DNA from: Opitutales bacterium
GTDB lineage: Bacteria > Verrucomicrobiota > Verrucomicrobiia > Opitutales > Oceanipulchritudinaceae
Length of the DNA stretch: 64,000 bases
Direction: 5' to 3'
Assembly: GCA_016932335.1 (NCBI GenBank)
Contig: JAFGCZ010000012.1
Location: forward strand, 248,001-312,000
In this document: positions 1-64,000 of the stretch, piece by piece
Layout: each line of letters starts with the position of its first letter
Numbering within the stretch: position 1 is the stretch's first letter
Notes under the pieces: model-generated
Databases searched by the model: none
What the model saw: the letters and a program-made list of their open reading frames with translations, nothing else
Told to the model about the DNA's origin: nothing
Translations under genes and position numbers: made by a program

Positions 1-1
1 T

Positions 2-469
2 CGGATTTCGCCGGAAATTCTCCAATTCCTTGCTCAACGGATTACTCGCAATGTGCGCCGTATGGAGGGCGCCTTGATCAAGGTGGCTACTTATGCCTCA
101 TTGATTAAGCAACCTCTAGATATGGATAAAGCCGAGCAGTTGGTGCAGGATATCCTGCAGGAGGAGGCGCAGAATCAGGTCACTATCGAGAAGATTCAGA
201 AAAAGGTAGTAGAATACTATGATCTGCGTCTGGCCGATATGTCCAGCAAGCGCCGTCCCAATAATATCGCCTTCCCACGTCAGGTGGCCATGTACCTCTG
301 TCGGATTCTAACGAACCATCCGCTCAAGGAGATCGGAGAGTCTTTTGGCGGGCGCGATCACGGAACGGTTATCCACGCCTGCAAAACGGTGGAAAACCTC
401 ATGGAGCAGGATGCTACCGTAAAACGCAGTGTTCAGTTTATTACCAATCAACTTTCCAAGGCTCTCTAA
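2..469 (+). CDS. dnaA: Chromosomal replication initiator DnaA, C-terminal part (5' truncated by window edge)
   Basis: The frame is open from the first bases, so only the C-terminal part of DnaA is present. It begins in the end of the AAA+ lid region (NVRRMEGALIKVATYASL, matching the NVRELEGAL-type sequence of the family). It continues into domain IV, the DNA-binding domain, whose signature GGRDHGTVIHACKTV binds DnaA boxes. DnaA opens the origin and loads the replicative helicase. A GTG at 53 lies inside the domain and is not the true start. The stop codon sits in the loop of an intrinsic terminator. I see no DnaA-box cluster downstream, so the origin is not visible here. Confidence 0.95.
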   Translation, partial: RISPEILQFLAQRITRNVRRMEGALIKVATYASLIKQPLDMDKAEQLVQDILQEEAQNQVTIEKIQKKVVEYYDLRLADMSSKRRPNNIAFPRQVAMYLCRILTNHPLKEIGESFGGRDHGTVIHACKTVENLMEQDATVKRSVQFITNQLSKAL

Positions 470-484
470 GAGAGCCTTTCTTTT
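460..484 (+). terminator. Intrinsic terminator of dnaA, overlapping its stop codon
   Basis: GGCTCTC (460-466) pairs perfectly with GAGAGCC (470-476) around a three-base loop that is the dnaA stop TAA. A T-rich run (TTTCTTTT) follows. The next gene starts only 20 bases later. Confidence 0.8.
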
Positions 485-504
485 ACCTTCCATTGAATTT
501 TAGC

Positions 505-948
505 ATGAAATTATCATCGGAGCAGCAACTCAAAATTAAGGAATGGATTGACGGTGGAGCCTCTCTGTCTGATGTCCAGAAGCAGCTCGATTCTGAGCTG
601 GGGATTCGCATGACTTATATGGAAGTTCGTTTCCTTATCGATGATCTTAATATCGAGCTCCAAAAGCCTGTAATTCCTGAACCGAAGGAAGAGGATGAAG
701 ATGATTCCGAGTTAATGCCCGAATCGGTTCAAGTGTCTCTGGATCGTATAACCCGTCCCGGAAGTGTTATCAGTGGTACGGTCACATTCAGCGACGGGGT
801 GAATGCGGATTGGTCTCTTGATCAGATGGGACGCCTAGGCTTTGGTTGCAAAATCGAAGGCTATAGCCCTTCACAGGAAGATATGCAGGATTTCCAGTTG
901 CAGCTGCGTGATCTGCTTTCCCGTAAGGGGATGACTGGAGGTCTTTGA
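505..948 (+). CDS. Hypothetical protein, 147 aa, acidic linker between two small domains
   Basis: Function not recognised. I chose the ATG at 505; a TTG at 493 is in frame but less likely. The N-terminal ~45 residues look like a helical, helix-turn-helix-like unit (EQQLKIKEWIDGGASLSDVQ, then a second helix). A strongly acidic stretch (EPKEEDEDDSE) separates it from a C-terminal unit with a short beta section (SVISGTVTFSDGVNADWSLD) and a final helix. There is no signal peptide or membrane segment, so it is probably cytoplasmic. It lies just after the dnaA terminator and ends in a strong hairpin shared with convergent feoB. Confidence 0.75.
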   Translation: MKLSSEQQLKIKEWIDGGASLSDVQKQLDSELGIRMTYMEVRFLIDDLNIELQKPVIPEPKEEDEDDSELMPESVQVSLDRITRPGSVISGTVTFSDGVNADWSLDQMGRLGFGCKIEGYSPSQEDMQDFQLQLRDLLSRKGMTGGL

Positions 949-954
949 GTTTGA

Positions 955-984
955 TTGTGTCCTGAATGAATCTTCAGGACACAA
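955..984. terminator. Hairpin between convergent genes (hypothetical gene and feoB)
   Basis: TTGTGTCCTGAA (955-966) pairs with TTCAGGACACAA (973-984) as a perfect 12-bp stem with a six-base loop. It includes the feoB stop. Neither side has a long U-tract, so its use as a terminator is inferred from the stem strength and convergent position. Confidence 0.5.
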
Positions 985-3190
985 AAAGCATTCCAATTTG
1001 ATACGTGGCTACGGCACCTACCCATGCCAGTATGGTCATGTAGGTAAAGGAGAAAAGAGCCCATTTCCAGCCGATTTCCTGTGCAATTACACCGATGGTG
1101 GCGGCGCACTGCTGGCAAAGGGCAAAGAACACCAGAAGCCCCAGCACCATGGGGATTGTGAATATTGGGGTTCCCTTGCGCGGCCCTTCCTGCCAAACTT
1201 GTTTGGCCATGGCGTCTCTTAATCCATCTGATTTTTCGTCAACGTCTCCCAGTCGGTAAATAATCCCCATGGTCGATATGATCACTTCTCTGGCAGGAAA
1301 ACTGGAAACGATGCCCAGGGTTACTCGCCAATCATAGCCAGCTGGTTCGAAAATCGGCTGAAGAAATTTTCCGGTCTGCCCCAGATAGCTCTGTTCAATG
1401 TAGCGTGTTTCTGTTGTCAGCGTCAGTTTTTCGCGAAGGGCGGCTCCTTGTTCCGAGCCTTCATCGTCCAAGAGTGTTTCCAGTTCATTTACAGAAATTT
1501 GCTTTTGGGAGGCTTCTTCCTCAATAAATGAAGCTCTGGTTTCCTGCTCGATACTTTCAGGGCGCGGGAAGTAGAGTGTTGCCCAGATGAGAATGGTCAT
1601 GGCAAAGATGATTGTTCCGGCTGTTTTCAGGAAGTCCATTCCGCGCAGATACATGCGGTTGAATACATTTCCCAGCTTGGGTGCACGGTAGGGGGGAAGT
1701 TCTAATACAAAGGGGCTTGAGGCCGTTTTTAGGATAAACCGGGTCAGCACCCAGGAGATCGGAAAACTGAGGAGTAATCCAAGCAGGTGCATCGCAAAGA
1801 GAGTAAATCCAGCCCACCAAGCTCCATAACGAGGTTCGATAAACGCACCGATAAAAAGAATATAAACGGGGAGTCGGGCAGAGCAGCTGATCAGCGGGGA
1901 GATCAAAACGGTTGCTAATCTGGCTTTGGGATTTTCGATGGTCCTCGCGGCCATAATTCCGGGAATGGCGCAGGCATAGCTGGAGAGCATGGGAACAAAG
2001 CTCTTTCCGTTCAGCCCGCACCAGCGGAACAGTTTGTCCATCAGGAACGCTGCTCTGGCCATGTAGCCGGAGTCTTCCAGTAATGAGACAAAGAAAAAGA
2101 GAATCAGGATTTGCGGTAGAAAAATGAGGAATGCACCGATGCCGCCTATAATGCCGTCGCTGACCAGGCTTTGTAGCATTGGCATACTTTCCAGCGGCCT
2201 TGCTGCGGTATCCTGGAGCCAGCCGATGGATCCGTCAATGAGGTCCATAAATGGGCCGGACCAACTGTAGACGGCCTGAAAAACCAAGTACATGAGCCCC
2301 ATGAAAACGATTAGCCCCCATCCGCGGTGCATCAGAATTCTGTCGATGGACTCAGTTCGGCGGTTGCGGATTACTGCGCTGCGTTCGATTCCCTCAAGCA
2401 TCAATCCCACATGCTTGTACTGCAGCAATGCTTCCGCGGCCAATGGGTTCAGCCCATCGTTCATCAGCACCTTGCGGGCATTCTGCACGATTTCCTTTTT
2501 GGCGCCGGCATCCATTTTAATGCGTCGAAGGAGGATTGAATCCACATCAAAGAGAATTCTTCGCAGGCGGGCCTCATCTTTTGGCGCACTGTTACCCAGC
2601 TCTTTTTTTAGAAATTCAGTGGCTTGGTTTACTGAATTGGGCCAAACCAAGCTGTTCAGTTTGGGCTTGTTTTGAATGGCGTCTTTCAGTGCATTTTTCA
2701 ATTCATCCAAACCTGCGTTTCGTTTGGCATCTGTCGGAATGCAGGGAATCCCCAGATTGAGGCTCAATTGAGTCACATCAATCTGCATGCCGCGGTTTTC
2801 CGCTTCATCCCACATGTTCAATGCAATCACCATAGGAAGCCCCAAGTCTGCTATCTGAGTGGCTAGAAACAGATTGCGCTGCAAATTGGAGGTATCAACC
2901 ACGCAAAGCACTAAGTCGACCGGTTGCTCAAGACTCATTTCCCCGCAAAGTACATCAAGCACCACCTCTTCATCCGGACTGTTGGCCGCCATACTGTAGG
3001 TGCCGGGGAGGTCGATCAGAGTGACGGCCTGCTCTCCAAGAAAGGCAGTGCCCAGTTTACGCTCAACGGTGATTCCGGGATAGTTGCCAACACGTTGCCT
3101 TAAACCGGTCAGGCAGTTGAATAATGAGGTTTTTCCGGTATTCGGATTTCCGACGACTCCGATGGTGATGGGTTTGTTTTCGTTCAACAT
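974..3190 (-). CDS. feoB: Ferrous iron transporter FeoB
   Basis: This is the Fe(II) uptake permease of the inner membrane, 738 aa, the usual size. The N-terminal G-protein domain has the P-loop GNPNTGKTSLFN (about residues 14-25), DLPGTYS (G3) and NMWD (G4). The transmembrane part carries the two gate-type halves, with the conserved stretch around MARAAFLMDKLFRWCGLNGKSFVPMLSS and a C-terminal half with QQCAAT. The start ATG overlaps the feoA stop by one base (TAATG), so feoA and feoB are translationally coupled. Iron regulation is plausible because of the palindrome upstream of feoA. Confidence 0.96.
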   Translation of the reverse strand: MLNENKPITIGVVGNPNTGKTSLFNCLTGLRQRVGNYPGITVERKLGTAFLGEQAVTLIDLPGTYSMAANSPDEEVVLDVLCGEMSLEQPVDLVLCVVDTSNLQRNLFLATQIADLGLPMVIALNMWDEAENRGMQIDVTQLSLNLGIPCIPTDAKRNAGLDELKNALKDAIQNKPKLNSLVWPNSVNQATEFLKKELGNSAPKDEARLRRILFDVDSILLRRIKMDAGAKKEIVQNARKVLMNDGLNPLAAEALLQYKHVGLMLEGIERSAVIRNRRTESIDRILMHRGWGLIVFMGLMYLVFQAVYSWSGPFMDLIDGSIGWLQDTAARPLESMPMLQSLVSDGIIGGIGAFLIFLPQILILFFFVSLLEDSGYMARAAFLMDKLFRWCGLNGKSFVPMLSSYACAIPGIMAARTIENPKARLATVLISPLISCSARLPVYILFIGAFIEPRYGAWWAGFTLFAMHLLGLLLSFPISWVLTRFILKTASSPFVLELPPYRAPKLGNVFNRMYLRGMDFLKTAGTIIFAMTILIWATLYFPRPESIEQETRASFIEEEASQKQISVNELETLLDDEGSEQGAALREKLTLTTETRYIEQSYLGQTGKFLQPIFEPAGYDWRVTLGIVSSFPAREVIISTMGIIYRLGDVDEKSDGLRDAMAKQVWQEGPRKGTPIFTIPMVLGLLVFFALCQQCAATIGVIAQEIGWKWALFSFTYMTILAWVGAVATYQIGMLFVS

Positions 3191-3432
3191 TAGAGTGCAG
3201 ATCCAGTTTCTTCTTTGATGAACACACCTTCAGCTTCGTCTCGTCTCAGGCTTACATGACATCCGTTAAATTCTATGGCTATAGGATCTCCCAAGGGCGC
3301 TACCTTTGTCACGCTCAAGCGGGTTCCGGGGACAATCCCTAGCGCCAATAATCGTTGTCCGACGATGGTACCTGTTTCAATGCTTGCAACAATTGCCCGG
3401 TGCCCAACTCTTAGCTCTCTCAGTGTGTTCAT
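3190..3432 (-). CDS. feoA: Ferrous iron transport accessory protein FeoA
   Basis: A small 80-residue SH3-like cytoplasmic protein that supports FeoB. It has the typical FeoA pattern LRVGHRAIVASI, GQRLLALGIVPGTRLSV, APLGDPIAIEFNGCHVSLRR. It is the first gene of the feoAB pair. The upstream region contains a TTGAAA-17-TATGTC promoter-like pair on this strand, with a 19-bp palindrome over the -10 side. Confidence 0.93.
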   Translation of the reverse strand: MNTLRELRVGHRAIVASIETGTIVGQRLLALGIVPGTRLSVTKVAPLGDPIAIEFNGCHVSLRRDEAEGVFIKEETGSAL

Positions 3433-3460
3433 TATTCAGATGACTTGCTTTATTGTTGAA

Positions 3461-3479
3461 ATTGAGACATACTCTCAAT
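3461..3479. promoter_or_regulatory. Palindromic operator candidate between feoA and the FeoB-associated gene
   Basis: ATTGAGACATACTCTCAAT is a perfect 7-5-7 inverted repeat in the 109-bp divergent spacer. On the minus strand a TTGAAA (3494-3489), a 17-base spacer and a weak TATGTC (3471-3466) place the palindrome over the -10 region of feoA. Size and placement suit a metal-responsive repressor (Fur or DtxR family). Which family cannot be decided from sequence alone. Confidence 0.55.
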
Positions 3480-3541
3480 CGTAGGGGATTTCAAGTTTCT
3501 TCTACGGTATGTAAATAAGATATCTGATTTGTTTTTACTTT

Positions 3542-6646
<3,105 letters not shown>

Positions 6647-6821
6647 TACTTCGATTTCCTCGGTGAAAATTACAATGTGTAATAAAAGGTGACGAGCCAC
6701 AAGTGCGAATTTTTATGATTTTCGATAGTTTATTGTTATTAATTTTTGCTTATCCCGTGCTCTTTTGTAAAAATCCCTTATTCATCCTAAGGATTAAAGC
6801 CTAAACACTAGGTTTAACCGC

Positions 6822-6849
6822 TTGCCATTTATAAAAAAAAAGGTATTCT
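6822..6849 (+). promoter_or_regulatory. Sigma70-like promoter of the pilus/secretion locus
   Basis: TTGCCA (6822-6827), a 16-base A-rich spacer and TATTCT (6844-6849) sit 37 bases before the first pilin gene. The long A-tract spacer would favour strong promoter curvature. The 240-base spacer from the divergent glycosyltransferase is otherwise AT-rich with no gene. Confidence 0.45.
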
Positions 6850-6886
6850 TGGCTGCATAATTTCTCACTCAAAGAATTCACCACTT

Positions 6887-7258
6887 ATGAAAAATATGCT
6901 CAAGTCCAATAAAGCTTTCAGCTTAATCGAATTGATCGTGGTTATTGCCGTTATTGCTGCAATCGCCGTGGTCATTGTTCCCCGCGTAACCAATTTCAGT
7001 GATGCTGCTCAGGATGCAGCTGATCAACGTAATGTCCAACTCTGGAATTCCAGCTATTTAACGGCTTATGCTGCCGATTCAGGAGATAGTGAGCTTCCCA
7101 CAACGGTAGCAAGCACAACTGTAGTACCAAATTTGTCTGTGACTGTTAGAGTAGGCGAAACCGATGTTACTTTTGCTGCCGCCGGATTTACTCTTGAAGG
7201 TGAAGGCAACGAAGTTGCCTTTACTGTAGGAACAGGTCTTACCCTAACGCTTAATTAA
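6887..7258 (+). CDS. Major pseudopilin/type IV pilin-like protein (GspG-like)
   Basis: A 123-residue prepilin: basic leader MKNMLKSNKA, then FSLIELIVVIAVIAAIAVVIVP, the hydrophobic helix with Glu at mature position 5. The residue before the cleavage site is Ala rather than the usual Gly. The short globular part ends in beta-rich, Thr/Val-rich sequence. It is first in the locus, has its own promoter and is followed by a strong terminator, as expected for the most abundant subunit of the filament. No prepilin peptidase gene is in the window, so processing needs one elsewhere. Confidence 0.85.
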   Translation: MKNMLKSNKAFSLIELIVVIAVIAAIAVVIVPRVTNFSDAAQDAADQRNVQLWNSSYLTAYAADSGDSELPTTVASTTVVPNLSVTVRVGETDVTFAAAGFTLEGEGNEVAFTVGTGLTLTLN

Positions 7259-7269
7259 TCTTTCTGTTA

Positions 7270-7307
7270 TAGCCCGTACTGTTTTTTTCAGTGCGGGCTA
7301 TTTTTCT
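7270..7307 (+). terminator. Intrinsic terminator after the first pilin gene
   Basis: TAGCCCGTACTG (7270-7281) pairs with CAGTGCGGGCTA (7289-7300) with one G-T pair and a seven-T loop, followed by TTTTTCTT. It lies four bases before the next pilin gene, so readthrough would set a high first-to-second subunit ratio. Confidence 0.85.
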
Positions 7308-7310
7308 TGA

Positions 7311-7694
7311 ATGTATCAAAGTCGCAAAGGGTTTTCGCTGATTGAGCTGTTGATCGTTATTGTCGTCATAGCGGCGCTTGCTGCTGTCATTGTTCCTTCC
7401 TCCACGGGCGTCAAAGATGCTGCGGATGGGCAGAAGATTATTGCCGCAGCGGAGAACCTCAATCTGGCCATGACTCGGTACAAGATCAATACCGGCGTGC
7501 GTACCTGGCAAGTTACAGATCCTGAAGCACGCTATGCCCTGTTGGCTCCTTACATGGATTTTGCCCCGGCGACTTTGGCGGAATACAACAGCCGCTATGG
7601 TGCTACTTACTCCATCGGCGCTTTAAATCAGAAAGTCGGGGTCTCCTACTCCGACTCTTCGGGAGCCGTTCATAATTTGGGCAGTAATTACTAA
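7311..7694 (+). CDS. Second pseudopilin (GspG/GspH-like)
   Basis: A 127-residue prepilin with leader MYQSRKG and the canonical cleavage context G/FSLIELLIVIVVIAALAAVIVP, including Glu5. The ectodomain has an amphipathic continuation of the helix (KIIAAAENLNLAMTRYKINTG) and a short tail. It starts directly after the terminator of the first pilin gene, so its expression probably depends on readthrough. It is likely a minor or second major subunit of the same filament. Confidence 0.85.
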   Translation: MYQSRKGFSLIELLIVIVVIAALAAVIVPSSTGVKDAADGQKIIAAAENLNLAMTRYKINTGVRTWQVTDPEARYALLAPYMDFAPATLAEYNSRYGATYSIGALNQKVGVSYSDSSGAVHNLGSNY

Positions 7695-7706
7695 AACCAC
7701 ACTCCT

Positions 7707-8528
7707 GTGTTAAAGAGCCGTAAGCGTCTCTCGGGCAGCGATGCCTTTACCATTATTGAACTGTTGCTGACGCTTGTAATTACGGCAATGGCAATGGGGA
7801 TGTTGACGTTAACGTTTTCCAACATCCTGCAAAACCAGCGCACGGAATCTGTGACTATTGCTGGCGTCACTTATCCGGTGGTTCCAGCCTGGGGGGAGTT
7901 GAAGCCTGCCTTTGAGCTTCAATTAACGTTGAATGAGGATCTTGCCCATGCTGCATCCATTTTTGTGTTGGGTGGAGCTTATGAGAGCAGCAGCGGGGTA
8001 GCGGTATCTCCCGGAACTAATTACCCGGCCTTTCCGGCAACCTTAACGGATCTTACGGAATTGAATTCAGCCGAAGGGCTTTCTGTAAATACTGCGTCTC
8101 AATTCCGCGACCTGCTGATGTTGCGTTATAGCAATGCCTTTTATGCTGCAGATCCCCGCGATTTTACAGTTTTTCTGCTGGGATCGGAAACGTCTGATGA
8201 TCGTTCTGCTATTTTGGGCATTGCCGGTGTTCGTGCTGTGGTTTCCTCGGGTTATGTGATTTATCGAGTGGCCTACTACCGTAATCAGTCCGAATCTATG
8301 ACTGAAGTTGCCGGCTATATGTTTGCTGTTGCCGAGGCGGACGATGCGCTCTTCCGGCAGTCCGTTGGCGCCACCCATTTCTGGGGAAGAGAAAATGATA
8401 TGTGGAATGCCTATGAAGAGGTGGGGTGCAAAGTTGTTTTTCCGGATCCGGCGGCGGCTCCCCGGCCCATTACGCCCGATGTGCGCACTTTTTCCCGGTT
8501 TCTTTACTTTTTTACAGTTAAACAATGA
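7707..8528 (+). CDS. Minor pseudopilin (GspJ/PilW-like)
   Basis: A 273-residue protein with basic leader LKSRKRLSGSDA and the N-methylation motif FTIIELLLTLVITAMAMGMLTL. Ala stands at -1 and Glu at +5. The large ectodomain and TFSNILQNQR just after the helix resemble GspJ/PilW. The start is GTG at 7707, since no ATG lies before the leader. Its stop overlaps the next gene by four bases (ATGA), giving translational coupling. It probably belongs to the tip-initiating minor pilin set. Confidence 0.75.
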   Translation: MLKSRKRLSGSDAFTIIELLLTLVITAMAMGMLTLTFSNILQNQRTESVTIAGVTYPVVPAWGELKPAFELQLTLNEDLAHAASIFVLGGAYESSSGVAVSPGTNYPAFPATLTDLTELNSAEGLSVNTASQFRDLLMLRYSNAFYAADPRDFTVFLLGSETSDDRSAILGIAGVRAVVSSGYVIYRVAYYRNQSESMTEVAGYMFAVAEADDALFRQSVGATHFWGRENDMWNAYEEVGCKVVFPDPAAAPRPITPDVRTFSRFLYFFTVKQ

Positions 8529-9985
8529 TGCTTCGCGTTCGGTCCAAAGATCTCCCGTTGGGTGCCTCCCGCAAAAGAGGCGCTATCACGTTGTTTGTTC
8601 TGCTTTTTATCCTTGTAGCGCTTAGCTTTTTCCAGAGTTATATCCATTTCTCAACGGCGGACTATGCCACTGGGCACGACCTTATCCTCTTTAAACAAAA
8701 AGAGGTGGATAAGCAGAATCTGCAGGTAATTCTTAAAGAGGCATTGTTGACTTACTATGAGGGAGGGCAAATGGGGCAACCGACGGGAAGTCTTCCGGAT
8801 CTGATTACAGATCAGCTGAATTTGCTCAGCAGTTCCGATGTTACGTTTGCTCTGACTTCATACCCTTCACTGCCATCCAATTCGCGGGATTTGTTTTGGC
8901 CCTTTATTTCCGGTTCATCCACCGTCCTGAACGGTTCCTTTCGCCTGACGGAAACTGCAGCAGAGCGCAGCTTCAACAGGGTAAATGATTTTCTCGATCC
9001 CGATCTGTCTGCGCTTCAGGTAACCAACGGCAGCAACGGGGATTTTGTTTTTACGTTTAGCAGAACAGAGTCGGGAAAGGAAGCCGAGACTGTTTCCATT
9101 ACTGCTCGCATGTGGCAGGTTCCTGTCTGCGATTTTAACCTGTTTACGTATTCCACATCCGTGCCGTCAAGTATTCCTGCAACACCACCGGTATTGTCTT
9201 CTCAGTTGCAGGCACTGATCAATTCGGGAGCAATTCGTGCGCTGACCCTTTCAGCGATCCCTTCCGGTAGTCTCAGTGGTAATGCCGGAACGGAGTTTCC
9301 ATATGCGTATCGAGAGCTGTCCAGTGCTACGTCTACCGTTTGGCAGTACCTGTTCTATACAATGGGCTATTACCGGCGCCTCGTGCAGAGTAGGGCGCCT
9401 TTTATGCACGATGTAAACCGAGTCATTGACTACGACCCGGCTGTCCCGGGAATCCGTCTCTACGCTCAAGGATCTACCGTCCGCTGGGAGTTGGATATTG
9501 ATGATCTGGAGTCCGATGTTATCCTGGTTTCCGGTGGTGGAAATCCCCTCGCCGAAGTGGAATTGGTTGATTCCAATGACAGTACCACTGTTGGCAATGC
9601 ACCTCTTGTCGTCTATGCGTTTAACCGCGGCAATGTTGGAGAAATGATTTTGCGGATTACGCCTGACTCCACGGATGGATTAGTGCGTCCTTTGCTCTTG
9701 ATTGGCGAGAACGCCTGCTTGGACGCCGGTAAGAATATGACGATGAATGGTGCCGTCTATTTGGAGGATTACGATAGCGTTAATCATGCTATTTCCGGTG
9801 GTGATTACACCTTTAATAACCTCAATCAGGGGAGTCGTGCGTTGACTGTGTATGGCTCTGTTGCCTGGAAATCTCAATTCGCCCTGAGTAATCCCTCTGC
9901 GAACAGTTTACGCATCTATGCGCCTTCAGGGGTAAATCCGGTGCGCGCATTATCGCCTCGTTTTCTTGTTGTTGATACCTTCTGA
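8525..9985 (+). CDS. Minor pilin-like protein (GspK/PilX-like), 486 aa
   Basis: The N-terminus ends its basic leader at SRKRG and continues with AITLFVLLFILVALSFFQSY, a single helix of the GspK/PilX type without the usual Glu5. The ectodomain is about 440 residues with no domain I recognise. GspK-type subunits cap the pseudopilus tip and lack Glu5 in other systems, which fits. The gene sits between the PilW-like and PilV-like genes in a coupled operon. Assignment is from position and N-terminus only. Confidence 0.6.
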   Translation: MMLRVRSKDLPLGASRKRGAITLFVLLFILVALSFFQSYIHFSTADYATGHDLILFKQKEVDKQNLQVILKEALLTYYEGGQMGQPTGSLPDLITDQLNLLSSSDVTFALTSYPSLPSNSRDLFWPFISGSSTVLNGSFRLTETAAERSFNRVNDFLDPDLSALQVTNGSNGDFVFTFSRTESGKEAETVSITARMWQVPVCDFNLFTYSTSVPSSIPATPPVLSSQLQALINSGAIRALTLSAIPSGSLSGNAGTEFPYAYRELSSATSTVWQYLFYTMGYYRRLVQSRAPFMHDVNRVIDYDPAVPGIRLYAQGSTVRWELDIDDLESDVILVSGGGNPLAEVELVDSNDSTTVGNAPLVVYAFNRGNVGEMILRITPDSTDGLVRPLLLIGENACLDAGKNMTMNGAVYLEDYDSVNHAISGGDYTFNNLNQGSRALTVYGSVAWKSQFALSNPSANSLRIYAPSGVNPVRALSPRFLVVDTF

Positions 9986-9986
9986 T

Positions 9987-12788
9987 ATGTCTTTTCCCTG
10001 TTACCAGTCAAAGAATTCAGTTGCTCGAAGCCATTCGCGTTCCGGCATTGTTTTGATTGATATGTTGATCGGGTTGGTCATTCTCGCTGCATTTCTCAGC
10101 GTGGCAGTACTTTTGACGTTGCAGATTGAGGAGATAAAACTGGAAAGTCTGCGCCGTAATGATGAATGTGCCTGGGCCATGCTGCAAAAACAGGCGGCTG
10201 TAAATGGCCTTCGCTCCTATACCGATGCGCAGTTGTTGGGGGAGAATGTGGCTGGTGTTACCAGTCAAGCGGATGCTCCTTTACGGGTCGACAGCAGTTC
10301 AGCGCTTTTACAATCTCACACCATCGGTAATTTGGTGATTACTCCGCGCCTTTGGAGCTACTCCGGGAATTTGGGAAATTGCAAAGCGATCGGTTACATC
10401 CTTCAAGATTGCGGCAATGCCGGCTTTCCGGCGCCTATTTTTGACCGAGAGTTACCTGTGTCGCCCGATTTTACCGTAACCTTTAATGGTGATGTGTCTC
10501 AGGCGATACCAAACGGCGGATCTCATTCGATCGACTTGTTGAGCGGGGATGTGTCCTGGAGCGGAGATGATCTGATTTTCAATTTTACGCTGGCGCAGGA
10601 TGCCCTGCCTGTAGGCTATACTTCAACGCTTTGGTTCCGCCAGGTTGGGGCAGCCGGTTATGCTCCCGTCACGGATTCCTTACCGTTTGACTACACAGTA
10701 GATGTGTCTTTAGCCAAGGATATGGGTAGTGGACTATACGGGATTCCCTTTGAGGCTTTGGTTCGCGCTGTTTCCGCTACGGGGGATGTTGCTCAGGCAG
10801 TATGGTCCGGTTATATCGTTTATAACCGCATAACCCCGACTTTAGTGCAAACCCGCATCCTTACGGATCGTAACACGGTAACGCTTGCGGATGTCAGCCC
10901 GAGTCTTGGTATTTCCGGCGCTGTAAATGCCAACGGTATGAAGGTTGTTGTAACCGGTCCATCAGGAGAGTTGCTTCCAGCGGCCTTTTTCAACGATTCG
11001 TATTTTACTGATACCATTAACGGTATCACGGTTGTGGGAAAGACTTATGATGCGGCAAACGGTGCGATTAGCTTCAATGCTCCGGTTGCAGCCTTCAATG
11101 CCTCAGGGAGTGCTCAGCCCTGGGTTACTACGGTAACCAAAAATAACCCTCTGTTGGCCGGGGTAACCGTTTCCAGAAGCCTCGTTGTTTCTGCCTCCAC
11201 TTTACCGACTCCTGCGTTTACTCCCCCTGGTGGCGATTACGATGGATCCGCCGTGACTATTTCCAATGCGTCCGCATTGCCTTTGGTTTCCGGTGTGGCC
11301 GATGCCGCCTATTGCCACTATTGCTATACCGACGACGGATCGACTGTGATGGAGACCTCGACCCTCTATCAGGCACCTTTCAGTTTGAACATCGATTCCG
11401 GCGATTCTCTCACGCTTCGTGCGCGTGCTTTCCGCAACAGTGTATCTACTCAGGTCTTTCTTCTGGATGGTTCTGCAAGTGCTGCCACTTATACAACCGA
11501 TACCGTCAATGCTGATTTTCAGTGGGGAAATCTTTCATCTCCAAACCATCCCTCTGTGTTAACCGGAGGCTACTGGGAGGTTCCGGCTAATTGGGACCCT
11601 GTTCCGGGAAGCTCTTCAGCGCTAACTGATACAGATCACGTAGGGTTAAGCTTCTTGCTGGGGCGTCACCTACGGAATGACGTTACTGTAACTCTTTCTT
11701 GGAGACTTTCTGATCGATTCCTTTCTGAATTACATTTCAACAATGATCTTTACCGTTATACTCTTGTTGATGGCAACTGGCAGGGATTCGATTTTTACGA
11801 TCCCGATGGAACAGCCGGTTTCTGGGTCGAATCCAGTCCGAAAACATCAACAGGGTTGGATAAACCGCATGTTTTTGAGTGTTTGATTCATCTTTACTCA
11901 GAGCTGGAGCTTTTTATTGAGGAAGGTGCCAGTCTTGAGTATAAAGCACTTCGTGTGGATCAAATGGATGGAGGCTCTTATGGTATTCATAAGCGGGGAC
12001 CTGGATCTGCATATTGGACTTCCGATGATAATGGCTCCCAGACGCCTCTTTATGTTCATGAGGGAAATTTGATTTTGGGTAAAGACGATCCGTTTCCTCA
12101 GACAACAGTCTATTTGGATGGTGGTACGCTCAATGTGAACAAGCATAATAGAACTTCTTGGGCGCAGGGTATTGTTGTTCAGTCGCACTCTGTCATTGAT
12201 ATGGGATCTCAGCTGAATCCATACATAGGATCCAGTGATGCTTTTTCGTTTCAGATGAATTATCTGGATTTAAATGATGGAGTCCATCTGATTATTAAGA
12301 ACTGGATTCCAGGCTCTGATTATGAATCAACAGGCGGCAGTTCAAAATTGATAACAACAACCAAACCCAGCGATGATGATTTAAAGCGCATAGATTTCGA
12401 AGGTTGGGAGGCAGTAGACCCTGGTTACGATGGAGGAGCTAGAGTTGTTTTAATTAATAATTGGCTGTATCATATAATTCCCGCAGCGCCTCGATACAGT
12501 AAGGGAATCGGCTATTTGCAGGTGAATCAGACTTCTACCATCGATTTTGCGAGTGGATCTTCTCTCGAGGTTGAGGGCATAACGATCAGTAGTGGTGCTA
12601 ACCTTATTCTTTACGACTGGGACGATTCCACTTCAGTGTTGCATTCTGTTGAAATGCTGGATTCCTCCTCGCTGAGCAGAATTATTATCCGCGCGCGAAC
12701 TTGGAACTGGTTTTGGGGATGGCGATATCTGGACTATTACGCGGTTCAGGATGCTGACGGAACGATTAGACAAGGGGGGAGGAGATGA
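9987..12788 (+). CDS. PilV/GspI-like pseudopilin with ~900-residue adhesin-like ectodomain
   Basis: The 933-residue product has leader MSFPCYQ...HSRSG, then IVLIDMLIGLVILAAFLSVA, a pilin helix with Ile1 and Asp5 in place of Phe and Glu. The region after the helix (LQIEEIKLESLRRNDECAW) resembles PilV/GspI. The rest is an unusually long extracellular part. About residues 405-505 resemble the chitobiase C-terminal beta domain (PTPAFTPPGGDYDG, YTDDGST, LRARAF). From about 645 the sequence shows Gly-rich beta-strand repeats like autotransporter-associated repeats (LYVHEGNLILGKDD, VYLDGGTLNVNKHN). GspI is normally about 120 residues. Start is ATG 9987, one base after the preceding stop. Likely a tip subunit carrying a binding module. 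Confidence 0.7.
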   Translation: MSFPCYQSKNSVARSHSRSGIVLIDMLIGLVILAAFLSVAVLLTLQIEEIKLESLRRNDECAWAMLQKQAAVNGLRSYTDAQLLGENVAGVTSQADAPLRVDSSSALLQSHTIGNLVITPRLWSYSGNLGNCKAIGYILQDCGNAGFPAPIFDRELPVSPDFTVTFNGDVSQAIPNGGSHSIDLLSGDVSWSGDDLIFNFTLAQDALPVGYTSTLWFRQVGAAGYAPVTDSLPFDYTVDVSLAKDMGSGLYGIPFEALVRAVSATGDVAQAVWSGYIVYNRITPTLVQTRILTDRNTVTLADVSPSLGISGAVNANGMKVVVTGPSGELLPAAFFNDSYFTDTINGITVVGKTYDAANGAISFNAPVAAFNASGSAQPWVTTVTKNNPLLAGVTVSRSLVVSASTLPTPAFTPPGGDYDGSAVTISNASALPLVSGVADAAYCHYCYTDDGSTVMETSTLYQAPFSLNIDSGDSLTLRARAFRNSVSTQVFLLDGSASAATYTTDTVNADFQWGNLSSPNHPSVLTGGYWEVPANWDPVPGSSSALTDTDHVGLSFLLGRHLRNDVTVTLSWRLSDRFLSELHFNNDLYRYTLVDGNWQGFDFYDPDGTAGFWVESSPKTSTGLDKPHVFECLIHLYSELELFIEEGASLEYKALRVDQMDGGSYGIHKRGPGSAYWTSDDNGSQTPLYVHEGNLILGKDDPFPQTTVYLDGGTLNVNKHNRTSWAQGIVVQSHSVIDMGSQLNPYIGSSDAFSFQMNYLDLNDGVHLIIKNWIPGSDYESTGGSSKLITTTKPSDDDLKRIDFEGWEAVDPGYDGGARVVLINNWLYHIIPAAPRYSKGIGYLQVNQTSTIDFASGSSLEVEGITISSGANLILYDWDDSTSVLHSVEMLDSSSLSRIIIRARTWNWFWGWRYLDYYAVQDADGTIRQGGRR

Positions 12789-14374
12789 TCTACCGACTAG
12801 TACATACCCTTATGTTTCTTTGCCTTATTGGTGAAGGTTTTTACGTCAAAAATGCTTACGCGCAAACGAGTGAAACGTTTACCGTGGAGACCGAATTTCG
12901 TAATTCGACGATCTCAACGCCCGGATGGAGCAGAGGAGGGAGTTCATCACTTACCGGAGGTTCTTTAGATCAGGAGGGAAGTGGGTGGTTGCGTTTAACC
13001 GCCAATACAACATATCAAATTGGCTATGCTGCCTACATGGGAACTCCCGTTCCGGCAGCAGACAAGACACTCTATGTATCTTTTGAGTATAAAATGTGGG
13101 GGCCGGATTCTACTCTGGCAGACGGATTTACTTTTTTCCTTTTTGATGGTGCCCGTAATACATTCCGTATCGGGGCAAATGGGGGTTCCCTGGGGTATGC
13201 TCAGAAAACAGGAGTTCCAGGGCTTGGCTCAGGCTATGTTGGTATCGGTTTCGATGTGTTTGGTAATTACTCCAATCCTACCGAGGGACGTGTTGGCGGC
13301 ACTGGCTCTAACAGTAATACCATTTCAGTGCGCGGGAATGAGGCCAGTAACTATGCTTATGTTATGGGAACCTCGGATTCCAATGTCTTTGATTTGAGTG
13401 GTTCTATGTCTATTTCAAGGGTATCTTCACGCCCTGTAGATGCTGTGTCTACCCGCAAAGTGGCCATGATTCTTACCCCGACGAATCAGCTCACCATTTT
13501 TATGCAGGTGGGAACGGGTAAGATGGCTCCACTTTTCACCGCGGATCTGTCCGGTCAGACCAGACCCGAAACCTTTCGTTTTGGGTTTGCCGGTACTACA
13601 GGTGGCAGTAGGCAATATGCTGAGATTCGAGATGTGGTTGTCACTGTATATGATGCATTGCGCTGGGATAATGGTTCCGGTGATTTCTATTGGAATACTG
13701 CGGATAATTGGGTAGGGGATGTCCTGCCCGAGGAGAGTCCTTTGGAGGATGTTAAATTCGATAATCAGACGGGTCTGACTTTACGCCAGGATGTTAATCT
13801 GAACCTGATGAGCCACCCTTTGCGCACGGTAACCATGGATGCGCCCTTTGCTTACCGCCTTTATGATGGGACGCTACTGTTTCAGTCTGCCGTAAAGGGA
13901 TTGTCTCTGAATTCAACCAGTCGGCACGGTTCGGCGGCCCATACCGTGGATGCGGATATCGTGAGCACAGACTTGTTGACCATCAATATTGCAAATCCAT
14001 ACCCCATGACATTGAACGGCGCGATTGATAACGGGGGATACGAACTAAGATTTACCGGAGATCAGGGGAGAATCAACCTTAACGGAGTTGTTAGCGGCTA
14101 TGGTGGCCTTACCAAGGAAGATGCCTTTGATCTCTACGTTAACGGCGATGTGGATAGTCTTTATCGGGGCGATACGCTCTTGCTGGAAGGAAATATCTAT
14201 CTGGATGTGGATCCCGTTTCCGGGGTCAGTCGCTCGGCCTTGGGAAGGGGAGTTATTACTTTGGAAAACGGTACGGAATTGCATCTGTTGCAGGATAACC
14301 AGATCTATGATCGGAGCGACATGACGATGGAGGGGGGCACTTTTTATTTAAACGGAAATGATGAGCTTCATTAG
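12785..14374 (+). CDS. Secreted L-type-lectin-like protein with autotransporter-type repeats
   Basis: A 529-residue exported protein with signal peptide MIYRLVHTLMFLCLIGEGF...AYA. About residues 30-285 resemble a legume/L-type lectin-like sandwich (ADGFTFFLFDGA, GGSLGYAQ, GYVGIGFDVFGNY). A PATR-like part follows, starting LRWDNGSGDFYWNTADNWVG. The protein stops inside what looks like a repeat (GGTFYLNGNDELH) and has no PEP-CTERM or membrane anchor, so it may be shortened. It overlaps the PilV-like gene by four bases and lies inside the pilus operon. It could be a substrate, or a lectin presented by the machine. It lacks a prepilin leader. Confidence 0.65.
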   Translation: MIYRLVHTLMFLCLIGEGFYVKNAYAQTSETFTVETEFRNSTISTPGWSRGGSSSLTGGSLDQEGSGWLRLTANTTYQIGYAAYMGTPVPAADKTLYVSFEYKMWGPDSTLADGFTFFLFDGARNTFRIGANGGSLGYAQKTGVPGLGSGYVGIGFDVFGNYSNPTEGRVGGTGSNSNTISVRGNEASNYAYVMGTSDSNVFDLSGSMSISRVSSRPVDAVSTRKVAMILTPTNQLTIFMQVGTGKMAPLFTADLSGQTRPETFRFGFAGTTGGSRQYAEIRDVVVTVYDALRWDNGSGDFYWNTADNWVGDVLPEESPLEDVKFDNQTGLTLRQDVNLNLMSHPLRTVTMDAPFAYRLYDGTLLFQSAVKGLSLNSTSRHGSAAHTVDADIVSTDLLTINIANPYPMTLNGAIDNGGYELRFTGDQGRINLNGVVSGYGGLTKEDAFDLYVNGDVDSLYRGDTLLLEGNIYLDVDPVSGVSRSALGRGVITLENGTELHLLQDNQIYDRSDMTMEGGTFYLNGNDELH

Positions 14375-14490
14375 CGCATTTTTTACATTTGCATAAGATG
14401 GTTTATTCCTAGTTCTTTTTATAAGTAATTTCCGCATGAAAGACTGGCTTTCTACAGTCAAATACCTTATAAATCAGACTCAGCATTTTT

Positions 14491-15723
14491 ATGGCATCCT
14501 TTTATAAAGTTAAGATCGAGAACACTATATCGCACACATATCGCGAAGTTGTCGTCTTGGCTGATCGCACTGAGGTCGCCTTAAGAGGCTGTGGCCTCAG
14601 TAAGGAGGAACTTCCCGAAATTGAACGCATAAACCCACTCGATCTGGGGCTTGGGTTGATTTCCGCATATAAGTCACCCAATGCCGCAGATCTTGCTGAT
14701 TTTTACGATGGTCTGGTTCAATGTCTGAACATTGGCACCACGATGGTAGAAAGCCTTGGTATCGTCTCTGTGCAACAGCCCAGCCCCTATTTCCGGGGGG
14801 TCATCGGGCGCATTGTTCACGATATGTCGGCAGGTGTGTCCATGTCCGAGGCAATGGGTAAGCACCCTCGAGTTTTCAGCAAACCTACTATTGCCATTAT
14901 CAGGGCAGGGGAAACCAGTGGCGATTTAAAGTCGGTGCTCTCGGCTTTGGCTCGATCTGAGGAACGTTATAACAGAATTGCCTCCAAAATACGCGGAGCC
15001 ATGTATTATCCGGCGATTGTCTGCGTGGTCACTTTTTTTGCGGTAATGTTTATCGGCCTAAAACTGGTGCCGCAGATCTCTAAGATGTATGATTCGTTCC
15101 ATGCCACGCTTCCTTTACCCACAAAAATGGTTTTGTGGTTTTCCCAGATGGCTAGAACTCAGCCGCTTTTTTGGGTCGTGCTGGTGGGGGGGATTGTTTA
15201 TCTGGCGATGAATTTGAAACGAATCATGGAGTCGGATTTCTTTATTCGTCTTGCTTTACGCATTCCTGTGCTGGGGGAGCTGCTGCGCAAAACCATGATA
15301 GCTAGAGCATTCAGAGTGCTTTCTATGCTTTTAAGCGGTGGTATTCGTGTGGGTACCGCTTTTGAAATCACCGCGCTGGCTACGGGATTTTCCGATTTCC
15401 GAAATTCCTTTCTGGATTCAGGTAAACGCATCGTTTCAGGTGATGAACTGCACATTGCCTTTACCCACAACAAGCACCTGTTCGGTTCTAACGGAGACCG
15501 CTATATAGCCTACCTTCGTCTCGCCGCACATACCGGTGCCGCCGGCGATATCCTAAATCGTGTTGCTGCCAACCTCGAAGATGATATTGAAAAGCAGACG
15601 GATGTGCTGCAGCGTTTGATTGAACCTATTTTACTTGGGATGATTGCCGTTATTGTTGGCGGCGTTATCCTTGCCGTGTATTACCCCATCTTTAATTTGG
15701 GCAGTGTGCTGAATAAGCATTAA
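14491..15723 (+). CDS. Type II secretion/type IV pilus inner-membrane platform protein (GspF/PilC)
   Basis: The 410-residue protein has two T2SSF repeats: DFYDGLVQCLNIGTTMVESLG...GETSGDL (first) and LGELLRKTMIARAFRVLSMLLSGGIRV (second). Three membrane helices are visible (about 170-195, 228-248, 380-405, ending GMIAVIVGGVILAVYYPIF). This is the platform that couples the ATPase to pilin extraction. The 116-base spacer upstream holds no gene but is AT-rich and could hold a promoter. It is followed at once by the regulatory pair. Confidence 0.92.
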   Translation: MASFYKVKIENTISHTYREVVVLADRTEVALRGCGLSKEELPEIERINPLDLGLGLISAYKSPNAADLADFYDGLVQCLNIGTTMVESLGIVSVQQPSPYFRGVIGRIVHDMSAGVSMSEAMGKHPRVFSKPTIAIIRAGETSGDLKSVLSALARSEERYNRIASKIRGAMYYPAIVCVVTFFAVMFIGLKLVPQISKMYDSFHATLPLPTKMVLWFSQMARTQPLFWVVLVGGIVYLAMNLKRIMESDFFIRLALRIPVLGELLRKTMIARAFRVLSMLLSGGIRVGTAFEITALATGFSDFRNSFLDSGKRIVSGDELHIAFTHNKHLFGSNGDRYIAYLRLAAHTGAAGDILNRVAANLEDDIEKQTDVLQRLIEPILLGMIAVIVGGVILAVYYPIFNLGSVLNKH

Positions 15724-15739
15724 TGCCTTTTCTTTGGTT

Positions 15740-17332
15740 ATGCTCCTTACTCAACCTTCCAGTTTGGCTTCATCCGGTTCTCCTAAGAAAGGAACTGTAT
15801 TACTCATTGATGACGAGGCTCTTATTCTTGAATCGAGCAAAGATATTGCTGAATTACTGGGATACACCGCAATTACTGCCAACAGTGTCAGCGAAGCAGA
15901 GCGTATATTGACTCAGGAGGGCACTAGGACATTTGATTGTGTGGTTACCGACTACAAAATGCCCACCAAAACAGGGCTGGAATTGCTGGAATGGCTCAGG
16001 CAGTTTGATCCGAACCTGTCCATTATCGTCAGCACCGGATATGCCGGGCATAAAGACGTTGCGTCCATGCTGCGTCATGGTGCGCTCGATGTCCTGAATA
16101 AGCCGGTTCCGCTTGATGTCATGCGGATAGCATTGGATAAAGGCGTTAAGAAAACGAATGATTTACGGGAACAGAATAAGCAGCGTCACTCCATTCTTCA
16201 GGTTGCCGAAGTCTATCAATACCTTTTCCAGTTGCATGGGGTTATCGATTCTCCACAAGCCGATATGTGTTTTATCCCAATGCATCAAGCAGGAGGTGAT
16301 TTTGTCATAATGGACGAGACGGTCCGCCGCCGTTTGTTGATGGTTGCCGATGTTTCCGGGCATGACTTGGACTCCGCCTATTTATCCGCATATATGCAAG
16401 GGGCTGCCACAGGTCTGCTCAAAGGGGGCTATAATCCCGCTCGATTGTTGAGAGAACTGAATCACTTTTTGTTGGAAAAGTGGAATGCCCGTGGTTTTGA
16501 AGATTTTGCCGACGGAGTAAATGAGGCATCCGTTTGCTGTTTACTCGTGGAGATGAATCGTTCTACAGGAAGAGTTGTGTTGCATAACAATGGTATTCCT
16601 GAGCCCGTTTATACCCGGCCGAACGGTCGCAGTGAGACTCAGGGGGTTCGCGGGTGTCCCTTAGGCCTCTATGATGAGATGGACACCGAGGTCATGGAGC
16701 TCCCCGGAACCGATGGAGAAATCCTTGTCTGGAGCGACGGGTTGGAGGATTTTGCCCGTGAGGTTCAAATTGCCTCGGAGGCACTGGCTTATCGCCTGCT
16801 GAACTGTGCCAACCGTGATGCCCAGATAGATTTACTTAAAGAAGCGGAAGATGATGTCTTGGTTGTTCGCTTCAGACTGAAGGATTCTTTTGATCAGTTT
16901 CGTCCTATCGTTCTTTTTGAAGCGCATGGAGGGCAGGCTAAAGATATCGACAGTATTGAAGATTTCTGGAGCCGTTCCATCACCTATGCACTCCCTGATA
17001 TCTCCGAAGATGCCCTTTACGGTATTTTACTGGTTTCCAGAGAAGGCTTCCTTAACGCTATCAGGCATGGATGCAGCGGCGACCCCGAGAAAAAATGCAG
17101 CATTCAGATGCATTATCATCCTTCCTTTTCTACTTTTAGAATTGTTATCTCTGATCCTGGACAGGGGTATGACGATACCTATCTTGTTGACGAAGAACCT
17201 GATCTTGAACAGGAACGCAACAGTGGATTAATTTTGATGAGAAACTTCCCCGATCACGTAAATATTGAGCGTAGAGGGGCTACCGTTATTATGGATTTCT
17301 ATCTCAAAAAGCCTGAGAATCTGGAGGTATAA
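15740..17332 (+). CDS. HsbR-like response regulator: REC + PP2C phosphatase + HATPase kinase
   Basis: 530 aa. An N-terminal receiver domain has LLIDDE, phospho-acceptor D71 in VVTDYKMP and the NKP lysine. The middle is a PP2C/SpoIIE phosphatase with GGDF, ADVSGHD, SDGLED and EDDV, so the metal-binding acidic residues are kept. The C-terminus is a GHKL ATPase of the anti-sigma-factor kinase type: N box EGFLNAIRHG, DPGQGYD and NSGLILM. This three-domain layout is that of HsbR in Pseudomonas and relatives, which can both phosphorylate and dephosphorylate a STAS partner. The STAS gene follows eight bases later. It lies between gspF and gspE, so a role in controlling filament assembly is inferred. 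Start is ATG 15740; a TTG at 15734 is possible. Confidence 0.88.
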   Translation: MLLTQPSSLASSGSPKKGTVLLIDDEALILESSKDIAELLGYTAITANSVSEAERILTQEGTRTFDCVVTDYKMPTKTGLELLEWLRQFDPNLSIIVSTGYAGHKDVASMLRHGALDVLNKPVPLDVMRIALDKGVKKTNDLREQNKQRHSILQVAEVYQYLFQLHGVIDSPQADMCFIPMHQAGGDFVIMDETVRRRLLMVADVSGHDLDSAYLSAYMQGAATGLLKGGYNPARLLRELNHFLLEKWNARGFEDFADGVNEASVCCLLVEMNRSTGRVVLHNNGIPEPVYTRPNGRSETQGVRGCPLGLYDEMDTEVMELPGTDGEILVWSDGLEDFAREVQIASEALAYRLLNCANRDAQIDLLKEAEDDVLVVRFRLKDSFDQFRPIVLFEAHGGQAKDIDSIEDFWSRSITYALPDISEDALYGILLVSREGFLNAIRHGCSGDPEKKCSIQMHYHPSFSTFRIVISDPGQGYDDTYLVDEEPDLEQERNSGLILMRNFPDHVNIERRGATVIMDFYLKKPENLEV

Positions 17333-17339
17333 AAACACC

Positions 17340-17672
17340 ATGTCACTACTTACATTTGAAAATAAAGAAGGAACACTCACCTTGATGGTGGATGGGAATG
17401 TTCTGAGCACCAACATTAAAGCATTGCGTGAAGAATCGCTTCAGTTGATCAACGGAGAGGACCCTTCCGTAGGACCTTGGGATACATTGGTGGTTGATGT
17501 GACTCAGGCTAAGATGATTGATTCCACCGGGCTAAATTTCCTCGTGTTTTTGTGCCGTTTTGTTAAAAAGAAGCAAGCTCGTATGGGGATTTTGGTAGGA
17601 AGTGCGTCTGTGCAAAAAAGCCTTACCTTTGTAAGACTTGACCGGCAGGCCAACATTACTCTCGTTAGCTAA
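17340..17672 (+). CDS. STAS-domain anti-anti-sigma-factor-like protein (HsbA-like)
   Basis: A 110-residue single STAS domain with the phosphorylation motif KMIDSTGLNFLVFL; the Ser after Asp corresponds to the phosphorylated Ser of SpoIIAA-type proteins. It follows the REC-PP2C-HATPase gene with a GGAGG upstream of the ATG at 17340. It is the obvious substrate for both enzyme activities of that protein. What the free STAS protein binds is unknown; GspE, encoded four bases downstream, is a candidate by position only. Confidence 0.88.
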   Translation: MSLLTFENKEGTLTLMVDGNVLSTNIKALREESLQLINGEDPSVGPWDTLVVDVTQAKMIDSTGLNFLVFLCRFVKKKQARMGILVGSASVQKSLTFVRLDRQANITLVS

Positions 17673-17676
17673 CCCT

Positions 17677-19911
17677 ATGGCAGAAAAGACACCATTGCTC
17701 AGCAATTTGGATTATGATGCGTTCCTCAGTATCGTAGAGGGGGGGCAGTCTGATTATTTTATCGATGCCATTGCCTACACGGTAAAAGTGGGGCTTAACC
17801 CTGATGAGGTTCTGCATGTCCTTAGAAAAGAGCATGGTATTTTACCTTTTCCCACTCAGAGCAGAGGTATTGATGAGTCTGTTCTGGAGCAGTTTTTCCG
17901 TTATTTGGAGTTCCACTCCGATATAGATGAAGTTCCAACTCTTGAATCTTTAAAAGCGGTTCCTCCTAGCGAATGGCCTGCGGTTCCGGTTGGAATGTGT
18001 GGCCCTCTGATTATTTTGGGGCACTGTTTCCCTCCGGCCACTAATTGCTGGGGGATGGATTCAGATATGTTCCCTCAGGTTTGGCTGACCCCAAAGATTT
18101 ATTATCATTTTCTTCGTGATACACTCAGTTTTTTGAGTCAACAGAAGAAAGACCCTTCAGTGAAGGTTGACTCCTGTCGGTCTGTTGCTCAGATGCGCAA
18201 CGAGCTTTTGGAGTATGACGAAGAAAACCGTCCGATTCCTGTCCTGCAATGGATGCTTGAAGCGATTCCCATGGAGGAAGATGATCGCGATTCTCTCGTT
18301 GACTCGGTGGATGAAGGTATTCTTATGCTTCCGTCTGGCTATGCTTCGGCATTGATCTTCCTTCAGGAGAAAGCTCCGATTCTGGACATTCGCGAAATGT
18401 ATCTGCAGCGCGATGCCTATGACAAATTACCCCGTAATATTGTAGACCGCTACAAAGTTATTTCCTATCTGGAGACAAGTAAAGAACTCTACGTTATTGT
18501 TCCCAAGCTAGAGGATTTTGAATGTGAGGACCAGATCATCAACCGTCTTCGTCTGGATAAGGAACTGGTTCGTGTTGAAGTGCGCCTCAATGATATTATG
18601 GCTCACCTCGAACGTTTCGAGAGTGTGGGCATTGTCAGTACTGTAGAAGATTCGGAGGCAGCCGAGCATGCATCCAGACAGGTTTCAGGCGATATCAATC
18701 TGAACGAAGATGCGGTTCGTTTGATTAATCCCAAGAGCATCAACACTACACCGGAAGAATTGCTGGAGTGGCTCTTTTATAACGCCATTCTTGGTAAATC
18801 CAGCGACATTCATATCGAGCAGTATAAGGAGCAATGCCGCTTCCGTACGCGTGTCGACGGTATTCTCACTACCATCTATACCGGCCCCTTGAAGATGCTT
18901 ATGCCGGCCGTGTCTATTGTGAAGAATTATTGTAATATGACTCTGAACAATAATGATGCTCAGGATGGACGTTTTTCCATTAAATTTTCCGGTCGTTTGA
19001 TTGATGCTCGTGTCAGTGCCATTCCATGGCGCCGCAGATTCCAGAAACTGACCATACGCCTGTTGGATAAAAGCAGCAGTGTTCGTTCTTTGGAGGAAAT
19101 GGGATTGGATCAACAGCAGCTGAGAACCTTTAGACATGCTATCTCCAGACCTCAGGGAATGATTGTTGTTACTGGTCCCACGGGGAGCGGCAAATCAACT
19201 ACATTGTATGCTGCTCTTCAGGAAGTGAATCAATCCACTGTAAACGTGCAGACGATTGAGGATCCCATTGAATATGAAATGGAGGGCTTGAATCAGACCC
19301 AGGTAGATATTAACCATCACCTTACCTTTAGCTCTGTGCTCCGACGCATTCTCCGTGCCGACCCAGATGTAATTATGGTTGGGGAAGTCCGAGATCAGGA
19401 AACGGCGGTAACTGCGGCCGAGGCTGCCCTTACCGGACACTTGATCTTGACCACGCTGCACTCATTGGATGCGATTAGGGCTATAGGCCGTCTTCTGGCA
19501 ATGGGGGTGCAGCCTTACATGTTGGCAGATTCTCTTATCATGCTGCATGCACAGCGCCTTTTACGTAGGTTGTGCCGCTGTCGCAAAGAAGTCCCCATGA
19601 GTAAAGAATACCGCGATTTATATATAGAAGCCGGAATGATTAGCTCGAATGATACTTCAACGCATATGTCTTTTATCAAGAACGGTTGTCCTGAGTGTTT
19701 TGATTCAGGATATAAAGGGCGTGTTGCTGTCATGGAAATGTGCCCGGTAAACGACCGTATGCGAGACCTCATCAGTTCTCGGGCAACCACTGAAATGCTC
19801 TTGGAACAGGCCATACTTGCGGGCTATGAACCCATGTATCAGGTTGCTTTGCGTAAGGCTCAACTCGGCATAACCTCGGTGGAAGAAGCGCTTAAATTGA
19901 AACGGTTTTAA
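17677..19911 (+). CDS. Assembly ATPase GspE/PilB-type, with long N-terminal extension
   Basis: A 744-residue hexameric secretion ATPase. Walker A is GPTGSGKST (about 500), Asp/Walker B DPDVIMVGEVRD (about 562), and the His box is LTTLHSLDA. A zinc site is present but unusual: CRC at 633-635 and CPEC at 671-674, so CxC rather than CxxC in the first half. The conserved ATPase core begins near residue 360. The first ~330 residues do not look like a typical GspE N-terminal domain and include a Cys/Gly/Pro-rich stretch (GMCGPLIILGHCFPPATNC). Start ATG 17677, four bases after the STAS stop. It powers pseudopilin assembly. Confidence 0.93.
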   Translation: MAEKTPLLSNLDYDAFLSIVEGGQSDYFIDAIAYTVKVGLNPDEVLHVLRKEHGILPFPTQSRGIDESVLEQFFRYLEFHSDIDEVPTLESLKAVPPSEWPAVPVGMCGPLIILGHCFPPATNCWGMDSDMFPQVWLTPKIYYHFLRDTLSFLSQQKKDPSVKVDSCRSVAQMRNELLEYDEENRPIPVLQWMLEAIPMEEDDRDSLVDSVDEGILMLPSGYASALIFLQEKAPILDIREMYLQRDAYDKLPRNIVDRYKVISYLETSKELYVIVPKLEDFECEDQIINRLRLDKELVRVEVRLNDIMAHLERFESVGIVSTVEDSEAAEHASRQVSGDINLNEDAVRLINPKSINTTPEELLEWLFYNAILGKSSDIHIEQYKEQCRFRTRVDGILTTIYTGPLKMLMPAVSIVKNYCNMTLNNNDAQDGRFSIKFSGRLIDARVSAIPWRRRFQKLTIRLLDKSSSVRSLEEMGLDQQQLRTFRHAISRPQGMIVVTGPTGSGKSTTLYAALQEVNQSTVNVQTIEDPIEYEMEGLNQTQVDINHHLTFSSVLRRILRADPDVIMVGEVRDQETAVTAAEAALTGHLILTTLHSLDAIRAIGRLLAMGVQPYMLADSLIMLHAQRLLRRLCRCRKEVPMSKEYRDLYIEAGMISSNDTSTHMSFIKNGCPECFDSGYKGRVAVMEMCPVNDRMRDLISSRATTEMLLEQAILAGYEPMYQVALRKAQLGITSVEEALKLKRF

Positions 19912-19914
19912 GGC

Positions 19915-20826
19915 ATGAAATTACTTAACGACCCCTTTCTCAATCAACTAACCAACTTGTTTAGTCTTAAGGCATTCAGGCCGGATCCGTTTGATATGAC
20001 GGCTCCGCTTTCCGTTCGTTTTCATAATCAGCCGATTCTTGGGGTCTGTATTTATCCTGGAGCTATCAAATTTGCTCAAATTTCTTTTGGCTCCTCTCTA
20101 TCTGTCAAAGAAATTGGAATCATGAGCCGCAAAACAGGCGATGATAAAGAACTGGTGCAACTGATTAATGCGGCCCATAGGGAAACGGGATGTTGTTATG
20201 CTCTGGTGGGTTATAATTATGGATTTAACGCTCTGAAGTCTTTTTCCATCAAAAGATCGGAGAATCTCTGGGCCCAGTTGAAAGACAATCCGGCGATGGT
20301 CTTGGGGGACGATTTTGAGAATGGCCATCAGTATTCTTTAGAGCATCACCCCAACCGGGATGTATCCATCGTTTTTTCCTACGATGCGAATTACTCGACG
20401 CACTTGGAGAAAATTTTTGATCATAGCGAAGTGGAGGTTGTTCGTCTCCAGCATATCATCGGATCGCTGTTTTCTGAGATTTGTCGGAAATTTAATGGTC
20501 TCATGGATTATCCACTTATTATTATGAGCGGTTCTTCTGTTTTCTATCTGGATATTGAAGGCAGTTCTGATCGCGAATGGATGCTCTTACGCAACCGTTC
20601 GGAAAATCCGGTAAACAGCTCTCTGGAGGCCAAGAGGCAACTGAATTTTGTGGAACAAATCCTTCCCCGGGAAGGGAACGTGCTCTTTTATACGGATGAA
20701 TTGAACGATGCAGACCACTGGGAGGACCGCATTAAGGAAATGAGACCTGAGCTTAACCTCGTCTCTGCCTTACCCAAAATGCAGAATACTCAATTTGATA
20801 TCTTTCACACCTTGGCAGGTAATTAA
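19915..20826 (+). CDS. PilM/GspL-cytoplasmic-domain-like protein
   Basis: A 303-residue cytoplasmic protein with no membrane helix. The section ILGVCIYPGAIKFAQISFG resembles the first strand-pair of the actin-like PilM/GspL fold, and its position just after the ATPase and before PilN/O-like genes matches a PilM. The ATP-binding motifs of true PilM are not clear. It would link the ATPase to the inner-membrane PilN/PilO pair. Similarity is weak, so the call leans on gene order. Confidence 0.5.
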   Translation: MKLLNDPFLNQLTNLFSLKAFRPDPFDMTAPLSVRFHNQPILGVCIYPGAIKFAQISFGSSLSVKEIGIMSRKTGDDKELVQLINAAHRETGCCYALVGYNYGFNALKSFSIKRSENLWAQLKDNPAMVLGDDFENGHQYSLEHHPNRDVSIVFSYDANYSTHLEKIFDHSEVEVVRLQHIIGSLFSEICRKFNGLMDYPLIIMSGSSVFYLDIEGSSDREWMLLRNRSENPVNSSLEAKRQLNFVEQILPREGNVLFYTDELNDADHWEDRIKEMRPELNLVSALPKMQNTQFDIFHTLAGN

Positions 20827-20837
20827 GGAGAACATGT

Positions 20838-21434
20838 ATGGTTTCACCGGTTTATGACTTAAGATCGAATGCCAAAACCAAAGGCAATAGAGCTTATCTG
20901 AATCCTCGTCTGGCTATTCTCATGAAGCTCGGTTATGCCCTGCTGGTGGTTGATATCCTTATTTTTGCTTTCTATTCAGGGTGGGGCTTTTACCAGCGTT
21001 GGCAAACCCGGCAGATGGATTTGGATATCGCGCAAAAGCAGGCACAGATTCAGTCTCAAGAGCGCATCCTTTGGTTTTTTGACTGGAAAGACAATACCTT
21101 GCCGATGCAGGAGCTTTTAGTTGAACTCTTTGGTAAACTACCGGAAGATATGCACCTTTCGGAGCTCTCTCTCAACCTTGCTTCCGACGGAAAAACCCTG
21201 CAGATGAAGGTTGCCATCAACAGTGAGAAGAATACCAGCGCACAATATTTTCGTGAGTTAAGTACCTATTTTAAGGATATGGGGCTGGAGATTGTTTCCA
21301 TACAGCAGACACAGGCCATTGGCGCTACTGTATTTGAAGCTCGCATGATGATTGACCACTCACGCATCAACACCAGGCGGCAGATGAGTCTGATGAAGGC
21401 CGTGGCCATGCTTCAGGAGAAAGGGATGCAATGA
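20838..21434 (+). CDS. PilN-like inner-membrane alignment protein
   Basis: 198 aa with a cytoplasmic N-terminus, one membrane helix (LGYALLVVDILIFAFYSGWGF, about 35-55), a coiled-coil-prone stretch (RQMDLDIAQKQAQIQSQE) and a periplasmic ferredoxin-like domain (LPEDMHLSELSLNLASDG). This is the PilN/GspL layout. A clear AAGGAG precedes the ATG at 20838. Its end overlaps the next gene by four bases. Confidence 0.65.
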   Translation: MVSPVYDLRSNAKTKGNRAYLNPRLAILMKLGYALLVVDILIFAFYSGWGFYQRWQTRQMDLDIAQKQAQIQSQERILWFFDWKDNTLPMQELLVELFGKLPEDMHLSELSLNLASDGKTLQMKVAINSEKNTSAQYFRELSTYFKDMGLEIVSIQQTQAIGATVFEARMMIDHSRINTRRQMSLMKAVAMLQEKGMQ

Positions 21435-21988
21435 AGGATTATTTTCTCAGCATGATTGTTTTCTTGGCAGTGCTGCTTCTCGGCACAAACTTTGCCTATT
21501 CCCGTTACCAGCATTTTGAGCAACAGAAGATTATTATGCAGGGAAAACAGGTTCAGGCGGAGATCACTTCTAAGAATATTGAATATAAAGGTGCTCAGTT
21601 AAAGGCCCAGCTTGGGGACGATGATCCCGCGGCTTTTGAGGTAAGCTTTGGTCAAACTCTTCGCAGTATGCAGGATGTTGCTCAAATTGCTCAGAGTATA
21701 AACCGGCAGGCGGAATCACTGCTGATTCCTATTCAGGAGCAAAGAACCGGAGATGTTCTTTTACCCGGACGCCCCGGATCCAATATTACGCAGATTTCTG
21801 CGCATACCTACACCATCAGTTTACTTGGGCAATTCAAGGACTGCCTGACTTGGCTTGGTGTTGTTGAAGATATGTACCCCATGGCTCGCATAGAACACAT
21901 TTCCATGACTCCTTCCGGGGAGTTAATCAATCTGCGATGTTCCCTCGTTTTCCCCCGTGTTGATCCAACCGTGATTTCATCCAAATGA
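21431..21988 (+). CDS. PilO/GspM-like inner-membrane alignment protein
   Basis: 185 aa with one N-terminal membrane helix (FLSMIVFLAVLLLGTNFAYS), a helical stretch and a C-terminal small alpha/beta domain (TYTISLLGQFKDCLTWLGVVEDMYP), which is the pattern of PilO. It would pair with the PilN-like protein in the periplasm. It is coupled by ATGA overlaps to both neighbours. Confidence 0.65.
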   Translation: MKDYFLSMIVFLAVLLLGTNFAYSRYQHFEQQKIIMQGKQVQAEITSKNIEYKGAQLKAQLGDDDPAAFEVSFGQTLRSMQDVAQIAQSINRQAESLLIPIQEQRTGDVLLPGRPGSNITQISAHTYTISLLGQFKDCLTWLGVVEDMYPMARIEHISMTPSGELINLRCSLVFPRVDPTVISSK

Positions 21989-22413
21989 AACCGTATTGCT
22001 TTATTATTGGCTCTCTGATGACTGCGTCTTTAAGCAGCTGGGCTTCTGTTGTTGTTCCCAATGATTTGAGAAACCCCTTCGAGGTGGCAAGCCCGTCTGG
22101 TTTTATTGAAACGTCAGATACAGCACTTCCTGAGCTCAACGATGCCCAGAAAATGCGGCAAAAAAACTTTTTTGATTTGGCCAAACAGTTGCGTTCTCTC
22201 CCCTTTCTAGGTGTTATCTCTCATCCTGATCGGGATGGGGAATGTCTCGTTTTACTCGGGGACTATATTTTTTCTGAAAACATGGATGTAGATCCTTCAT
22301 CGTTTAATTTCCCCGGGTCTATCCATGTTCTGCGTGTTGAATCCCGTAAAATGCTAATATCTGTCTCTCTGGATGCAGAAGTGCGCGAAATCGAAATTCC
22401 CTTTCAGCAATGA
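21985..22413 (+). CDS. PilP/GspC-like periplasmic protein
   Basis: 142 aa with a signal peptide (MKPYCFIIGSLMTASLSSWAS), the RNPF motif typical of PilP/GspC homology regions, and a beta-rich C-terminal domain (LPFLGVISHPDRDGECLVLLGDYIF). PilP links the PilNO pair to the secretin. No lipobox cysteine is seen, so it is probably soluble in the periplasm. It lies immediately before the secretin with a four-base overlap. Confidence 0.6.
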   Translation: MKPYCFIIGSLMTASLSSWASVVVPNDLRNPFEVASPSGFIETSDTALPELNDAQKMRQKNFFDLAKQLRSLPFLGVISHPDRDGECLVLLGDYIFSENMDVDPSSFNFPGSIHVLRVESRKMLISVSLDAEVREIEIPFQQ

Positions 22414-24134
22414 ATATCAAAAAAACGTTCCCTTTCCTTTTTTTGCTTCTTTCGTCAATCTCTGCCTCTGCCGTAATCATCAGTGAGGATTACGAGTTGA
22501 GTGCAGACGAAATCCAGCGTCTGATGGAAATGCCTGAGGTGAGTATGCGTTTCCAGAATGCACCTCTACCAAATGTGCTCAGGGCCTTGGCAGAAGCATC
22601 CAACATGCCTTTTATTGGACTTCCCAGAGATGGCTCCGAATCAGTGCTGGTCGATATGACTGTAAAAGGAAATGCCTTCGAAAGCCTTGAGCAGGTTGCA
22701 GAAACCTACGGCTATGCCTTGGTCTTTCAGAAGGGGATTTGGCTTTTCCGACCGATCCAGCAGGTAAAAACAAAACTCGTCTCGAAGGTATACAATTTAA
22801 AGAATATTCATCTCAGTTCTGTTGAACCGGATCAACAGCGCATCGATGTGGACGGTGATACCACCTCAGCTCGCCCTCAGAGTGTTATGACCAATGTGTT
22901 CTCTACGGCTCCCAGCAAATTGATTGATGACATCGAGACACTTTTAGCTATCGATCCGGATGTCCTCTCCGCCAGTGTTCAGATGAAGAATCAAGAAACT
23001 TCATCTGTTTTGAGTGATTCCAAATCGGGCATCGCCGAACTTCTTCTGGGGACATCTCCGGAGGATATGAAAGCCAATGTCCTTCAGGCGTTGAAGGTGG
23101 CTCCGGCTTCAACTCAAGAATCCCGTAGTGAAACACCTAGAGGAGCTGTTATTGCCAATCCCGACCGTAACAGTCTCTTTATTGTGGCTACTCGTAATCA
23201 GCACGAGTGGATCAGTGCTTATCTGGACGCGGTGGACTGTCCTCGAAAGCTGATTCTTCTGGAGACTCGTTTTATTGAAGTGCGCAAGGAGCCGTCCATG
23301 AACTTGGGCTTGGATTGGTCGAGCATTCTCTCGGGGAATTATGACATAACAGCTACAGACGCAACTCCAGGCATTGATGGCACTGGCGAAATTAATGTAT
23401 TGGAGGGGGGGACTTTCTTTACAGAAAACATCGGCGGAGCCATCCTTTCTGCTCCTGAGTTGAATGTTGCGTTGAATTTTTTGAGAAATAATGCGGATGC
23501 CCGCAATTTGCAGCATCCAAGTCAGGTTACCGTTAACAACCGACCAGTGGTGCTGCGCAGTGTTCGTCAGGAGCCTTTCCAGAGCGGTTCATCCACCAAT
23601 GCCAGCAGTGGTACTTCTTCAACTACAAACAATACTGAATACCTGCCCATTGGCACGACTATCAGTTTGTTACCCCGTATTATGGAAGGCGAGAATGTGG
23701 AACTGAATATTCTCATCAATGTATCGGACTTGCTTGGCTATACCACGATAGGGGATGCTCAGACGCCCATTACTTCATCCCGCGACTATTCGGGCCAGGC
23801 TATTGTTTGCAGCGGCAACACTCTGGCTATTGCCGGTCTCGAAGCTCTCTTGGAAAACGAAGATGAAAACAAAGTGCCTATCCTTGGTGATATTCCTTTC
23901 TTTGGCTATCTGTTTAAGCGTAAATCAACTTCCCAGAATAACTTCCAGCTGATTATGTTCATTACTGCTACAGTGATGGATGGCTACGATGGTGGGGTAA
24001 AACCACGCAAAGGATTGCAGCAAACATTGGATTATTTCGACTCTCTGGAATCCCTGGAGGACGCTCTGGGTGACGTAGACCAGTTGAATTCAAATTCTGC
24101 AAACAGCAAACCCGTCATTCGTAAATACAAATGA
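22410..24134 (+). CDS. Outer-membrane secretin (GspD/PilQ family)
   Basis: 574 aa with a signal peptide (MNIKKTFPFLFLLLSSISASA). A first STN/N0-like domain (MRFQNAPLPNVLRALAEASN...VTMTVKG-type) is followed by an N1-like ring-forming domain (NSLFIVATRNQHEWISAYLDAVD) and the secretin core (VTVNNRPVVLRSV, LPIGTTISLLPRIM, KVPILGDIPFFGYLFKRKS). It forms the gated outer-membrane channel for the filament. It is short for a GspD, which usually has more N domains, and closer in size to compact PilQ proteins. It is the last gene of the locus; a hairpin spans its stop codon. Confidence 0.92.
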   Translation: MNIKKTFPFLFLLLSSISASAVIISEDYELSADEIQRLMEMPEVSMRFQNAPLPNVLRALAEASNMPFIGLPRDGSESVLVDMTVKGNAFESLEQVAETYGYALVFQKGIWLFRPIQQVKTKLVSKVYNLKNIHLSSVEPDQQRIDVDGDTTSARPQSVMTNVFSTAPSKLIDDIETLLAIDPDVLSASVQMKNQETSSVLSDSKSGIAELLLGTSPEDMKANVLQALKVAPASTQESRSETPRGAVIANPDRNSLFIVATRNQHEWISAYLDAVDCPRKLILLETRFIEVRKEPSMNLGLDWSSILSGNYDITATDATPGIDGTGEINVLEGGTFFTENIGGAILSAPELNVALNFLRNNADARNLQHPSQVTVNNRPVVLRSVRQEPFQSGSSTNASSGTSSTTNNTEYLPIGTTISLLPRIMEGENVELNILINVSDLLGYTTIGDAQTPITSSRDYSGQAIVCSGNTLAIAGLEALLENEDENKVPILGDIPFFGYLFKRKSTSQNNFQLIMFITATVMDGYDGGVKPRKGLQQTLDYFDSLESLEDALGDVDQLNSNSANSKPVIRKYK

Positions 24135-24140
24135 CGGGTT
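24109..24140. terminator. Hairpin at the end of the secretin gene
   Basis: AACCCGTCATT (24109-24119) pairs perfectly with AATGACGGGTT (24130-24140) across a 10-base loop containing the last secretin codons. No T-tract follows on either strand. It lies between convergent genes and may act as a weak two-way terminator. Confidence 0.5.
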
Positions 24141-24168
24141 CGCGGTATAAAGTCTACTGATTTTGGAT

Positions 24169-24462
24169 TCAGCCGTAGTAGCAGATATAGGCGGTGTCGA
24201 CGTCGGCCTTTACATCAAAACGACTTTCTCCGGGAACATTAAAGGACGTTCCATCGGTGAACGTTTCCCATTCATCGCTCCCGGGAAGTTTTACGGTAAG
24301 AGATCCGCTGACAACGGTCATCAGTTCAGGCGTCCCCGTCCCGAAATTATAGCTTCCGGCTTCCATCACTCCGATGGTTGCGGGGCCTTTTCCGGTGGTT
24401 AGGCCGATGGATTTTACTGTTCCGTCAAAGTATTCGTTTACTTGAAGCATAGAGTTTTCCAT
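24169..24462 (-). CDS. ppnP: Pyrimidine/purine nucleoside phosphorylase PpnP (YaiE family)
   Basis: A 97-residue cupin protein that matches the E. coli YaiE/PpnP pattern along its length: [57 protein letters not shown]. PpnP phosphorolyses diverse nucleosides to base and ribose-1-phosphate in the cytoplasm. An internal Met at residue 5 (MLQVNEY) matches the E. coli start and could be the real one. It is convergent with the secretin gene and follows tadA on the same strand. Confidence 0.92.
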
Positions 24463-24493
24463 AGCGATCGGATTTTAAAAAGCAATCTCGATT

Positions 24494-25036
24494 TTATGGC
24501 TCAAGTTTTGTCTTTTTGCTTTGCTCCCGTTTCATTCGAAAGTAAGCCTGCAGCAACTCTTTGCATTCTGTTTCCATGACTCCTTGAGTGATCTCAAGAT
24601 GATGGTTTACATGCTCTAGATTATTTAAGTTGGTGGCTCCGCCAAGGCAGCCCATTTTATCATCACCCACGGCATAGACAACGCGTCCCACGCGGGACAT
24701 CAGCAGGGCACCACTACACATAGGGCAGGGTTCTTTGGTTACATACAGGGTGGCCTCGTTTAGACGCCAATCTTCCAGCGCATTGCTGGCAGCGGTTATT
24801 GCCAGAATTTCGGCATGTGCTGTGGGGTCCTTTGTCATTTCCACGCGGTTGTGTGCTCTGGCGATGATTTGCCCTTGATATTCCACGATAGCACCGATGG
24901 GTACTTCATCTTCCTTCCACGCTTCCAGTGCGCAATTATAGGCCAGCGACATATAATAGCGATCATCTCTAAGCAATTCTGATGGAAAAATCTTCTCAAA
25001 GGGACATTCCATTCCTCCGGGTACCATTTGTGCCAT
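24494..25036 (-). CDS. tadA: tRNA-specific adenosine deaminase TadA
   Basis: 180 aa. TadA converts A34 to inosine in tRNA-Arg(ACG). The deaminase zinc motifs are intact: TAHAEILAI (His, catalytic Glu) and PCPMCSGALL (two Cys). The core VPIGAIVEYQGQIIARAHNRVEMTKDP and the C-terminal ELLQAYFRMKRE helix are typical. The N-terminus is about 25 residues longer than in many TadA proteins (MAQMVPGGMECPFEKIFPSEL), so a later start at Met29 (MSLAYNCALEAW) is possible. Confidence 0.93.
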   Translation of the reverse strand: MAQMVPGGMECPFEKIFPSELLRDDRYYMSLAYNCALEAWKEDEVPIGAIVEYQGQIIARAHNRVEMTKDPTAHAEILAITAASNALEDWRLNEATLYVTKEPCPMCSGALLMSRVGRVVYAVGDDKMGCLGGATNLNNLEHVNHHLEITQGVMETECKELLQAYFRMKREQSKKTKLEP

Positions 25037-25210
25037 AGTCCCTCAGCATTCATGACATTTTACTCAGGTCAAGCTGGTGTTGGCGCTATTTATCTTCAGC
25101 TTCGTTCTGTTGATTGCCAAATCCTTGTGTATTTGAGCTTGCCACCGCCGAATAAAAGTCACAAATTGCCAACCTTTCAACACTTACGCATTTAGTTTAT
25201 TACACAATAT

Positions 25211-25489
25211 ATGGCTGACGATAACACGGTAGAAGTAGAAGGTAAGATTGTCGCAGTTCTCCCCGGAACAATGTTCCGTGTAGAATTGAGCAACGGGCAT
25301 CAGGTACTGGCCCATATTTCAGGGAAATTGCGTAAGCACTTTATTAAGATCACTGTGGGTGATTTGGTGAAGATGGAAATGAACACTCAGGACTTGGAGA
25401 AAGCCAGGATTGTTTATCGTCTGCGCAACGCGGTTCGCAAAACAAATGCTCCCATCCGCAGTTACGGTCCTCGTAATAACAGGCGCTGA
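25211..25489 (+). CDS. infA: Translation initiation factor IF-1
   Basis: The 92-residue S1-fold protein matches IF-1: [45 protein letters not shown]. It blocks the ribosomal A site during initiation. It is about 20 residues longer than the usual 72, with a basic tail ending [10 protein letters not shown] that could add RNA contacts. It is monocistronic here: 174 gene-free bases precede it and an intrinsic terminator follows. The preceding spacer has several TTGCCA-like boxes, but I could not settle on one promoter. Confidence 0.95.
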
Positions 25490-25512
25490 CCCTTTCTCTT
25501 TTTTCTTACAGG

Positions 25513-25543
25513 AACATCAACTTTAAGCAGTTGATGTTTTTTT
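25513..25543 (+). terminator. Intrinsic terminator of infA
   Basis: AACATCAACT (25513-25522) pairs with AGTTGATGTT (25529-25538) around a six-base loop and runs into a T-tract to 25543. Confidence 0.85.
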
Positions 25544-25584
25544 GTGCCTGAATATTTTTTTTTTGAAGGAAAATCTATTTCCAC

Positions 25585-25614
25585 TTGAAAAGTGTGGTAT
25601 CTTGCCTAAGATAC
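25585..25614 (+). promoter_or_regulatory. cysK promoter with palindromic operator over the -10
   Basis: TTGAAA (25585-25590), a 16-base spacer and TAAGAT (25607-25612) form a sigma70-like promoter 43 bases before cysK. GTATCTTGCCTAAGATAC (25597-25614) is a perfect 7-4-7 palindrome covering the spacer and -10. A repressor there would block polymerase. An Rrf2-type (CymR/IscR) cysteine or Fe-S sensor is one candidate by gene context only. Confidence 0.55.
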
Positions 25615-25654
25615 AAATGTATAAAATGGAAACACTTTTAATCCACTAAATATC

Positions 25655-26614
25655 ATGCTCGCAAAAAACATCGTTGAAACCGTCGGCAACACACCGCTTA
25701 TCAAATTAAACAATATTGCGGATGGCCTTTTCGCCAATGTCTACGTCAAGTGTGAGTTCTTTAACCCACTCGCTAGTATTAAAGATCGTATTGGTAAAGC
25801 CATGATTGAAGCTGCCGAGGTTGAAGGCAAAATTGGCCCCGGTTCAGTTATTATCGAACCAACCAGTGGTAACACAGGTATTGCCCTGGCGTTTATCAGT
25901 GCAGCAAAAGGATATAAGTGCATTCTCACCATGCCCGAAACGATGTCTCTTGAGCGCCGTGTATTGCTGCGCATGCTTGGTGCAGAAATTGTCCTGACAC
26001 CTGGTGCCAAAGGAATGCCGGGAGCCATCGCCAAAGCGCATCAGTTGCTGGCCCAGTATGGCGATCGCGGTTTTATGCCGCAACAGTTTGAAAATCCTGC
26101 CAACCCGGCCATTCATAAAATCACCACTGCCGAAGAAATCTGGAAAGATTTGGACGGAGAGGTGGATGCCTTTATTGCCGGTGTAGGAACTGGCGGAACC
26201 ATTTCCGGTGTTTCTGAAGCGCTGAAATCGAGACGTTCGATAAAAGCTATTGCAGTGGAGCCGGAGGCCAGTCCCGTTATTTCGGGCGGGGCACCTGGTC
26301 CACACAAAATTCAAGGCATTGGCGCTGGCTTCATTCCAAAGAATCTGAATACAGATATTTTGGACGAAGTCATTCAGGTCAGCAATGATGCTGCTTTTGA
26401 TACTTCCAGGAAATTGAGTGTCACCGATGGTATTTCGGTGGGTATTTCTTCTGGAGCTACCGTGTGGGCAGCATTACAGGTTGCCAGTCGCAAGGAAATG
26501 GCCGGAAAAAATATTGTGGCCATTGCGGCAAGTCCGAGTGAGCGCTACCTAAGTACTCCGCTGGCGGAGACGATCAGAAATGAAGTCCTCGCATTGACTA
26601 CGGAATCTGTCTGA
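25655..26614 (+). CDS. cysK: Cysteine synthase A (O-acetylserine sulfhydrylase)
   Basis: 319 aa, fold-type II PLP enzyme that makes cysteine from O-acetylserine and sulfide in the cytoplasm. The PLP lysine is in [14 protein letters not shown], the substrate loop is [13 protein letters not shown], the phosphate-binding loop is [11 protein letters not shown], and the C-terminal [14 protein letters not shown] is also present. Full length, own promoter and terminator, so a one-gene unit. No cysE is adjacent. Confidence 0.95.
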
Positions 26615-26622
26615 TTTTTCAC

Positions 26623-26657
26623 AAATGCTGCCTGTTTTTACAGGCAGCATTTTTTTT
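26623..26657 (+). terminator. Intrinsic terminator of cysK
   Basis: AAATGCTGCCTG (26623-26634) pairs with CAGGCAGCATTT (26641-26652) around a TTTTTA loop and continues as a T-tract to 26657. Confidence 0.92.
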
Positions 26658-26715
26658 GTACAGTAATATCTTTTACCTAGGTGGAAAAATAAGAAAATAT
26701 GCCTATCTTTGATTT

Positions 26716-28137
26716 ATGCCTTCTCAAGAGCAATATGTCATTGTTTGGTTTCGTAGAGATCTTCGGCTGGAGGATAACCTTGCCCTACGGCAGGCTCTGC
26801 AACACAATTTGCCGGTTATTCCTCTCTACATTTGGGATGACTCGCTGGAGGGTGAATGTGCTAGAGCTTGGCTTGCACACGCTTTGCAGGATTTGGATCA
26901 ACAGTTGCACCGCTGTAACTCAAAGTTGATTATCCGTCGGGGATCATTTGAAGATGTACTCAATGAATTAGTTGAGGAGATTAGTGTTTGTGCGGTTTAT
27001 TGGAATAAAGTTTACGAACCGGGGCTTTTTGAGGCAGATGATCGCATTCAGCGTTCCTTGAGAGGACGTGGTGTCTATGTGCAGTCTTATAACAGCCGGG
27101 TTTTAAATGATCCGCTTTCTATTAAGAACCAGCAAAACCAACCTTACCGGGTTTTTACTCCCTTTTATAAGCATTGTCGCAAATATAATCAGGAATTTTG
27201 CAGAAGGCATTACGCGTGTTATTTCCCGCATTCGCTACCTAATCTCAATAGAGAAGTTGTTGATGATCTGGATCTGCTACAGCCTTGGGGGAAAAGCGTC
27301 ATTGCTTCATGGAATCCTACCAGGGAGGGGGGGATGGCTCGTTTACGCCATTTCATGGAAGACTCCATTGCCAACTATAAAGAGGGCAGGGAGTTCCCCG
27401 CAGTAGATGGAACCTCAAAGCTTTCCCCTTACCTGCATTTTGGACAAATAAGTCTTCATGAGCTTATCAGTTTGGTGGTCGAATCAGATCTTTCAGAAGG
27501 AATACAAAATCACTTTATACGGCAAATTTATTGGAGAGAGTTTTGTTATTACACGCTGTTTTATTTCCCTTATATGACCTACCAGTCTCTTAGACCGGAA
27601 TTTGAGCAATTTCCGTGGGAGGAGAACGGCGATTATATAGATGCCTGGAAATATGGTAAAACCGGGGTTCCTATTGTCGATGCCGCTATGCGTCAATTAT
27701 GGCAGACAGGCTGGATGCATAACCGACTGAGGATGATTACCGGCTCTTTTCTCGTTAAGGATCTTTTACAGCATTGGCAGCATGGAATGGTTTGGTTTCA
27801 TGATACCTTGATTGATTCCGATATAGCCTGTAACAGCTTCGGATGGCAGTGGCTTGCCGGTTCGGGGAGTGATGCGACTCCATACTTTCGTATTTTTAAC
27901 CCATACAAACAATCTCAGCAATACGATTCAGGCGGGGAATTCCTCAGGACTTATCTTCCCGAGTTGGCTGCGCTACCCGATGAGTGGATTCATATTCCCC
28001 ATCTGGCCCCTGCTGATGTTTTGCAAAAGGCGGAGATTACCTTAGGGATTGATTATCCTTTTCCGATAGTTGATCATCCGGAAATGCGTATCAAAGCCTT
28101 GAGTGCCTACAAAAGCATAAGAGAACGAAAAACATGA
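26716..28137 (+). CDS. phrB: Deoxyribodipyrimidine photolyase
   Basis: 473 aa, repairs cyclobutane pyrimidine dimers with blue light and FADH-. It has an N-terminal antenna-binding Rossmann part (VIVWFRRDLRLEDNLALRQAL) and a C-terminal FAD-binding part (KLSPYLHFGQIS, YWREFCYYTL, GIPIVDAAMRQL-type, DSDIACNSFGWQWLAGSG, PYFRIFNP). The pattern is that of class I CPD photolyases. Its end overlaps the epimerase gene by four bases, a pairing seen in other bacteria. Confidence 0.95.
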   Translation: MPSQEQYVIVWFRRDLRLEDNLALRQALQHNLPVIPLYIWDDSLEGECARAWLAHALQDLDQQLHRCNSKLIIRRGSFEDVLNELVEEISVCAVYWNKVYEPGLFEADDRIQRSLRGRGVYVQSYNSRVLNDPLSIKNQQNQPYRVFTPFYKHCRKYNQEFCRRHYACYFPHSLPNLNREVVDDLDLLQPWGKSVIASWNPTREGGMARLRHFMEDSIANYKEGREFPAVDGTSKLSPYLHFGQISLHELISLVVESDLSEGIQNHFIRQIYWREFCYYTLFYFPYMTYQSLRPEFEQFPWEENGDYIDAWKYGKTGVPIVDAAMRQLWQTGWMHNRLRMITGSFLVKDLLQHWQHGMVWFHDTLIDSDIACNSFGWQWLAGSGSDATPYFRIFNPYKQSQQYDSGGEFLRTYLPELAALPDEWIHIPHLAPADVLQKAEITLGIDYPFPIVDHPEMRIKALSAYKSIRERKT

Positions 28138-29030
28138 TTCGCCAGAGACGTCTTTTGGTTACCGGTGGAACCGGTCTGATTGGTAAATCTTTCATTTTAA
28201 CGATGGAAGCTGCTGGTTGGCGTGTTCGCAATCTGACTCGTGCGCCCCACCATGCCCGCGATATCGCATGGAATCCATCTCAAGGAGTTCTCCCAACAGA
28301 GGCCCTCGATGGGGTGGATGTTGTTGTTCATCTTGCCGGAGAAAATCTGGCAGAAGGTCGCTGGACAGAGGCTCGGAGACGGCTCATTAGGGAGAGTAGG
28401 GTGCTTGGCACAGAGTTATTGGCTAAAACCATGGCTCAGAAGAAAGGGAATCCAAGTGTTTTTATTTCTGCTTCGGGTGCCAGCTGTTATTTGGATGATG
28501 GTTTTATCCACGATGAACACTCACCCCTCGGTCGCAGCTTTCTGGCTCAGTTGGTTCGAGAATGGGAAGCTGCTTGTCATCCTGCGAGAGAGGCTGGTAT
28601 TCGTACCGTACATATGCGTATGGGAATGGTTTTGGATCCTCATGGAGGTGCTTTGTCCAAGATGCTTCCGTTTTACCGAAAAGGCCTTGGCGGGATCATT
28701 GGTAGCGGACGACAACACCTTAACTGGATTACAGTCAGGGACCTTATTCGCATCATTCAGTTTTGCATTGATTACGAGTTTATTCAAGGCCCTCTCAACG
28801 CGGTTTCTCCCAAACCGGTCAGACAGGCCGAATTTGCATCTGTCCTAGCCTCATACGTGGGAAAACCGGCATTGGTTCCTCTACCGCGCTATGTGGTCAA
28901 ATTGCTTTACGGGCAGATGGGCGAAGAGCTTTTGTTGGGAGACATGAATGTTATTCCTGCCTATTTGCGCGACTCTGGATTTGAATGGTTGGATTCTTCT
29001 TTGGATCTAGCGTTGAAGAACATTCTCTAA
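28134..29030 (+). CDS. TIGR01777-family (YfcH-like) NAD-dependent epimerase/dehydratase-like protein
   Basis: 298 aa extended-SDR protein. The N-terminal nucleotide motif is TGGTGLIG, followed by VDVVVHLAGENLAEGRW, which is characteristic of this family, and the C-terminal DUF1731-type region (LNAVSPKPVRQAEFASVLA). The family's reaction is not established. It overlaps the photolyase gene and is probably co-transcribed with it. It lacks a clear YxxxK pair; the family often has ASGxxYY, here ASGASCYL. Confidence 0.88.
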   Translation: MIRQRRLLVTGGTGLIGKSFILTMEAAGWRVRNLTRAPHHARDIAWNPSQGVLPTEALDGVDVVVHLAGENLAEGRWTEARRRLIRESRVLGTELLAKTMAQKKGNPSVFISASGASCYLDDGFIHDEHSPLGRSFLAQLVREWEAACHPAREAGIRTVHMRMGMVLDPHGGALSKMLPFYRKGLGGIIGSGRQHLNWITVRDLIRIIQFCIDYEFIQGPLNAVSPKPVRQAEFASVLASYVGKPALVPLPRYVVKLLYGQMGEELLLGDMNVIPAYLRDSGFEWLDSSLDLALKNIL

Positions 29031-29044
29031 ATTATTGAATTTAG

Positions 29045-29071
29045 TATAATAAAAATCTTATATAAAGATTT
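29045..29071. promoter_or_regulatory. -10 element and palindromic operator candidate of the ArsR redox operon
   Basis: A perfect TATAAT (29045-29050) is followed by AAATCTT (29053-29059) and AAGATTT (29065-29071), a 7-5-7 inverted repeat at the expected start of transcription. A convincing -35 is missing. ArsR-family proteins bind AT-rich inverted repeats at this place, so the ArsR product encoded downstream may control its own operon. Confidence 0.45.
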
Positions 29072-29122
29072 GATTAATACTTTTTTTTATGTAGTTTGCC
29101 ACATGATTACCTAAATATCAGT

Positions 29123-29455
29123 ATGGCATCTACACTCGCAAAACAGGTTTTTAGAACTAAACTCGCACCAAACTGTGCTCAAGCTATTTATCGTGGCTTC
29201 CAAGAGGAATGTAATGTTCTTGAGCTCACGATTATGGGCGCTTCTGCATTTGGTGGGGGGAGGGCCCCGGAAGGCACTTGTGGAGCATTGTATGCTGCAT
29301 TGGACCTTGCTCCCAGGGATGCACATTCAAAAATGATGGATGCATTCATTGAACATGGCGGCAGTACATTGTGCCGTGGTTTGAAAAGCGAGCGCCGTCT
29401 GGATTGTCACGCCTGTGTTGCTTTGGCTGCTGATTTATTGGAAGATGTATTATAA
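29123..29455 (+). CDS. C_GCAxxG_C_C family putative redox protein
   Basis: 110 aa from ATG 29123. It carries CAQAIYRGFQEE, then AFGGGRAPEGTCGALYAAL and later CRGL and CHAC, fitting the spaced-cysteine pattern of the C_GCAxxG_C_C family of putative redox-active proteins. Its reaction is unknown. It opens an operon with an ArsR regulator and a disulfide-reductase-like flavoprotein; its stop shares a base with the next ATG. A role as redox partner of that flavoprotein is inference. Confidence 0.7.
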   Translation: MASTLAKQVFRTKLAPNCAQAIYRGFQEECNVLELTIMGASAFGGGRAPEGTCGALYAALDLAPRDAHSKMMDAFIEHGGSTLCRGLKSERRLDCHACVALAADLLEDVL

Positions 29456-29772
29456 TGAGCAATTGGAAACAGATTGCATATTTGTTAAAGCATTGTGCCC
29501 ACCCTGTAAGGCTCCAGATTTTGGACCAGTTGCGGGAGGGGCCTGCGTGTGTGCAGGAAACGATGCTTAAATTGGAGTCTGTTTCTCAGCCAAACTTGTC
29601 TCAGCATTTGCTGGCGCTGAAATCTGCGGGCCTGATTGATTGTCGCAAACGCGGTGCTCAACGCTGCTATTTTCTTTGCAGACCGACTCTTGTTGTGGGT
29701 CTGCTGGAGTTGCTCTCTCGTGAGCACAATTACTTTGAGTGCAAACAACTGAAAGAAAACATTCACACATGA
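29455..29772 (+). CDS. ArsR-family transcriptional regulator
   Basis: 105 aa winged-helix regulator: LLKHCAHPVRLQILDQLREG, recognition helix SVSQPNLSQHLLALKSAGLI and wing CRKRGAQRCYFL. A cysteine sits where ArsR-type sensors often have one (GPACVQE), with more at positions near the end of the wing, so thiol or metal sensing is possible. It lies in the middle of the operon it probably controls, overlapping both neighbours. Confidence 0.88.
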   Translation: MSNWKQIAYLLKHCAHPVRLQILDQLREGPACVQETMLKLESVSQPNLSQHLLALKSAGLIDCRKRGAQRCYFLCRPTLVVGLLELLSREHNYFECKQLKENIHT

Positions 29773-31187
29773 AATACGAATACGATTTAATCTGCATCGG
29801 ACTTGGGCCTGCCGGTATGGCGGTGTCTGTTATGGGCTCTGAAATGGGCCTGAAAGTAGCTGCCGTTGAAAAGCATAAGATCGGTGGTGAATGTATGAAC
29901 TGCGGGTGTATCCCCAGCAAAGCACTCTTGCGCATGGCTCAGTTCAGACATCAGGTGGGTGAGTTGGCCAAAATGCAGTTGACTCCACGGGAGTTGCCGG
30001 AGCCTCAGAAACTCTTTGAAAAAATCCAGAAAGACCTGACTTTTATTAACGAGAAGAAAACGATGCACATGTTCGACAAGGTGAATCTGTTTCTTGGTCA
30101 GGGAGAAGCGTCATTTATTGATGCGCACACAGTGCAGGTGGGTGAGCATCGTTTGACGGCAAAGCGTATATTTATTGCTGCGGGTACCCGGCCCGCTCTT
30201 TTGCCTGTTCCCGGGTTGGCCGAAGCGAAGCCGTTAACCAATGAAAACCTGTTTCATTTGGAACAGGTGCCTGATAGCCTGATTGTTCTCGGTGGGGGGG
30301 CTATTGCTGTGGAAATGGCTCAGGCGTTTGTTCGTCTTGGGACGAAGGTAACACTGTTACAGCGCAGTTCGCATATCCTTTCCAAAAACGATCGCGAAGC
30401 TGCCCTTGTTGTCGAAGAAACGTTAAAAAAGGAGGGTGTGGAACTGGTTACCGGAGATACCGCAAAATCGATTATTCGCGAAAACGGGGTGGTTCGTTTG
30501 GAGACCAATGCTGGCAAGGTTTTGGAAGCATCCGAGATTCTCGCGGCATCCGGTCGTGAGATGAGCTTTGCTTCTCTGAAGTTGGAGAATGCCGGTATTC
30601 GCTACTCCGATAAAGGGATTGAAGTGAACAAGCATTTGCAGACCTCTGCCAAACACATTTATGCGATAGGAGACTGCAATGGCTATCACCTCTTCTCTCA
30701 TGCGGCTATGCATCAGGGGATGATTGCTCTGATGAATAGCATGATCCCCAAGCCCATGCGTATGAATTTTAAGAAGTTTGTTGTTCCTTCCACCGTGTTC
30801 AGTACGCCGCAGATCTCTATGGTAGGACTGGGTGAGGAGGATCTCAAAAAGATGGGCAAACGATTTGAGAGCATTGTGGTCAGATACGGAGACTATGGAG
30901 CGGCTATTGCCGAAGAGATTCCCGAAGGTTTTGTTAAGGTCTTTACTAATCCGCGGGGACGTATCTTTGGGGTGGTAATTGTCGGGGAAGGTTCAGGAGA
31001 AATGATCAATGAATGGGCCTTGGCTGTTCAGCAGAAACTGCGTATGCACCAGATAATGTTCTTACAGCACAGTTTTCCCACCATGGGATTTCTCAGTAAA
31101 CGCGTTGCCGAACAATGGATGATGAAACGGATGAAATCTTCATTGTTGAAGCGAATGGCCGCCTTCTTTTTTCGGATTATGCCTTGA
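29769..31187 (+). CDS. Pyridine nucleotide-disulfide oxidoreductase (Lpd/MerA-like) with altered active site
   Basis: 472 aa flavoprotein. FAD site GLGPAG (11-16), redox disulfide ECMNCGCIPSK with C42 and C47 plus an extra C45, NAD(P) site GGGAIAVEMAQ, and the second FAD motif YAIGDC are present. The usual C-terminal HPTxxE dyad of dihydrolipoyl dehydrogenase is here FPTMGF, so the catalytic His and Glu are lost. This argues against plain Lpd function. The substrate is unknown. A hydrophobic, basic C-terminal stretch (MKRMKSSLLKRMAAFFFRIMP) could bind membrane. It is the last gene of the ArsR operon. Confidence 0.85.
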   Translation: MKYEYDLICIGLGPAGMAVSVMGSEMGLKVAAVEKHKIGGECMNCGCIPSKALLRMAQFRHQVGELAKMQLTPRELPEPQKLFEKIQKDLTFINEKKTMHMFDKVNLFLGQGEASFIDAHTVQVGEHRLTAKRIFIAAGTRPALLPVPGLAEAKPLTNENLFHLEQVPDSLIVLGGGAIAVEMAQAFVRLGTKVTLLQRSSHILSKNDREAALVVEETLKKEGVELVTGDTAKSIIRENGVVRLETNAGKVLEASEILAASGREMSFASLKLENAGIRYSDKGIEVNKHLQTSAKHIYAIGDCNGYHLFSHAAMHQGMIALMNSMIPKPMRMNFKKFVVPSTVFSTPQISMVGLGEEDLKKMGKRFESIVVRYGDYGAAIAEEIPEGFVKVFTNPRGRIFGVVIVGEGSGEMINEWALAVQQKLRMHQIMFLQHSFPTMGFLSKRVAEQWMMKRMKSSLLKRMAAFFFRIMP

Positions 31188-31188
31188 T

Positions 31189-31944
31189 TCAGTGAGTGCT
31201 GCTGAAGGTAGCTGTAGCACCTTCGGCAACCGAAAATGCCTCCGCTACAGTAATGAGCAGAGGGGTTGCCGATTTATCGTATGTGGAAAGCTTTAACGTA
31301 TGCTTGCCCGATGAGATTTCATAACCTGCAATTTTGGCAAATGCATTTTTTCCAGGTGCAATAGAACCGATGATGTCATCGTCTAGTATCACTTGGATCG
31401 GGGACTTTTTGTCGCTCTCTTTTATTGTTACATTAATCAGTTTAAATCTGCGCTTCTCGCGCTCATTTTCGCGCTTTTCCTCAATGGACTTTCCTCCGTC
31501 GCTCAGGCGTAGTTTCTTGTACATTTCCACCACGGCAGTACTTCCACCGGCCACAATGAGGCCCGTCAATATCATCGCATAGTTATTCTCCAGCGGTTTG
31601 AAGTCTTTAATAACAGCCTCCAGCATAACGGAGATAGGATCATAGTTGCAGCTCCACACCATGATCTGCGAAACGGTGATAACGATGGGGATTTTTATGC
31701 CGCGAGCATCCAGAAAGCGTATCCAGACTCTCCAGCGGAAGAAAACTTTCAGCGCTGTCTCCACGAGAACGGAGAGCACAAAAATATAGAATACGGCTTG
31801 AGAAAACGTAATCCAGCCTGCCGTATCCATGGATACGGTTAGATCACTGACTGTGTCATTGAGTAGGTTCTCGGATTGCGCCCATACGGTTGTTGGAGCA
31901 TACATACCGGGAAGGAGAAGGATAATCCGGGGTAACTTCATCAC
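31189..31944 (-). CDS. Membrane protein with signal peptide and three helices, unknown function
   Basis: 251 aa, no recognised family. A signal peptide (to about AQSEN) is followed by three membrane segments (about 47-68, 82-100, 121-142). Then comes a charged coiled-coil-like stretch (KSIEEKRENEREKRRFK) and a C-terminal beta-rich domain (VILDDDIIGSIAPGKNAFAKI), faintly like PEGA-type repeats. It is convergent with the flavoprotein gene with one base between stops. A stem-forming sequence near its 3' end may help termination. Confidence 0.7.
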   Translation of the reverse strand: MMKLPRIILLLPGMYAPTTVWAQSENLLNDTVSDLTVSMDTAGWITFSQAVFYIFVLSVLVETALKVFFRWRVWIRFLDARGIKIPIVITVSQIMVWSCNYDPISVMLEAVIKDFKPLENNYAMILTGLIVAGGSTAVVEMYKKLRLSDGGKSIEEKRENEREKRRFKLINVTIKESDKKSPIQVILDDDIIGSIAPGKNAFAKIAGYEISSGKHTLKLSTYDKSATPLLITVAEAFSVAEGATATFSSTH

Positions 31945-32008
31945 ATTTAGCTGGTTATGAAGTTAGTATGTCGGTTTTTCCCTTCTTTTCAATCATGGTT
32001 TTTCTTTT

Positions 32009-32593
32009 TTAGAATTCTATTCCCTGTTGTGCCGGAATTTTCTGACTTACGTGATGTTTGACGAGCTTCATCTCTGTTACCAGATCGGCCAATTGAATCA
32101 ACTCTTCCGGTGCCCCTCGTCCGGTGGTAATCACGTGTTTAAGTGGTGTTCGTTCACTGATAACGGGGATGACTTCTTCGAGTTTCAAATTTCCGTTGCG
32201 CAGTGCAATGTGCAATTCATCCAGCAGCACTAAGCGGTGCTTTTCATCTGTTAAATAAACTTTTGCTTTTTTCAGTGCCAGCAGAGCGGCTTTTCTGTCT
32301 GCATCTGGGTCTTGTGTGTTCCAAGAGAATCCGGCGCCCAGCGTCTCTATGGTCACTGGAAACCCTAGCTCATTTAGCTTCCTCAGCATTTTTCGGTCGC
32401 CATCGTCAAAGTCGCCGTCCTTCTTTACAAATTGCACTACTGCTGCCGGTAAATCGTGAGCAAGGTGACGGTAGACCATATTCATTGCGGCGCTTGTCTT
32501 TCCTTTGCCGTTTCCCGTGTGCAACAAATACAATCCTTTTTCATTTCCCTCGCGCAGTGCTTGGGCTTTTGCTTTGGCGTCTTTTTTACTCAT
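32009..32593 (-). CDS. cobO: Cob(I)yrinic acid a,c-diamide adenosyltransferase (BtuR/CobO)
   Basis: 194 aa. The enzyme adenosylates the cobalt of corrinoids, using ATP. The P-loop is HTGNGKGKTSAAMN, with DELHIAL and ITTGRGAPEELIQLADLVTEM typical of the BtuR family. It overlaps the ABC ATPase gene by eight bases and is the third gene of a btuC-btuD-cobO operon, which fits corrinoid salvage. cobT and cobS lie at 61-63 kb. Confidence 0.94.
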   Translation of the reverse strand: MSKKDAKAKAQALREGNEKGLYLLHTGNGKGKTSAAMNMVYRHLAHDLPAAVVQFVKKDGDFDDGDRKMLRKLNELGFPVTIETLGAGFSWNTQDPDADRKAALLALKKAKVYLTDEKHRLVLLDELHIALRNGNLKLEEVIPVISERTPLKHVITTGRGAPEELIQLADLVTEMKLVKHHVSQKIPAQQGIEF

Positions 32594-33392
32594 GGTTTTC
32601 CTTTTTCTGACAGCAGCACCAAGGCACTACAGTGGTATCACCGTTATAATCCAATAGCGCCGCCTGAATGTTGTAGCCTGTTGCCAGGTTTGTTTGATTA
32701 AGGACGGTTGAAGGGGGGCCGTCTGACAAAATCTTTCCGCTTTTCAGTAGAATAATTCGATCACAGAAACGCGATGCCAGAGTCAACTCATGGATGACCA
32801 CAATAATACCGATGCCCTTTTCTGCCTGTTTTCTAAACAACTCCATCAGTTGCAACTGATGGTAGGGGTCAAGCCCTGATGTGGGTTCATCTGCGAGCAA
32901 CAGTTTTGGCTTTCCGGCCAGAGCTCTAGCCAGTAATACGCGTCTCCGTTCTCCTCCAGAAAGCCGTGTCACAGTTCTGTTCTGCAAATGGCAGATATCA
33001 ACCGCTTGCATCGCTGCTTCGATGTTTGCCTCATCTTCTGTGCTTCGCTTTTGGGACCATGTGCCCTGATGGGGCATGCGCCCGAGTGCCACAACATCCC
33101 TTACTTGCAGAGGCCACTGGCATTCGTTTTCCTGACCCATATAGGATATTTTTTTGGCAGAGTCCCGAGCAGGGATCTTGTTCAGTGGGATTCCTTCCAG
33201 CAAAATCGTTCCGGAATTTGCCGGAAGCAGCCCAATCATACTTTTAAGAAGCGTTGATTTGCCAGATCCATTGGCTCCAATTAGTCCCAACACCTGCCCG
33301 GGAAAACCATCAAGATCAATATGGTTGAGTATCTGTCTGTTTCTGCGGGTCAGACATATGTTCCGCATAGTGATAACCGGATTGCTTGTCAT
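32586..33392 (-). CDS. btuD: ABC transporter ATP-binding protein, vitamin B12 type (BtuD/FecE)
   Basis: 268 aa. Walker A GANGSGKST, Q-loop, signature LSGGERRR, Walker B LLLADEPTSGLD and the switch His are intact. The subfamily is that of Fe-siderophore/B12 importers; the adjacent cobO makes cobalamin the likely cargo. The C-terminus ends oddly in VVPWCCCQKKENHE, with three consecutive cysteines. It overlaps the permease gene by four bases. Confidence 0.88.
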   Translation of the reverse strand: MTSNPVITMRNICLTRRNRQILNHIDLDGFPGQVLGLIGANGSGKSTLLKSMIGLLPANSGTILLEGIPLNKIPARDSAKKISYMGQENECQWPLQVRDVVALGRMPHQGTWSQKRSTEDEANIEAAMQAVDICHLQNRTVTRLSGGERRRVLLARALAGKPKLLLADEPTSGLDPYHQLQLMELFRKQAEKGIGIIVVIHELTLASRFCDRIILLKSGKILSDGPPSTVLNQTNLATGYNIQAALLDYNGDTTVVPWCCCQKKENHE

Positions 33393-34399
33393 AACGCCTC
33401 CTTTCTCACTTTCAGCAGCAAGTAAAGAAAGAAGGGGGCTCCTACCAGGGATGTAACGACCCCCAACTTCAATTCGCTGTGGAAAGGTACTATCCTGACG
33501 ATGATATCGGAACAGGCCAGCAAGATAGCCCCTCCCAGACCACTTGCAGGAAGGAGCTTTCCCGGGTCGCCACCGACTAATGGTCTGAGCAGGTGCGGGA
33601 TAATCAACCCGACGAAACCGATGGATCCGGTTACTGCAATCGCAGGTCCTACAGCCAGTGCAGACCCTGTGATAATGCAGCTGCGAACCTTTTTCATAGA
33701 GAACCCCATAGAGTTTGCTGTTTCTTCACCTAGTGTCAGTGCCTGTAAAGGACGCGAGCAGTAGAGCAATAATAGCCATCCTGGAATCATTAAAGGCAGA
33801 GACAGGTAAAGGTGCCCCATATTTCTGTCTTTTAGTGATCCGAGAAGCCAGAATACGATATCCATTGCCGCATGCGGATTCGGAGAGAAATTTAAAACAA
33901 GCGATGTGACAGAGCCTGCCAGCGAAGAAAAGGCAATTCCTGCGAGAATGAGGGTTTGAGGGGTTGCATTGCGACCCGAAGCGACAATCACCAGGCAAAG
34001 GACAATGAAGCCTCCAAGAATTCCTCCGATGGGAAGTGCGTAGCTGTAGATTGTGGCAAAACCTAGATAAAATGCCACTACGGCTCCCATGGACGCACCA
34101 CCGGTTACACCCAAGACTCCGGGGTCTGCAAGAGGGTTACGCATATATCCCTGCATTACCGCTCCCGTAATCCCTAAGCTGAACCCAACGCATATGCCTA
34201 GAAATGCTCTGGGAAAACGAATTTCCCAGAAGACCATTTGCAGCATATTGTCTTCTGGAGAGATCAGTGCATGCCAGAGTTCCCATGGACTGATTGTTGT
34301 CGTGCCGACCAGAACCGATGAGATGAAACTGAGCAGACAAAAAATACTTAATGTAACCATCAACAAATGGTAACGATCTGTTTTGCGCAAGGTGGACAT
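33389..34399 (-). CDS. btuC: ABC transporter permease, vitamin B12 type (BtuC/FecD)
   Basis: A polytopic permease of the FecCD/BtuC family. Conserved segments include RFPRAFLGICVGFSLGITGAVMQGYMRNPLADPGVLGVTGGASMGA, the MDIVFWLLGSL region and GFVGLIIPHLLRPLVGGDP. I chose ATG 34399 (336 aa, MSTLRKTDRY), which puts a short tail before the first helix; an in-frame ATG at 34489 would add 30 residues. No binding protein (BtuF) gene is adjacent. Cobalamin as cargo is inferred from cobO. Confidence 0.88.
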   Translation of the reverse strand: MSTLRKTDRYHLLMVTLSIFCLLSFISSVLVGTTTISPWELWHALISPEDNMLQMVFWEIRFPRAFLGICVGFSLGITGAVMQGYMRNPLADPGVLGVTGGASMGAVVAFYLGFATIYSYALPIGGILGGFIVLCLVIVASGRNATPQTLILAGIAFSSLAGSVTSLVLNFSPNPHAAMDIVFWLLGSLKDRNMGHLYLSLPLMIPGWLLLLYCSRPLQALTLGEETANSMGFSMKKVRSCIITGSALAVGPAIAVTGSIGFVGLIIPHLLRPLVGGDPGKLLPASGLGGAILLACSDIIVRIVPFHSELKLGVVTSLVGAPFFLYLLLKVRKEAL

Positions 34400-34717
34400 T
34401 ATAACTGAGCAGGGCAGGAAGACTTTTACTGGCATAATACTGTCAATAGTCAATGGCATTTTGCTGATAATCAGCTTTAGCAATGACATAATTGCTGCTG
34501 TTTAACGTGGGAGTAAATTATTGATAATAGAAACCAAGTGCTTTCCCTTATTTTTCTTACTAAAACTGCTTGCACGAGTCTGTCTTTTACCTTTACAAGG
34601 TCGCGGTAAACAGTGTCTTATCAGCACACTGATTTTTTTGCTGTTGTCATTCTTTCTTCTCTAAAAGAGACAGTTGAATTGTAGCTATATAGGAACGTTT
34701 TTAAGAAAATATAACTG
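34400..34717. other. Divergent control region between btuC and the aryl-polyene-type cluster
   Basis: 318 bases with no convincing gene, apart from the possible N-terminal extension of btuC. It must hold the promoters of btuC and of the ACP gene. A TATATA lies at about 34686 without a good -35. A terminator-like hairpin lies at 34611-34639. I looked for a cobalamin riboswitch on the minus strand and found only a vague B12-box-like CTTCCTGCCC without the conserved core. Confidence 0.5.
34611..34639 (+). terminator. Terminator-like hairpin in the leader of the aryl-polyene-type cluster
   Basis: CAGTGT (34611-34616) pairs with ACACTG (34626-34631) across a nine-base loop, followed by ATTTTTTT. 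It points along the plus strand, 79 bases before the ACP start, with no plus-strand gene upstream. It may be a leader attenuator. Confidence 0.5.
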
Positions 34718-34975
34718 ATGAGCGATTTACTGAAAGCGAATCTGAAGAATTTAATATGCGAAACTCTGGACTTGGAAGATGTTAGCCCAGAGGACTTGCA
34801 GGATGATGCCCCTTTGATGAATTCCGATTTGGGAATTGATTCGATCGATGCGCTTGAATTGGTGGTTCAGGTGGAAAAGCAGTTTGGCATAAAAATCGAA
34901 AACAGCGAGGAAGCCCGCAAAGCATTGGCTTCTGTTGCCTCTCTAGCTGAGTTTATCGAATCCAAGCAGCGTTGA
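34718..34975 (+). CDS. Acyl carrier protein of the aryl-polyene-type cluster
   Basis: 85 aa four-helix ACP. The phosphopantetheine serine is S42 in LGIDSIDALELV, and the end (ALASVASLAEFIE) is typical. It carries the growing chain for the ketosynthase encoded seven bases downstream. It is distinct from a housekeeping ACP by its place at the head of a 10-gene collinear cluster. Confidence 0.93.
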   Translation: MSDLLKANLKNLICETLDLEDVSPEDLQDDAPLMNSDLGIDSIDALELVVQVEKQFGIKIENSEEARKALASVASLAEFIESKQR

Positions 34976-34982
34976 TCCAACT

Positions 34983-36074
34983 ATGTCTGAGACATACATC
35001 AACTCATATGGATGTTTGACTCCACTGGGGAATGCGAGCGATACATACAATGCTCTGCTAGAAGGCCGTTCGGCATTGCGAATGTATCCGGTTTTTGGTG
35101 AGGAAGGTGGAGACTTGGTTCCATTGGCTCTTTTCTCCAAAATGGAGAATGGTTGTCCTCCAGACTGGCTGCAGCATATACAACCCATTATTCGCCAGCT
35201 ACCCGATCAGCCATGGGGCACTGCACGTTTCCCGGTAATTTTGACCGGAAGCAACTTTGGCGTTGGCAGTCTTTATTCCTATAGAGTAACCGGAGACAGC
35301 GGATTTTTGGCCTATACTCAGATCCAGCAGAACTTGGATCTGTTGCGCGATCTCGCAGGGTGGGGGCCGCACTGTCACGTTGTTTCCGATGCTTGTGTCT
35401 CTGCTCATATGGGTATGGATTTAGCCGATAAACTACTGCAGTCATCTTCGATTGAGCAGGCTTTAATCTTTTCAATGGATTTCATCAGTCCCTTTGTAGC
35501 CGCAGGATTTTATTCATTGAAGATCCTCAATGGTCAGCATCCAATGCCTTTTCATGCGGGAGATTCTGGAGCAATAGCGCTTGGAGAAGGCGCTGCTTTT
35601 GCCGTCTTTTCCAGAGAAAAAGCTTCTTTTTGCGCAAGAACTCATGCTTTATGGAACGAGATGTTCCACTTTACCGGAAACAATCCAGATGGGACCGGAT
35701 TTTCTGCGATGGCATCCGTTTTGAGTCAAGAGCTCGGCGGGCGGCGTATATGGATCAAGGGACACGGAACCGGAACCCTGGAAACCGGTAAACTGGAGGC
35801 TGAATTTTTGGCTGCTGCTTTTCCAGAGGCTCCCCTGGTTTCATGGAAAGGAGCTTTGGGACATACCTTGGGCAGTTGCGGGCTCGTGGAGTTGGCCCTT
35901 GCCTGTTGTTCTATGGAAAAAGGAATGGCTCCGGGGTGTGTCGGATCCGCAAAGCCTTTCTTTACTGATAACGTAGCAGAAACATCTTTTTCAACGGAAT
36001 CTTTTGATGGTGTTCTGTGCTGTGCGAATGCTTTTGGCGGAGCGCATGCAGGCCTTTTATTGAGCTATGAATAA
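34983..36074 (+). CDS. Beta-ketoacyl-ACP synthase (FabF-like) of the aryl-polyene-type cluster
   Basis: 363 aa thiolase-fold condensing enzyme. The active-site residues are present: C138 in SDACVSAHMG, H261 in KGHGTGTLETGK and H294 in LGHTLGSCG. It is shorter than FabF (about 410). It should elongate the ACP-bound chain with malonyl units. The next gene encodes a ketosynthase-like protein without these residues, so the two probably work as a synthase/chain-length-factor pair. Its end overlaps that gene by eight bases. Confidence 0.9.
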   Translation: MSETYINSYGCLTPLGNASDTYNALLEGRSALRMYPVFGEEGGDLVPLALFSKMENGCPPDWLQHIQPIIRQLPDQPWGTARFPVILTGSNFGVGSLYSYRVTGDSGFLAYTQIQQNLDLLRDLAGWGPHCHVVSDACVSAHMGMDLADKLLQSSSIEQALIFSMDFISPFVAAGFYSLKILNGQHPMPFHAGDSGAIALGEGAAFAVFSREKASFCARTHALWNEMFHFTGNNPDGTGFSAMASVLSQELGGRRIWIKGHGTGTLETGKLEAEFLAAAFPEAPLVSWKGALGHTLGSCGLVELALACCSMEKGMAPGCVGSAKPFFTDNVAETSFSTESFDGVLCCANAFGGAHAGLLLSYE

Positions 36075-36717
36075 GCTTTTTTTACAGCAGATACAGATCG
36101 CGGAGCCTTTTCAATTACTGAGTCGTGAGGAGCGTAAGCTTTTTGGCGAAGGGCTTCCTTCTGGTTCTCTGCGCCGTATGTCATCGTTGGGCGTGATGAT
36201 CTGTTACTTGCTGAAAAAGATGAATTTAAATGATGTTCAGCAGGTGGTCTATGCATCAAGACACGGCGAAACCAATGCGCTGGAAGGGTATATGGACAGT
36301 TTTCCGCACCCCAGTCCTGCTAAGTTTCAGACCTCTATTCACCCAAGCTCTGTACAGCAGGTCTTTATAGCTCTTCAGCAACCTGTTCCCTATTTTTTAC
36401 CGCTTGCCGGATCTACGCATTCTATCCTCAAAGCGCTGCAGGTATCTCTTACGCTTCAACAAAGTCCTTTGCTGATTTTGGGCGAAGAACCAGGAAGCTG
36501 GCTGGTTGATCTGGGTATGGCCTATCCCCGGGGAGCTTTGTGTATGATGGCGCTTTCTACAGATGAGTCAGGAGCCATTGCCGAGCTGGAGTGGTCAGCA
36601 GAAGAAACTGCTTATTTTTCTCCCGATTTGTTTGAGTGGATCAATCTCCTGCAAAAAAGGGAACACCTGCAACTGTCTGCTCCCGAGCTGGGAACTCTTT
36701 CAATGATATGGCTGTAA
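36067..36717 (+). CDS. Ketosynthase-like chain-length-factor protein
   Basis: 216 aa, related to the N-terminal half of ketosynthases (Ketoacyl-synt_2 type). The pattern RRMSSLGVMICYLLKKM, VVYASRHGETNALEGYM, FQTSIHPSSVQQVFIAL is typical of the small partner protein in aryl polyene clusters. No catalytic Cys is present where expected (LAGSTHSILKAL). It likely forms a heterodimer with the preceding ketosynthase. Confidence 0.8.
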   Translation: MNKLFLQQIQIAEPFQLLSREERKLFGEGLPSGSLRRMSSLGVMICYLLKKMNLNDVQQVVYASRHGETNALEGYMDSFPHPSPAKFQTSIHPSSVQQVFIALQQPVPYFLPLAGSTHSILKALQVSLTLQQSPLLILGEEPGSWLVDLGMAYPRGALCMMALSTDESGAIAELEWSAEETAYFSPDLFEWINLLQKREHLQLSAPELGTLSMIWL

Positions 36718-37607
36718 CCCCTGAGAGGCGTAATCCAGGACCCTCCTGGGGCTATTCTCTTGTCCTTTTCGGATTGCGTGTCTTACCGGGTTGGATGGTT
36801 GTTTTCGGTGAGGGATTTGGAGCCTTGGTGGCCTTGCTTTTGATGACGTCGCAACGCCGTGCATCGCGAGCATACCTGCAAACGGTGCTTCCCGGACGCA
36901 TAGGTTTTAAGGATCAATGGAAGCATTTCTTTGCCTTCACCCAGTACCTTATCGATCGTTTGCGTCTGGGGCATGGAGAAAGTTTTCCTATTGCTTTTGC
37001 CGAGGGTTACGGGGACTCTTTTTGGCCTTTGGCGAAGGGGAATGATCCGGTACTCTATGGAACCTTTCATTTGGGGTATTCAGACCTTTTGGGCTTTCTC
37101 CTAAGCGATGTTCAGCAGCATATCCATATGGTACGGTTAAAAGTGGATAATTCCAGCGATACCGAAAATCTGGGGAAGCAATTCGGCAACATTAGCTTTG
37201 TCTGGGTGAATGATAAGGAAAACCTCGTTTGGGCCATGAAGAATGCCCTGCGCGATGGTAACTCTCTGGCCATGCAATGTGATCGTGCGGAATTCAGTAC
37301 GAAGCAGGGGGCTTTTTCTTTCCTGGGGGCAAAGCGCATTTTTCCATTCACCATCTATAACCTATCCTCCATTTGCCGCGTTCCCGTCATCTTTGCATAT
37401 GCTGTTCGTAAAGCAAATGGAGAGGTGGAGTGCTTCCATTCGGTTCCGTTTTCTCCGGAAGGCTTGTCCCGCAAGGAAGTTTTGCTGGAGGGGGCCAGGC
37501 ATTTTCAGGAAGTATTGAATCATGTGGAAAGACTCTTGAAAGATTACCCGTATCAATGGTTTAATTTCTGCCCCATGAACGATCCCTTACCATCCTCTGA
37601 TGTATGA
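36708..37607 (+). CDS. LpxL/HtrB-like acyltransferase
   Basis: 299 aa from ATG 36708, overlapping the previous gene by 10 bases. It belongs to the lipid A acyltransferase-like family: an N-terminal hydrophobic segment, YGTFHLGYSDLLGFLL where HxxxxD would be (H-LGYS-D), and DGNSLAMQCDR. Such proteins occur in aryl polyene clusters and may move the acyl chain to a lipid anchor at the inner membrane. Confidence 0.8.
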   Translation: MAVTPERRNPGPSWGYSLVLFGLRVLPGWMVVFGEGFGALVALLLMTSQRRASRAYLQTVLPGRIGFKDQWKHFFAFTQYLIDRLRLGHGESFPIAFAEGYGDSFWPLAKGNDPVLYGTFHLGYSDLLGFLLSDVQQHIHMVRLKVDNSSDTENLGKQFGNISFVWVNDKENLVWAMKNALRDGNSLAMQCDRAEFSTKQGAFSFLGAKRIFPFTIYNLSSICRVPVIFAYAVRKANGEVECFHSVPFSPEGLSRKEVLLEGARHFQEVLNHVERLLKDYPYQWFNFCPMNDPLPSSDV

Positions 37608-38344
37608 AGCGGTTGTGGCTCCAGATTGCCTTTTACCTTAGCTTTGCGCTTTTTGGCTGCGTGGCTTTTGGGCTGAACATATCCTGCGGATTAATTGCCA
37701 GTTTACCGGGAAAAAAACATTTGGATAAACCAACGCGAAAGCTGATCGAACAGCTTTTTCGGTTTTGGGCTTTTTGGCTCAAGACCACGGGGTTGCTTCG
37801 TTTGCAGGTAAGCGAGAAAGTGCTCCATCTCCGCGATTTGAATGAGGTCATCTTTATCTCGAATCACCCCAATTTGATGGATGTTTGTTTTCTGCTTCCT
37901 TTCCTGCCGACTCCGGTCTGCATTTACAAAGGAAAACTCAGGCGAAACAGATTCCTCAACGGTTCAGCTGCTCTGGCTGGGTATATCAGCAACGATAAGG
38001 GCGTTGGGACTGTCTTTCAGGCCGTAGATGTGCTGCGCGAGGGCCATTCCCTGCTGCTTTTTCCCGAAGGAACCAGAACCGTTACGGAACCGATCAATCC
38101 TTTCAACAGCAGTTTTGCTTTAATCAGCAAGCGATCGGGAAAAAAGATCATCCCTCTGGTTATACATACCGATGCTGTGATTCTCAAAAAAGGGCACTTT
38201 TTCAAACGGGAGGGGTTGCCTATCTCTTTTTTCATTGATGTATTGGATCCGTTGGAGACATGCGCGGATGAGAATGCGGCAGACTATTCCCGTAGGGTTC
38301 GCGGTCTCTACTGCAATGCTTTAACCGGAGGCAACACTCCATGA
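37604..38344 (+). CDS. PlsC-like 1-acylglycerol-3-phosphate acyltransferase
   Basis: 246 aa, one N-terminal membrane segment (AFYLSFALFGCVAFGLNIS), catalytic NHPNLMD (HxxxxD) and substrate motif FPEGTRT. It transfers an acyl group to a glycerolipid-type acceptor at the cytoplasmic face of the membrane. Two acyltransferases in a row suggest the polyene is placed on a two-chain lipid. It overlaps both neighbours by four bases. Confidence 0.88.
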   Translation: MKRLWLQIAFYLSFALFGCVAFGLNISCGLIASLPGKKHLDKPTRKLIEQLFRFWAFWLKTTGLLRLQVSEKVLHLRDLNEVIFISNHPNLMDVCFLLPFLPTPVCIYKGKLRRNRFLNGSAALAGYISNDKGVGTVFQAVDVLREGHSLLLFPEGTRTVTEPINPFNSSFALISKRSGKKIIPLVIHTDAVILKKGHFFKREGLPISFFIDVLDPLETCADENAADYSRRVRGLYCNALTGGNTP

Positions 38345-38673
38345 TTGCATCTTTTTACTCAGTTTTTCGAGAAGATGACGGGAGTCTCACCGCATTATGC
38401 CGTGTCGATCCCTCTTTGGATGTTTTTCGTGGCCACTTTCCCGGAAACCCTATTCTTCCGGGGGTTGTTATGCTTGAATGGCTTCAGCAATTGTTGGAAT
38501 CTCAGGGTATGTTTCCGGTGGTTTGTTCGTGGAAAAAAGTCAAATTTCTGAGTCCGGTTAAACCTGGCACAGTGCTGGCTTTCCGTATCTCGACAACAGG
38601 TTACGCAGAAATCCACAGTGGCGATACCCTTTGCTGTTTTTGTCGACTTGAAAGGAGTGCGAGCCATGACTGA
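38341..38673 (+). CDS. FabZ/FabA-like 3-hydroxyacyl-ACP dehydratase
   Basis: 110 aa hotdog protein with the dehydratase helix motif FRGHFPGNPILPGVVMLEWLQ (His in GHFPG). It would remove water after keto reduction to make the conjugated double bonds. It is one of two hotdog proteins in the cluster. No ketoreductase gene is in the cluster, so reduction must use another FabG. Confidence 0.85.
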   Translation: MIASFYSVFREDDGSLTALCRVDPSLDVFRGHFPGNPILPGVVMLEWLQQLLESQGMFPVVCSWKKVKFLSPVKPGTVLAFRISTTGYAEIHSGDTLCCFCRLERSASHD

Positions 38674-39427
38674 AATCAAACCAATAGTCCTTATTCCCTC
38701 CTACAACACCGGAGATCGACTCCTTGAAACCGTGGAAGAAGTGCTTCACTTCTGGCCCGATGTTATGGTGGTGTTTGATGGAGGAGATGATGGACGTCGT
38801 CTACTGAAACATTTGGGCTGCCAGGTGCGTTTCGTTCTTCTGGAGCAAAATCGAGGGAAAGGGGGAGCAGTCCTCGCCGGCATAGAAGCGCTGCTTCCTG
38901 AAAAGTTTACTCATGTGCTGGTTTTTGATGCCGATGGACAGCACTGTGCCCAAGATATCCCCCGCTTTATGGAGGCTCTCTTAACTGCACCGCACTGTAT
39001 GATCAGTGGGATTCCCGTTTTTGGTCCTGAAGCCCCTGTAGAGCGTGTCAAAGGGCGCGTGGTGGGGAATACCTTTGCCTTGCTCGAAACGGCCTTCAGA
39101 GGCGTCGAGGACGTGCTCTACGGCATGCGGATCTATCCTGCTAAGCCGCTTTTGAAAGTCATGAGGAAACGTTCCCTAGGGATGCGTTATGGATTTGATA
39201 CCGAGGCATCCGTTCGACTGTTTTGGGATGGATTTGGTGTGCGTCACCTGTCGACTCCTGTTACCTATTTTCAGGAAGAGGAGGGGGGCGTTTCTCACTT
39301 CCACTACGTCAAAGACAACGGCGTTTTAATCCTCCTACACATTCGACTGTTGTTGGAGGCTCCTTTGCGCTTATTGTTGCGTGGTTTCAGGTGTAAACAC
39401 GTAATGGAGAGCCTTGAAAATGATTAA
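38666..39427 (+). CDS. Family 2 glycosyltransferase of the aryl-polyene-type cluster
   Basis: 253 aa from ATG 38666. The GT2 pattern is clear: VLIPSYNTGDRLLETVEEVL, VVFDGGDDG, NRGKGGAVLAGIEAL, VLVFDADGQHCAQDI (DxD as DAD). The C-terminal basic/hydrophobic tail suggests membrane contact. It is similar in style to dolichyl-phosphate sugar synthases and likely glycosylates the product or its lipid anchor. Confidence 0.88.
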   Translation: MTEIKPIVLIPSYNTGDRLLETVEEVLHFWPDVMVVFDGGDDGRRLLKHLGCQVRFVLLEQNRGKGGAVLAGIEALLPEKFTHVLVFDADGQHCAQDIPRFMEALLTAPHCMISGIPVFGPEAPVERVKGRVVGNTFALLETAFRGVEDVLYGMRIYPAKPLLKVMRKRSLGMRYGFDTEASVRLFWDGFGVRHLSTPVTYFQEEEGGVSHFHYVKDNGVLILLHIRLLLEAPLRLLLRGFRCKHVMESLEND

Positions 39428-40082
39428 GTGGCTGCCTCTATTATTTCTCTGCCTGTCTTCTCCATTGTATTCAATCGATACAGCGATTTTTGATGATTCA
39501 TTTCGCGTGGAGCTGGTTGAGAAGTCTTCTCCATTGCAGGAGCTCTTGGCTTTGTTTTCAACCCGCCGCTGTGTTGAATCTGGATTTACCGAAGAACGCT
39601 ATTTTGCATTCCGTAAAGAGCCGGTTAGATTAAGGGGAACTTTGTGTTATATTACGGGTGTTGGCTTGAGCCTTCTCTATGAGGAGGGGGATTCAAGACT
39701 GTTGATCTTTAAAGGTACGGAACTGATTCGTTATGCGGCTGCAGATAATGAGCGTTCCGTGTATCCTGTGGATGCCGATCATGCCTATCTGGAAAGTGTC
39801 ATGGCCTTCAATTTGCCGGCGTTGGAAAATGATTTTAATGTATATTTCCAAACCGAGGATGATCAGTGGTTGCTGGGGCTGCAACGCAGAGAGAAAGTAG
39901 TGAGGGGAGCGAAAGGAAAAAATATCGCTGTTACGTCCATCGTTTTGCAGGGTAAGGGATCTCTGTTGCACACCATTGCTATCCGCAATGCCAACGGTTT
40001 CGAGCGGGTTATTCGAATGGAAGGTGTTTCTGTGATGGATTCCGTTTCAAATACCCTTAAACAAAGGTATTTCCCTGAATGA
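39420..40082 (+). CDS. LolA-like periplasmic carrier protein
   Basis: 220 aa with a signal peptide (MIKWLPLLFLCLSSPLYS). The body has the size and pattern of the LolA-related proteins of aryl polyene clusters: GFTEERYFAFRKEPVRLRGTLCY and later repeated beta strands. It should carry the lipid product across the periplasm, next to the MMPL-type exporter encoded after it. Confidence 0.75.
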   Translation: MIKWLPLLFLCLSSPLYSIDTAIFDDSFRVELVEKSSPLQELLALFSTRRCVESGFTEERYFAFRKEPVRLRGTLCYITGVGLSLLYEEGDSRLLIFKGTELIRYAAADNERSVYPVDADHAYLESVMAFNLPALENDFNVYFQTEDDQWLLGLQRREKVVRGAKGKNIAVTSIVLQGKGSLLHTIAIRNANGFERVIRMEGVSVMDSVSNTLKQRYFPE

Positions 40083-42307
40083 AGTGTAATCGTCTACAGA
40101 TACTTGCAATCACGTTGCTGGTGACGGCTCTGTTGGCCGCTATCCTGGTAAGAGTAGGCCAAGGGCACATTACGGACGATATGCTGGCGCTGATTGATTG
40201 GTCGGATGCATCGGAAGATGCCACGCTTGCCCGAAGTATGCTTCTTTCAGGTGAGGCAGCACAAATGTTTTTTGTTTTCAGTGGAGACGCTGCGGATACG
40301 TTTGCCGATTCGTTTGTCAGCGATCTTAACTCTTCCGGTCATTTCCTCTCCGTGCTGCGCTTGGATGACTATGATTGGGTGGCTCCTGTGGGGACTTATT
40401 ATGCAGACCACTATTTGCCTCTGGGGGCACCTCTGTGGTTCGCGAGTGCCTGCGAACGTTATCAATTTAAGAATGGATGCCCTGCGATTACGGATGCGGC
40501 TTTTCTTGACTGGTTGTCTGATGACGCTATCCGGCAACTCGATGAATTTCTGCAAAGCGATCAGGCCGAGTTTTTTAATGATTGGATTCCACGAGATCCG
40601 TTGCTCTTTTTTCCAAAAGCAACGGAGAGTTTTCTTAACGGGGCAAATCAATCCGATCGTGGTCACTCAAGTATTCTGGTTTGGGCTAGGTTGAAGAATG
40701 CACCGCTTTCCAGAGAAGGGCAGGACCCGGTGATGACCCTGATTGATGCTTTATCTGAGCAGTTGCCGGAATCTGTGGAGTTTCATTATACCGGAGTAAA
40801 CCGTTTTTCCATGGCTAATAGAGTCGCCATTCAAAAAGAAGTTCAGTGGGTGAACATCGCCATGTTCGTTCTATTAGGAGGCGTTTTATGGTTTTCATTT
40901 GGCAATGTTCGTTCGGCATTTTTTCTCCTTTTGCCGTTACCAGTTCCCTTGCTTCTGGCCGCGCTGCTGACCTTCCTTTGTTTTGGTAATGTACATGTGA
41001 TTTCTCTGGTTATCGGAGGTATTATCCTTGGTGTTGCTCTGGATTATGGATTTCATGTGAGTGCGCACCGGTTCGATCTGTCCGGCTCTGCGCTCAGATC
41101 GCTTTGGGGGGGCTGTCTCACCAGTATGCTGGCATTCCTTTGTCTGGTGTTTTCGCCGTTGCGCAGCATTGCTCAGATTGGTGTATTTATTGGTTCAGGG
41201 CTTCTCTTGGCTTTGATTTCGTTTCTGCTCTACCACCGTATCGGTTGGTTTACGCATATCTCGGATTTGCGCCGAATTGATCTGTGGAAACCCGCAGGGA
41301 AGTGGTTCCGGTGCGCGCTGGGCTGCTTCTTAGTCTTTGCCTTGTTGGGGCTGATGCGCATTCATTTCGACGACGATGTTCGCTTGCTGCAAATGCCAAC
41401 AAAGGCCTTGTATGAGGAGGATGCTCTTGTTCGTTCGGCTTTTTCGCAAAGCGGAAGGATTGCTTTGCTGACATATGGAAGGGACGTTGATGAAGTTGTT
41501 TCCAGAGCCTCTCAGTTAAGCGCTTATTCCGGTGCGTTTAACCTCCTGACATTTACCGGAACTCCTGCTCAAAGAGACGTTTTTACTGCCTGGAACGCGG
41601 AATATGGCCAGCAATTCAGTCGCGCCTTTCGCGATAAACTCATGCTCTCCGAATATGATGCGGACGCGTTTGCTCCATTTTTTGACAAATGGGATCAGTT
41701 TCCCGAGGAAGATGTTCCTGCTCTCATTGAAGGATTGAGTCGAAGTCTGCAGGGACCTTTATCCAACTTGGCGCATTTTTCAGACGATGGAAACTGGATA
41801 CTGACTTCTGTTTCATCTCTACGGGAGGGCGTGGCCCTGCCTGAGGGAACGATTCCCCTGGACCAGCTTGGTCACTTGAATCAATCTTTTGAGCATTACC
41901 GAATCGAATTGATGTCAACAGCCTTTAAGGGACTGTTGCTCGCGGCATTGGTTACGGTTCTTATTGGAGGATTGCGTAAGGGTTTAAAAGCCTATCTTTC
42001 TGCTTTTATTTGTACCGCTGCTGGCGTTGGAGTATGTTCCTGGCTGGGCATTCCTTTTAATCTTTTCCATGTGGCTGCGGCATTATTGTCAGTTTGTCTC
42101 TGTCTGGACTATGCCTTGTTTACGGTTCATTTAGGCAAGTGTTGTCTGCCTGTTTCAGTTCAAATTTCAGGAGCTACAACACTCACCGCTTTTGCGGTAC
42201 TGGCTTTCAGCAGTATTCCTGCAGTGCATTCCATTGGGTTTTCGGTCTGCCTATGTGTTGGGATTGCCCTTGTTTTTTGTCACTGTTTTTTGGTCACCAA
42301 TGAATGA
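40079..42307 (+). CDS. MMPL/RND-type exporter of the aryl-polyene-type cluster
   Basis: 742 aa. The architecture is a first membrane helix, a large periplasmic loop, a block of five helices (WVNIAMFVLLGGVLWFSF to LISFLLYHRIGWF), a second periplasmic loop and a second helix block. This is the MMPL two-half design. Conserved GVALDYGFH (first half) and CLCLDYALFTV (second half) hold the proton-relay acidic residues. It likely exports the lipid product to the outer membrane with the LolA-like protein. Confidence 0.9.
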   Translation: MKCNRLQILAITLLVTALLAAILVRVGQGHITDDMLALIDWSDASEDATLARSMLLSGEAAQMFFVFSGDAADTFADSFVSDLNSSGHFLSVLRLDDYDWVAPVGTYYADHYLPLGAPLWFASACERYQFKNGCPAITDAAFLDWLSDDAIRQLDEFLQSDQAEFFNDWIPRDPLLFFPKATESFLNGANQSDRGHSSILVWARLKNAPLSREGQDPVMTLIDALSEQLPESVEFHYTGVNRFSMANRVAIQKEVQWVNIAMFVLLGGVLWFSFGNVRSAFFLLLPLPVPLLLAALLTFLCFGNVHVISLVIGGIILGVALDYGFHVSAHRFDLSGSALRSLWGGCLTSMLAFLCLVFSPLRSIAQIGVFIGSGLLLALISFLLYHRIGWFTHISDLRRIDLWKPAGKWFRCALGCFLVFALLGLMRIHFDDDVRLLQMPTKALYEEDALVRSAFSQSGRIALLTYGRDVDEVVSRASQLSAYSGAFNLLTFTGTPAQRDVFTAWNAEYGQQFSRAFRDKLMLSEYDADAFAPFFDKWDQFPEEDVPALIEGLSRSLQGPLSNLAHFSDDGNWILTSVSSLREGVALPEGTIPLDQLGHLNQSFEHYRIELMSTAFKGLLLAALVTVLIGGLRKGLKAYLSAFICTAAGVGVCSWLGIPFNLFHVAAALLSVCLCLDYALFTVHLGKCCLPVSVQISGATTLTAFAVLAFSSIPAVHSIGFSVCLCVGIALVFCHCFLVTNE

Positions 42308-42707
42308 ATTACTTTCCAGACTCCCACACAAACCACCGGCGTTGCTTCTTAGCCATGTGTATGAAGTTTCGGAGCAGAGTGCTGTGTGTGGCTATACTGT
42401 TTCAGATAACACGCTTACCGTGTTACAGGGGTTGTCTTCTGCATATGCGCTGGAAATGCTTGCGCAGGCGGCTGCGTTGGTTTTGACACAATCCGGGGCA
42501 CAACCTCTGTCGGGAATGTTGGCTCAATGCCGTTCATTGGTTTGCCGCCAACCGTTTTTTTCTTTTGGCACGGAACTGATTATTTATGCCAAACTGGAAG
42601 GACTTTCTGCTGGTGTATTGGCTCTCTGTAGCGGAAGAGTCGAAGAAAGTGGCAGTGGATTGCTTTTAGCTGAGGCAACGTTTAGTATTTACCTTAATAA
42701 TCAATAG
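42300..42707 (+). CDS. Second hotdog-fold dehydratase-like protein
   Basis: 135 aa from ATG 42300, overlapping the exporter gene by eight bases. It matches the FabZ-like small proteins of aryl polyene clusters: LPHKPPALLLSHVYEVSEQSAVCGYTV, then the helix LSSAYALEMLAQAAALVL. The usual HxxxG His is not present in the helix-adjacent loop (VLQGLSSAYALE), so it may be a partner of the other hotdog protein rather than active itself. Confidence 0.75.
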   Translation: MNELLSRLPHKPPALLLSHVYEVSEQSAVCGYTVSDNTLTVLQGLSSAYALEMLAQAAALVLTQSGAQPLSGMLAQCRSLVCRQPFFSFGTELIIYAKLEGLSAGVLALCSGRVEESGSGLLLAEATFSIYLNNQ

Positions 42708-42709
42708 TG

Positions 42710-44047
42710 ATGGAGACTGGATTACATTGGGAGTTATTCCGCAGAGTCGTGGAAACCCGTATGAGCGATATCGCGTTGGTAGAACTGTCATCAAATGTTT
42801 CTTTCAGTTTTAAGGCCTTGTATTCTGCGGCGATTGCTCGTGCCAACCTTTGGATTGAGTTGGGGGTTCAGCGCAAAGATAAAATGCTTTTTCGTATCCC
42901 CAACTCCGGGGAGTGGCTTGTTACATACCTGGCCCTTCAAAAACTGAGGGCGGTTGCTGTTCCTGTGGATGTAGATACCCCGGATCCGGCTTTGGAATCA
43001 TTGGCTGAGAATGTGCAGGCCCATTGGATATGGGATGGTTTTCAGCTCCGAAAGACCGGTGCCGGGATTCCTTACGAAACGGATGACGTTTGCCTGATTA
43101 AGGTAACTTCAGGCAGCTCTGGTATCCCTCAGGTAATGCCTTTTCTTGATGTGGAAATGTTGGCAGACGGTCAGCAGATTTGCCGAACAATGGGTATTAT
43201 CCCCAGTGATATCAACTATGCACTGATTCCTATTGGACATTCTTACGGCTTGGGTAATTTGTTGATGCCATTACTGATTCAGGGCACATCTCTGGTCTGT
43301 GCTTCTGCGGTCTTACCTCATGTCATTGCCGGAGATATTTTGCGATCCCGGGCTACCGTGTTCCCTTCGGTTCCAGTTGTCTTTAAGGCCTTGATTCAAG
43401 CCGCGGTGGAACCAGCCTCTTTGAGTTCTCTGCGCCTGTTGATTTCGGCGGGCGCTCCGTTGAAGCAAGAGCTTTATTTGGCTTTTGCCGAGACCTATAA
43501 CCGGCCGATTCACAACTTCTACGGGTCCAGCGAAACAGGCGGCATAGCCTATGATGTAGATGGATCTGCTACTGCAGAAGGGCAGGGGGTGGGGACCCTT
43601 ATGGATGGGGTGATTGCCTTTGTGGATTCGGATAGGCATTTAGTTGTCCGCAGCAAAGCAGTGTTCTCCGTTGGAAACATAACACCTAATGAATGGACAT
43701 TGGGAGATCTGGCTTCTCTTTCCGCGAATGGAATGGTTTCCCTGTTGGGGAGGTCTTCAGATGTAGTAAAACTGGACGGAAGAAGAATCAGCCTGAGCGA
43801 AGTCGCCTGTGCCATGGAGCAAATAGAGGGGGTTGCTGAGGTTTGGGTGACTTTGCTGCAACATAAACGAGATTTTCTGGGCGCTGTAGCCGCTACAGCG
43901 TTGTCGCCGCAGGAAATCTCCAGAGCTCTGCAGTCACTTCTTCCTAAATGGAAAATCCCCCGTCGGATTTGTTGCGTGCCTGCCCTGCCCAAAACCGAAC
44001 GGGGGAAAAATCAAAAGGAAAAACTGTTACAAATATTGGAACGCTGA
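42710..44047 (+). CDS. AMP-dependent acyl/aryl ligase of the aryl-polyene-type cluster
   Basis: 446 aa ANL-family enzyme. Motifs: VTSGSSGIPQVMP (A3, with Gln where Lys is common), FYGSSETGGIAYD (A5), LGDLASL, LGRSSDVVKLDGRRISLSEVA (A8) and LPKTERGKNQKEKL with the A10 lysine. It probably activates the aromatic starter acid and loads it on the ACP. The chorismatase encoded nearby would supply hydroxybenzoate. It is short compared with full acyl-CoA synthetases. GTG at 42707 is an alternative start. Confidence 0.85.
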   Translation: METGLHWELFRRVVETRMSDIALVELSSNVSFSFKALYSAAIARANLWIELGVQRKDKMLFRIPNSGEWLVTYLALQKLRAVAVPVDVDTPDPALESLAENVQAHWIWDGFQLRKTGAGIPYETDDVCLIKVTSGSSGIPQVMPFLDVEMLADGQQICRTMGIIPSDINYALIPIGHSYGLGNLLMPLLIQGTSLVCASAVLPHVIAGDILRSRATVFPSVPVVFKALIQAAVEPASLSSLRLLISAGAPLKQELYLAFAETYNRPIHNFYGSSETGGIAYDVDGSATAEGQGVGTLMDGVIAFVDSDRHLVVRSKAVFSVGNITPNEWTLGDLASLSANGMVSLLGRSSDVVKLDGRRISLSEVACAMEQIEGVAEVWVTLLQHKRDFLGAVAATALSPQEISRALQSLLPKWKIPRRICCVPALPKTERGKNQKEKLLQILER

Positions 44048-44050
44048 GTA

Positions 44051-44440
44051 TCAGTTAACGTAGAGGAATTTTTGGATATCCTTTTCCAGATAACGGATCC
44101 AGCGAATGGGAACGTCCGGCATTCCATCTTTGGTTGAATCGGAGACGATGACAATTTGATTGTCTTCAAGCGTAAATGTCAGTTTTGCGTTATATTCGCG
44201 GTGAGCCAGCGTTGCTACGATTTTGGCGTCTGTCTTTTCCTCTACGGTCCACCCACGGTTGATTAATGCCTGGGTTACCGCACGAAATGCACCGTTGGCG
44301 GGCATTTCTTCCGGAATGGAAATATAGAAGGTGTCTTCTCCGCTGACAGCCATCTCTTTTCCTTGTTTGCTGGAACCTGTTTCACACCCGGTAAGTATGA
44401 ATGTGAACATTAATAATGCGAGCAGTAGTGTTTTCTTCAT
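44051..44440 (-). CDS. Small lipoprotein, unknown function
   Basis: 129 aa with a lipoprotein signal (MKKTLLLALLMFTFILTGC, lipobox LTGC). The mature part is a small alpha/beta domain (MPANGAFRAVTQALINRGWTVEEKTDAKIVATL, YNAKLTFTLEDNQIVIVSD). It lies on the opposite strand between the AMP-ligase and chorismatase genes, three bases from the ligase stop, so it splits the cluster. Outer-membrane placement is likely. Function unknown. Confidence 0.85.
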   Translation of the reverse strand: MKKTLLLALLMFTFILTGCETGSSKQGKEMAVSGEDTFYISIPEEMPANGAFRAVTQALINRGWTVEEKTDAKIVATLAHREYNAKLTFTLEDNQIVIVSDSTKDGMPDVPIRWIRYLEKDIQKFLYVN

Positions 44441-44582
44441 AAACTGTTAAAATGTCGTTCAAACGAGGATTAATATTCAATATTTCAAAAAAAGCCCAAA
44501 GTAAAGCATATGCGGGAATAGTTTTTCGTGGAAAAATGGAGCGTTCTCTGTCTCAATGCCTTGAATTCTTTCTGTGCTTCGA

Positions 44583-45461
44583 ATGAACTATTTTAGTCTT
44601 ATATTTAAAGAGAATACACTATCTTTCCCCTTTGTGCTTCCCCTGCCAGTTTTGGATACTCACCAATCTGCCCATTGGGGCCTGTCGATTGATTCATCTG
44701 TCTCGTCTGAATCTCATGGTGTGTTCTTTCTTTCGGAGGAATTCAGATTACACTACTATACGGTTCCTGTTTCTGAAGATATCTCTGCGGATACGCATCG
44801 TATCTATAATGCAATTTTTGCTGAGGCAGATTCCTGGTTTTTGGCTCGCATGTGGAATTTTATTCCAGAGATCAACGCCATCCAGAATGGAATGGAGCAC
44901 TATCGTTCGTTTTGCGAAGGGCGTTCTCTTGCTTTTTATGATTGCTTTGGGTGCTCAGCGGAGGCTCGAATGCCTGCGGCTACAGGCGTTGGCGGGAAAA
45001 ATGAATCCTTTGTCGTTGCTGTTCTCTATTCTAAATCCCCGGTAAAGCATCTGGAAAATCCCCGGCAGGTTCCGGCGTATTGTTACCCGGTTGACTATGG
45101 TCCCCGAAGCCCCAGTTTCGCTAGGGCTACTCTCTGTTCGTCGCTTGCCTTCATTTCCGGTACCTCGGCGATTCGCGGTCATCAATCACTGGGGGGAGGG
45201 AATGTTTCCGAACAGTTACAGATCACCTTGGATAATTTGCAGGTGATGCAAAACCAGCTGCTGCGAGCTGGGATGACTGAGTCCTTTAAGCGTTACATCG
45301 TTGTCTATTTGCGGAATTCGGGTGACCTTAAGTGTATTGGAAACATGCTTAAACAGGGGTTTTTCAGTCTAGAGGATGGATGGTGTATCCTCCAGGCCGA
45401 CATCTGCCGGGCGGAATTGGATGTGGAAATAGAGATAACTTATTTATTGGAAAAAAGCTGA
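44583..45461 (+). CDS. Chorismatase, FkbO/Hyg5/XanB2 family
   Basis: 292 aa. Family signatures are clear: ARMWNFIPEINA, HYRSFCEGRSLAFYD, MPAATGVGG, LENPRQVPAYCYPVDYGPR, SPSFARATL and FISGTSAIRGHQS. These enzymes hydrolyse chorismate; the XanB2 type makes 3- and 4-hydroxybenzoate for the xanthomonadin aryl polyene, the Hyg5 type 3-hydroxybenzoate, FkbO a dihydroxycyclohexadiene carboxylate. Next to an aryl-polyene-type cluster, a hydroxybenzoate starter is the natural reading. The subtype cannot be settled by eye. Start ATG 44583; GTG 44574 is possible. Confidence 0.85.
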   Translation: MNYFSLIFKENTLSFPFVLPLPVLDTHQSAHWGLSIDSSVSSESHGVFFLSEEFRLHYYTVPVSEDISADTHRIYNAIFAEADSWFLARMWNFIPEINAIQNGMEHYRSFCEGRSLAFYDCFGCSAEARMPAATGVGGKNESFVVAVLYSKSPVKHLENPRQVPAYCYPVDYGPRSPSFARATLCSSLAFISGTSAIRGHQSLGGGNVSEQLQITLDNLQVMQNQLLRAGMTESFKRYIVVYLRNSGDLKCIGNMLKQGFFSLEDGWCILQADICRAELDVEIEITYLLEKS

Positions 45462-45463
45462 TT

Positions 45464-46855
45464 ATGGCATCCCGCGTCCTCTTGATTTCCGTAAACAACT
45501 ACCGAAACCCTTACGCAGTGTTTCCTCTGGGGGTGATGCATGTTTATGATGCACTTGTTTGCCGCGGATTTTCTGTTCAACTGTATGATGCTCTGGTTCA
45601 TACTGAACCAGTGGAAGAGGTTATCCGCAGGTTTGATCCTGATTACGTGGGAATTTCTCTACGTAATATCGACGACGTTTTAATTGATGTCCGGGAGACT
45701 TTTTATCCTGCATTACTGGAGATGACCCAGCGCGTTAAAAACGCAAAGGATGTTCCTGTTTTTCTGGGCGGGAGTGGCTATTCTCTTTTCCCCGAGCAGC
45801 TGTTGCGCATGAGTGTGGCCGATTATGGCATTCAGGGAGAAGGAGAATTCGCCGCGGCAGAGCTGCTGCAGGCGTTGGAGCGTGGTGCTCCCATTCCTTC
45901 GCATCCCGGTATTCTGGAACGTAATCCATCCAATGCTGAACATGGGCCATTGAAACAGTGTTGGGTGTACGACTCATCGTTAACTCATTTTCCCGAGGAT
46001 GTTGCGTCCTATTATCTTCAGAAGAGTACTATGCTCAATGTTCAGACACAGAGGGGATGCCCCTTGTATTGTACCTACTGCACTTATCCCAGAATTGAGG
46101 GGAAGTGCCTTCGGCCGAGAAATGTTGAGGCCATTGTTGATCAATTGAAACGCTACCAGTCTCTGGGGTGCCGCTATTTTTTTATTGTGGATTCGGTTTT
46201 TAACCTGAGTCCTAATCATGTTGAAGAGGTTTGCCGGGCAATGCTCCAGGGAGGTATTCGCATGCAGTGGGGCTGTTTTCTTAGGCCTCGCGGGTTAACT
46301 GATTCGGTGGTTGCCTTGATGAAAGAGGCTGGCTTGAGCCATGCGGAATTCGGCGATGATAGTTTTTCCAACCGTGTTTTGAAGGCCTATGGTAAGGGCT
46401 TTACCTTTGATCATATTCAAGAATCCAGTGAGTTACTGGATCGATATAAAATCAATCAATCCCATTTTTTGATTTTCGGAGGGCCTGACGAAACCGAGGA
46501 AACCGTTGAGGAATCTCTGAAGAACTCCATTCGATTGGGGGGCAAGATCATGTTTGCCGGTGTCGGAATGCGTATCTATCCCGGGACGCCTTTGTTTTCC
46601 ATGGCTCTGGAAAGGGAAGTGATTACCCCGGACACGGATCTCCTCAATCCGGTATATTACATCGAAAAAGACTTATCCTACGAGTGGTTGAATCAACGTT
46701 TGCTTCGTCACCGAGAAACTAATTCCAACTGGATTTATGGCCCGCTGCCCGGTGACTATGAACGGGTTGAAGCAGTATTGCGTAAAAAGGGGGTTGTGGG
46801 ACCTTTATGGCATTACATGGAAGTGATGTACCGTATAGGAAAGCTGCCACGTTGA
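45464..46855 (+). CDS. B12-binding radical SAM protein
   Basis: 463 aa. The N-terminal ~150 residues form a cobalamin-binding Rossmann domain (LLISVNNYRNPYAVFPLGVMHVYDAL, VGISLRNIDD, VFLGGSGYSLFPEQLLR). The radical SAM core has RGCPLYCTYCTYP (CxxxCxxC). The C-terminus follows the pattern of class B-like enzymes that methylate or rearrange carbon skeletons. It follows the chorismatase by two bases, so it likely tailors the aryl lipid; the reaction is unknown. Confidence 0.87.
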   Translation: MASRVLLISVNNYRNPYAVFPLGVMHVYDALVCRGFSVQLYDALVHTEPVEEVIRRFDPDYVGISLRNIDDVLIDVRETFYPALLEMTQRVKNAKDVPVFLGGSGYSLFPEQLLRMSVADYGIQGEGEFAAAELLQALERGAPIPSHPGILERNPSNAEHGPLKQCWVYDSSLTHFPEDVASYYLQKSTMLNVQTQRGCPLYCTYCTYPRIEGKCLRPRNVEAIVDQLKRYQSLGCRYFFIVDSVFNLSPNHVEEVCRAMLQGGIRMQWGCFLRPRGLTDSVVALMKEAGLSHAEFGDDSFSNRVLKAYGKGFTFDHIQESSELLDRYKINQSHFLIFGGPDETEETVEESLKNSIRLGGKIMFAGVGMRIYPGTPLFSMALEREVITPDTDLLNPVYYIEKDLSYEWLNQRLLRHRETNSNWIYGPLPGDYERVEAVLRKKGVVGPLWHYMEVMYRIGKLPR

Positions 46856-46989
46856 TGAATTTCTATTGTTAGAACTCTACGTAGTTTGATTTGCTATCCC
46901 CGTTCTTTATTACTTTGAGCATTCTCGTGATGGTTGGATGTTTACCCTGCGTCCTTGCTCATACATTTGTTACCCTTTAAAATGTGAAT

Positions 46990-48318
46990 ATGTTGCCCCC
47001 TCTCAAAAAAACACAAATCTTCGGTTATAGTATTGGCGATTTGGGAATCAATTTGAATTTTCAAATGGTCGGATTCTATCTGGCTTATTTTTATACCGAT
47101 GTCTTTGGTCTGAAGCCGGCTCATGTAACTATTCTCTTTCTCGTAGCTCGTATTTGGGATGCCGTGAACGATCCACTGATGGGGTATATCTCCGATCACA
47201 CACGTTCTCGTTGGGGGAAGTTTCGTCCTTATCTTCTTTTCTGCGCCGTCCCTTTGAATGTGCTTCTGATTGCCTGTTTCTTTACTCCTGAATTCAGTTA
47301 TACGGGCAAACTGATTTACGCCTATGTAACTTACATTTTGCAGGGAATGCTCTTTACCGCAGTCGGTCTTCCGTATTCATCCATTAATGCCGTGATGACG
47401 CAAGATTCTCAGGAACGTTCCGTTATTTCGTCATGGCGAATGTTTTTTGCGGTGGTTATGGCTCTTGGTTTTATTGCCATCTTTGGAAAGCCTATCGTTG
47501 GACTCTTTGAGACTGAACAGAAGGGATTCTTCTTCTTGGCGATTATTCTTGGGGTTTCTTCAACGGCGCTCCTTTGGTTGGCCTTTACGCAATCCGAAGA
47601 GAGAGTGGAAGTTGCCAGAGAGCGATATGGTGTTAAAGATATTGTAACTATCCTTTTCGGAAACCGCGAGCTGTGGGTTCTTGCTTTGGCAATGCTTCTC
47701 AACACAGGCGTATGGGTTATTGGCAATACTGTGGCTCTCTACTACTTTAAGTATATCCTCCACAATGCGGACCTGCAGTCACTCTTTTTCCGCTATATGA
47801 TTCCATGTAATGTGGTGGGGGTTATTGTAACGCCTTACCTTACCCGATTGATTGGTAAGCATAAAACCTTTATTCTTGGCAGTATCATTGTCGCAATTTT
47901 TTCCTTTTCCCGTTACTTTGTGCCCGATGAATCATTAATCCTTATTTTTGCCCTTTCTATGGTAAGCACTGTTGGGATGATGTTCTGTTCGGTTACTCAG
48001 TGGGCCATGCTTCCGGATACGATCGAATACGGTCAATGGAAAACAGGTGTTCGCTCAGAGGGCATTCCTTACGCATTCTTTTCCTTCATGCAGAAAGCCG
48101 GCATGGCTCTGGCAGGTAGTTTTGCCACTTATGTAATGGCCCGTACCGGTTACGAAGCCAACACGGATTTAGTGCCTGCCGCAGAAGAGGGTATTCGCTG
48201 GCTCTTCAATATCGTACCCGCAGTGTGTTCCTTGTTGTGCCTCTTTAGCCTCTTCTTCTACCGCCTCAACGAGGCCCGCTACAAAGAGATTCTTACGGAA
48301 TTAAATTCCTCAGAGTAA
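46990..48318 (+). CDS. GPH-family sugar:cation symporter (xyloside/glucuronide type)
   Basis: 442 aa inner-membrane transporter with 12 predicted helices. The family motifs are GYSIGDLGINLNFQMVGFYLAYFYTDVFG and DAVNDPLMGYISDHTRSRWGKFRPYLL. GPH carriers import pentosides, hexuronides and oligosaccharides. Followed 10 bases later by GH115 and then GH8 genes, it probably imports xylo-oligosaccharides or glucuronic acid released from glucuronoxylan. Start is ATG 46990; GTG 46984 is possible. The 134-base spacer upstream holds an ATTGTTAGAA box (46865) like the candidate LacI sites. Confidence 0.9.
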   Translation: MLPPLKKTQIFGYSIGDLGINLNFQMVGFYLAYFYTDVFGLKPAHVTILFLVARIWDAVNDPLMGYISDHTRSRWGKFRPYLLFCAVPLNVLLIACFFTPEFSYTGKLIYAYVTYILQGMLFTAVGLPYSSINAVMTQDSQERSVISSWRMFFAVVMALGFIAIFGKPIVGLFETEQKGFFFLAIILGVSSTALLWLAFTQSEERVEVARERYGVKDIVTILFGNRELWVLALAMLLNTGVWVIGNTVALYYFKYILHNADLQSLFFRYMIPCNVVGVIVTPYLTRLIGKHKTFILGSIIVAIFSFSRYFVPDESLILIFALSMVSTVGMMFCSVTQWAMLPDTIEYGQWKTGVRSEGIPYAFFSFMQKAGMALAGSFATYVMARTGYEANTDLVPAAEEGIRWLFNIVPAVCSLLCLFSLFFYRLNEARYKEILTELNSSE

Positions 48319-48327
48319 GCCTTTTTC

Positions 48328-51000
48328 ATGAAATTTGTCCGCGTTTCTTTACATATACCTTTTCTTTCTGCTGTTCTTTATACCTTTACTTTAAATTTTC
48401 TCTCACTTGCTGTTCAAGCCGCAGGAATCGATGCGTCGGTTCCGTCGTTCCATGCCTATACCTTAAGTTCGGTTCCGGCATACTTTGATTCCGGCAGTTT
48501 TGTCAGTAGCGAGCAAGGAGATGGTTTTTTCCCATTGTCTGCCCTTGGTGTTTCGGCCCCCGTTGTGTTAAGTAAACAGGAGCTTCAAGGGGTGGCTATT
48601 GTAGCCGACCACCTAAGGGCAGACATTGGGGCCGTTTCCGGAACTGCCCCAGAGGTAGTTCAAGGAGCCATTCCCGACAATGCACCCTATATAGTTGTTG
48701 TTGGGACTCTGGAGCACAGTGATCTGATTCAGCAACTGATTGCTTCAGGAAAATTGCAGGTTGATGATCTTTCTGGAAAATGGGAGGCCTCTGTCACTCA
48801 AGTTGTTGAAGCTCCATTTTCTGGTGTTAGGCAGGCCCTTGTTATCGTTGGTAGCGATAAGCGTGGTGCTATTTATGGGATGTTTGATCTCTCCCGGAAA
48901 ATCGGTGTTTCTCCCTGGTACTGGTGGGCCGATGTTCCTGTGCGCCATGCAGACAATTTATATATTAAACCGGGCTCCTATCGAATGGAGTCGCCAAAGG
49001 TTCAATACCGTGGCATTTTTATCAACGATGAGGCTCCGGCATTATCCGGCTGGGTATACGAGAAATTTGGGGAATTCAACAAAGATTTCTACGAGAAGGT
49101 TTATGAGTTGATCCTGCGCCTGCGTGGCAATTACCTATGGCCTGCTATGTGGGGACGTTCACTTTTTGATGATGATTCGCAAAGTGATGATCTGGCGGAC
49201 GTTTATGGCATTGTTCTTGGAACATCACATCACGAACCTCTGATGAGGGCGCATGTGGAATGGCAGCGTTATGGAAGCGGCCCTTGGGACTATTCCAAAA
49301 ATGCTCAAGTGCTCAGCAGATTTTGGAGAGAAGGTGTTGAACGCATGGGAGCCAAGGAAAGTATCGTTACCATCGGGATGCGTGGAGATGGTGATGAGCC
49401 CATGAGCGAGGAAAGCAATATCGCTCTCTTGGAGCAGATTGTCGCCGACCAGCGCGATATCATTGCCGATGTCACTGGAGAACCGGCAGAAAAAACGCCG
49501 CAGATGTGGGCGCTCTACAAAGAAGTTCAGGATTACTACGATAAAGGAATGCGCGTTCCTGATGATGTTACATTGCTCCTGTGCGACGATAATTGGGGCA
49601 ATATCCGAAAACTGCCCCCGGTGGACGCGCAGGCGCGTAGCGGTGGCTATGGCATCTATTATCATTTTGATTACGTGGGTGGTCCGCGCAATTACAAGTG
49701 GATCAATACGGTGCAGATATCCCGTGTCTGGGAGCAAATGCATTTGGCCTACGAGCACAACGTTCGCAAACTGTGGATTGTCAATGTGGGCGATATTAAG
49801 CCGATGGAGTATCCCATTTCTTTCTTTCTCGATTATGCCTGGAATCCCGATGCCATTCAGGCCAAGGACCTTCCCGCATATGCCGAACGTTGGGCAGCCG
49901 AACAGTTCGGCGAAACGCTCGCTGCTCCAGTGGCTCATATGCTCACAGAGTATACCCGTTTTAACAGCCGGAGAAAACCGGAAATGTTGAATGCCAAGAC
50001 TTATGCACTGAAGGAGGGTCGTGAGTGGAACCGTGTAGAAAACGATTATAAAGCACTGCAACGCGAGGCCGAGTCTGTTTCAGCGCAATTGCCGTCGCCT
50101 GATTTTGCCGATGCCTACTATCAGTTGATCTCTTATCCTGTTATGGCTGGGAGTAACCTCAACGAGATGTATGCCGCCGTTGCCCGTAACCGCTTCTTTG
50201 CCAAGCGTGGAATGTTGGAGGCCAACGCGCAGGCAGATCGTGTGAAGACCGCCTTTGCCAAAGATGCAGACCTTTCCGAAGCCTATCACAGCATGAAGCA
50301 GGGGAAGTGGCACCACATGATGGCTCAAACCCACATTGGTTACATAAACTGGCAGGAACCTGAAGCTCAGGTATGTCCGGAAGTTGCTTATGTTGACGAA
50401 TCTGGAACTTCTGCAGATAACGTTGCTACATGTGTTGAACAACCAGTGACTTTACCTATTACTGAAATCCAGACCGGTGTGTTCATCGAGCAAAATGGAT
50501 TTATCACTATGGAGGCTCCGCATTTCTCCAGGAAAATCGAGGCAAAAGGGCAGAGGTGGCTTGTTGTTCCCGATCTGGGGAGAACCGGTTCGGCGGTGAC
50601 CATTACACCGGTTACAGTGGCGTCACAACTACCGGGTGAGGATAGCTCTCGTTTACAGTACCGTGTATATCTGAATGAACCCGGAACTGTAACTGTAAAT
50701 GTATATGTTTCTCCCACTTTAGATTATGAGGATCGTGGCGGATTGCGCTATGCCGTTTCCTTTGATGGGGAAACGCCTCAAGTGGTAAATATTCACGATG
50801 AATCCTTTGGCAATTGGGATCAATGGGTCGGAGAGAACATTATTAAGCCGCGAAGTGTTCATCACCTGAGTGATTCCGGAGTGCATACGCTTAATATTTG
50901 GAGTGTTGATCCAGGCGTTGTTTTTCAAAAAATAGTGATCGAAACTGGAGAACCAACCGACACTTACCTTGGTCCTCAGGAATCTCCTATTTCACAATAA
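48328..51000 (+). CDS. GH115 xylan alpha-1,2-glucuronidase
   Basis: 890 aa exported enzyme (hydrophobic N-terminus, cleavage near VQAAG). The core is typical of family GH115: an N-terminal sandwich (YIVVVGTLEHSDLIQ, VIVGSDKRGAIYGMFDLSRKIGVSPWYWWADVPV), then the barrel (YRGIFINDEAPALSGW, LRGNYLWPAMWG, GIVLGTSHHEPLMR, GMRGDGDEPM, LLLCDDNWGNIRKLP). It cuts (4-O-methyl)glucuronic acid from xylan or its oligomers. A C-terminal beta domain completes it. It is the key enzyme naming the locus as glucuronoxylan-directed. Confidence 0.93.
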   Translation: MKFVRVSLHIPFLSAVLYTFTLNFLSLAVQAAGIDASVPSFHAYTLSSVPAYFDSGSFVSSEQGDGFFPLSALGVSAPVVLSKQELQGVAIVADHLRADIGAVSGTAPEVVQGAIPDNAPYIVVVGTLEHSDLIQQLIASGKLQVDDLSGKWEASVTQVVEAPFSGVRQALVIVGSDKRGAIYGMFDLSRKIGVSPWYWWADVPVRHADNLYIKPGSYRMESPKVQYRGIFINDEAPALSGWVYEKFGEFNKDFYEKVYELILRLRGNYLWPAMWGRSLFDDDSQSDDLADVYGIVLGTSHHEPLMRAHVEWQRYGSGPWDYSKNAQVLSRFWREGVERMGAKESIVTIGMRGDGDEPMSEESNIALLEQIVADQRDIIADVTGEPAEKTPQMWALYKEVQDYYDKGMRVPDDVTLLLCDDNWGNIRKLPPVDAQARSGGYGIYYHFDYVGGPRNYKWINTVQISRVWEQMHLAYEHNVRKLWIVNVGDIKPMEYPISFFLDYAWNPDAIQAKDLPAYAERWAAEQFGETLAAPVAHMLTEYTRFNSRRKPEMLNAKTYALKEGREWNRVENDYKALQREAESVSAQLPSPDFADAYYQLISYPVMAGSNLNEMYAAVARNRFFAKRGMLEANAQADRVKTAFAKDADLSEAYHSMKQGKWHHMMAQTHIGYINWQEPEAQVCPEVAYVDESGTSADNVATCVEQPVTLPITEIQTGVFIEQNGFITMEAPHFSRKIEAKGQRWLVVPDLGRTGSAVTITPVTVASQLPGEDSSRLQYRVYLNEPGTVTVNVYVSPTLDYEDRGGLRYAVSFDGETPQVVNIHDESFGNWDQWVGENIIKPRSVHHLSDSGVHTLNIWSVDPGVVFQKIVIETGEPTDTYLGPQESPISQ

Positions 51001-51012
51001 CTGGGTTTACGG

Positions 51013-52200
51013 ATGAATACACGCATTTGTTTTTTGTTTAGTCTCTTTTTCTCTACAATTTCCGCATGGGCTCAACCCGCAGCGTTAACACAGAAAAACT
51101 TATTTGTTGAATGGCTTGATCAATCTCCTGAAGCAGTGCTGCAAAAAATAGATCAAGCCTGGGATCAGTTGTTTTACGGAGACGATGAGGAACAGTGCAT
51201 CTATTATCCGGTTGGCGAAGACATGGCCTATATTGCCGATGTCGGAAATGGTGATGTGCGCTCCGAGGGGATGTCATACGGGCTCATGATTGCCGTGCAA
51301 CTGAACCATAAAGAAGAGTTTGACCGGCTCTGGAAATGGGCCAAAACCTACATGTATCACTCCAGTGGTCCCAGAAAGGGATATTTCGCCTGGCAGTGCA
51401 GTTTTGATGGCCGGATCATCGATCCGGCGACTGCTTCCGATGGGGAAGAATGGATCGCTATGGCCCTTATTTTTGCCTCTCACCGTTGGGGCGATGGAGA
51501 TGGTATCTTCAATTATAAATCCGAAGCGCTTGAGTTGCTCGATGTAATGTTGAACAAGACCGATCCTGGAGATTCTTTTTATAAAAGCATTTTCGATCGT
51601 CGCCAGCGACAGGTGGTTTTTGTGCCTCAGGATACGGCTGCTGATTTTACGGATCCATCCTATCATCTGCCGGCGTTCTACGAGTTGTGGGCACTTGAGG
51701 ATTCAAATCATGCTGACTTTTGGAGAAGTGCTGCCGAAACCAGCCGAGAGTTTTTTAAAAAAACGGCACATCCACAGACAGGCTTAATGCCGGACTATGC
51801 CAATTTTGATGGATCACCCAAAACAGGGTGGGGGGGGCACGAAGATTTTAGATTTGATGCCTGGAGAACGTTGGCAAACGTCTCCATCGATTATGCATGG
51901 TTTGCTAAAGATTATTGGCAGGTGAAACAAAGCCGCAGAGTGCTCTCCTTTTTATCTACATTCGGAACAAGGCCTCCCAACCAGTTTTCTCTAGATGGCA
52001 ACCCTTTGTCCGAAGATGTATCGCTCGGTTTGGTATCTATGGCCGCGGTTGCGGGTCTGGCTGCCGGGCAGGAGTATGGAGAACCTTTCGTTGAAGCCTT
52101 GTGGAATGCGGATATTCCACAGGGCCACTGGCGCTATTACGATGGCCTGCTCTACATGCTGGGCCTCATCCAAGTCAGTGGGCAGTTTTCTATCTATTGA
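51013..52200 (+). CDS. GH8 reducing-end xylose-releasing exo-oligoxylanase
   Basis: 395 aa with signal peptide MNTRICFLFSLFFSTISAWA. The GH8 (alpha/alpha)6 barrel motifs are DVRSEGMSYGLMIAVQL (general-acid Glu), TASDGEEWIAMAL (Asp) and FRFDAWRTLAN (Asp, likely base by analogy with Rex enzymes). The pattern is that of Rex-type exo-oligoxylanases, which release xylose from reducing ends, rather than endocellulases. It lies 12 bases after GH115. Confidence 0.9.
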   Translation: MNTRICFLFSLFFSTISAWAQPAALTQKNLFVEWLDQSPEAVLQKIDQAWDQLFYGDDEEQCIYYPVGEDMAYIADVGNGDVRSEGMSYGLMIAVQLNHKEEFDRLWKWAKTYMYHSSGPRKGYFAWQCSFDGRIIDPATASDGEEWIAMALIFASHRWGDGDGIFNYKSEALELLDVMLNKTDPGDSFYKSIFDRRQRQVVFVPQDTAADFTDPSYHLPAFYELWALEDSNHADFWRSAAETSREFFKKTAHPQTGLMPDYANFDGSPKTGWGGHEDFRFDAWRTLANVSIDYAWFAKDYWQVKQSRRVLSFLSTFGTRPPNQFSLDGNPLSEDVSLGLVSMAAVAGLAAGQEYGEPFVEALWNADIPQGHWRYYDGLLYMLGLIQVSGQFSIY

Positions 52201-52304
52201 TGTTTTGTAAAATGTTTTTTTTGAGTAGGTTAACTAATTGCTTTTCTATTATTAGAATAATGTCTTTCTTTGCCTTTTTCGGTTTTTGTGTAAATTATTA
52301 GTTT

Positions 52305-52409
52305 AATAGCTACCCCCATCGAATTACCCCTACAAAGAGCTTGCTGTACCTGTTTTATGGCTACTGTAGGGATCGTTCGATTCTCTGTAACCAACTACTC
52401 CATAAAACA
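52305..52409 (+). promoter_or_regulatory. Leader of the first TonB-dependent receptor gene
   Basis: AATAGCTAC (52305-52313) lies 105 bases and CTGTAACCAA (52385-52394) 25 bases before the ATG. The same two blocks lie at 106 and 25 bases before the second receptor. A GAATTACCCCTA (about 52320) also resembles ATTACCCCTA just before the LacI start. The 209-base spacer (52201-52409) holds no gene. Confidence 0.5.
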
Positions 52410-55400
52410 ATGAAACAAATATCGCGAAAAGCAGCATATTGCTGCGCGCTCAGTGTTTCACTTCTTGGCACGCTCAATGCCCAGGATGCCGGTGAGGACG
52501 AAGATGTTCTCTTACTGACTCCCTTTGAAGTGGAATCATCGCAGGACGTAGGCTATCTGGCTACTAGTACCCTCGCAGGAACCCGCATCCGCACTGATAT
52601 GAAGGATGTAGGTTCGGCCATATCTGTTGTTACCAAAGAAATGTTAGATGATATCGGTGCAATAGATAATTCAACCCTACTACAATATACTACGAATGCT
52701 GAAGTTTCCGGAACCAGAGGTACTTATGCTGGTCTTGGAAATGCCCAAGAGATTAATGAAACAAGCCAGCTGCGTCAACCCGCTGGTGGACAACGTGTTC
52801 GTGGTCTTGATTCAGCTGACAATACCCGTGATTTCTTTGGAACTGATATTCCATGGGATAATTACAATGTAGACCGTATCGATATCCAGCGCGGACCCAA
52901 TTCCATGCTGTTTGGGCTTGGTAGCCCTGCCGGTATCATTAATGCATCTCTTAACAATGCGGAGTATGCAGATTTTGGTGAAGTGGAACTGCGCATCGGT
53001 TCCTATGGAAGCAATCGTGAGGCCGTAGATATTAATCGGGAAATCATTCCCGGTGTTTTGGCTGTTCGAGTGGATGCGGTACTGAATAATGAACGTTATA
53101 AGCAGGACCAAGCCTTCGAAGATGCAAAACGAATCTATGGTGCGGTACGATTTGAGCCGAAAATTTTTAGCTCTGATTTTAAGACCAGTATCAAAGCCAA
53201 ATTTGAAAATGGAAACGTCAAAGCCAATCGCCCTAGAATCACCACTCCCATTGACTTAATCACACCATGGTTTACTTCTGTTGAAGATGGCGGTTTGGGT
53301 AAGTATACGGTAACTGATCCATATGAGTTGGGTTCTACCCCGGAAGACACAAATCCATGGCTGAATAATGGAGGAATCAATCAGCAGCAACCTGTTTGGT
53401 TTATTGATGGTGCTACAGGTACTCAGAGTATTTATTCTGGTTACATTAATACCGGTGCGATCAAATCAGATGGAACTGCTGGTAACGTATCTGAAAGCAT
53501 CCAGGGACAGAGATATTCCAATACCTTCACAGGATTAAGAAACTACCCTTCTTATGCCTATGAAGCGGATTTGGAAGGAAACCAGTATGGCCAATATCGC
53601 AATCAGTCTATGACTGACAGTACCATCTTTGATTTCTACAATAACCTTATTGATGGAAATACAAAGAGTGAATGGGAAGACTGGAACGCTTATAACCTGT
53701 CTTTTACTCAGATGGGATGGGGCGATCGTGTTGGGTTGAGTGTTGACTATGATCATCAGGAATACACCAGTGGTGGTCAAAGCTTATTATCGAATCCAAC
53801 GATCAGTGTTGATATTAATCAGTATTTGCAGGATGGTTCTCTGAATCCGAATTACGGGCGTGCTTATGTTGTTGGTGGTCCCGGAACAGGATCGTCCTAC
53901 GATAGTAAGCGCGAATTTTTCCGCTCGACTCTCTTTGGGGAATTTAGGGCATCCGACTTATTTGATGAAGATAGTCTGATGACCAAGATTTTGGGTAAGC
54001 ATAGGCTGAATGGCAGCTACTCCAAAGAAACATATACCTACGAGAAACTGGGCTGGAATTTGTATGCACATGATGCTGCCTGGGGGCAATTCTGGAAGCG
54101 TTCTGATAACGTAGAAATTACAGATCGCGTTCCAGTCGCCAATATTTATCTGGGTGATTCGTTGGCCAGTGCCAATACTGCATCCGGGGCTTATATTCCA
54201 GGGATTACAGGAAATGTTGCTTTGAACGATGGTAATGTTTACCTGTTCGAGTCAACTTGGAATGCTACAGGAGTAAATTACAGTGATCCTTGGACTGTAC
54301 CAGATAATATTGCTTATCGGTATGGTGATGTTTGGAGCAATCCTCCGACTCAGGCATCAAATCCTGACAACTATGTTGGTTGGAATTCCAATAGAACATT
54401 AAATCTTTTGAGCTATGATGCAGGCGATACAAGCTTGTATACTTCTGCTGAAAAGACAGTTCGTAAGACTGAGTCTTACGCTGGAACTTGGCAGGGATTT
54501 ATGCTGAATGATGCCATTGTCGGCACTTTTGGCTGGCGCTATGATACGGTTAAAACTAAAGATGCCAAAGCCAGTGCTATCTCCTCCAATCGAAATATTC
54601 TCAATATGAGTTCGGAGGAAGTTGATGGTACAGAAGGGTATAATCTTCCTGATGATTATCCTGAAGATCAAATATTTAAGGCTCATAGTACTTCTTACAG
54701 TGTAGTTGCGCACTTGAATAAGTTCTTCCCGAAGGATCCACTTCCCATTGATATCAGCCTTACCTATAATGAGTCTGATAACTTTAGGGTAACCAGTGTG
54801 CGCCGAAACATATATGGTGCTCCTATCTCCAATCCTCAAGGGGATACAAAGGAATACGGTATCTTGCTTTCTACTAAGGATGGTCGTTATTCGTTCCGTG
54901 CTATTAAGTACGAAACAAATATGACAGGAGTTAGTGTTGATATGAATACGAACGCCCTCTCCAGCACTGTAGCCGGTGGCTTGGCTTGGCGTAATGTATT
55001 CCTTTATAGGCTCAGTAGTTATACTTGGGATACTAGAGAAGATCCTTATAAAGAAGATTATGGTGAAGGCTATACCAGAAATACCTGGCACCCTGCTTGG
55101 ATCGATAATGACACTGGGCGTCCTGTTGCCGGTTATGGTAATACTTGGAATCCCGAGCATGATCCGAGCGATGAAGGCTATGATGATCTCAACCCAGCCC
55201 CTGAAAATGCTTATTTTGAGACTCGTGAGCAGGCCATTGAACACCGCGATGCAGTAATTAATGCCTGGAATGATATCCAACGCTATCTCGAAGCATTAGG
55301 GTATTTTGACGCTTGGAATTATACTCCGACAACCACGAGTGCATTGACGGATCGTTCCACTTACGAAGCAGCGATGACTTCTGTTGGACCGACTAGTATT

Positions 55401-56171
55401 CTTGGTCTTGGTGGTCATGGCACTGCGGACATTCCAGCTGCTCAATATATTCCTGTTGAAAATACCGTAGGTACTTACGGAACGAGAAGCAATCCGGGAT
55501 TTGCTGTAACGTCTGATACTGCTTCCGAAGGGTATGAGTTCGAATTCACGGCTAATCCGACCGATAATTGGCGCATCTCTTTCAACGCTTCAAAAACAAC
55601 CGCTAATCGCTTTAATGTTGGTGGTGAGGTTCTTGATTCATTTGTAAATTATATGGATGAACAAATGAGTGGTATTGCCGGAGATATGCGTCGTTGGAAT
55701 GGCGATTTCGGTTCTGAAATCCGTACCGATTGGTTTAGCTGGCGTAATAACTACACGCTCTTGAAGCTTAATGAAAACGCTGCCGCTTCTGAAATTCGCA
55801 AGTGGCGCTACAATATCATTACAAACTATAGTTTTTCAGAGGGCTTGTTAAAGGGGGCTGGGGTAGGATGTGCCTACCGCTGGCAGGACAAAGTTATCAT
55901 TGGTTATCCAGTTCTTCCAGGTGAAGGATATATTGCCAATTATGACCTTGAGAATCCATATTACGGTCCGACGGAAGATGGTTTCGATTTCTGGATTAGC
56001 TATGAACGTCCCATCACTGAAAAAATCGGTTGGAAGATTCAGCTGAATGTACGTAATGCATTCCAGGATGAAGGATTGATTCCTATCTCCACTCAGCCTG
56101 ATGGAAGCTATGCTTCTGTTCGTATCAGGTCTGGTCAGGAGTGGACTCTTACCAATTCCTTCACATTCTAA
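52410..56171 (+). CDS. TonB-dependent outer-membrane receptor (first of tandem pair)
   Basis: 1253 aa. Signal peptide MKQISRKAAYCCALSVSLLGTLNA, TonB-box-like LLTPFEVES, plug domain (TLAGTRIRTDMKDVGSAISVVTKEML, VRGLDSADNTRDFFGTDIPWDNYNVDRIDIQRGPNSMLFG) and a very long beta-barrel ending ...LTNSFTF. The plug style and size are those of Verrucomicrobia. No SusD is nearby. By position after GH115/GH8 it likely takes up glucuronoxylan oligosaccharides. The chosen start follows the signal peptide; an upstream in-frame start (52341) would precede it with non-signal sequence. Confidence 0.9.
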   Translation: MKQISRKAAYCCALSVSLLGTLNAQDAGEDEDVLLLTPFEVESSQDVGYLATSTLAGTRIRTDMKDVGSAISVVTKEMLDDIGAIDNSTLLQYTTNAEVSGTRGTYAGLGNAQEINETSQLRQPAGGQRVRGLDSADNTRDFFGTDIPWDNYNVDRIDIQRGPNSMLFGLGSPAGIINASLNNAEYADFGEVELRIGSYGSNREAVDINREIIPGVLAVRVDAVLNNERYKQDQAFEDAKRIYGAVRFEPKIFSSDFKTSIKAKFENGNVKANRPRITTPIDLITPWFTSVEDGGLGKYTVTDPYELGSTPEDTNPWLNNGGINQQQPVWFIDGATGTQSIYSGYINTGAIKSDGTAGNVSESIQGQRYSNTFTGLRNYPSYAYEADLEGNQYGQYRNQSMTDSTIFDFYNNLIDGNTKSEWEDWNAYNLSFTQMGWGDRVGLSVDYDHQEYTSGGQSLLSNPTISVDINQYLQDGSLNPNYGRAYVVGGPGTGSSYDSKREFFRSTLFGEFRASDLFDEDSLMTKILGKHRLNGSYSKETYTYEKLGWNLYAHDAAWGQFWKRSDNVEITDRVPVANIYLGDSLASANTASGAYIPGITGNVALNDGNVYLFESTWNATGVNYSDPWTVPDNIAYRYGDVWSNPPTQASNPDNYVGWNSNRTLNLLSYDAGDTSLYTSAEKTVRKTESYAGTWQGFMLNDAIVGTFGWRYDTVKTKDAKASAISSNRNILNMSSEEVDGTEGYNLPDDYPEDQIFKAHSTSYSVVAHLNKFFPKDPLPIDISLTYNESDNFRVTSVRRNIYGAPISNPQGDTKEYGILLSTKDGRYSFRAIKYETNMTGVSVDMNTNALSSTVAGGLAWRNVFLYRLSSYTWDTREDPYKEDYGEGYTRNTWHPAWIDNDTGRPVAGYGNTWNPEHDPSDEGYDDLNPAPENAYFETREQAIEHRDAVINAWNDIQRYLEALGYFDAWNYTPTTTSALTDRSTYEAAMTSVGPTSILGLGGHGTADIPAAQYIPVENTVGTYGTRSNPGFAVTSDTASEGYEFEFTANPTDNWRISFNASKTTANRFNVGGEVLDSFVNYMDEQMSGIAGDMRRWNGDFGSEIRTDWFSWRNNYTLLKLNENAAASEIRKWRYNIITNYSFSEGLLKGAGVGCAYRWQDKVIIGYPVLPGEGYIANYDLENPYYGPTEDGFDFWISYERPITEKIGWKIQLNVRNAFQDEGLIPISTQPDGSYASVRIRSGQEWTLTNSFTF

Positions 56172-56202
56172 ATTAGTCCTTATTTAGTTTTATTAGAGCA
56201 AA

Positions 56203-56228
56203 GGCCCTCTTTAGAGGGCCTTTTTTTT
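56203..56228 (+). terminator. Intrinsic terminator after the first receptor
   Basis: GGCCCTC (56203-56209) pairs with GAGGGCC (56214-56220) around a four-base loop and is followed by eight Ts, so the second receptor has its own transcription start. Confidence 0.9.
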
Positions 56229-56250
56229 ATAGTAAATCATTATTACGTCA

Positions 56251-56264
56251 AATGTTAGCATTGA
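56251..56264. promoter_or_regulatory. LacI-type operator candidate upstream of the second receptor
   Basis: AATGTTAGCATTGA contains AATG-TTAG-CATT, an inverted repeat with AATG/CATT arms. Thirteen of 14 bases recur at 60190-60203 before the LacI gene. It is likely a binding site for that regulator; this is inference. Confidence 0.45.
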
Positions 56265-56310
56265 TATAAGGTTGGTTTCTCCACCACCGTTAGCATAAAT
56301 CACGCTCTTC

Positions 56311-56416
56311 AATAGCTACTCTCTTGTAATACCTCATAAATATACGCCTCTTACCCTCTGTTTAAGGCATATTTATATGGTCACTAGGTTCCTGTAACCA
56401 AGTAATTAAATATATC
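56311..56416 (+). promoter_or_regulatory. Leader of the second TonB-dependent receptor gene
   Basis: AATAGCTAC (56311-56319) and CTGTAACCAA (56392-56401) recur at 106 and 25 bases before the ATG, as in the first receptor's leader. The last block sits in GGTTCCTGTAACC, a short inverted repeat. The rest of the 245-base spacer holds the preceding terminator and no gene. Confidence 0.5.
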
Positions 56417-59400
56417 ATGAAACAAATCTCGCGAAAAGCAGCGTATTGCTGTGCTCTTAGCGTGTCACTTCTTGGTACTCTCAATGCCCAAGATGTCATG
56501 GAAGAGGAAGATGTTCTGATGTTGACTCCATTTGAAGTGGAATCCTCTCAGGATGTCGGCTATCTGGCCACAAATACCCTCGCTGGAACCCGTATTCGTA
56601 CACAATTGAAAGATGTGGGTTCAGCTGTGTCTGTTATCACCAAAGAATTCCTCGAAGATACTGGTGCAACAGATAATAAATCGTTGTTGGTGTACACTAC
56701 CAATACTGAAGTCGGAGGTTCTCTTGGGAATTATACTGGTGCAAGCATCAGTTCCTATGCAGAGGAAAATTCGTTTTCCAACCCTAATGCCAACACTCGT
56801 GTTCGTGGGTTAACTGCTGCTGATAATACACGCAATTATTTCCTGACGAGCATTCCCTGGGATGGCTACAATGTTTCCCGTGTTGACTTGCAGCGCGGTC
56901 CAAATTCTATTCTTTTTGGTCTGGGAAGTCCCTCTGGTATCATCAACAACAGTCTGGCAACAGCTGATTTTTATGATAGCCGTGAGGTTAAAGTTACTAC
57001 CGATGAATTCGGAACATTTCGTATCGAGGGGAATTTTAATCAGGTAATTCTGGAAGATGAGTTAGCTGTACACATTTCTCTGTTGGACGAAAACGAAAAG
57101 TATAAGCAGAAGGAAGCTTATGAAAAGGATCAGCGTTACTATGCGGCTGTCCGTTATAAGCCTTCTTTCCTCCAAACAGAAAGCATTAGTACCATCATTT
57201 CAGCAAATTATGAAAATGGTGATATTGAGCGTAACTCGCCGAGAACAGTAACTCCTATCGACTGTATTTCTGCTTGGTTCGCTAGTTCGGAAGACGGCGC
57301 CTATGGTTTGGATAAACAAACTTTTGACCCATTTGATATAAACGACAACGATCCAGACTCTAATGCGGGTCAGACAAGTTCGGCTTATTCCGATGGTACC
57401 GTTAATCCTAACTACCTCCCCGCTCTAGGGAATTACGCTCAGTTGTATGGTACTCAGCTAGTCATTTTTGATGCAGGTAGCTCTACGCCTACAAGAGTTA
57501 TGGATACCGATATCGGAACCTATTATGGTATCGATAAGAATGGTGCGATTGACCAAAATATTGGCGGCATACCTTATGGACGTATTGCCAGCGTTGCCGG
57601 CTACTCCACATATGCGCAGAATGCAAAGCTGGAGAACTATGAGTGGGGACAATACAAAGACTACCACCTTACTGATTCCAGCATTTTCGACTTCTATAAC
57701 CACCTGCTTGATGGTAATAACAAAACTGAGTGGCAGAATTTTGAAGATTTTAGCGTTAATCTCAATCAAACCTTTTTCAATAACAAGGTTGGTTATGAGT
57801 TAAGCTATGATCACCAGGATTACGAACAGGGGCAGGAAAGCCTCATGTCAGGAACACGTTATGCCATTTATGTGGATGTGAATGAAACTCTTACTGATGG
57901 TTCAGAAAACCCGAATGTTGGGCGTGCGTTTGTCAGTGATAGTCTTCAGTACGCAAATTCAAATACAAGCCAAGAGCGCGAAACGAAGAAGTTCCAGGCT
58001 TATGCAGAATTTGATTTTCGCGACCACTTGGGGCAAAACTGGATGACAGACATTCTTGGTCGTCACGTTGTCAGTGGCACGATCAGCGAAAATATGTCGG
58101 ATAGCGAAACTCGTTCATGGTACCGTTACTATGCTAACGATGCTTATCGTGATTACATTCAAACGAAGAGCTACGCAGATAGCGTTGTGAATTTCACCTA
58201 CTACATCAGTGATTCTTTGGCTGGTGCGAATAGCGCTTCTGGACTTCATCTCTCTAACATTTCGACAACACTCAATCCCAGCTCGGATTCAACTTATATG
58301 TTTGATTCCACATGGAATGCGACCGACGTAATGCCGGGTGACGATTGGGATGCCGATGAAAATGGATATGTCTATGATGTTGATGATGATAATAACTACG
58401 TCTATTATTTAGTTAATGGAAATGGTGATTTCGTCGATGAGAATGGTGATGTAACTACTGATAGTACTAAGTTTGTTGTTGCGGATGCAGCAACAGGAGC
58501 ACTTCATCACGTTGATGGCGAATATCAGGCCGAGAATCCGGATAACTATGTTGGCTGGAGCGAAATGCCTTTTACCGTGTCAGAAGCTTCTGAAAGCGAT
58601 AGAGACTCTGTTACTTATTCTGCCAGTAAAGTTAAGAAGGTTATTAACTCTAAAGCGTTTGTTTATCAGGCTTATCTCTTTAATGAGGGGCTTGTTGGAA
58701 CCTATGGTTGGCGTAAAGATAAGGCCAAATCATGGTCTGTGAAAGCTAAGGAAGATAACGATACTAAATTAGCCATTCTTGATGATGACGATTACAGCTA
58801 CTCAGATGATAATTACAACAGTGTAACCGGCGAAACAACCAGCTGGAGCTTGGTTGCTCACGTAAACCAATTGTTGGGGAAACGTGATTTTCTTCCGTTT
58901 AACATTAGCCTCTACTATTCAGAATCTGAGAACTTCCAGCCGGAATCCAGTCGAGTTGACCTGAGAGGTGATTCAATTGCTCCTCCCACTGGTAATACGG
59001 TGGATAAGAGTATTGCCCTTTCCACAAAGGATAACCGCTATACCCTGAAGCTTACTAAGTATACCACCACCGTGCTAAACGATACAGCCTCTGGGCTGAG
59101 CACATGGTTCATTGGTTCTTTGGAATCATGGGGTGGAAACTGGTGTAATGTTTTTGAGTATAACCTCCAAAACGGTTATACCATGGATGGTCAGGTTGCT
59201 GAAGGCAGTAACGACGGCGATTGGAGATATAAGTATAGTGCTGACGTTGGCGAGACTGAAGCAGATGCTGCTGCACGTGAAGCCGCTGCTATTGCTGGCT
59301 GGAGAGCTCACCAGGCTCGCGTTCGCGCTGAATTCCCGACGTTTTATGAGAATTGGCTGAATACAGATCCGGCGAATGTGGTTTCCTTGTCTTCGCAAAC

Positions 59401-60091
59401 TCCATCCGGCTTCTCGATTACGCAGGATACGGTATCCGAAGGTTATGAAATTGAGTTGATTGCAAACCCAACTGATAACTGGAGAATTACCTTCAATGTT
59501 TCCAAGACAGAAGCAAGCCGCTCAAACGTTGGCGGTGAAGCCTTCAATGCTTGGATGGACCTTCTCGTCGATGATTTGACAAATACCGCTGCTGGTGATC
59601 TGCGAATTTGGTCGGGTAATCCCAGTGCAGGAACAACCTATACGAACTTCATGAGTGCACTGGGTTCCAGCTGGTATTTGGTAAAACTGAAAGAAGGCAC
59701 TGCCGTTGATGAATTGCGTAAATGGCACTTTAACCTGATTACAAACTATTCCTTCGATGAAGGTTGGTTAAAGGGCTTTAACGTAGGTGCTGGATATCGC
59801 TGGATGGATCGTAATGTTATTGGTTATCCACTCATTAATGGTGAGAATGATACTATCACATACGATCTGGATAATCCATATCATGGTCCAAGCTTGGATT
59901 ACTATGATTTCTGGATTGGCTATAGACATGCTCTGACCGACAATGTTGATTGGAAAATTCAGTTGAACATTAAGAATGCCTTTACTGGAAATGAGCTAAT
60001 TCCATTAAGTACACAGCCAAATGGCGAAGTCGCTGCTTGGTATATTGGTGCTCGTCGTAAGATTTCTCTTACGAATTCCTTCACATTCTGA
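56417..60091 (+). CDS. TonB-dependent outer-membrane receptor (second of tandem pair)
   Basis: 1224 aa. The first 26 residues are identical to the first receptor, with several synonymous base changes. The plug (TLAGTRIRTQLKDVGSAVSVITKEFL, VDLQRGPNSILFGLGSPSGIINNS) and last residues LTNSFTF also match, while the barrel differs. It has an Asp/Asn-rich insertion (about bases 58340-58530, DVDDDNNYVYYLVNGNGD) not seen in the first. It is probably a paralogue with different oligosaccharide preference. A strong terminator follows. Confidence 0.9.
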   Translation: MKQISRKAAYCCALSVSLLGTLNAQDVMEEEDVLMLTPFEVESSQDVGYLATNTLAGTRIRTQLKDVGSAVSVITKEFLEDTGATDNKSLLVYTTNTEVGGSLGNYTGASISSYAEENSFSNPNANTRVRGLTAADNTRNYFLTSIPWDGYNVSRVDLQRGPNSILFGLGSPSGIINNSLATADFYDSREVKVTTDEFGTFRIEGNFNQVILEDELAVHISLLDENEKYKQKEAYEKDQRYYAAVRYKPSFLQTESISTIISANYENGDIERNSPRTVTPIDCISAWFASSEDGAYGLDKQTFDPFDINDNDPDSNAGQTSSAYSDGTVNPNYLPALGNYAQLYGTQLVIFDAGSSTPTRVMDTDIGTYYGIDKNGAIDQNIGGIPYGRIASVAGYSTYAQNAKLENYEWGQYKDYHLTDSSIFDFYNHLLDGNNKTEWQNFEDFSVNLNQTFFNNKVGYELSYDHQDYEQGQESLMSGTRYAIYVDVNETLTDGSENPNVGRAFVSDSLQYANSNTSQERETKKFQAYAEFDFRDHLGQNWMTDILGRHVVSGTISENMSDSETRSWYRYYANDAYRDYIQTKSYADSVVNFTYYISDSLAGANSASGLHLSNISTTLNPSSDSTYMFDSTWNATDVMPGDDWDADENGYVYDVDDDNNYVYYLVNGNGDFVDENGDVTTDSTKFVVADAATGALHHVDGEYQAENPDNYVGWSEMPFTVSEASESDRDSVTYSASKVKKVINSKAFVYQAYLFNEGLVGTYGWRKDKAKSWSVKAKEDNDTKLAILDDDDYSYSDDNYNSVTGETTSWSLVAHVNQLLGKRDFLPFNISLYYSESENFQPESSRVDLRGDSIAPPTGNTVDKSIALSTKDNRYTLKLTKYTTTVLNDTASGLSTWFIGSLESWGGNWCNVFEYNLQNGYTMDGQVAEGSNDGDWRYKYSADVGETEADAAAREAAAIAGWRAHQARVRAEFPTFYENWLNTDPANVVSLSSQTPSGFSITQDTVSEGYEIELIANPTDNWRITFNVSKTEASRSNVGGEAFNAWMDLLVDDLTNTAAGDLRIWSGNPSAGTTYTNFMSALGSSWYLVKLKEGTAVDELRKWHFNLITNYSFDEGWLKGFNVGAGYRWMDRNVIGYPLINGENDTITYDLDNPYHGPSLDYYDFWIGYRHALTDNVDWKIQLNIKNAFTGNELIPLSTQPNGEVAAWYIGARRKISLTNSFTF

Positions 60092-60117
60092 TTTTATTGG
60101 TTTGATCTTACATAGCA

Positions 60118-60147
60118 AACGCCCCCGAAACCGGGGGCGTTTTTTTT
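60118..60147 (+). terminator. Intrinsic terminator after the second receptor
   Basis: AACGCCCCCG (60118-60127) pairs with CGGGGGCGTT (60132-60141) around a four-base loop and runs into seven Ts. It is one of the strongest stems in the window. Confidence 0.93.
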
Positions 60148-60189
60148 ACATTAATGCTTTTTTTTAAAGCGCTAATCTGTACTATGTCT

Positions 60190-60203
60190 AATGTTAGGAT
60201 TGA
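60190..60203. promoter_or_regulatory. LacI-type operator candidate upstream of the LacI gene
   Basis: AATGTTAGGATTGA lies 30 bases before the LacI start and differs by one base from the site at 56251. It suggests autoregulation. Confidence 0.45.
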
Positions 60204-60232
60204 GGCCTTTTTAACCATTTCTAATTACCCCT

Positions 60233-61258
60233 ATGAAAAACCGTCGTGTTACCCTCGCCGATGTCGCTGAAAAAGCCGGGAAGCATATAACTACTGTTTC
60301 TTTGGCTCTACGTAACAGTCAGCGCCTCTCTGCTGAAACACGAGAGAGTATTCAGAAATTGGCTAAAGAGATGGGGTATCGCCCTGATCCCCGCATGCGT
60401 GCATTGGTCTCATATAGGGATCGCAACCGGGATCGCATCAATCCACCTGTGCTTGCCTATGTAACTAATTGGAATAGTCGCTGGGGATGGCGCGAAACGA
60501 CGGCTCACCCTGAGTTTTATGCCGGCGCTGCCCAGGCTGCGGAAAACCTCGGCTTTAACCTTGAGCATTTCTGGATGCGTGAGCCCGGTTTGACGCATGG
60601 ACGTCTCAATGGCATCCTCAAGGCACGTGGCATCGACGGTATTATCATTGCTTCCCATGTGCGTGAAATTGACGAACTCCTGAAATTTGAGTGGGAGCAT
60701 TTCAGTGCGGTGAAAATTGACTATTTTCCGCATAAGCCTGAGCTTCACGTAGTCACCAACAACCAACTGCATATTGTCCGTTTGGCGATGCAACAGGTCA
60801 TACGCGCCGGGTATAAACGCATTGCCTTTATTATGGATCGAGGGTGGGATATCACGGTCGATAATCTGTGGTGTGCCGGTTTTATTTGGGAGCAACAGAA
60901 ACTGGCTCCCAAAGACCGTATCGCGCCATACTTGATCCCTGAGAAAGAGCCGTTGGTAGACTGGTTGCAGCGTATACGCCCTCAAGTGATCATCAGTAAA
61001 GGATCCTTTGTGGAAAGCATTCTCAAGCAACTGCAATGGCGCATTCCGGAGGATGTTGCATTTGTTGACTTGTTTAACGAAGACACTTCCGGAAACGTTG
61101 CCGGTGTGCGCCAAAACCATTTCCGGGTAGGAGAGCTGGCCGTGGAGACCTTGGCCTCCCAAATACAGTTAAGTATTCGTGGTATACCCAAAATTCCGAC
61201 GACGACACACGTGGAAGGTACCTGGATCGAAGGGGCATCGCTACCGTATTTGAGTTGA
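60233..61258 (+). CDS. LacI-family transcriptional regulator
   Basis: 341 aa. The N-terminal helix-turn-helix VTLADVAEKAGKHITTVSLALRN and hinge (ETRESIQKLAKEMGYRPD) are canonical. The rest is a periplasmic-binding-protein-like sensor domain (GIDGIIIASHVREIDELL, AGYKRIAFIMDRGWD). It likely senses a xylan-derived sugar and controls the receptors and hydrolases upstream. An ATTACCCCTA block lies just before its ATG. Confidence 0.92.
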   Translation: MKNRRVTLADVAEKAGKHITTVSLALRNSQRLSAETRESIQKLAKEMGYRPDPRMRALVSYRDRNRDRINPPVLAYVTNWNSRWGWRETTAHPEFYAGAAQAAENLGFNLEHFWMREPGLTHGRLNGILKARGIDGIIIASHVREIDELLKFEWEHFSAVKIDYFPHKPELHVVTNNQLHIVRLAMQQVIRAGYKRIAFIMDRGWDITVDNLWCAGFIWEQQKLAPKDRIAPYLIPEKEPLVDWLQRIRPQVIISKGSFVESILKQLQWRIPEDVAFVDLFNEDTSGNVAGVRQNHFRVGELAVETLASQIQLSIRGIPKIPTTTHVEGTWIEGASLPYLS

Positions 61259-61329
61259 TGAAACCTAAGGGTTTTCCCATGGGATCTTACTGGCATGTTT
61301 TTGCATATAGACTTTACAGTTTCTTAAGA

Positions 61330-61350
61330 ATGAACAGATTTGCTGTTCAT
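61330..61350 (+). promoter_or_regulatory. Hairpin covering the cobT start codon
   Basis: ATGAACAG (61330-61337) pairs perfectly with CTGTTCAT (61343-61350) across a five-base loop; the second arm contains the first two bases of the cobT ATG. In the mRNA this would hide the start codon. As DNA it could be an operator. Either way it suggests control of cobT. Confidence 0.45.
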
Positions 61351-62368
61351 GTTCGATGATCTAGCCACGTTTCAGGCAGCTTTGGCCACCATTCATGAAC
61401 CCGATGAATCTGTTCGTCAGACAATCCTTAAAGATTGGGATACTCGAACCAAGATTCCGGGGAGTCTAGGGCGTTTGGAGGAAGTGGCCGCCGTTGTTGG
61501 TGCAGCGCAGCGTCGCAGAATCCCTCTGATGACTTTTCAGGCATTGCGCCTCTTTGCCGGGAGTCATGGAGTAACTTCCGAAGGGGTCAGCCCTTGCCCG
61601 GATGAGATTAACGATCAGATGTATGCCAATTTCGGGATTGGAGGAGCTGCCATCAATTGCATTTGTCGAAGCAATAACATCGAGTTTAAAGCCATAGATG
61701 CCGGGCTGGCTACGCCTACCGCGAATCTGCGTAAAGGCCCTGCTATGACCCGGGAGGAGACGTTGCAGGCATTGGCCCTCGGCTGGAACTCTGTTCCCTT
61801 TAAGGCCCACCTCTTTTCGGTTGGAGAAATGGGTATTGGCAATACAACTGCTGCCGCGGCAATCATTTGTGCCATTACCGGACGTTCTCCTAAAGAAGTC
61901 GTCGGACGCGGAGCCGGGTTGGATAATGCCGGTGTTTTGAGAAAAATTGAGGTTGTGGAAGATTCACTCAAAGTAAATGCGGAGTATTGCAATACTCCGT
62001 TTGGTATTTTGCAGGCTTTCGGTGGTCGGGAAATCGCCGCGATGACGGGAGCTTTACTGGGTGCCTGTGCACGTCATATTCCTGTTGTTATAGACGGTAT
62101 TATTGCCGGTGCAGCATCTGCGCTGGCATTTGAATTGGCTCCGCAGTGCCGCAATTACTTCATTGGCGGGCATCGTTCCTTTGAGCCGGGGCATACCTCT
62201 TTTCTCGAGCACTATGGTATCGAGCCGTTGATCAATTTGTATATGCGCCTTGGTGAAGGTACCGGAGCTGCTGTGGCCATGGGGATCATCCGCAACGCGG
62301 TGGATGCCCTCAATCACATGGCGACATTTGCCGAAGTTGGTGTAATTGACGTAGTTAACCGCGGGTGA
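61349..62368 (+). CDS. cobT: Nicotinate-nucleotide-dimethylbenzimidazole phosphoribosyltransferase CobT
   Basis: 339 aa. CobT activates the lower-ligand base of cobalamin as its ribotide. Family motifs include PGSLGRLEEVAAVVGA, FAGSHGV, GEMGIGNTTAAAAI, GRGAGLD and RLGEGTGAAVA with the catalytic Glu. Start ATG 61349; TTG 61340 is possible. It overlaps cobS (GTGA) and is translationally coupled to it. With cobO and btuCD it points to corrinoid salvage and remodelling; no corrin ring synthesis genes are in the window. Confidence 0.95.
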   Translation: MFDDLATFQAALATIHEPDESVRQTILKDWDTRTKIPGSLGRLEEVAAVVGAAQRRRIPLMTFQALRLFAGSHGVTSEGVSPCPDEINDQMYANFGIGGAAINCICRSNNIEFKAIDAGLATPTANLRKGPAMTREETLQALALGWNSVPFKAHLFSVGEMGIGNTTAAAAIICAITGRSPKEVVGRGAGLDNAGVLRKIEVVEDSLKVNAEYCNTPFGILQAFGGREIAAMTGALLGACARHIPVVIDGIIAGAASALAFELAPQCRNYFIGGHRSFEPGHTSFLEHYGIEPLINLYMRLGEGTGAAVAMGIIRNAVDALNHMATFAEVGVIDVVNRG

Positions 62369-63123
62369 AACCTTATTGCACAGCATTAGCTTTTTTATCT
62401 CGCCTGCCAGTGCCGATACGCTGGCAGGTGTCGTCAGATGCCGCTTTTGCAAGAGTGGTTAATTTTCTTCCCCTCGCCGGGCTCACGCTAGGGGCTATCA
62501 ACGGAGTGCTTGCCGGTATCGCTTTTCTTTTGTTGCCGGATTCTCTTGCCGCTGCCGTTACCACTTTTGGAGGAATGTTGATTAACGGCGCTCTCCACGA
62601 GGACGGATTTGCCGATTTCTTTGATGCTATTGGAGCACGTTCAAAGGATAAGCGTCTGGACATTATGAAGGATTCTCATGTTGGTGCTTTTGGTGCGCTT
62701 GCTTTGATTGCGGCCTGTACCTTTCGAGTCCTTATTTATGTGGAAATCGCCCAGATTGACCTTGGCTTATGCATCGCTTTTCTGGTGCTGGCCGGAGGGT
62801 GGGGTCGTTGGCTGGCTCCCTATCTCTTGAAGGTCTGCACTTATTTGCACCGTAATGGAAAAGGCTTGGCGGGTGCCTGGCAGCATCCGTCTCTTCCATT
62901 TCTGGCTGGTTCAGCTGCTTTTTTTCTCATCGCATCCATCATCTTTTATATACCGCTGGGGCTGTCCTTTGCCTTGGTAGTTGGCATACTTGCCGTGGCT
63001 TTTCCGCATGTATTCCGCTATTTTCTGGGAGGTATTAACGGGGACTGTTTGGGCTTTGCTTCCGTAAGTTGTGAGATCCTCTCAGGAATCGTTTTTCTGA
63101 TGTGGATGGGACTCCTTGTTTGA
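62365..63123 (+). CDS. cobS: Adenosylcobinamide-GDP ribazoletransferase (cobalamin synthase) CobS
   Basis: 252 aa polytopic inner-membrane enzyme that joins alpha-ribazole to adenosylcobinamide-GDP. The family motif HEDGFADFFDAIGA and DIMKDSHVGAFGALAL are present, with several hydrophobic helices after. The start is a GTG overlapping the cobT stop. It ends directly against the stop of the convergent partial gene. No cobU or cobC is seen in the window. Confidence 0.93.
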   Translation: MKPYCTALAFLSRLPVPIRWQVSSDAAFARVVNFLPLAGLTLGAINGVLAGIAFLLLPDSLAAAVTTFGGMLINGALHEDGFADFFDAIGARSKDKRLDIMKDSHVGAFGALALIAACTFRVLIYVEIAQIDLGLCIAFLVLAGGWGRWLAPYLLKVCTYLHRNGKGLAGAWQHPSLPFLAGSAAFFLIASIIFYIPLGLSFALVVGILAVAFPHVFRYFLGGINGDCLGFASVSCEILSGIVFLMWMGLLV

Positions 63124-64000
63124 TCACAAACTGGGAAGGTCTTCGAATCTTAGGCATTTCCATTCTATAGCACCCTCGGCAGAGAAACAGCGCTGTAGGA
63201 GAAGTCTTCGCCGTCCGGAGCATAAAGGCTTTCCACGCCTTTCCAGTGCAGCAAACACTGTCAATTCCAGAGTGTCGGAATGTGTGCTCAGCATGGGTGC
63301 AATCCGGGTTACAATATCTGAGGCGTGCAACGTCATGCCGTCGGTTTTGGTTTTCTCAGAGATTCCGGCTTTTAGTAATGCTGCTTCAATAATTCCGCTA
63401 CTGAGAAAATCTCTCAGAGTTAAGAATGGCTTTTTCTGCTCAATTTCTGAGTAAATATCATGAGCCAATATGGCAGCATCCTCAGCGCTTAGTTCTATGA
63501 ATGGAAGTGCTTCATCGTAGAGCGAGGCGAATGGAAATTTGCTGTATCGATTTTTCAACAGATCTCTCCATGTTGTTTCTGACATCGTGTTTATATTCAG
63601 AAATGCTTCGGAAAGAGGAGGACTCTTTGAGCTTTTACTTGTCCGGTAACGATCAAACAGCATATTGTTTCCGTTCTTTTCCCCCAGACTCATAGGCAGA
63701 TAGTCTGTTTGTATTAGGCTTCGCAAACTGCCGATGGATTCCGGCTTTTTTGTGATGCAGTCAAACAGCATGAGCGGACTGTTGGTGCCATGTTTGTTCA
63801 ACTCTTCAGTACGGAAGAGATCGCTCTCCATGGGAGTCAGTCCATCGCTTATCCAATCACAGCTCCATTTAAAACAGGATCTTGTTTCAGGGACCGCCAG
63901 ATCAATGACCGGTCCTCTCGGATCTATTGTCTTCAAGAGAAAGTCGATGGCTTCTGGTGTATCTTTTAGCTTCAGACGCCAGACGAGTTTTCTATTGGAA
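63124..64000 (-). CDS. Partial protein resembling Verru_Chthon cassette protein A (C-terminal part)
   Basis: The frame stays open to the window edge (about 291 residues visible), so the N-terminus lies beyond it. The C-terminal pattern FLTLRDFLSSGIIEAALLKAGI...MTLHASDIVTRIAPMLSTHSDTLELTVFAAL matches in style the end of the large Verru_Chthon cassette A proteins (FLxLxDFVNRRL, LTALGPVLTVRSDTF). Those sit with pilin-like genes in Verrucomicrobia; their function is not known. Its stop abuts the cobS stop. The neighbours beyond the edge are not visible. Confidence 0.6.
   Translation of the reverse strand, partial: SNRKLVWRLKLKDTPEAIDFLLKTIDPRGPVIDLAVPETRSCFKWSCDWISDGLTPMESDLFRTEELNKHGTNSPLMLFDCITKKPESIGSLRSLIQTDYLPMSLGEKNGNNMLFDRYRTSKSSKSPPLSEAFLNINTMSETTWRDLLKNRYSKFPFASLYDEALPFIELSAEDAAILAHDIYSEIEQKKPFLTLRDFLSSGIIEAALLKAGISEKTKTDGMTLHASDIVTRIAPMLSTHSDTLELTVFAALERRGKPLCSGRRRLLLQRCFSAEGAIEWKCLRFEDLPSL

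Follow-up and report, generated by a model that had tools for sequence, protein, structure and literature searches.

A predicted partner switch encoded directly before the assembly ATPase gene of a probable accessory type IV filament system in an Opitutales bacterium

Described partner switches and the present locus

Partner switches in which a response regulator, a phosphatase, and a kinase share one chain are known from HsbR–HsbA of Pseudomonas aeruginosa and CrsR–CrsA of Shewanella. HsbR and CrsR both carry REC, PP2C, and GHKL domains in that order, the STAS partner with its conserved phosphoserine is a separate protein, and the phosphorylation state of HsbR decides whether it phosphorylates or dephosphorylates the STAS serine (PMC6482189). 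A partner switch can also be encoded at a secretion locus. Specifically, BtrU–BtrV–BtrW lies at the Bordetella type III secretion locus and is needed for secretion (PMC7498569). In two further systems, SypE–SypA of Vibrio fischeri and HmpU–V–W of Nostoc, the STAS protein is the output; the SypE–SypA genes lie in a polysaccharide locus that is under their control, and Hmp influences hormogonium motility, which depends on type IV pili (PMC8256260, PMC6495340). Finally, SiaC of P. aeruginosa, a partner controlled by phosphorylation, acts directly on the enzyme SiaD and not on a sigma factor (PMC8457831). Most of the regulation of PilB/GspE ATPases known at present relies on c-di-GMP, PilZ/FimX, and inhibitory peptides (PMC11656802). 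We found no report in the open-access literature of a STAS switch acting on PilB or on another pilus or secretion ATPase, and the term "STAS" does not occur in a 2024 review of PilB cofactors.

Here, we analyze a 64,000-nucleotide stretch of DNA (the window, to which all unlabelled coordinates refer) from an Opitutales bacterium of the Oceanipulchritudinaceae (assembly GCA_016932335.1, contig JAFGCZ010000012.1, positions 248,001–312,000 of the forward strand). The window encodes a REC–PP2C(SpoIIE)–GHKL protein, which we call the switch, together with a STAS partner. Unlike HsbR–HsbA and CrsR–CrsA, the pair lies inside a pilus/secretion operon, directly before the ATPase gene. FlgM, the HsbA-specific target, is not matched in any of the four genomes that carry the arrangement, in searches whose controls were positive. 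BtrUVW consists of three separate proteins and serves a type III system, whereas in the window kinase, phosphatase, and REC are fused and the machine belongs to the type IV filament class. The Syp and Hmp switches, according to the papers cited above, are not encoded in a pilus operon beside a motor ATPase, and they differ in domain order or in how the genes are split. The target of SiaC is a diguanylate cyclase rather than a secretion ATPase, and its kinase/phosphatase set is another. A sequence-only reading had proposed the locus as a candidate for an undescribed system. Precedents for switches at machine loci (BtrUVW, SypE/SypA, and HmpUVW; PMC7498569, PMC8256260) soften that proposal, and in the papers searched we found none tied to the ATPase of a type IV filament.

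The filament locus

The locus spans 6887–24134, with all genes on the + strand (assignments from Pfam and NCBIfam). It opens with two type IV pilin-like proteins (6887..7258, N_methyl 3.8e-5; 7311..7694, N_methyl 1.8e-7). Between their genes, at 7269–7301, lies a strong terminator-like hairpin of 13 pairs followed by TTTT; thus, the first pilin may be expressed more than the downstream genes. Three larger proteins lacking Pfam matches follow: one of 273 residues with a pilin-like N terminus, judged by eye (7707..8528), one of 486 residues with a hydrophobic N terminus, possibly minor pilin-like (8525..9985), and one of 940 residues with a pilin-like N terminus, a long exported part, and an uncertain start (9966..12788). 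Next come a lectin-like exported protein, a possible substrate or adhesin (12785..14374; Lectin_L-type_dom 4.9e-7, below the curated cut-off), and the GspF/PilC platform protein (14491..15723; T2SSF 2.3e-38). In one relative, the counterpart of the lectin-like protein (L082:7951-11169) is of double length and carries fibronectin type III domains, which suggests that the protein is a fast-changing adhesin or substrate.

The remainder of the locus consists of the switch gene (15740..17332), the STAS gene (17340..17672), a gene for a GspE/PilB-type assembly ATPase with a clade-specific N-terminal region (17677..19911; T2SSE 5.3e-101), PilM-, PilN-, PilO-, and PilP-like genes, and a secretin gene (22410..24134; Secretin 1.6e-32). 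The sequence-only reading of a pilus/secretion locus with REC–PP2C–HATPase and STAS genes between gspF and gspE is confirmed by Pfam, with E-values far beyond chance. Its PilM/N/O/P assignments need qualification. The PilM or GspL-cytoplasmic-like protein (19915..20826), for which Pfam, NCBIfam, and PDB profile searches return no sequence match, is tentatively identified by its conserved place in the gene order and by a weak model (pLDDT 53) that Foldseek matches to PilM (2ych, 5eou), GspL (4pht), and FtsA. The PilN-like (20838..21434), PilO-like (21431..21988), and PilP-like (21985..22413) proteins lack matches in Pfam and NCBIfam; they are named for position, size, conserved order, and distant class-wide matches.

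Assembly ATPase, platform protein, secretin, and prepilin-type subunits are thus all recognized by Pfam in the locus. To call the set "complete," as the sequence-only reading did, is too strong: neither a prepilin peptidase nor PilT is encoded there, and the sole T2SSE-family gene recognized is the PilB/GspE-like one. Each of the four genomes has one Peptidase_A24 gene outside the locus. GspE, GspF, and the secretin score below the NCBIfam cut-offs for the named T2SS, T4P (T4aP), and MSHA equivalogs, and we therefore regard the machine as a divergent type IV filament system, assigned to neither T2SS nor T4P. Because the window's genome has further GspE/PilB/PilT-type genes outside the locus, this machine is probably an accessory type IV filament system.

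Switch and STAS proteins

The switch combines Response_reg (2e-20), SpoIIE (2e-19), and HATPase_c_2 (1e-13) matches in one chain, and the order REC, PP2C, GHKL is the same in all four switch proteins linked to gspE. With its single-domain STAS neighbor (STAS 2.1e-9), it has the three-domain architecture of HsbR, as had been proposed. Signature residues are intact throughout and, in alignment, conserved in the gspE-linked relatives: D26/D27/D73/K123 in REC; G188–D189, D206, D335–G336, and D373–D374 in PP2C; and E437/N441, D474xGxG, and G498 in GHKL. The STAS motif DSTGL, with its conserved serine, is present in 4/4 linked loci. The earlier claim that phosphatase, kinase, and phosphosite residues are all present is therefore borne out and extends to the linked relatives. 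From these intact residues, we infer that the switch would run a kinase/phosphatase cycle on STAS.

Reading of the sequence, aided for the switch by alignment with relatives, corrects the start codons to ATG 15740 for the switch, ATG 17340 for STAS, and ATG 17677 for gspE. The intergenic gaps are 16 nt (gspF–switch), 7 nt (switch–STAS), and 4 nt (STAS–gspE), and a GGAGG upstream of the STAS gene (about 17323) sits within the 3′ end of the switch gene. These short gaps and the embedded GGAGG make cotranscription and translational coupling of these genes likely.

Linkage to gspE in related genomes

Of 17 family genomes, four encode a GspE with full-length similarity: the window's own and three from a single other genus (60–61%). 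A scan of contigs with a switch profile matched three metagenome-assembled relatives (Puniceicoccales Verruco_01, Verruco_02, and Opitutales Zod_Metabat.372); beyond these three, matches covered the REC part only. The series switch–STAS–gspE–pilM–N–O–P–secretin is contiguous in all four genomes in which the machine was found, a comparison that spans two genera and rests on draft assemblies and one evolutionary origin. The block from the pilins to gspF behaves differently. It is orthologous gene by gene in genomes G012 and G015, where it lies downstream of the secretin gene instead of upstream as in the window. The corresponding gspF of G008 sits on a separate contig. GspF orthologues stand at 51–53%. 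The window's flanking genes (ligA, a glycosyltransferase, a deaminase, a PALP enzyme, and a photolyase) were not found in the relatives' regions examined. The moved or detached pilin–gspF block and the unshared flanks indicate that the conserved unit runs from switch–STAS–gspE onward, and that the contact of gspF with the switch is particular to the window. Thus, of the order gspF–switch–STAS–gspE that the sequence-only reading expected to be conserved, the last three genes hold together and the gspF–switch junction does not. The recurring adjacency argues that the linkage is not accidental. Pairs scattered and unlinked to gspE, the pattern taken beforehand as the mark of an accidental link, are confined to a distinct lineage that is about 30% identical.

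One further candidate, a GspE gene near a switch gene in genome G005, was not counted as linkage: it lies on the opposite strand, with a gene in between, and its product has the ordinary PilB-type length.

In distantly related loci of the class, another gene fills the position held by the window's gspE. A sample of 286 genomes from the class yielded distant PilM-like relatives (E down to 1e-12) in 18 further genomes. Their loci (L113–L130) resemble the window's in encoding, with varying completeness, a distant PilM, N/O/P, GspF, and secretin. They differ in having a PilT-like ATPase gene directly before pilM, exactly where the window has gspE. No switch and STAS pair was found in the stretches examined around them; some of these stretches have a single REC-domain match at the edge.

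Stand-alone cassettes

Switch homologues of about 30% identity are found elsewhere in the family and order, mostly with an adjacent STAS gene and in varied neighborhoods; such stand-alone cassettes are widespread and are not joined to gspE. Across the class, full-length homologues occur in 24 of 286 genomes (E up to 1e-45), and in the stretches examined around them, none but the window's lies in one operon with gspE. In a tree, the four gspE-linked switch proteins group in a single, long-stemmed clade (100/100), and most of the family's stand-alone switch proteins have a clade of their own (98/98). A single recruitment with subsequent descent would explain these data. The window's genome also has a stand-alone pair, C15:2522-4424 (L077), with signature residues intact; the meeting of long branches in the tree leaves its placement uncertain. 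About 3 kb away from this pair is a sigma-factor gene.

The GspE N-terminal region

In the linked GspE proteins, about 230 residues precede an MshEN-like part. The latter is matched in all four (best E 1.6e-10; the window's falls just under the curated cut-off). A profile of the N-terminal region matches the same four genomes only among 373 of the order, and the window's genome only among 388 of the phylum. A PDB profile search with the region found nothing, and an AlphaFold model built from the four sequences has a pLDDT of 35. Since the four cases share a single origin, the co-occurrence of this region with the switch counts once. In known PilB proteins, the N1 domain is where regulators such as PilZ bind (PMC11656802). 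By analogy, the GspE N-terminal region is the first candidate for STAS binding and would be the likeliest STAS target; alternative targets would be PilM, GspF, or the product of a gene outside the locus.

Possible action on the motor

From the neighborhood, we infer that the machine is the output of the switch, and the direct action on assembly that the sequence-only reading raised is plausible. The notion is as follows. A putative histidine kinase would phosphorylate the REC domain of the switch. REC phosphorylation would tip the switch from one activity to the other, so that the STAS serine would be either phosphorylated by GHKL or dephosphorylated by PP2C. In one phosphorylation state, STAS would bind the motor, most likely at the GspE N-terminal region, and this binding would permit or block assembly. 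Control would thus be exerted after the machine's parts have been made. We tentatively favor such an HsbR/HsbA-type partner switch, dedicated to one accessory type IV pilus/T2SS-like machine and acting directly on its motor, while judging its chance slightly below even. The conserved block suggests, short of proof, that the switch could turn the motor on and off. The contiguous series in 4/4 genomes, the mobile pilin–gspF block, the short gaps, the single switch clade, the co-occurring GspE N-terminal region, and the intact residues together bring direct action to nearly an even prospect. Somewhat less probable, yet still a serious possibility, is the more specific proposal that STAS docks on the clade-specific N-terminal region and, through phosphorylation of its serine, gates the assembly of the pilus or secretion machine, with no sigma factor involved. 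SiaC and SiaD provide a precedent for a STAS-type partner acting directly on an enzyme (PMC8457831).

The same genes could instead form a transcriptional switch, working either by sequestration of a sigma factor on the GHKL domain, in the manner of CrsR and HsbR with RpoS, or by binding of STAS to a separate anti-sigma factor. The pilus operon would then be just one of the switched gene sets, and one that also contains the switch genes. Binding of RpoS by proteins of the same three-domain architecture (PMC6482189) and the presence of non-housekeeping sigma factors in 4/4 genomes speak for this possibility. However, among the Pfam-matching genes of the locus no sigma, anti-sigma, or cyclase gene is recognized, the block holds no recognized sigma or anti-sigma gene in any of the four genomes, and FlgM is absent. 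Moreover, transcriptional control alone leaves the unique GspE N-terminal region and the fixed position before gspE unexplained. We consider it unlikely, though a genuine contender.

Two further explanations carry less weight. STAS could activate a diguanylate cyclase encoded elsewhere, and c-di-GMP could then act on the motor. HsbA binds the cyclase HsbD (PMC6482189), SiaC activates SiaD (PMC8457831), and the MshEN-like part of the four linked GspE proteins fits such a route. The strict c-di-GMP motif (PMC5013675) is not seen in these proteins, a weak argument because most GspE/PilB proteins of the family lack it too; we judge the route quite improbable. Alternatively, a stand-alone cassette could have inserted upstream of gspE a single time, in an ancestor, and have been kept by descent with no functional tie. 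Cassettes of this type are frequent in both family and class, in a variety of contexts, and the four linked cases stem from one event. Against such passive retention, the switch–STAS–gspE junction has survived divergence to about 45–60% identity while the order of nearby genes changed and flanking genes were lost, and we regard it as improbable.

If the switch does act on the motor, partner switching by serine phosphorylation would be a further control route for PilB/GspE ATPases. It would likewise offer a defined candidate target for switches whose output is the STAS protein, such as SypA and HmpV, because here the GspE is encoded next door and has an unusual N-terminal region.

In two relatives, a gene of about 1,200 codons adjoins the switch gene and is divergent from it (L061:5907-9554 and L062:11942-15565). 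A REC domain, in the L062 (G012) copy, is the sole domain recognized, and the product is a possible signalling partner.
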